A stretch of DNA of 21,550 nucleotides. Source: a virus. The notes beneath the pieces were generated by a model. It searched no databases. It worked only from the letters and a program-made list of their open reading frames with translations, and was not told where the DNA came from. Positions 1 through 21,550 of this stretch are shown here, piece after piece. Location of the stretch: the IMG/VR virus record IMGVR_UViG_3300036985_007994, positions 1 through 21,550 of that record; one strand, given 5' to 3'. Position numbers and translations under genes: made by a program. Positions within the stretch are counted from its first letter, which is position 1. Each line of letters starts with the position of its first letter.

Positions 1-13
1 CTTGTCTTAAGTA

Positions 14-379
14 TCACGTTTCATAACGTGTGATCATGATCTTGATATCCCTATCATCTAAACACACGTTTGTCTCGAGGTGTTCAACAATAGTTCGAAT
101 CGATGAATCATCAAGTCTTACTCGAATCGTTCCTTGGATCTTTTTCTTAGGTTCACGCCCGTCAACTTCGATGAGTTTGGCAGAGATAACGATCTCTCTT
201 ATTTCATCAAGAAGTTCTCTTGGTTTTCCATTCCCACGAAGTTTAAACTGTCGTACTGCTTCATCGACCTGATCAAGTACCGCGCGAGGGATCCCGCCAT
301 AACCCAAAACAATGGCAGACGATCTACCAGGAATGCCTCTAGACATTCCAAATCCACGAGTGACGATCCTATTTTCCAA
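14..379 (-). CDS. Conserved-type small phage structural protein (unknown)
   Basis: This 121-aa protein starts at a TTG two bases after the stop of the preceding gene. The N-terminus carries IVTRGFG and, some 15 residues later, IVLGYGG, a Gly-rich pair of motifs that I associate with small proteins in tail gene clusters of phages. That association comes from memory of the family and is not proven here. The rest is mixed alpha/beta and charged (KKKIQGTIRVRLDD), with no membrane segment or enzyme motif. It is the last gene of the tail/fibre run in this window and is probably co-transcribed with the gene before it. TTG is preferred over the internal ATG at M12 because the IVTRGFG motif lies before M12. 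The function is not known. Confidence 0.7.
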   Translation of the reverse strand: MENRIVTRGFGMSRGIPGRSSAIVLGYGGIPRAVLDQVDEAVRQFKLRGNGKPRELLDEIREIVISAKLIEVDGREPKKKIQGTIRVRLDDSSIRTIVEHLETNVCLDDRDIKIMITRYET

Positions 380-381
380 CG

Positions 382-867
382 TTACACTTTCGTTCGTTGA
401 AAGACTGCATCCATTGATGGAATCACAGAATCATCATAAAGATTGAATCGAGCTACTTCAGTAACGTTATCCTCTTTGTAAAACACCATCTGGTTAGCGA
501 TTATGTGCCAACGCCCAAATGATATATCATAAAGCGATCCTAAGGTGCCAGACATCATATTAATGATTCTATGCGTGTCGTTAACGACTGGATTATTCTC
601 TTCTACGTTTGCCTGCTCAACAGCATATGAACGCGTAACAAACGCAGTTCCGGTATCCCACATGACCTGACCACGAAAGCTATCAGGAAATGAAACGTAT
701 GCAGCATAAAGTCCGGATCCGGATATTAGTTGATATACACCTGTTGTTGTTCGAGCAAGAACTGTTGAGCCGGAAACATCTAACAACGTATAACCGACGC
801 CAGTTGAACCAGTTGCATTCGCTCGATTCAATCCAAAATTACAGTTTCTAAGTTGATCTAATGCCAT
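382..867 (-). CDS. Phage tail/baseplate-type structural protein
   Basis: This 161-aa protein starts at an ATG overlapping the stop of the preceding gene (TAATG). The N-terminal part (about 20-75) is a Gly/Ser/Thr-rich beta segment with VGYTLLDVSGSTV. The C-terminal part contains GRWHIIANQMVFYKE followed by FNLYDD, a layout that recurs in small tail-associated proteins of many phages. That points to a virion or tail role, but the exact part of the particle cannot be named. There is no signal peptide or catalytic motif. Its position at the end of a fibre cluster and its coupling by overlap support co-expression with the other tail genes. Confidence 0.75.
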   Translation of the reverse strand: MALDQLRNCNFGLNRANATGSTGVGYTLLDVSGSTVLARTTTGVYQLISGSGLYAAYVSFPDSFRGQVMWDTGTAFVTRSYAVEQANVEENNPVVNDTHRIINMMSGTLGSLYDISFGRWHIIANQMVFYKEDNVTEVARFNLYDDSVIPSMDAVFQRTKV

Positions 868-1526
868 TAAAAATTCATCCCAAAAAACACTGCGTTGGCT
901 GAACCAAATGGATTAAACACTAGCGCCGCGATCGAGTTTGCAGTCCATTGAGCAACGTTGGTCCAACCAACAGTTTCTACGCCAGATGATCCAGTGACAA
1001 TCAAATCAGCGCATGCGCCAGTTCTAAACCCTCCAGACAAATCACAACGTTCTGTCGTGGTAATCGGAACTTGATCTCCATCATTTCCGTGTAATCCACT
1101 TAATCCAACAAAGATCAAATCATTTTTAGTCACTGTTACTGGCATGGAAACTGTGTCAGTATTAAATGCAGATTCAACTGAAGTTGAATATGCTGGCGCA
1201 GCGCTAATGCCAGTGTACGAACATGCCATCAATTTGATATGAAAACAAGCAGTTGTCGCAAGAGAAACGTTAGCAGTACCAACTGCGGGATTTAAAAGAT
1301 ACCAAAGACGAATCATTGTTCCGTCACCGGATGTTGTTTCCGTAATGCCCAATGTCATTGCAGTTCCACCATAAGTTGGGGTCCCAGCGTGATCTGCTAA
1401 CACTGATCCAGCAGTTGCTGCAGCAAGACACAAAACTCGATTATCACCGGCAGCAACTGTATGTGAAATAACAGCTGAGGAAGCTCCTGTATCGATCGAC
1501 GAAGATGATATGAATTCAATTGCCAT
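867..1526 (-). CDS. Beta-sandwich-like tail/adhesin protein
   Basis: This 219-aa protein is rich in Ser, Thr, Ala and Gly and almost free of Lys, with regular alternation typical of beta-sandwich proteins. The segment HTVAAGDNRVLCLAA followed by PTYGGTAMT resembles repeated beta-sandwich modules found in phage and secreted surface proteins. The C-terminus is hydrophobic and aromatic (NAVFFGMNF). It starts at ATG nine bases after the upstream stop with no clear Shine-Dalgarno sequence, so translation may depend on coupling. Its neighbours are fibre proteins, so a role as a decoration or receptor-binding component is inferred. No enzymatic motif was seen. Confidence 0.75.
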   Translation of the reverse strand: MAIEFISSSSIDTGASSAVISHTVAAGDNRVLCLAAATAGSVLADHAGTPTYGGTAMTLGITETTSGDGTMIRLWYLLNPAVGTANVSLATTACFHIKLMACSYTGISAAPAYSTSVESAFNTDTVSMPVTVTKNDLIFVGLSGLHGNDGDQVPITTTERCDLSGGFRTGACADLIVTGSSGVETVGWTNVAQWTANSIAALVFNPFGSANAVFFGMNF

Positions 1527-1534
1527 GATATTTG

Positions 1535-2152
1535 TTATGCAAAATTGAGTGACGCAACTCCAAAATACTGGTTTCCATTGTAATAAAATGAACAGATATC
1601 TGTTTTACCAGACCCACTCGTTAGCGACGGTTGAGCAGCACCAGACCATTTGCAGATTGAGCTCGACGGCCACAAAATTCCATACGGGCCACCACTAGAA
1701 CCTTGAACGATTCGGATGAGATAATTCCCTACGCTTGGTGGGTTTGTGCCAGAAACAAACGACGCTGTAACAGAAGCTGTCAACGTCATAATTTGCTTTT
1801 GTCCTAATGTCCAATTGATCGACGTGTTTCCTCCACAATTTCCGTTGTTGTATTCGCGGTCGAACCCAATCGTTCTTGCAAAAGAAATCGAACTTGACGC
1901 CATGCTAATTCCGAACGACGCCGTTATTGGTCCCCCGCCGACCACAGGTTGCCATTCAACATTATCATTGTCGCGACGGTATAAACCCCCTGACAAGACA
2001 TTCCAGAATAATTCTCCAGGTACAGGGGATGAAGGGAAGCTGCTTCCGGAAGGCGGAACAAACACTCCACCATTCGTTCGATCAAAGGTTATGATCCCAG
2101 TATGTCGTCTATCAGACGAATCATTCAATAAAACCTGTAAAAAGCCTATCAT
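1535..2152 (-). CDS. Tail fibre protein with shared N-terminal module
   Basis: This 205-aa protein has a N-terminal module (about residues 22-66) with GGVFVPPSGSSFP, ELFWN and LYRRDNDN. The module is shared in pattern with the two fibre proteins encoded just upstream (GGVLVIP with ELFWN and LYVRN; GGVLQIP with VYVRN). The C-terminal half has GNYLIRIVQ, ILWPSS, LTSGSGKTDICSFYYNGNQ and a terminal beta strand, a common pattern in phage fibre tips. The start is an ATG overlapping the preceding stop (ATGA), with the strong Shine-Dalgarno GGAGGG at 2157-2162. That site lies inside the last codons of the preceding gene. Likely a fibre or adhesin with an exchangeable tip, by inference. Confidence 0.8.
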   Translation of the reverse strand: MIGFLQVLLNDSSDRRHTGIITFDRTNGGVFVPPSGSSFPSSPVPGELFWNVLSGGLYRRDNDNVEWQPVVGGGPITASFGISMASSSISFARTIGFDREYNNGNCGGNTSINWTLGQKQIMTLTASVTASFVSGTNPPSVGNYLIRIVQGSSGGPYGILWPSSSICKWSGAAQPSLTSGSGKTDICSFYYNGNQYFGVASLNFA

Positions 2153-3282
2153 GAAACCCTCCAGAGTTCTAAAGCTCGACCATACATGCTAGCAGTAGTG
2201 TTTGTCGCCGCAGCTTCTATTGACATATCAAGTGAAAATAACGCGACTGATCCAGTCACTCTGACATATGCAAAACCAGACCTCATATGTCTCTCGTTTG
2301 CGGCGACATCTGATACTTCTTCTACGATATCATAACTAGCAGAATTCAAAATAAAACAACGCGCCCTAAACGACTGCGCCGTAGTATTACAACGATATGT
2401 ATAAGACCAACCTAAGCGATAAATTCCGGCGTCTAAGTTAGACGCCGTCATATTGAGTGCTGACAAATAAGTCGTTGTTGAGTTATGAAAAGGAACAGCA
2501 TAAGATCCGGATACAAACCAAAAGTTTTTTCCGAACCACCCAGTTGAACCAGACGTAACCTGACCTTTTGAATTAACCTGTATGTCGCCATACGTACCGG
2601 CTGTACCAGTATTAGCAAGATCGAGAGTGACTGTTGTTCCAGCACCACCGTCAGTCAATGTTAAACTGCTACCAGATGTTGTCAGCACACGTTCGTTTGG
2701 TAAAGAAGCCGTAGCGCTCAAAAGAACATATGTAGCATTCGAATCAGCGCTGCTAGCGCCCGCAGAAGAACTGATTATGATCTGACCATTTGATTGTGAC
2801 ATGACTGCAATGCCAGTCCCAGCAACCAAATAAGACAGGTTTGGCCCAACACGTTGCAATGATCCACTAAGACCAGCTGATGCAGACACTGGACCAGTGA
2901 ATAAACTTCCCGTAATCGTTGCGACAACGTTATCATTTACACCGACAGTAACAGTTGAACCCCCGTCAGTTATACGAACTCCTGTTCCGGCAGTAAGCAC
3001 GCGTTCGTTTGGCAAAGATCCAGTTGCATTTAAGGTAACGTAACTTGCATTTGAATCAATTCCAGACAGACCTATCCACGATGTATTCGTTTCATTACGT
3101 ACGTAAAGAACGCCAGAAAGTGAATTCCAAAACAATTCACGAGCAAACGTTGCCGTTGGAAACAAATTGCCACCAGGAATGACTAACACTCCGCCTAAGC
3201 TACGACTAAATTCATGTCTTCCGGAAACAACGCGAGTCGAAGAATCGCCGATAAAGAGATTGTAAACACCTAAACCACTCAT
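2149..3282 (-). CDS. Tail fibre protein, paralogue A
   Basis: This 377-aa protein is a low-complexity beta-rich fibre. After an N-terminal module (GGVLVIPGG, ELFWNSLSG, LYVRN) it has two copies of a repeat of the form LPNERVLT followed by LTDGG and TVTL/TVGV (about residues 85-120 and 190-225). Between them lies SASAGLSGSLQRVGPNLSYL. The C-terminal ~100 residues (from TASNLDAGIYRLGWSYTYR to ALELWRVS) are closely matched by the next gene upstream, at well over half identity by eye, so the two arose by duplication. GGAAGG at 3291-3296, inside the 3' end of the paralogue, provides the ribosome-binding site. Likely a trimeric fibre or receptor-binding protein. Confidence 0.85.
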   Translation of the reverse strand: MSGLGVYNLFIGDSSTRVVSGRHEFSRSLGGVLVIPGGNLFPTATFARELFWNSLSGVLYVRNETNTSWIGLSGIDSNASYVTLNATGSLPNERVLTAGTGVRITDGGSTVTVGVNDNVVATITGSLFTGPVSASAGLSGSLQRVGPNLSYLVAGTGIAVMSQSNGQIIISSSAGASSADSNATYVLLSATASLPNERVLTTSGSSLTLTDGGAGTTVTLDLANTGTAGTYGDIQVNSKGQVTSGSTGWFGKNFWFVSGSYAVPFHNSTTTYLSALNMTASNLDAGIYRLGWSYTYRCNTTAQSFRARCFILNSASYDIVEEVSDVAANERHMRSGFAYVRVTGSVALFSLDMSIEAAATNTTASMYGRALELWRVS

Positions 3283-4410
3283 TCAAGAAACCTTCCAGAG
3301 CTCTAGGGCTCGGTCTAAAATGTGTAATGCCGTAGTACCGGTTTCATTCGATATGTCTAACGAAAATATGCCAGTTGAACCAGTCACTGTGACATATGCA
3401 TATCCGCTACGCATATGTCTCTCGTTTGCTCCGACATCTGATACTTCTTCTACGGTATCATAACTCGCAGAACCATAGATCACGCAACGTGCTCGGAATG
3501 ATACTGCGTTTGAAAGGTTACGATACGTATAAGACCATCCAAAACGGTAAATTCCAACATCAAGATTTGACGCTGTTAATGCGATAGCTGACAAATAGTT
3601 CGCTGACGCATTTGAAAAAGCTTGAGCTGCTGAACCGGTGATAAACCAAAAATCTGAACCAAATGGCGCAAGAGTTCCTGATGTAACTTGACCTTTTGAA
3701 TTAACTAGTACGCCACGCCCATGGTAGATATTGGCAGAACCGGTGTTAGCGATGTCAAGAGTGACCGTTGAACCGGCACCTCCATCTGTGAGCGACAAAC
3801 TACTGCCAGACGCAGTCAACACACGGTCATTTGGAATATTGGTATTATCCTGAAGAACAATGTAACTTGAATTAACATCAGCACCGGTGCTACCGGTGAT
3901 AACAGTTCCAGTAATCGTTACTTGCCCAACGGAGTTAGTAGTTAGCGTAATGTTATTACCGGCTAGCAAATAAGGAAGATTTGGCCCAATTTGCTGCAAC
4001 GATCCACTTAATCCAGCGGACGCTGACACTAGACCGGAAAATGTACTTCCCGACAGCATTGCTATAACGGCGTTATGCGCTGAGACAGTGATCGTTGAAC
4101 CTGGACCGCCGTCAGTCATTAAAAATCCCAGACCGGTAAGTGCCCTAGCTGAAATCGAACTAGTAGCTGAAGTTACAATGAATTTCCCGCCACCAATTAG
4201 ATTCCAATTCGTGTTCGCGGCGTTACGTACATAAACTGCGTCAGATCCTGAGTAAAAAAGGATCTCTTGCCCAACTGATGAACCAGTGAAAAGCGATCCG
4301 GAAGATGGAATTTGCAACACACCACCTGCAAAATGATCATACGACCACATGCCCGAAATGAGCTTGTCTTCGTTTTCATCGTAATCAATGATGATGTAAT
4401 TCTTCATCAA
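3283..4410 (-). CDS. Tail fibre protein, paralogue B
   Basis: This 375-aa protein is a paralogue of the fibre protein that follows it. Both share the GGVLQIP/GGVLVIP N-terminal module, the SASAGLSGSLQxxGPNLxYLxAG block, a VLTASGSSLSLTDGGAGSTVTL repeat split over about residues 195-220, and a ~100-residue C-terminal domain containing EEVSDVGANERHMRSG. The ATG overlaps the preceding stop (ATGA). Differences between the two are concentrated in the middle and near the C-terminal loops (for example TGTTALHILD against AATNTTASMYG). This fits diversification of surface loops after duplication. A fibre role is inferred from composition and context, and the receptor is unknown. Confidence 0.85.
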   Translation of the reverse strand: MMKNYIIIDYDENEDKLISGMWSYDHFAGGVLQIPSSGSLFTGSSVGQEILFYSGSDAVYVRNAANTNWNLIGGGKFIVTSATSSISARALTGLGFLMTDGGPGSTITVSAHNAVIAMLSGSTFSGLVSASAGLSGSLQQIGPNLPYLLAGNNITLTTNSVGQVTITGTVITGSTGADVNSSYIVLQDNTNIPNDRVLTASGSSLSLTDGGAGSTVTLDIANTGSANIYHGRGVLVNSKGQVTSGTLAPFGSDFWFITGSAAQAFSNASANYLSAIALTASNLDVGIYRFGWSYTYRNLSNAVSFRARCVIYGSASYDTVEEVSDVGANERHMRSGYAYVTVTGSTGIFSLDISNETGTTALHILDRALELWKVS

Positions 4411-4880
4411 CCACTCTTCGTTCGTGTTATTGAAGTCACACGATTCTGTGCGTTATACGTTGGTACCTCAGTGACTGTGTAGCGTAAACTACCGGTAGAA
4501 TCAAATTGTGACGATGTCATTGCGGTTACCAAATTGTTTGTTGAACCACTGTATTGCAGATCAAATTGCTGAACTTTTCGATCTAGACTTGAATTTCTCC
4601 ACACAACGTATTGCGATAAACGACCTTGACTGTCATAAGTCGTTTGATCATACGAAGATGACACAATATCATGAACTAACGTGAATTCAACTTCATGTTC
4701 TGTCGACGATAAACCAAGTTTTTTGACAACGTTTTCTTCCATGAAGAAAAATCCGCTACCGGAAACAGTTCCAGATGAATAAAGCACCTGACCGTTTTGC
4801 GTTGGCAGCGATGACGTAAGGATGAAAAGAACATCCTCTTCTTGTCTCTGCCCAGGAAATGAATCAGGCGTTCTTGCCAC
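4407..4880 (-). CDS. Phage structural protein, fibre-cluster (unknown)
   Basis: This 157-aa protein begins MARTPDSFPGQRQEEDVLF and contains NGQVLYSSG followed by GFFFMEENVVKKLG. A MARTPDS-type start recurs in phage tail-region proteins as far as I remember, but no function is attached to it. The C-terminal half has repeated YDSQGRLSQYV, FDSTGSLRYTV and YNAQNRVTSI segments, which resemble short YD-like beta hairpin repeats. The start overlaps the 3' end of the preceding coiled-coil protein by 17 bases, so the two are probably translationally coupled. Likely a virion tail component. Confidence 0.75.
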   Translation of the reverse strand: MARTPDSFPGQRQEEDVLFILTSSLPTQNGQVLYSSGTVSGSGFFFMEENVVKKLGLSSTEHEVEFTLVHDIVSSSYDQTTYDSQGRLSQYVVWRNSSLDRKVQQFDLQYSGSTNNLVTAMTSSQFDSTGSLRYTVTEVPTYNAQNRVTSITRTKSG

Positions 4881-5367
4881 TTGTTACTTTCTTACGTTGA
4901 CGAGTTTTTGCTACACTTAATTCTTCAGGTTCACCGGGATGAGCCCCAATTGGACGTTCAATTGGATTTTTTTGAGGTTGTTCTTCATATTGACGCTGAA
5001 GAAGTTCTTTTTCTTTTTCTTCATCAAACAATCGTTTGATTGAAGCTACTGCTTGTTTAACGCCTTCAGAGGCACCAACAGCTTGAAGACGTTTCATTTC
5101 GCAATCGTTGTACAATTGTTTAACCAAATCAATGCAACGATTAATGTATGTCTTTCCGTACTCTGCCTCTTTGATTGGTATCTTTGCTGTGTTCAATTCA
5201 TGCAGCATCGATTCCCTGTAGGTTTCAAGTGTACGTCCTGACATCAAGAACGCTTTCTTCATTGCTTCAAGATCTTTTGCTTCTCGTTCATATGATTCAG
5301 CTAGGTGTTCAATCTTTGTGCCAATTACAAAGATCCCACTAGCTTTACCAGACTGAAAATCTGACAT
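4864..5367 (-). CDS. Coiled-coil phage protein (unknown)
   Basis: This 167-aa protein is highly charged and almost entirely helical up to about residue 130, with heptad-like Leu/Ile spacing (for example HLAESYEREAKDLEAMKKAF and IKRLFDEEKEKELLQ). The tail is Pro/Glu/Lys-rich and disordered. It could be an assembly chaperone or a linker between tail parts, but nothing in the sequence decides this. The ATG is exactly 7 bases downstream of a TATAAT box, and there is no Shine-Dalgarno sequence, so this gene seems to open a new transcript with little or no leader. The following 157-aa gene overlaps its end. Confidence 0.8.
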   Translation of the reverse strand: MSDFQSGKASGIFVIGTKIEHLAESYEREAKDLEAMKKAFLMSGRTLETYRESMLHELNTAKIPIKEAEYGKTYINRCIDLVKQLYNDCEMKRLQAVGASEGVKQAVASIKRLFDEEKEKELLQRQYEEQPQKNPIERPIGAHPGEPEELSVAKTRQRKKVTSGKNA

Positions 5368-5380
5368 GTGGATGATTATA
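5365..5380 (-). promoter_or_regulatory. Leaderless-type promoter: TATAAT, 7 nt, ATG
   Basis: On the minus strand TATAAT (5375-5380) is followed by CATCCAC and then the ATG of the 167-aa gene. No Shine-Dalgarno sequence fits in the 7-base gap and no good -35 hexamer is visible upstream. The same spacing occurs before three other genes in the window. It is a predicted promoter only. Confidence 0.55.
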
Positions 5381-5402
5381 CACCCACACGCAAACTTAGC
5401 TA

Positions 5403-7004
5403 TTAACCATGAACAACAACTGAAATCTGTGAACCTGATCGAACAATGAATGGGAATCTAAGATCACCGCTCGAAGGTGATGTTCCGGGATACACGTCAT
5501 TCGGATCACCAGATGTCAAACCTGGTAAGAGAAGAACACCATTCAAGTAAATGTCAAGATCGCGGCGGAAGTTCTTACCAAGGTATGATCCAAGAGCAAC
5601 ATCTAGATTCGTTGGGAACGTTACGTTTGTGTCGGCAGCCACGTTAGTAGAAACGCCAGAAGTAAATCTTGTTCGCTTAACTGTACCAGAAAGCGACTGT
5701 GACATAAAGTTAAAAGCACCCAAAATACTTGATACGCCGTAACCAGTCGTAAACGTATTCCATTCGATTGTCGACGTCGACATCGGAATCAACCCGCCGG
5801 TATAGTTCGATGTTGAACCATAGTAATCAGCAAAGTTAAGTCTTGAACCGCCTGAAAGCAAAAGGTTACTTCCGGAAAGTGTATGAACAGTGCCCGATAT
5901 CACGCCAACATTTACAGGCGACGCGCTTGACGTTGCAAACGTGGCGCCTAACTGGAATGTTGATGGTGAAGAAGAAGACACTGCGAATCGATCGACTGCA
6001 ACAGACAATGTGTCGCCTGTATCACTACTTGCCAAACTCCAAAGTTCTTTCGTACCTGAAAGGAACGTCCATGCAAAACCAGCTGCAATACGAATCGAGA
6101 TGTTTTGATCTTGGGAAACGATACCTGTTTGGTTGTCAATTGCACGATCTAATGTGATATCAACTAGCGCTGCACCGCCGCCTCCTCCACCTGAACTATC
6201 AGGTACGTCAAGGAAAACTGTATTGCTTAGATAAGCATCTTCCGGAAGACCGTCTAACGCAGTTCTACGAATATATGAGTACGTATATGATCTTCCACCA
6301 ACAGATGCAGCTGCGGTTGCTACAAAAGAAGATGTTTGATTGATAACCACTTCATTTACGAACGAAATTTGCGTACGAGCAGTCGAGTCATTAAATGAAC
6401 CACCTGTCAAAGCGCCAGATTGAACCTGTAACAAACCGTATACGTCGCGACCGCCTGATGCTGTCACGTGATGGCCGGTGTATGCGTCTCGTAAGATGAC
6501 TAAATTCTTAGGCGTTAAGACAGTTGAACCTGACGCAACTGCAAGACTATGTGAACCGTACGTACCTTCCGATGCACTAAGAGCAGCAACAATCGTTCCG
6601 GTTAACGTAGGAATTGACAATAACGGGTGATACACAACGGCATGGTTAGCTGGTGATGTTCCTAATGAAGTTGAAAGCAATGCAAAATTGCTTCCAGTTG
6701 CAACGAAAATAATGTTTAGATTTTGTGAACGGAAGAGAAAACGCTTCTGTTCAAGATCTGTTAAATCTGTGTTGATCGTATTTAAGCCGCGCGCGGAGTT
6801 AGTACCTGACGGCGCCGTGATCGCATCGTACCAAGAACCGGAAACGCCTGCCCAAAGAACTTTTCGAATCTGTGACCTGATTGCATTTAAATCAGATTGA
6901 AGTGACGTAGATGTTGATTGAAGCGTTGAACCAGCAGCTAACGTATCATCAAACTGCTCGGTAACAAAAACCTGATTCGGTTGTGAAATGAATGTTCGCG
7001 CCAT
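5403..7004 (-). CDS. Large tail/virion structural protein
   Basis: This 533-aa protein has a helical N-terminal ~60 residues (DDTLAAGSTLQSTSTSLQSDLNAIRSQIRKVLWAG split by turns), then a long Ser/Thr/Gly-rich beta region with a poly-Gly linker near residue 270. The C-terminal ~50 residues hold DLDIYLNGVLLLPG and a terminal ISVVVHG strand. This is the same type of LNGxLLxxG element found twice in the next gene. The element is typical of phage tail-fibre and neck-appendage proteins, so a virion role is likely. Expression may begin near GATAAT, 10 bases before the ATG, as no Shine-Dalgarno sequence is seen. It is followed closely by the coiled-coil gene's absence of overlap (35-base gap), which holds the next promoter. 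Confidence 0.8.
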   Translation of the reverse strand: MARTFISQPNQVFVTEQFDDTLAAGSTLQSTSTSLQSDLNAIRSQIRKVLWAGVSGSWYDAITAPSGTNSARGLNTINTDLTDLEQKRFLFRSQNLNIIFVATGSNFALLSTSLGTSPANHAVVYHPLLSIPTLTGTIVAALSASEGTYGSHSLAVASGSTVLTPKNLVILRDAYTGHHVTASGGRDVYGLLQVQSGALTGGSFNDSTARTQISFVNEVVINQTSSFVATAAASVGGRSYTYSYIRRTALDGLPEDAYLSNTVFLDVPDSSGGGGGGAALVDITLDRAIDNQTGIVSQDQNISIRIAAGFAWTFLSGTKELWSLASSDTGDTLSVAVDRFAVSSSSPSTFQLGATFATSSASPVNVGVISGTVHTLSGSNLLLSGGSRLNFADYYGSTSNYTGGLIPMSTSTIEWNTFTTGYGVSSILGAFNFMSQSLSGTVKRTRFTSGVSTNVAADTNVTFPTNLDVALGSYLGKNFRRDLDIYLNGVLLLPGLTSGDPNDVYPGTSPSSGDLRFPFIVRSGSQISVVVHG

Positions 7005-7025
7005 GGCTGCGATAATTATCCGGAA

Positions 7026-7739
7026 TCAATAGGGATACGTTGCAAACACGTTACTACCTGATCGATATCCGTAATTCATACGAATAGTATTGGCACTAAC
7101 CATCACGTAATCTGAACCGGTTCCCTGTTTGAGCAACACACCATTAACGTAAAACATTAACGATGACAATGGTGAAGGAACATTTGCTAACACGAAATCA
7201 GTATTCACACCATCAACATCACCTGTTGGAAGTTCCATCCAAGAAATTAATTGAGCAGACCCAGTTAATACGTAAGGATACGTTGCTGTGATATTGCTTC
7301 CGGACGTATACGATCCTAGCAACGACACAACCGTCGAACTCGACATCACATAGTCAGAGCTTAAACCTTGTTGCATCAACAGACCGTTGATGAACAACAT
7401 CAACGTAGATGAAGGAAACGGTGCGTTTGATAACGTAAAATCAGTATTTACGCCGTCGACAGAACCAGACAACGCTTCCATCCACATTGTTCGAGTTGTA
7501 GAAGAACCGCCACTGCCTCCCCCGGTCGAAGATATCGTAAGGTTTCCGCCGGGACCTGAATCAACGATTAATATGTTCGAACCAGCTACAAGTTTTCGTG
7601 CAGAAGGTGGTACGGGGCCTGATACGCCAGACACTAACAACCATGGTGAATTATTAACGTATGAATCTATTTGGGTATGTCCAACAGATCCAACGTTGTC
7701 TAACTCACCATGGTCAGTGACTACTCGAATTGCCGTCAT
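7026..7739 (-). CDS. Virion protein with two tandem LNG-type repeats
   Basis: In this 237-aa protein the N-terminal ~80 residues contain ARKLVAGSNILIVDSG and LTISSTGGGSGGSS, a fibre-like beta element ending in a flexible linker. Residues 86-156 and 167-237 are two copies of one domain. Each has WMELP/WMEAL, DGVNTDF, a FINGLLMQQG or YVNGVLLKQG strand, SDYVM and a closing ATYPY. The same FxLNGxLL element ends the 533-aa neighbour. Likely a tail appendage or adaptor, by inference. The ATG has a weak GGA Shine-Dalgarno sequence and lies 17 bases downstream of a TATAAT box set in a palindrome. Confidence 0.8.
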   Translation of the reverse strand: MTAIRVVTDHGELDNVGSVGHTQIDSYVNNSPWLLVSGVSGPVPPSARKLVAGSNILIVDSGPGGNLTISSTGGGSGGSSTTRTMWMEALSGSVDGVNTDFTLSNAPFPSSTLMLFINGLLMQQGLSSDYVMSSSTVVSLLGSYTSGSNITATYPYVLTGSAQLISWMELPTGDVDGVNTDFVLANVPSPLSSLMFYVNGVLLKQGTGSDYVMVSANTIRMNYGYRSGSNVFATYPY

Positions 7740-7752
7740 TCACATTCCATCA

Positions 7753-7767
7753 TGCGATTATATCGCA
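7753..7767 (-). promoter_or_regulatory. Perfect palindrome over a TATAAT box
   Basis: The sequence TGCGAT-ATA-ATCGCA (minus strand) is a 6-bp inverted repeat with a 3-base centre. It contains TATAAT at 7757-7762, 17 bases before the ATG of the 237-aa gene and 88 bases beyond the endolysin stop. The layout would suit a promoter with an overlapping operator, but no regulator is known here and no -35 box is clear. Confidence 0.4.
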
Positions 7768-7770
7768 CAA

Positions 7771-7795
7771 GACGCATCGCGGCATGTGTCTTTTT
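7771..7795 (+). terminator. Possible plus-strand terminator hairpin
   Basis: On the plus strand GACGCAT and ATGTGTC form a 7-bp stem (one G-U) around CGCGGC, followed by TTTTT. Read on the minus strand the same arms have one mismatch and the A-tract precedes the stem, so it would not terminate the leftward genes. No plus-strand gene is seen, so any role would be in stopping antisense transcripts. The 115-base gap at 7740-7854 otherwise holds only the palindrome. Confidence 0.3.
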
Positions 7796-7854
7796 AGCAC
7801 CCATGGCAAACGTTAAATAGCTCCGGCAAACAAATCGTTGCCTTTGCGTTTAAA

Positions 7855-8646
7855 TCAAGGCAAAACCTTGCAACATTCGAAATGCATCCCGTCCATTCTA
7901 GTCTTAAACCACATCCCATTAAAAAACCCATGATCATACGCAGATAAAACAAGTTCTCGTACGCAGCCATGGTCGCCTAACAATGCCGGTCTTGCACCTA
8001 AGCCATTCCATTGAGCATTAATGTCGAATGCTGTACCCCAGGCATGATTAGACAATGATGTTCGAGAACCTCTAATGAACCTCGGGGCCCACGAACCGCC
8101 CCACGTGAGTACTCTATCCATCAAACCTTCTCGTTCCCATGTCTCAAATAGACATGTTAACTGATTTACAATGAGTTTATGTACTGAGACCTTTCCATTT
8201 TTCGTCAATTTAGAAAGTTGTGGAATCGTAATCGTAACAATGTTTTTTGCATCCCAACCATCTGTAATGATGATTGCCTCAGGGTTCGTTCCATCGCCCG
8301 CCGGTTTAAACGCAAACTGACCAAATGTTGCTGCGCGAACTGCAGGCGACATTGGCACTGCACCAATTGGCATCGCCGGCCAATTTGGTCCGGACTTATC
8401 ATCGCTGTCATCTATTAATGGATCAAAACCAAGCGTCATCGCTCGACCCATCGTCCCAGGACCAACAACACCATCAACATCGCGACCGGTAAAACCTACG
8501 CTTAACTGAAAGTCTTTTGTCTCTTTCTTTGTTACGGTATCAAATGTTCCATCGACAACGAGCGAGCGCATCGGATCTCGACCGAGCAAAAAATGTTCCC
8601 ACGCCCGAACATCATCGCCAGACATTCCCTCACGTAAAGTTCTCAT
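7855..8646 (-). CDS. Endolysin: peptidoglycan-binding domain + M15 peptidase
   Basis: This 263-aa protein has two domains. Residues about 1-75 form a PG_binding_1-type domain (LREGMSGDDVRAWEHFL, VDGTFDTVT, DFQLSVGF, VDGVVGPGTM). Residues about 155-263 form a zinc D-Ala-D-Ala carboxypeptidase/endopeptidase of the M15 type, with SNHAWGTAFDIN and DGMHFE. His201, Asp208 and His255 are the expected zinc ligands. It should cut peptide cross-links or stems in peptidoglycan, either at lysis or as a virion-borne enzyme. No signal peptide is visible, so export would need a holin or another route, and none was recognised here. The start overlaps the preceding stop (ATGA), with a good GAGG Shine-Dalgarno sequence. 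Placement between tail genes and the envelope-type genes fits either role. Confidence 0.93.
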   Translation of the reverse strand: MRTLREGMSGDDVRAWEHFLLGRDPMRSLVVDGTFDTVTKKETKDFQLSVGFTGRDVDGVVGPGTMGRAMTLGFDPLIDDSDDKSGPNWPAMPIGAVPMSPAVRAATFGQFAFKPAGDGTNPEAIIITDGWDAKNIVTITIPQLSKLTKNGKVSVHKLIVNQLTCLFETWEREGLMDRVLTWGGSWAPRFIRGSRTSLSNHAWGTAFDINAQWNGLGARPALLGDHGCVRELVLSAYDHGFFNGMWFKTRMDGMHFECCKVLP

Positions 8647-9419
8647 TCTGTTTCCTCACCTTCAAATCCGGGAAAAATACCCGAATCTAAATCATGTAAC
8701 AATGCTATGATTGAATCTCTAAACAATGTTTGTCTAGGACTAGTCGCATGCACCAATTCTAGTTTATAATTTCGGTGTTTATGATAGAAATAACGATTCA
8801 CAACTTCATCTAATGGCTTTGGCAATGAATCAATCGATACATACGTTATCTTTTTCATAGTAACATTAGAATCAACGTCTAAGCCAACACCGATTGCATG
8901 CAAATCTCTTTCTGGAAGAATAAACGTGATCTTTTCCGGAATTAAATCATGCGCTGTTCGAACAGACATTATGTGATCTAAACGATTCACATAATCAACA
9001 GACTCTAGAGCAATAATTGTTGATCCTTGAAGCGTTGTTTCTGCAACGAGTGACGAATGACTAACGTCGGGATCTACAGATGCCGCGCTTGATTTCTCAT
9101 TTGATTTTGAATTGATCAACTGGGTCGTTATCTCTTTTGAAATTTCACAATCATGTTTCAAACAAAAGAATTCAATTCGATCATCAATAAACCCAACAAA
9201 CTCCTCTAATTTCCTTGCATCTGATGAATTAGACGCCTTAAGATACGTTGTAAATTCATCTTCCATCAATTTGGCTAACATTTTTTCTGTTAACTTAGTC
9301 GAAGGCAATTCCTTGATCGCTGCCCTAGTCCAAACAAACGAAGAAAAATTACGCCTTAATTCTTGAAGATGATCTTTTGATGACAGTACAAACGTGTCTT
9401 TTACTTCACTATTTTTCAT
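8643..9419 (-). CDS. Hypothetical protein in the lysis region
   Basis: This 258-aa protein is not recognised. The first ~120 residues are helical and charged. A Ser/Asn-rich linker follows (about 121-145), then an alpha/beta C-terminal part with TIIALESVDYVNRL, KITFILPERD and VNRYFYHKHRNYKLELVH. There is no transmembrane segment, so it is not an obvious holin despite lying between an SGNH hydrolase and an endolysin. It overlaps the SGNH gene by 11 bases at its start and the endolysin by 4 at its end, so the three are likely translated as a unit. Function unknown. Confidence 0.8.
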   Translation of the reverse strand: MKNSEVKDTFVLSSKDHLQELRRNFSSFVWTRAAIKELPSTKLTEKMLAKLMEDEFTTYLKASNSSDARKLEEFVGFIDDRIEFFCLKHDCEISKEITTQLINSKSNEKSSAASVDPDVSHSSLVAETTLQGSTIIALESVDYVNRLDHIMSVRTAHDLIPEKITFILPERDLHAIGVGLDVDSNVTMKKITYVSIDSLPKPLDEVVNRYFYHKHRNYKLELVHATSPRQTLFRDSIIALLHDLDSGIFPGFEGEETE

Positions 9420-10083
9420 GCTTCAATGGTAACAAAAACCAGATGGTTTGTAACCAGAGTTTTGCGCCGGTGCGATCCGGATGTAATCCATCAGACAACG
9501 TGACAACAATTTTTTCAAGGTCTACGTAATCACATGTCGGAGTAACTGCTTCACGCATAAGATCATTCATCTTCCACGTTTTGCCATGAAGCAAAGCATT
9601 TCCTGCCCAAAAGCAACCAACGTTCTTTTTCGAAACAATATCAAGCATGACGCTTATATTTGGTGCTTTCGTTTGATCGATATGGTTTCCACCCAAAAAT
9701 ACGATTACGTTATCGGTTTCTTGGTCATCATTAAGCGCTGACAAAAACCTTCCAAACGCCCAATAATCAACGCGAGATCCGGATTTACAAACTGTTCTCA
9801 CTTTGTCTAAAGGTTGAACATTGTCTCTAGCATATTCTGCAGCAACTTCAGCAGAAACTGAACTTACTGCACATGCTTCAGAATCACCTATGATCAAAAC
9901 GTTACGAGGAAACGTAGGTTTAACTGGGGGCGGTGTTTCTACGATTTCCAGAACTAAACGTGGGACCAAAACAACTTCAGAAGTCTTGATCAGTACGTCA
10001 TCATCATTGTCAATGATAACACCTTGAGAAGGTTGTTGTGCACAACAGCTTACAAACGCAACAATCGACAACAACCTTTTCAC
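9409..10083 (-). CDS. SGNH/GDSL-type hydrolase, probable lipoprotein
   Basis: This 224-aa protein starts at a GTG with a strong AAAGGAGA Shine-Dalgarno sequence. The N-terminus MKRLLSIVAFVSC is a short signal with a lipobox-like FVSC, suggesting export and lipidation at Cys13, although Phe at -3 is not ideal. The four SGNH blocks can be traced: IIGDSEA (Ser68), SGSR (Gly102), LGGNHID (Asn133) and DGLHPDRTGA (Asp198, His201). Members are esterases or deacylases acting on carbohydrates, lipids or peptidoglycan substituents. Next to an endolysin, an envelope-modifying esterase used in lysis or exclusion is plausible, but the substrate is inferred. A linker with polyproline (about 51-57) separates the anchor from the catalytic part. 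Confidence 0.85.
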   Translation of the reverse strand: MKRLLSIVAFVSCCAQQPSQGVIIDNDDDVLIKTSEVVLVPRLVLEIVETPPPVKPTFPRNVLIIGDSEACAVSSVSAEVAAEYARDNVQPLDKVRTVCKSGSRVDYWAFGRFLSALNDDQETDNVIVFLGGNHIDQTKAPNISVMLDIVSKKNVGCFWAGNALLHGKTWKMNDLMREAVTPTCDYVDLEKIVVTLSDGLHPDRTGAKLWLQTIWFLLPLKHEK

Positions 10084-10084
10084 G

Positions 10085-10678
10085 TTATCTCCTTTTCAAT
10101 AGAACAGGTTCACCCATAATTGGCTTAAACAATTCCCAAGCATGATTATTTGCCAACCATTCATCAACAGCGGCTTTCACACCGTGTTTTTCTGTCTCAA
10201 CTTTTTTCGTTGTTAAAGCATTTGAAGCATACTCAGGTCGTTCTGAGTAAAACAAATCTCGTTCTGACCAACGACCATCATAATCATCAACGACAATAAT
10301 CGCATCATTAGACACAATATCTTGTATGACTTTCAATTCTTCGGAAACAGTATGATAGTTGTGATCGCCGTCTAACATGACAACATCAAACTTTGCACCT
10401 TGATCTTTTAGTTTAGGAAGAATTTTGAGACTGTTATCTTCAACGAGATAAGCTACTTGTTGCGTTTGTAGATCTAAATTCCCTAACATTATGTTGACCT
10501 GGTCTTGAACCATGACATCAACGCCAAGCATAAAAAACTGTGGCTGAGTTCGAGCCAAAAACGCTAACAATGAAATGAATGTTACACCACGGTCTACACC
10601 GATTTCAATGACTGAAGGTGGTCGACCTAACGCGTGTAAGTGTTGCTTTACACGCGGGATATATCCATGATATGCTAT
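10085..10678 (-). CDS. Class I SAM methyltransferase (Methyltransf_24-like), ATA start
   Basis: From an ATA start this would be a 197-aa protein. SAM motif I is VIEIGVDRGVT (residues 23-33), LDGDHNYHT is at about 102-110, and VVDDYDGRW is at about 131-137, matching small O-methyltransferases of the cephalosporin-hydroxylase/TylF-like group. Motif I lies upstream of the first normal start codon (TTG at 10570), so the coding region must begin earlier. Between the in-frame stop at about 10711 and that TTG there is no ATG, GTG or TTG. ATA at 10676-10678 sits 7 bases after AGGAGAGG and overlaps the preceding stop as ATAG, the same geometry as the usual ATGA. A sequencing frameshift is the alternative. 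The substrate is unknown; a virion glycan or host surface sugar is possible. Confidence 0.8.
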   Translation of the reverse strand: MAYHGYIPRVKQHLHALGRPPSVIEIGVDRGVTFISLLAFLARTQPQFFMLGVDVMVQDQVNIMLGNLDLQTQQVAYLVEDNSLKILPKLKDQGAKFDVVMLDGDHNYHTVSEELKVIQDIVSNDAIIVVDDYDGRWSERDLFYSERPEYASNALTTKKVETEKHGVKAAVDEWLANNHAWELFKPIMGEPVLLKRR

Positions 10679-10893
10679 CGCGCTACCTCTCCTTTCCCTA
10701 GAAGGTATTGAACCTCTTTAACGTCGATGTCAGAATGTATTAGCTTTAGTAACGTATCGCCTGTTAACTGCACACCGTCTTTTGACGATACTACAAGGGT
10801 CCCATCATTCCTAATGACCAAACGCATACGATCATTAAACAAAAGCATATCACCGTTTTGTTCGGATGACATCGTCAGATTAATATTTGACAT
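10675..10893 (-). CDS. Small hypothetical protein, 72 aa
   Basis: This small protein starts at an ATG with a strong AGGAAGG Shine-Dalgarno sequence. It is predicted mostly as beta strands (GDMLLFNDRMRLVIRNDGTLVVSS) ending in a short helix (VKEVQYLLGKGEV). No known motif was found. Its stop overlaps the proposed ATA start of the methyltransferase, and its last codons carry that gene's ribosome-binding site, so the two are likely coupled. Function unknown. Confidence 0.75.
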   Translation of the reverse strand: MSNINLTMSSEQNGDMLLFNDRMRLVIRNDGTLVVSSKDGVQLTGDTLLKLIHSDIDVKEVQYLLGKGEVAR

Positions 10894-10895
10894 TA

Positions 10896-11129
10896 TTACC
10901 TTCCTGAAATAAGGGCCTGGATAGCTGTCTTGACGCGCTCCTGTAATTCAGCCGGGAGCGCAGACAACAATACGTACGTTTCAGCGCGCTGAGAATTTAT
11001 TGGCACACCTCCTTGAACGTAATCAGAGCTTGGCGTTACGATCGCTCTAAGCGAAATTGGCGGAAGACCAACTCGCGAGTTAACAATCGGTTGATATAGG
11101 TCTACTAGATTCTTTCGTTGATCGCTCAT
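10896..11129 (-). CDS. Small hypothetical protein, 77 aa
   Basis: This 77-aa protein has a Pro-rich middle (VGLPPISLRAIVTPSSDYVQ) and an amphipathic C-terminal helix (LPAELQERVKTAIQALI). The ATG overlaps the preceding stop as ATGA, with AGGAAAG about 15 bases upstream, so translation probably depends on coupling. Two bases separate it from the next gene. It has no recognisable family and could be a small virion or regulatory protein. Confidence 0.7.
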   Translation of the reverse strand: MSDQRKNLVDLYQPIVNSRVGLPPISLRAIVTPSSDYVQGGVPINSQRAETYVLLSALPAELQERVKTAIQALISGR

Positions 11130-11302
11130 GACTTTAACAACTGCTTTCCTTCATGAAGTTGATTTGCTGACTCTAACTGCTTCTTAAGCAATGTTAACCT
11201 CTCCTGAAGCTGCCTTACATCACCACCGGCTGTCTCAACAACCTTGATTTCATCTTCGTTGGTCTTAATCAATTCAAGCAAATGTTCTGTGAATGCTGAC
11301 AT
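11126..11302 (-). CDS. Small coiled-coil protein, 58 aa
   Basis: From the ATG at 11302 the product is MSAFTEHLLELIKTN and onward, almost wholly helical, with a heptad pattern in DVRQLQERLTLLKKQLESA. An in-frame ATG at 11314 would add four residues (MIVY). The downstream start is preferred because TATGAT lies exactly 7 bases before it, the same spacing seen before three other genes, which would place 11314 inside the promoter. No Shine-Dalgarno sequence is present for either start. Function unknown. Confidence 0.7.
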   Translation of the reverse strand: MSAFTEHLLELIKTNEDEIKVVETAGGDVRQLQERLTLLKKQLESANQLHEGKQLLKS

Positions 11303-11315
11303 ATAAACAATCATA
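11300..11315 (-). promoter_or_regulatory. Leaderless-type promoter: TATGAT, 7 nt, ATG
   Basis: TATGAT (11310-11315, minus strand) is followed by TGTTTAT and the ATG of the 58-aa gene. A possible -35 (TTGAAA) lies 18 bases upstream, which makes this the most complete promoter of the set. It would start the run of small genes leading into the methyltransferase. Confidence 0.55.
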
Positions 11316-11328
11316 CACTTAACTTGTC

Positions 11329-11562
11329 TTAATTTTCAAGACAAAGCATGCAATCAATATTGGTACCTTGCATATAGATTTGTCGACACAACGTGCTAAT
11401 ACCATTTACGACAGCTAAACAGTAAATCGATTGACAATATTGTAACCAATCAATATCAGTTTTTTTGCTTGAGATAACCAAACACGTTTGATCAAAAAGA
11501 AGAATCAATGACCCGGGTGTTATGTCTTTGGCTTGAACTAAGCAAGGTTTTCCTAACATCAT
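11329..11562 (-). CDS. Small cysteine-containing hypothetical protein, 77 aa
   Basis: The ATG at 11562 overlaps the preceding stop as ATGA; an in-frame TTG at 11571 is a weaker alternative. The protein has seven Cys spread singly (KPCLV, QTCLV, YCQS, YCLAV, LCRQ, DCMLC), not in CXXC pairs apart from the last group, and a beta-rich pattern (PGSLILLFDQTCLVISS). It may be a small beta-barrel. A metal-binding role is possible but not supported by spacing. Function unknown. Confidence 0.6.
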   Translation of the reverse strand: MMLGKPCLVQAKDITPGSLILLFDQTCLVISSKKTDIDWLQYCQSIYCLAVVNGISTLCRQIYMQGTNIDCMLCLEN

Positions 11563-11819
11563 GCGATCCAAGCATTAACAACATCGCCGTCTCTTACGTC
11601 GACATTTACACGCGTCATTGATCTGGATGTATTGCTATGTTTCAAGGCAACATTATCAAGTCTAGACACACGCATTGAAAATCCAAACGCTTTAACTCGA
11701 GCAAACGCTGCGGCTAATTGAATTCCTTTTATTAGGGCCAACAACGCTACAACGTTAGCTTGTTTCACTGACGACCTACGACGATCCTTTGCACAACTCA
11801 CATTACTCACAAAAATCAC
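11559..11819 (-). CDS. Small basic hypothetical protein, 86 aa
   Basis: This protein probably starts at a GTG 3 bases after AAAGAAAG, although internal GTG codons could also serve. It is basic, with an amphipathic helix (VVALLALIKGIQLAAAFARVKAF) and a beta end (MTRVNVDVRDGDVVNAWI). Arg and Lys are frequent at the N-terminus (KDRRRSSVK), so nucleic-acid contact is possible but unproven. It begins 33 bases beyond the mature tmRNA 3' end and may share its transcript. The start is uncertain. Confidence 0.55.
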   Translation of the reverse strand: MIFVSNVSCAKDRRRSSVKQANVVALLALIKGIQLAAAFARVKAFGFSMRVSRLDNVALKHSNTSRSMTRVNVDVRDGDVVNAWIA

Positions 11820-11831
11820 ACACTTTCTTTG

Positions 11832-11849
11832 TTACGCATCAGAGCGTAA
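11832..11849 (-). promoter_or_regulatory. Hairpin abutting the tmRNA 3' end
   Basis: TTACGC-TCTGAT-GCGTAA forms a perfect 6-bp stem directly after the CCACTA that ends the tmRNA acceptor. No U-tract follows, so it is more likely a 3' processing or protecting stem than a standard terminator. Confidence 0.4.
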
Positions 11850-11852
11850 TAG

Positions 11853-12207
11853 TGGAGGTAGCGAGGAATTGAACCTCGCGTCCGCGAAACATTTTCCTAG
11901 CGTTTCATCCACAGGCTTGACCTACATTTCAATCGCCTTAAGGTTAGGCTTAAGCTGCTACGTTTACGTCTTCAACAGCGTCAGACGTTTTCGTTTTTAC
12001 ACCCGACGGTGTTTTGCTAGCATCACTAGCGTTACTCAACATTCTTTTCTTAGGTCGTTGAGAACCAGTCCACTTCAAGCCGCGAGGCTATCAGCGAATG
12101 AGCCGTTGTCGTTGGCATCTATACGTCAATTGGGTTTTAAACCGGACCCTCTTGCACCGGCACCTGCAACACCAAGCATCCGATCCACGTCGAAACCTGG
12201 TACCCCC
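11853..12207 (-). ncRNA. ssrA: Phage-encoded tmRNA (one-piece)
   Basis: This is a transfer-messenger RNA of 355 nt, which rescues stalled ribosomes and tags the unfinished protein. The 5' GGGGGTA (12207-12201) pairs with the 3' TACCTCC (11860-11854), giving the G3-U70 alanine identity pair, with A73 as discriminator. GGTTTCGACG near the 5' end and GGACGCGAGGTTCAATTCC near the 3' end match tmRNA consensus blocks. An H-type pseudoknot PK1 is visible at 12132-12160: CCGG/CCGG and GGGT/ACCC. TAGAT sits just before the resume codon GCC (12116), and the tag reads ANDNGSFADSLAA, then TGA (12077-12075). CCA is not encoded; CTA stands in its place. The T-stem can form 6 bp (GCGAGG/CCTCGC) instead of 5. 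Short hairpins follow the tag, as in other tmRNAs. No convincing promoter was found just upstream. Confidence 0.95.
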
Positions 12208-12309
12208 ATAAATGGGATCATCGTTAGGTTGTCAATGACCACTTAAGTGCATCGCTAGAATGACCCAGGATGCCCTTAAACAATAACTATCACTTTAAGA
12301 CAGTGACCT

Positions 12310-12438
12310 TCACTTCTTGATATATGAATTTTTCATGCCGGTCTTTGGCATCTTCGAGTGAGGAGCTCGCGACTTTCTAGGGTAATGAAAGGTCTCTTCA
12401 TGTTCGCTGGCATGCATCATGGCTTTCGCGAAAGCCAT
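12310..12438 (-). CDS. Displaced 3' reading frame or small separate ORF, 42 aa
   Basis: This open frame starts at the ATG inside the second copy of a 26-bp tandem repeat and reads MAFAKAMMHASEHEETF, then HYPRKSRAPHSKMPKTG and a basic end, stopping at TGA 12310-12312. It lies +2 relative to the 141-aa gene. If one repeat copy is removed, that gene reads straight into it. It may be the original C-terminus of that gene, a coupled small gene, or chance. The two differences between the repeat copies are both synonymous in the MAFAKAM frame, which argues that both copies have been translated in that frame. No clear Shine-Dalgarno sequence. Confidence 0.4.
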   Translation of the reverse strand: MAFAKAMMHASEHEETFHYPRKSRAPHSKMPKTGMKNSYIKK

Positions 12439-12467
12439 GTCTTCATTGCTTTCGCAAAAGCCATGTC
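12416..12467 (-). repeat. 26-bp imperfect tandem duplication at a gene 3' end
   Basis: Copy 1 (12467-12442) and copy 2 (12441-12416) are 26 bases each and share GACATGGCTTT and GCGAAAGC, differing at T/C, A/C and the last base. The unit length is not a multiple of 3, so the second copy is read in another frame by the 141-aa gene. Copy 2 also contains a perfect 20-base palindrome (12419-12438), centred on CGCG. Confidence 0.85.
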
Positions 12468-12842
12468 TTTTGCATTATCACCGGCCTCTAAAATTTCAGG
12501 AAAAGATGACACTTTGTCATAATCTGATACAGAAGTCTGTACCGTAGAAAGCTCTTGTTCGTCAAGTTTAAATCGCTCTGATAAAATTCTTTTTTGATTA
12601 TCAAGCCATTGATGAACCTTGCTAGGTTCAACCTGAATGTCTGTCATCGCAACAGAACTTTGTTGCGATGATTGAGTCAGTCCAACACTAAGCTTTGATC
12701 GCAACGATTCAATCGTAGAAACCTGTTCATCAACCCAACGACGATGTTCTATCGTAATTGAATTCGGATTTGAAACAAGTTTAGCAAGAGCATCATGACA
12801 CATGATATATGCTGTCAGCATCTCTTCTTTTGTGAATTTCAT
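12417..12842 (-). CDS. Hypothetical helical protein, 3' end altered by repeat
   Basis: This is a 141-aa protein from the ATG at 12842 (a TTG two codons earlier is the alternative). It is mainly helical: KFTKEEMLTAYIMCHDALAKL, then RWVDEQVSTIESLRSKL, a Gln/Ser linker, and WLDNQKRILSERFKLDEQEL. The last in-frame residues, KTWLSRKP, come from the second copy of a 26-bp tandem repeat read in a shifted frame. Without the repeat the protein would continue another ~35 residues into a basic, His-rich tail that stops at 12310. It is therefore either truncated or remodelled at the C-terminus. The upstream region is A-rich (AAAGAAAATATTGAAA) without a good Shine-Dalgarno sequence. No family recognised. 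Confidence 0.65.
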   Translation of the reverse strand: MKFTKEEMLTAYIMCHDALAKLVSNPNSITIEHRRWVDEQVSTIESLRSKLSVGLTQSSQQSSVAMTDIQVEPSKVHQWLDNQKRILSERFKLDEQELSTVQTSVSDYDKVSSFPEILEAGDNAKDMAFAKAMKTWLSRKP

Positions 12843-12873
12843 TTTCAATATTTTCTTTGCTGAAAGAAAAACA

Positions 12874-12944
12874 GTCGCCTAGCATTGAATCGAACAATAC
12901 GAACCGTAATACAACACGGCCAACCCCTATAAAGGTTTAGACGA
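12874..12944 (-). tRNA. tRNA-like cloverleaf, non-canonical (possible GUA anticodon)
   Basis: The minus strand folds as a nearly fully paired cloverleaf. The acceptor is TCGTCTA/TAGGCGA (7 bp, one T-G), the D-like arm AACC/GGTT has an 8-nt loop, the anticodon-like arm GGCCGT/ACGGTT has loop GTTGTATT, and the T arm GTATTG/CAATGC has the classical loop TTCGATT. The D-loop lacks the usual GG pair, the anticodon loop is 8 nt, both lower stems have 6 bp, and CCA is not encoded (CTG follows). A more conventional reading (12875-12943) uses CGTCTAA/CTAGGCG with one mismatch and A73. It may be a degenerate tRNA-Tyr or a tRNA mimic. It begins at the T-tract of the terminator of the upstream gene. Confidence 0.45.
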
Positions 12945-12968
12945 AAAATGGGCGCGATAAGCGCCCAT
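12944..12968 (-). terminator. Rho-independent terminator after the 86-aa gene
   Basis: ATGGGCGC-TTATC-GCGCCCAT is an 8-bp perfect stem followed by a T-tract (TTTTTC) on the minus strand. It lies 5 bases beyond the stop of the 86-aa gene. Confidence 0.85.
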
Positions 12969-12972
12969 CATC

Positions 12973-13233
12973 TTAGAACTGCGACTTACCCGTTGAGGCA
13001 TAGTGCTTGCTCAAGAGACGGTACATCGTACGTGCCTCACGGCCATCAAGCTTGACCTGATCTCCATCAGGAAAATCGATGAAAACATTCGTGCTATCGT
13101 TCTTGGTATCAGTGGTTGCTGCCATCACGATTGAGCCAGAGTCTCGCGACCTGGTCTCTGTTCGCGTCTTGCCGCGGAGATCGATTCGAGTGGAGATACG
13201 TGCGTTACGGTTCTGATTGTTATAGTTGCTCAT
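12973..13233 (-). CDS. Small abundant-type protein, 86 aa (unknown)
   Basis: This 86-aa protein starts at an ATG with an AAGGAAC Shine-Dalgarno sequence. The first ~30 residues are Asn/Arg-rich and disordered (SNYNNQNRNARISTR), then VFIDFPDGDQVKLDGREA and a helix (ARTMYRLLSKHYA). It resembles a small nucleic-acid- or virion-associated protein, but no family is recognised. It is isolated: a 5' hairpin precedes the Shine-Dalgarno sequence and a strong terminator follows the stop, so it probably has its own transcript. Its codons look more G/C-ending than those of neighbouring small genes and resemble the capsid gene, which suggests high expression. Confidence 0.8.
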   Translation of the reverse strand: MSNYNNQNRNARISTRIDLRGKTRTETRSRDSGSIVMAATTDTKNDSTNVFIDFPDGDQVKLDGREARTMYRLLSKHYASTGKSQF

Positions 13234-13250
13234 GTCTTAGAGTTCCTTTT

Positions 13251-13283
13251 CTTGGTTATGAAGCATCATGCTCACCAACCAAG
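13251..13283 (-). promoter_or_regulatory. Leader hairpin upstream of the 86-aa gene
   Basis: CTTGGTT and AACCAAG (7 bp) enclose a second inverted pair, GAGCAT/ATGCTTC. The stem ends 2 bases before the AAGGAAC Shine-Dalgarno sequence. It could stabilise the mRNA or be a binding site for translational control. The rest of the 146-base gap (13284-13379) shows only a weak possible promoter (TTGAAC, 17 nt, TAAATT). Confidence 0.5.
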
Positions 13284-13379
13284 TGATTAAGAATTTATCC
13301 ACAAGACGCTAAGTGTTCAACTAAAGAAACGATCAAAATTTCACAAACGACAAATACACATAACAATCAACAACGTTAA

Positions 13380-13787
13380 TCACCAATTTCTACTAATGGT
13401 TGGCGGCCATTTTGCGAATTGAACATCTTGAATATTAGCAGACAACGAAGCCAGTGAAAGTTTTTTGTTGTAATCAGTCAATAACAAGTCAATCGTTTCA
13501 CTTTCATCATCACCAACGTTTTCATCTTCAGATGATTCAAAAGCTACTTCAGCCCTAATCGCAAACGTTCCCGGAACTTTAGGATCTGAATGAACGTTAA
13601 TATCGAGAACTTCGCGACCGGTATAATCAGCTACCACAGCCGATAAATGAGAACGAATATCGTTATTCATGAAGCGCTTGTTAGGTGGCGGCTTTACTGC
13701 CCATGGTATATCATCACCACTTTTCATATCCTGACGGGCTTCTTTAATCAGATTACGTAACTTGCCAACTGTGATTCGAATGGTCAT
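13380..13787 (-). CDS. Phage protein with LRxLIKEA N-terminus, 135 aa
   Basis: From the ATG at 13787 the protein begins MTIRITVGKLRNLIKEA, a start pattern (short strand, then LRxIIxEA helix) that I have seen repeatedly in proteins of large phages. A GTG at 13835, overlapping the preceding stop, would add 16 residues but would bury that motif. The middle has REVLDINVHSDPKVPGTFAIRAEV, an alpha/beta segment, followed by an acidic loop (ESSEDENVGDDESE) and a conserved-looking IQDVQFAKWPP end. No Shine-Dalgarno sequence is present; CATACT lies 10 bases before the ATG. Function unknown. Confidence 0.7.
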   Translation of the reverse strand: MTIRITVGKLRNLIKEARQDMKSGDDIPWAVKPPPNKRFMNNDIRSHLSAVVADYTGREVLDINVHSDPKVPGTFAIRAEVAFESSEDENVGDDESETIDLLLTDYNKKLSLASLSANIQDVQFAKWPPTISRNW

Positions 13788-13831
13788 ATCATGTTTAAGT
13801 ATGTTTTCAAAACACAAATTGAGTCGTTTTC

Positions 13832-14086
13832 TCACGCCTCATAGCCACACACATCACACATCATGCCATCAAACGAACCGCCGCAATCTGGACAAAATCC
13901 TGAGCAAGCGTTACATAAACGATCATCATTATCATCATTTACTTCATTGTCGTTACATTGTGGGCAAAGGTCAACAACGTGATCCGGATTAACATAATCA
14001 CGTGGGCCAGGCGTTGTTTCAACGAGACGTTGATGATTAACAACACCCAAGATAAACTCTTGTAAGAGTTGTTTGGACGTAGACAT
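13832..14086 (-). CDS. Zinc-ribbon protein with four CXXC knuckles
   Basis: From the ATG at 14086 this is an 84-aa protein. A helical N-terminus (KQLLQEFILGVVNHQRLV) is followed by four CXXC pairs: CPQC (41-44), CNAC (58-61), CPDC (65-68) and CDVC (77-80). Together they can form two zinc-binding ribbons, used for nucleic-acid or protein contact. An acidic Asn/Asp stretch separates the first two pairs. The ATG lies 7 bases after TATACT, which overlaps the last codons of the methyltransferase fusion gene, and no Shine-Dalgarno sequence is present. A transcriptional or translational regulator is possible, but no partner is evident. Confidence 0.8.
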   Translation of the reverse strand: MSTSKQLLQEFILGVVNHQRLVETTPGPRDYVNPDHVVDLCPQCNDNEVNDDNDDRLCNACSGFCPDCGGSFDGMMCDVCGYEA

Positions 14087-14099
14087 AACTTTAAGTATA
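14084..14099 (-). promoter_or_regulatory. Leaderless-type promoter: TATACT, 7 nt, ATG
   Basis: TATACT (14094-14099, minus strand) is followed by TAAAGTT and the ATG of the zinc-ribbon gene. The box overlaps the last codons and the stop of the gene before it. Confidence 0.5.
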
Positions 14100-16184
14100 T
14101 TTCTCGAACACAAATATCGGTTCGGAACGTTCTACGGAAATCCCGCGCTTTCGAGAGAAATGGTCTGTTTGAAGCGTTAACTTCCATGTGTCGACCCTTA
14201 ACAAGCCCGCTTCTTTTGCCGCATTTAACACAGATTCTGAATGTCGCTTATCAACATTAAATGCTGCCTTTGCGCCAGGTTTTAGAACCCTAGCAACGTT
14301 CTTCATAGTCGGCACAAGATAGTGTTCATACCATTGCGTTTCAGATGGATAATCTCTCCAACATTGTCCGGGTTCATCCCAATAACGTTCTAAATCAAAA
14401 TAAGGCGGGCTCGTAAACACGGCATCGCAATAAGCTTCTGGGATCCATGCAGCAAGATCACCCTCTGAACCAAGCTTCTCAACATTCATCGCAAGGTTTC
14501 GGTGTTCCTCTTGGATACTATCGATTAAATTCCAGAGATCTGTATGAACAGATGACGCCGGCTCACATGCCATATAACATCCTTCAGGATATGCCGCTGC
14601 AAAACCAAGCAACCTTGCGCCAAAACCTGCAGACGGGTCCCAAACAACGGGATCTTTGATATTGTCACCGATCAAAGACTTCCAAACTTGTGCAGCGATC
14701 ACTGGCTTGAACCATGACACTGCCTGCCTTTGAACTACAAATCCGCGACGAGTCTGGAATAGAGATATATCGAAATGTTCGTTGCAAGAAATGTGTTTCG
14801 TTCCTTCCCAAGATTCATCACTTACGTTGTATTCATAATCCTTTGAAACATTCAAGCCAAGACGATATCTGAGCACGCGTTCAAGTACTTTATCATCTTG
14901 AAAAGCAACAACTGGACCCTTACCTGCAGACCAAAAAGAACGCATCTTTGATTTAAGCCAAGCAGATCCCGGTGCTTTACTTCCATCAAAAACGTTATCT
15001 GTCGGCAATTTTCCCGGACCCAGATGCTTCCTTATGTCGGTTAGGGCTTCCCCTAAAGTGCCATCCAAGGGTGCATAGATCCATCCACGAAGGTCAACAT
15101 AGGCCCGGAGCAGGTCAATTAAGGCTGGAAGCAAGACTTTTTCTGTGTCATCCTTGCTTCCTTCTATGGGTTTTCCCGTGACTACATTGAAGTGCTTTTT
15201 GATCAACGCGTCTCTGTTAACAATGGCGATCTTATCATCTAATCTAAGCGCACCATCCTTCACGACAACACCATTTTCGACAACGTGATATGCGCATGCC
15301 TTGAGTTCATCGATCGACTTTGTTTCTCGCCATGCAGACTTTTCGTCGATCTTGATGAGATTGAGACCTTTATCGATTGCGATCTTACACTTCTTGAGAT
15401 CATTAGCTAAACTTTTAATTTGACTGACACCCCAATTGCTATTTCTGTCTAGACCGTGCCAATAGGAACCATCAAGCTCAATCATCAACTTTATCTCTGG
15501 GATCCAAGCATCACAACACCACGTTTTGCTTGTGAAGTTGAACCATTTACTCGCTTCAACGTTCGATTCAAAAGTTGCAACATGTTTAACGAATTCAATC
15601 TCAATTTTGCTTTGTTTGATATTTTCTCGCCTCATGTTTGCAAGACCAATTTTTCGACCGAACTCTTCTGTGAAGACTCGAGCTTTCCGGTCATCGCCTG
15701 CTTCACCTGACCATGACTTTACTCGAGACTCGTGCTGCAGCGTTTTGTATTCTTCATTAGCCCACAATGATTTGTGGTGTTCTTTAAAATCGAATTCACT
15801 ATTTGCCATGCCTTTAGTGACAGCAATTGAAATCTTTTTCGAGATCTCTTCTTTACGTTCTGAATAAGCACGTCGTATTGCATCATTTCGTTTTTTGAGC
15901 TGTTCCTCCGTGAACACGTGTTTCTTGACACGAAATCCAGTTGCATTGTGCCCTGAAATATAGTCGTTGAAACGATAATGAACTTTGTGCCAATTCACCT
16001 GTTTTTTACATCCACACTTACAAAGTGGAATTGAATTATTAGTGAAGTATTTGACTGTGTAACCTATGAGCCCGCCGAGCTCAACGTGCGCACGAGTGAC
16101 ATGATTCCCGAGTGAACTACGTGATTTGCAAATGCGGTCACACTCAAGACACGTCTGCTCTTTGTCTTCGATTCCAATACCCAT
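14091..16184 (-). CDS. Homing endonuclease-like / DNA methyltransferase fusion
   Basis: This 697-aa protein starts at the ATG at 16184; an upstream ATG (16223) would place the TATAAT box inside the gene. A C2H2-type finger (CLEC...HVTRAH, 12-33) is followed by a CKCGC...GHN knuckle (55-80) and a NUMOD3-like stretch (FTEEQLKKRNDAIRRAY, about 92-126). Next comes a VSR/PDDEXK-like nuclease core with CDAWIP and IELDGSYWHG (about 224-245). The second half is a DNA amino-methyltransferase: motif I DPSAGFGARLLGF (516-528) and motif IV TSPPYFDLERY (591-601). The first half resembles mobile phage endonucleases and the second half N6-adenine/N4-cytosine methylases. It lies alone between the capsid terminator and the zinc-ribbon gene. 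It may be a homing gene captured in frame, or one bifunctional enzyme that modifies and cuts DNA. Confidence 0.85.
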   Translation of the reverse strand: MGIGIEDKEQTCLECDRICKSRSSLGNHVTRAHVELGGLIGYTVKYFTNNSIPLCKCGCKKQVNWHKVHYRFNDYISGHNATGFRVKKHVFTEEQLKKRNDAIRRAYSERKEEISKKISIAVTKGMANSEFDFKEHHKSLWANEEYKTLQHESRVKSWSGEAGDDRKARVFTEEFGRKIGLANMRRENIKQSKIEIEFVKHVATFESNVEASKWFNFTSKTWCCDAWIPEIKLMIELDGSYWHGLDRNSNWGVSQIKSLANDLKKCKIAIDKGLNLIKIDEKSAWRETKSIDELKACAYHVVENGVVVKDGALRLDDKIAIVNRDALIKKHFNVVTGKPIEGSKDDTEKVLLPALIDLLRAYVDLRGWIYAPLDGTLGEALTDIRKHLGPGKLPTDNVFDGSKAPGSAWLKSKMRSFWSAGKGPVVAFQDDKVLERVLRYRLGLNVSKDYEYNVSDESWEGTKHISCNEHFDISLFQTRRGFVVQRQAVSWFKPVIAAQVWKSLIGDNIKDPVVWDPSAGFGARLLGFAAAYPEGCYMACEPASSVHTDLWNLIDSIQEEHRNLAMNVEKLGSEGDLAAWIPEAYCDAVFTSPPYFDLERYWDEPGQCWRDYPSETQWYEHYLVPTMKNVARVLKPGAKAAFNVDKRHSESVLNAAKEAGLLRVDTWKLTLQTDHFSRKRGISVERSEPIFVFEKYT

Positions 16185-16197
16185 ATCTAAGATTATA
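16182..16197 (-). promoter_or_regulatory. Leaderless-type promoter: TATAAT, 7 nt, ATG
   Basis: TATAAT (16192-16197, minus strand) is followed by CTTAGAT and the ATG of the endonuclease-methyltransferase gene. TTGATG lies 20 bases upstream of the box, too far for a good -35. The gap 16198-16338 otherwise shows nothing clear. Confidence 0.55.
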
Positions 16198-16338
16198 TAC
16201 CAAAGAACTAAAGAATTCATCAAGTCTTTGAGTTTAGACCCCTTAAAATGGTAAGTTTTATTCCCACTAAAGGTTATGCACTTTGTTTGAAATCATTGCG
16301 TGTTTATGATAAACTTCATTCAAGTTATAGAAACGACA

Positions 16339-16362
16339 AAAGGCCTTCTTTCGAAGGCCTTT
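16339..16362 (-). terminator. Terminator after the capsid gene
   Basis: AAAGGCCTTC-GAAA-GAAGGCCTTT is a perfect 10-bp stem with a GNRA-type GAAA loop, followed by a short T-run on the minus strand. It lies 24 bases past the capsid stop. It is nearly symmetrical, so it could also act in the other direction. Confidence 0.8.
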
Positions 16363-16385
16363 CAAGTCTTAATACCTAACTAGTG

Positions 16386-18269
16386 TCAGATAATGTTCAT
16401 GTCGAGGACGGTAACTGTCCCGTAGAAGTCGCTACGGATCATCTTCTTACCATATCTCGTCATAACACCCTTGCGTGGAGTAAAGTCCTCCTGAGCAAAG
16501 ATCGTTGGAGTCACGATAAGCGGTACGTATGGAGCGTACACATAACCGGTCTCAAGGTAGCTTCCACCCTTGTAACCAACGAGGATCTTGTTCCTTGGGA
16601 AGTACGGATCCTTGTAAACCGTGAAGCGATTTGAAACAGTTCCGATCGACTCAGCACCGATTGTGAATGGCGAGCCAACCTGTCCTTCGCCGTCAAGCGA
16701 GAACTTTGGTTTGTACATCACTGAACTCTCAAGAATCGTGCAAACATCAGGTGATGTCACAATGAAGTTCGCTGATCCGCGCAAGGTCTTACGATGAATC
16801 GTGTTTGCTACGTCAATAACCGTTTCAACCAAGGTCTCGTACCACTCTCGGACGGTGCCTGTGAATGATGGACCAATGCTGAGGCTTGAAGCCAATGACT
16901 GAGCCTGACCAGTGAGCTTGTGAACGAATCGACCAGGAGCACGGCTCCAATACATGGTCGCTCCGTTTGCCTGTGTAACGAGATCATTCAAAATCTCGCG
17001 GTCGATTTCAAGTGCGATCTGCTCACTGAGGATGCTCGTAAGCTCGACCTCGGCGTCCATTGAATGATAAGCGTTAAGGTCTTGTGCAAGTTCTGGTGAC
17101 CAGCGAGCTCGGAGCTTTCGGCTTGTTGCAGTAATTGCAATAGACTCAATCTTAATGTCAATCTCTGGAATGACAGGAGAAGATGTTACGTTGAAGTCAG
17201 ACTCAAATGATGGAACCGTCAACGTTGCACCGGTAGAATCTCCAGCAACGAGTGAATCACTAATTGCCATTGAAAGTCTAGTCGTTGCCCCGAGAGCTGG
17301 CGTTGTAGAAGCGTTCGTAATCCTAAGAACAACCTGAATATGTGTTCCATTAAGTGGAGCCGGCGTAAACACCGTACCGTTCCAATTACCGCGCTTGTTG
17401 AGTCGACGAAGGTTCATTACACCAGCGCCACCTTGGTAGTTTTCACCCCAAGCAACAGCACCGTTCGTTGTTGCGAAACCGAACACTGCGATCTGCTCAA
17501 CGGCCATGAAGTCGCCGCGTGGAATGAACGTTGTAATCTGGGAAATTGTCAAGTGAGCAAACGTTACGTCAAGCGTATTAACACTCATGTCTGCTTCAAT
17601 CTGTGGATCGAATTGAAGCATTCGACCGTTGGTTCCAGTCATCATGCTTACTTCAGAAATCGTGAGACCGGCCGCCCAAGTGTTACCTTCAATGCCGCCC
17701 CAAGCGCCGACGTCAGCTAACGTTCCGGAAACACCCATTGTTCCTGAGTGCACCTTAGAATAACCAACGTTAACCAAGTCGTACATTCCGCCCGTTGCTA
17801 AAGAACCTGATTGGATTCCCTTGCCGGTTGGGTTGTTGTAAATCGACTGACCACTCTTGTACGTCTCTTCAGTATTTTCGTTTGCCTGACTTCCACCAAC
17901 GTTCGTTCCGTAGGTATAATCAAGATAGAAAATCAAGCCTGATGGCAACGACATTGGTTGCATCGAGACGATTTCATTTGCAACTAGTCCGCCAAAGACC
18001 CTTCGAACAATCGGGAATGCGATATTCGAAAAACCCTGGATCTGACCAGATGACGAAACAGATCCGCCACCAGTCGACAACGAGTTAGACTCACGAAGGA
18101 CCTGAGCTGCCTGGTTCTCAAGCAACTGAGACATAACCTCTCGGCGGGTGCCTTCAAGGCCACGAAGCAAGCCGGTTCGGCTCCACTTCTCTACAAGCCG
18201 CGTACGCTCTGCGCCAACGTGGCGATCTTTAATACCAGCAGTTAACTGGTCAAAATTGAAAAACTTCAT
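16386..18269 (-). CDS. Major capsid protein, T4 gp23 type
   Basis: This 627-aa protein is longer than T4 gp23 (about 521). The N-terminal part has QLLENQAAQVLRESN (49-62) and then FPIVRRVFGGLVANEIVSMQPM with PSGLIFYLDYTYG (about 85-121), the defining gp23-like blocks. The C-terminal part has SEQIALEIDREILNDLV, then KILVGYKGGSY, GYVYAPYVPL and RYGKKMIRSDFYG. The long middle (about 122-330), rich in Gly, Thr and Asn, is probably an inserted surface domain. T4-type prohead proteases cut after L/I-x-E, so LRE at 58-60 is a likely cleavage site and the N-terminal ~60 residues a removable propeptide. This is inferred from T4. The gene follows the scaffold gene and ends before a strong terminator. 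The upstream ribosome site is A-rich (AAAGAAAG), 8 bases before the ATG. Confidence 0.95.
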   Translation of the reverse strand: MKFFNFDQLTAGIKDRHVGAERTRLVEKWSRTGLLRGLEGTRREVMSQLLENQAAQVLRESNSLSTGGGSVSSSGQIQGFSNIAFPIVRRVFGGLVANEIVSMQPMSLPSGLIFYLDYTYGTNVGGSQANENTEETYKSGQSIYNNPTGKGIQSGSLATGGMYDLVNVGYSKVHSGTMGVSGTLADVGAWGGIEGNTWAAGLTISEVSMMTGTNGRMLQFDPQIEADMSVNTLDVTFAHLTISQITTFIPRGDFMAVEQIAVFGFATTNGAVAWGENYQGGAGVMNLRRLNKRGNWNGTVFTPAPLNGTHIQVVLRITNASTTPALGATTRLSMAISDSLVAGDSTGATLTVPSFESDFNVTSSPVIPEIDIKIESIAITATSRKLRARWSPELAQDLNAYHSMDAEVELTSILSEQIALEIDREILNDLVTQANGATMYWSRAPGRFVHKLTGQAQSLASSLSIGPSFTGTVREWYETLVETVIDVANTIHRKTLRGSANFIVTSPDVCTILESSVMYKPKFSLDGEGQVGSPFTIGAESIGTVSNRFTVYKDPYFPRNKILVGYKGGSYLETGYVYAPYVPLIVTPTIFAQEDFTPRKGVMTRYGKKMIRSDFYGTVTVLDMNII

Positions 18270-18326
18270 TCTGTTATCTTTCTTTAAGTGTTTGGGTTAA
18301 CGATTATCAGATCAACACTAACAACA

Positions 18327-20186
18327 TTACTTCTTTGTAATTCCTGCTAGTTTCGCCCATCGATCAGCCTCATGACCTTCATTTAGGCTTGAGGAAGCCG
18401 CTGAACGAGTAGGTCGTGATGAAGAACCAATAACCGTTCGTGTAGAACGCTCATTACCTTCATTAACAGACCTACGTGAGTCGCCGAGAGCCTCAGAAAG
18501 ACTTTCATAGACTAGCTTAGCCTCGCGTACGGTCTGAGCAGAATCAAGCTTCCTAATAACGCTAGCTTTTTGCTTTGGCGATAGTGACTCGTTCTGAAGC
18601 AGCTTGTTCGTAAGCATTAGCTTCGCGTTGATCAGATTCGTTTCTGACAACTTATTGCGGAGAGATGCCACAGCCTGTGACTCCGCTAGCCGTGTTGAGC
18701 CTGCAATTTTTGCTGACCCATTGCGTCGTCGGTTGTTTTCAACCAGTGACTTCTTGATATTATTTGTTCGGTTAACAGACTCATTGAATCTCTTCACGAG
18801 CTTTGAGTATTCACTCTTCAAGGCCTGTACAACACGAAGATTTCCTTGCCTGCGTGCCTTTGCAATTCCTTCTTTCAAAGATTCGCCTCGAGCACGGGTT
18901 CTGTTCTGCAATCGAGCTTCAAACTGAGCCCTTCGATTCAATGACTCAGCGCATGCCTCTGGGCTCTTATCAGCGACCGGATTAACTTCATCCATACCAT
19001 CTAACTCATCCATCATGTCAAGTTCATCAAGATCTTCATCAGCTTCGCCAAGTGGTTGACCGTCAAATGGGTGACCATCTTCTTTTCCACCACCAAAACC
19101 AGCTAAAGTCGCTGAGGTGTGAGGACTACCACTTTTTTCATTTTCTTCACGAAGACGCTTCATGCGAGAAATCTCTCGTCGAAGCATTCCTTCATCAATC
19201 TCAACGACTGTGTCGTCTGACAATCCACGAGCTTCGCCCATTTTTTCCTCATCATCATTACCAGAATCATCGAGGTCGAGATCACCAAGACCATCGTCCT
19301 CACCGCCATCGTCAGCGCCCTCGTCACCGCCATCATCGTCGCCCATATCGAGCGAAGCATCATCTCCACCTTGATCTTCACCGGCATCGTCCTCACCGGT
19401 GATGAGATCAACACCGACGGAATCAAGGTCAATCTCATCAGGAAGACCCGTCAGTTTAAGGGTTACATCTTCCTCGTGAATACGTTGTCTAGACTTGTGT
19501 GACATCATTGGCTCCTGAAGCTGATTAAGTTCTTTGAAACAGTTTTCTAGTTTAGTTTCGTATGAACTCTTCTTTGCAGGATCGCTTATCGAGCCCTGCA
19601 CGTAGTCATACATATCTCGCGTTTTTGAAATCATCTGCGTGATTTGCGATCGAAACTTATTTGATTCGCGAATCAGTTTTCCAGCGGACGAAAATCGAGC
19701 AACGTCCTCTGCTAAACGAAACACCATTAATTCAAATTCTTTTGCTGCACCTGAACGCGTTGCATTCAATACAGGTGTTAAAGCAGAAATCGATTCAAGA
19801 TTAATCTCATATTCATCATCTGCTAACAACATCGGCGTTGAGAAATTAGATGCAAGTGGCATCCCAGCCGGATCAACACTTAACGCATCTAAATCTAACG
19901 TTACTTTACCTTCTTCATCCGGAACAGAGATCGCATTAGCGATGCTATTGGATGCACCAACATCTAAACCAGTGTTGATACCGGCGGCAGAACCTAAGTC
20001 ATCAAACCCAAATCCATCATCAATATCGTCGTCGTCGTCAAGACCTTCACGTAACATCTCTTTTTCAATGAGGTCTCGAATCCTAGGAGTAACGACGTCA
20101 AGGATCGCACGTTGAGCGTTGGCCTCTGCCACCTCTTTCACTCTCTTTACATCCGCAAGCGCTTCTTCATAGAGCTGCTTTGTCAT
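18327..20186 (-). CDS. Prohead scaffold/core protein, gp22-like
   Basis: This 619-aa protein is very acidic in its centre and basic at the ends. It has a helical N-terminus (LYEEALADVKRVKEVAEA), a first Asp run (about 50-66) and a long acidic low-complexity block (about 265-325) made of D/G/E repeats. The C-terminal helical region contains RNKLSETNLINAKLMLTNKLLQN and SPKQKASVIRKLDSAQTVREAKLVYESL. That region resembles the scaffold/core proteins of T4-like and giant phages. The tail ends RWAKLAGITKK. The gene sits directly upstream of the major capsid gene, as scaffold genes usually do. It is expected to form the prohead core and be degraded on maturation. The Shine-Dalgarno sequence is AGGAAA. 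The prohead protease is not in the window. Confidence 0.85.
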   Translation of the reverse strand: MTKQLYEEALADVKRVKEVAEANAQRAILDVVTPRIRDLIEKEMLREGLDDDDDIDDGFGFDDLGSAAGINTGLDVGASNSIANAISVPDEEGKVTLDLDALSVDPAGMPLASNFSTPMLLADDEYEINLESISALTPVLNATRSGAAKEFELMVFRLAEDVARFSSAGKLIRESNKFRSQITQMISKTRDMYDYVQGSISDPAKKSSYETKLENCFKELNQLQEPMMSHKSRQRIHEEDVTLKLTGLPDEIDLDSVGVDLITGEDDAGEDQGGDDASLDMGDDDGGDEGADDGGEDDGLGDLDLDDSGNDDEEKMGEARGLSDDTVVEIDEGMLRREISRMKRLREENEKSGSPHTSATLAGFGGGKEDGHPFDGQPLGEADEDLDELDMMDELDGMDEVNPVADKSPEACAESLNRRAQFEARLQNRTRARGESLKEGIAKARRQGNLRVVQALKSEYSKLVKRFNESVNRTNNIKKSLVENNRRRNGSAKIAGSTRLAESQAVASLRNKLSETNLINAKLMLTNKLLQNESLSPKQKASVIRKLDSAQTVREAKLVYESLSEALGDSRRSVNEGNERSTRTVIGSSSRPTRSAASSSLNEGHEADRWAKLAGITKK

Positions 20187-20245
20187 ATATCATTTCCTAG
20201 TGAATCTCACGATAAGTATCCCGTTTTGCCAATTGTTCAAAAAAA

Positions 20246-20755
20246 TCAAATGTTACCACCAGACTCGCCTGGTTCGCTCGGTACGCCTAAAAGGTTTGCA
20301 GCAATAATTTTAGCCGCAGTTCCGGCAGGAGATTTCGTACCGGTCTTTGGACCTTGCGGAACATAATTCGGTTTAAGGTCTGAAACAGAGATTTCCGGAT
20401 CATCTGATTTGTCAGACCCCTCAGTCTTTCCAGGACCAGGGGACGATGTATCAGGTGCATATGGATTTGCTGGATCACCAGCACGTGACCATTTCACATC
20501 TTCAGTCAAAGGGGCTGTTGAATAATCTAGATTAACGCCTAATGGAAATAGACCTAAATCACCATTTTGATGAGATGGCGTTAAATGAGTCAATGCTATA
20601 GCAACAATCGCTTGCCGCACATCGTTCTCTTGACCTACCTTATCCTGTGTGACCGGTTTCTTGATCGGATCATCGCTACGAAAGAGCTTGTTCAGAAGCG
20701 TATTACGATCCGAAGCTGGGGGTGCATAAACTGTGTACTTGCCGGTGCCTGACAT
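20246..20755 (-). CDS. Hypothetical head-module protein, 169 aa
   Basis: This 169-aa protein has an N-terminal ~90 residues with SGTGKYTVYAPPASDRNTLL and VRQAIVAIALTHLTP, a compact alpha/beta region. The remainder is Pro/Gly/Asp-rich and likely disordered (SSPGPGKTEGSDKSDDPE), with a short C-terminal helix (AAKIIAANLLG). It has no enzyme motif. Its position between the scaffold gene and a small helical gene suggests a head assembly or core component, by context only. The start has an A-rich GAAAG upstream. The 59-base gap to the scaffold gene holds that gene's ribosome site. Confidence 0.75.
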   Translation of the reverse strand: MSGTGKYTVYAPPASDRNTLLNKLFRSDDPIKKPVTQDKVGQENDVRQAIVAIALTHLTPSHQNGDLGLFPLGVNLDYSTAPLTEDVKWSRAGDPANPYAPDTSSPGPGKTEGSDKSDDPEISVSDLKPNYVPQGPKTGTKSPAGTAAKIIAANLLGVPSEPGESGGNI

Positions 20756-20816
20756 GTTTTTCTTTCGTTACGAAGTTTAACTTACTGTGAATGTTAAATG
20801 ATTTAAACCCAATGAT

Positions 20817-21095
20817 TCACTTCATTCGGGGGCGAGAGGTATGAACAACGATTTTTTTCAAAGTTAGTTGCTTTGCTTCACGAATCTTTTGCAAACGTCG
20901 CATGACCCGACCTTCTTCGATCTTAAGGGCCTTAACGAAATCAATGTGTTTCTCAAGAGAATCAGCATATTCACCTGCATCAACCTCTTCGGTATCATCC
21001 GCACGGTCTTTAGTATCTTCCATGTCACCAAATTTTGACATTTCTTCTGCAATGATTCTCTTAATAAATTCAGGAGTCAGTTTCTTAACAGTCAT
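20817..21095 (-). CDS. Small helical head-module protein, 92 aa
   Basis: The start at ATG 21095 is 8 bases after GGAAGGA; an in-frame TTG two codons upstream is less likely. The protein begins MTVKKLTPEFIKRIIAEEM, a short strand and an FIKRIIAEEM helix of the same style as the 135-aa protein encoded at 13380-13787. An acidic middle (EDTKDRADDTEEVDAGE) and a basic end (RRLQKIREAKQLTLKKI) follow. It is of a size and charge seen in small prohead core proteins, but that assignment is by position only. Confidence 0.75.
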   Translation of the reverse strand: MTVKKLTPEFIKRIIAEEMSKFGDMEDTKDRADDTEEVDAGEYADSLEKHIDFVKALKIEEGRVMRRLQKIREAKQLTLKKIVVHTSRPRMK

Positions 21096-21146
21096 CGACA
21101 AAATCCTTCCAATGTGAATTTGACCTAAATAGGTTGCACGACAGCG

Positions 21147-21550
21147 TTACGCTGTTTTCTTAACATCACCAAACGCAAGACTTGCCCAACGAGACGCTGA
21201 TTCGCCAAACACCTGTTCTGGCGCACCATCAAACTGTTCTTCTTGAACAATCTTTGACGAGCTAGATGGACGATCATGGGCGTTTTGACTATTCAATGTT
21301 GTCGAAGCAGTATCAGTTAAGATCGCTGCCATCACATCATTTCCGCCGGCATTTCGCCTAATCGCTTCATCTAAACCTTGTGGCATACTAGGTCCTTGAC
21401 GTTGTTTCTTTTGATGCGATAACGGCGTGTCTAATCGAGGATCAAATGTTCGAGTTACCGGAGCCATCTGCCTTTTTCGAGGTGTACCTGGATACGCTTC
21501 AGAAACGCCAGCAAAACGTTGCGTTGCAATCGGGCGTTGCAATGAACCAG
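21147..21550 (-). CDS. Hypothetical protein, partial at window edge
   Basis: The reading frame is open to the window edge; a TTG at 21542 is a possible but weak start, so the gene is probably 5'-truncated here (at least 134 codons). It is rich in Arg, Gln, Pro and Ser, with little predicted structure (TRTFDPRLDTPLSHQKKQR). A short helix (GLDEAIRRNAGGNDVMAAIL) follows, and the end is SRWASLAFGDVKKTA. The RWAxLA end resembles the scaffold's RWAKLAGITKK end. It lies at the 5' end of the head module in this window. Function unknown. Confidence 0.65.
   Translation of the reverse strand, partial: GSLQRPIATQRFAGVSEAYPGTPRKRQMAPVTRTFDPRLDTPLSHQKKQRQGPSMPQGLDEAIRRNAGGNDVMAAILTDTASTTLNSQNAHDRPSSSSKIVQEEQFDGAPEQVFGESASRWASLAFGDVKKTA

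Follow-up and report, generated by a model that had tools for sequence, protein, structure and literature searches.

The window analysed here is an entire IMG/VR virus record of 21,550 bases (IMGVR_UViG_3300036985_007994). A gp23-type major capsid protein is encoded on its minus strand at 16386 to 18269 (PF07068, E = 1.3e-77; phrog_138, E = 7.2e-75), and the record also encodes an M15 peptidase endolysin, which together indicate that it is a fragment of a T4-like phage. The phage origin that an earlier note had proposed for this DNA from its letters alone is thus supported by the capsid gene and by the virus record itself. The named isolates nearest by gp23, Microcystis phage Mel-JY01 and Flavobacterium phage immuto, are only 35 to 43% identical, and neither a near blastn search with the window nor a distant one with the tmRNA gave a DNA match to an isolate phage among 50,697 phage records.

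A tmRNA (ssrA) gene lies at 11850 to 12207 on the minus strand, which also encodes gp23 and the rest of the recognised genes, with gp23 located 4.2 kb upstream. The earlier note had placed this gene at 11853 to 12207; the interval agrees with the match, which runs from 12207 to 11850, and the strand, which had been omitted, is minus. All neighbouring genes described here are on the minus strand as well. An 86-aa gene at 12973 to 13233 and a 77-aa gene at 10896 to 11129 serve as the upstream and downstream syntenic markers (tblastn synteny), the former lying 5' of the tmRNA in relatives. A small gene at 12417 to 12848 occupies the slot of a gene of relatives with the pattern MKLN..KELLALHNLL, a likeness seen by eye only, and another small gene (86 aa), just 3' of the tmRNA at 11559 to 11819, has homologues in the same place in relatives. 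The ORF that precedes the tmRNA carries at its 3' end (12418 to 12466) the palindrome CATGGCTTTCGCGAAAGCCATG followed by the near-repeat GCTTTCGCAAAAGCCATG. A 710-aa ORF at 14091 to 16223 combines a zinc-finger-like N-terminal part with a stretch resembling VSR/EDxHD (MIELDGSYWHG) and, at the C-terminal end, an N4/N6 DNA methyltransferase (PF01555, below the cut-off), and it looks like a homing-endonuclease/methyltransferase fusion. Its N-terminal part gave no match in the PDB, and a related ORF sits right after gp23 in many relatives.

Structure of the tmRNA gene

The Rfam model RF00023 matches the gene over its full length (model positions 1 to 374 of 374) with a score of 67.8 bits (gathering score 47) and an E value of 9.6e-25, so the covariance-model search suggested earlier as a check returned a significant match. 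It is the sole Rfam match in the 21,550-base window and the sole tmRNA in the record. The match is contiguous and in standard order, which indicates a one-piece tmRNA; a two-piece (permuted) form was rejected, since circularly permuted halves are absent. The call of a complete one-piece molecule therefore stands, and all of the parts listed for it in the earlier note were found.

The mature RNA is expected to run from 12207 to 11853 and to end in a CCA added after transcription. The 5' strand of the acceptor stem (GGGGGUA, 12201 to 12207) forms seven of seven pairs with the 3' strand (UACCUCC, 11854 to 11860), and with discriminator A73 at 11853 and G3-U70 in the 7-bp stem, the molecule has the alanine identity of a tmRNA. 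PK1 (12132 to 12161) is an H-type pseudoknot upstream of the resume codon, and both of its helices pair (S1, GCCGG/CCGGU; S2, GGGU/ACCC). The motif AUAGAU precedes the tag frame and the resume codon is GCC. The frame itself, ANDNGSFADSLAA with a TGA stop at 12075 to 12116, is short and open, with an Ala-type resume codon and a hydrophobic end in AA before the stop. At 13 aa, this tag is longer than the enterobacterial ANDENYALAA type, as had been pointed out, but the difference has little meaning, since the homologous tags have 13 to 15 aa and those of many bacteria 11 to 15 aa. Directly 3' of the tmRNA end, at 11832 to 11849 on the minus strand, a hairpin (TTACGC/GCGTAA with the loop TCTGAT) occurs with no T-run right after it, which is perhaps a processing or termination signal. 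Single-sequence folding of the tmRNA gave a z score of -1.65 by a method that is weak for pseudoknotted RNA.

The T-arm (11861 to 11879) has a canonical 7-nt loop, UUCAAUU (consensus UUCRANN), and a stem of 6 bp (GCGAGG/CCUCGC), which is 1 bp above the usual 5 bp. Compared with the relatives, the extra pair has an A on the 5' side and a U on the 3' side and is thus a compensated A-U insertion; its absence from the nearest relatives was counted against function. Because of the 6-bp T-stem, the acceptor/T stack has 13 bp rather than 12, a length known from tRNASec. An alternative with an 8-bp acceptor stem and a 5-bp T-stem was rejected, as it would require a C-C pair in the acceptor stem. A strict survey covered 66 distinct tmRNA tRNA-like domains, a small sample chosen by the ANDN tag; 61 T-arms had the 5-bp/7-nt form, and the 6/7 form occurred only in the window and in one bacterial sequence (L203). 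The latter, at about 2937 to 3290 on the plus strand of a Bacillota MAG, is a one-piece tmRNA with a 6-bp T-stem, a GGCAGUG loop and the tag ANDNGSELALAA, which indicates that a 6-bp T-stem is no bar to being a tmRNA. The exact T-arm of the window had no match in IMG/VR.

ARAGORN reported no tmRNA in the window, probably because the T-stem has 6 bp instead of 5. The program reported 10 of the 12 homologues described below, and its failure on the window is not counter-evidence, since it also misses the phage tmRNAs of L091, L092 and L265.

Homologues in related phages

Relatives by gp23 were taken from IMG/VR, and 70 whole records were searched with RF00023. A tmRNA scored over the cut-off in 12 of them, one per record, which gives, with the window, 13 tmRNAs (the homologues, L082 to L093, are all from uncultivated relatives). 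According to the gp23 and tmRNA coordinates, every one of the 13 is encoded on the same strand as gp23, 1.9 to 4.2 kb downstream of it. In nine records, where both markers were recognised, the tmRNA lies between the homologues of window genes 12973 to 13233 and 10896 to 11129, and eight relatives (L023, L024, L025, L027, L033, L034, L043 and L047) keep both flanking markers and have no tmRNA. Presence of the tmRNA is clustered on the gp23 tree (4 changes versus 10.0 in shuffles), which indicates that the gene is old in the clade, with a few events of either loss or gain. On that tree, the nearest relatives of the window with enough sequence all carry a tmRNA. The window tmRNA shares 41 to 62% identity with its homologues in a MAFFT alignment, and these have the genomic region, the flanking gene families and the ANDN tag family in common with it. 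They have 5-bp T-stems, in contrast to the 6 bp of the window, and some have non-canonical T-loops; CCA is encoded in some of them and, as in the window, not in others.

Loss of the acceptor pairing and tag frame in close relatives had been named beforehand as grounds for abandoning the call; both are retained in the homologues. In the seven distinct acceptor stems pairing is 100%, and five of the seven pairs show changes on both sides; even the stem of L088, which has changed to GCGCUGG/CCAGUGC, retains G3-U70 and A73. In PK1, changes on both sides were found in 16 cells versus 5.8 in shuffles. These counts for acceptor and PK1 ignore the kinship of the sequences; slid controls fail clearly. 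The tags of the relatives begin with ANDN, have 13 to 15 aa and all end in A, most of them in LAA or IAA, and their middles vary (e.g., ANDNGTAPLALAA, ANDNGFADDVRLAA and ANDNSSLPLSLAA). The exact tag of the window was found neither in IMG/VR nor in 84,980 GTDB species genomes. Covariation of the acceptor and PK1 together with conserved tag ends is, as judged from sequence, the pattern of a working tmRNA.

Several homologues and other phage tmRNAs show peculiarities of their own. Two records with identical tmRNA and gp23 (L089 and L090) have a tag, ANDNGIADYALVA, that ends in LVA and not LAA. In a 140-kb phage record (L086, 1501 to 1856, plus strand), the acceptor is GGGGCCG/CGGUCCC with G73, so that G3-C70 and G4-U69 replace the alanine identity (G3-U70, A73), while CCA and the tag ANDNAFADVPRAIAA are unaffected; this loss may be a small assembly error. 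The one-piece phage tmRNAs of L091 (1501 to 1876, minus strand), L237, L240, L265 and L268 have the T-loop GGCRGUA, which is also present in alphaproteobacterial two-piece tmRNAs, and in all five AG replaces GG in the D-loop, an apparent covariation at the elbow. Further odd T-loops are UGCAAU in L092, UGCGAUC in L297 and AUCAUUC in L089. In a 309-kb relative (L067, 14497 to 14925, plus strand), a DUF559/VSR-like nuclease (PF04480, E = 0.0017, below the cut-off) lies directly 3' of the tmRNA gene and may be a mobile neighbour of it.

Function and competing explanations

The full-length Rfam match, the homologues in 12 of 70 related records, the synteny, the covariation of acceptor and PK1, the tag pattern and the clustering on the gp23 tree make it highly likely that the window encodes a functional phage-borne tmRNA, inherited within an uncultivated T4-like clade at a fixed site in the structural region downstream of gp23. 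The suggestion that the gene looks functional is therefore probably right. Besides the missing T-stem counterpart in relatives, three observations were counted against function. CTA follows A73 and CCA is not encoded, so that CCA would need adding; none of the other tmRNAs above the cut-off has a lower Rfam score; and no clear promoter was found, as exact T4 late TATAAATA sites are absent and sigma-70-like sites are at chance level. A terminator scan at the tmRNA likewise gave nothing above chance.

The low score, the 6-bp T-stem, the ARAGORN miss and the patchy distribution (eight relatives have the flanking genes and no tmRNA) could alternatively reflect early decay of a host-derived, hitch-hiking and inactive passenger gene. 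This explanation is improbable, since decay would not yield a T-stem change compensated on both strands, the acceptor, G3-U70, A73, PK1, tag frame and stop are all intact, and the acceptor and PK1 covary across relatives. The altered elbow geometry also raises the idea that the phage RNA binds host SmpB or ribosomes and hampers host trans-translation, the odd T-arm impairing delivery. A decoy-type role was suggested earlier for the DS6A RNA, which consists of the tRNA domain only, and a tRNA-like-domain molecule strongly inhibits tmRNA (PMC4131195). A tag frame, resume site and PK1 would be needless in such a decoy, yet they are kept in the window and its relatives, and this role is less probable still. 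The ssrA gene is a common integration site of phages. A host ssrA carried over by a temperate phage integrating there (such integration is discussed in PMC9004378) is nevertheless scarcely credible as a source, since the window gene is full-length and no 3' fragment, and its location inside a T4-like structural gene cluster, at a site conserved in 13 records, contradicts it.

As a functional tmRNA, the RNA would be transcribed together with the minus-strand genes, and its location near the capsid gene hints at transcription late in infection, although no late promoter motif was found. Host RNases would process it, a host enzyme would supply the CCA, and host AlaRS would charge it with alanine through G3-U70 and A73. 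Host SmpB and EF-Tu would then bring it to ribosomes that have stalled on broken or cleaved mRNAs in the infected cell, where resumption at GCC would append (A)ANDNGSFADSLAA to the stalled chain. An LAA end is an established ClpXP-type degron of E. coli ssrA tags. By analogy, that of the window tag should act as a ClpXP-type degron in the phage's host and direct the product to host ClpXP-type proteases, and the released ribosomes would become available for translation of the phage, to its benefit.

The earlier note had supposed that the gene might supplement or replace host trans-translation. A search of 26 phage records, many of them fragments and one of them the 309-kb relative with a tmRNA, revealed no SmpB, so that host SmpB, like host AlaRS, would be needed; an SmpB elsewhere in the phage genome may have been missed. 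SspB was likewise absent from 13 related records. On present evidence, a supplementary role is the most likely, and replacement is unsupported. A more elaborate role, which we consider rather unlikely, is that the late-region tmRNA of this clade puts fast-changing, phage-specific tags on late stalled chains, with the 13-bp stack of the window, as in tRNASec, tuning how EF-Tu and SmpB handle it in comparison with host tmRNA.

Relation to known tmRNAs

The window tmRNA resembles bacterial one-piece tmRNAs (RF00023; E. coli, Myxococcota and others) in its full-length match, its G3-U70/A73 domain, PK1, the resume codon GCC and an Ala-rich tag ending in LAA. It differs from them in having a T-stem of 6 bp instead of 5, in being phage-borne and in a tag that is absent from the 84,980 species genomes. 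The best bacterial match was to Myxococcota in a limited, tag-selected sample, and this similarity is too weak to name a host.

Phage tmRNAs were listed previously for Bacillus phage G and mycobacteriophages Bxz1 and Wildcat (PMC4131195, 2014), ssrA has been annotated in Stenotrophomonas myophages (PMC8928761), and tmRNAs were found in huge phages, some of which also have SmpB (PMC7162821). As in phage G, Bxz1, Wildcat, Menderavirus and the huge phages, the window has a complete ssrA in a phage genome, but the Menderavirus (Stenotrophomonas) gene lies elsewhere, in a cluster of tRNAs that precedes a gene for ribonucleotide reductase. No nucleotide match to the window tmRNA occurs among the 50,697 phage records. 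Methylophilales phage Melnitz is likewise a T4-like myophage with its own tmRNA, which is two-piece and permuted and is accompanied by a glutamine riboswitch and an early promoter (PMC9004378); that of the window is one-piece, is located among structural genes and has no riboswitch match in Rfam.

The description of phage tmRNAs as uncommon holds for isolates, with 402 of 18,146 phage genomes in 2021 (about 2% of sequenced phages; PMC9004378), but not for IMG/VR, in which a tag-pattern scan gave at least 120 stretches and 12 of the 70 related records carry the gene. The window gene is thus a well-supported further example and not a new system. What is mildly new is that orthologs occupy a fixed site in the structural region and that matched relatives lack the tmRNA, together with the 13-bp stack. 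Comparing these orthologs near the capsid operon with their tmRNA-less counterparts is a natural way to ask why a phage would carry a ribosome-rescue RNA. In addition, annotation that relies on ARAGORN overlooks some real phage tmRNAs (that of the window and two homologues), which indicates that prevalence figures published on this basis are probably minimum values.
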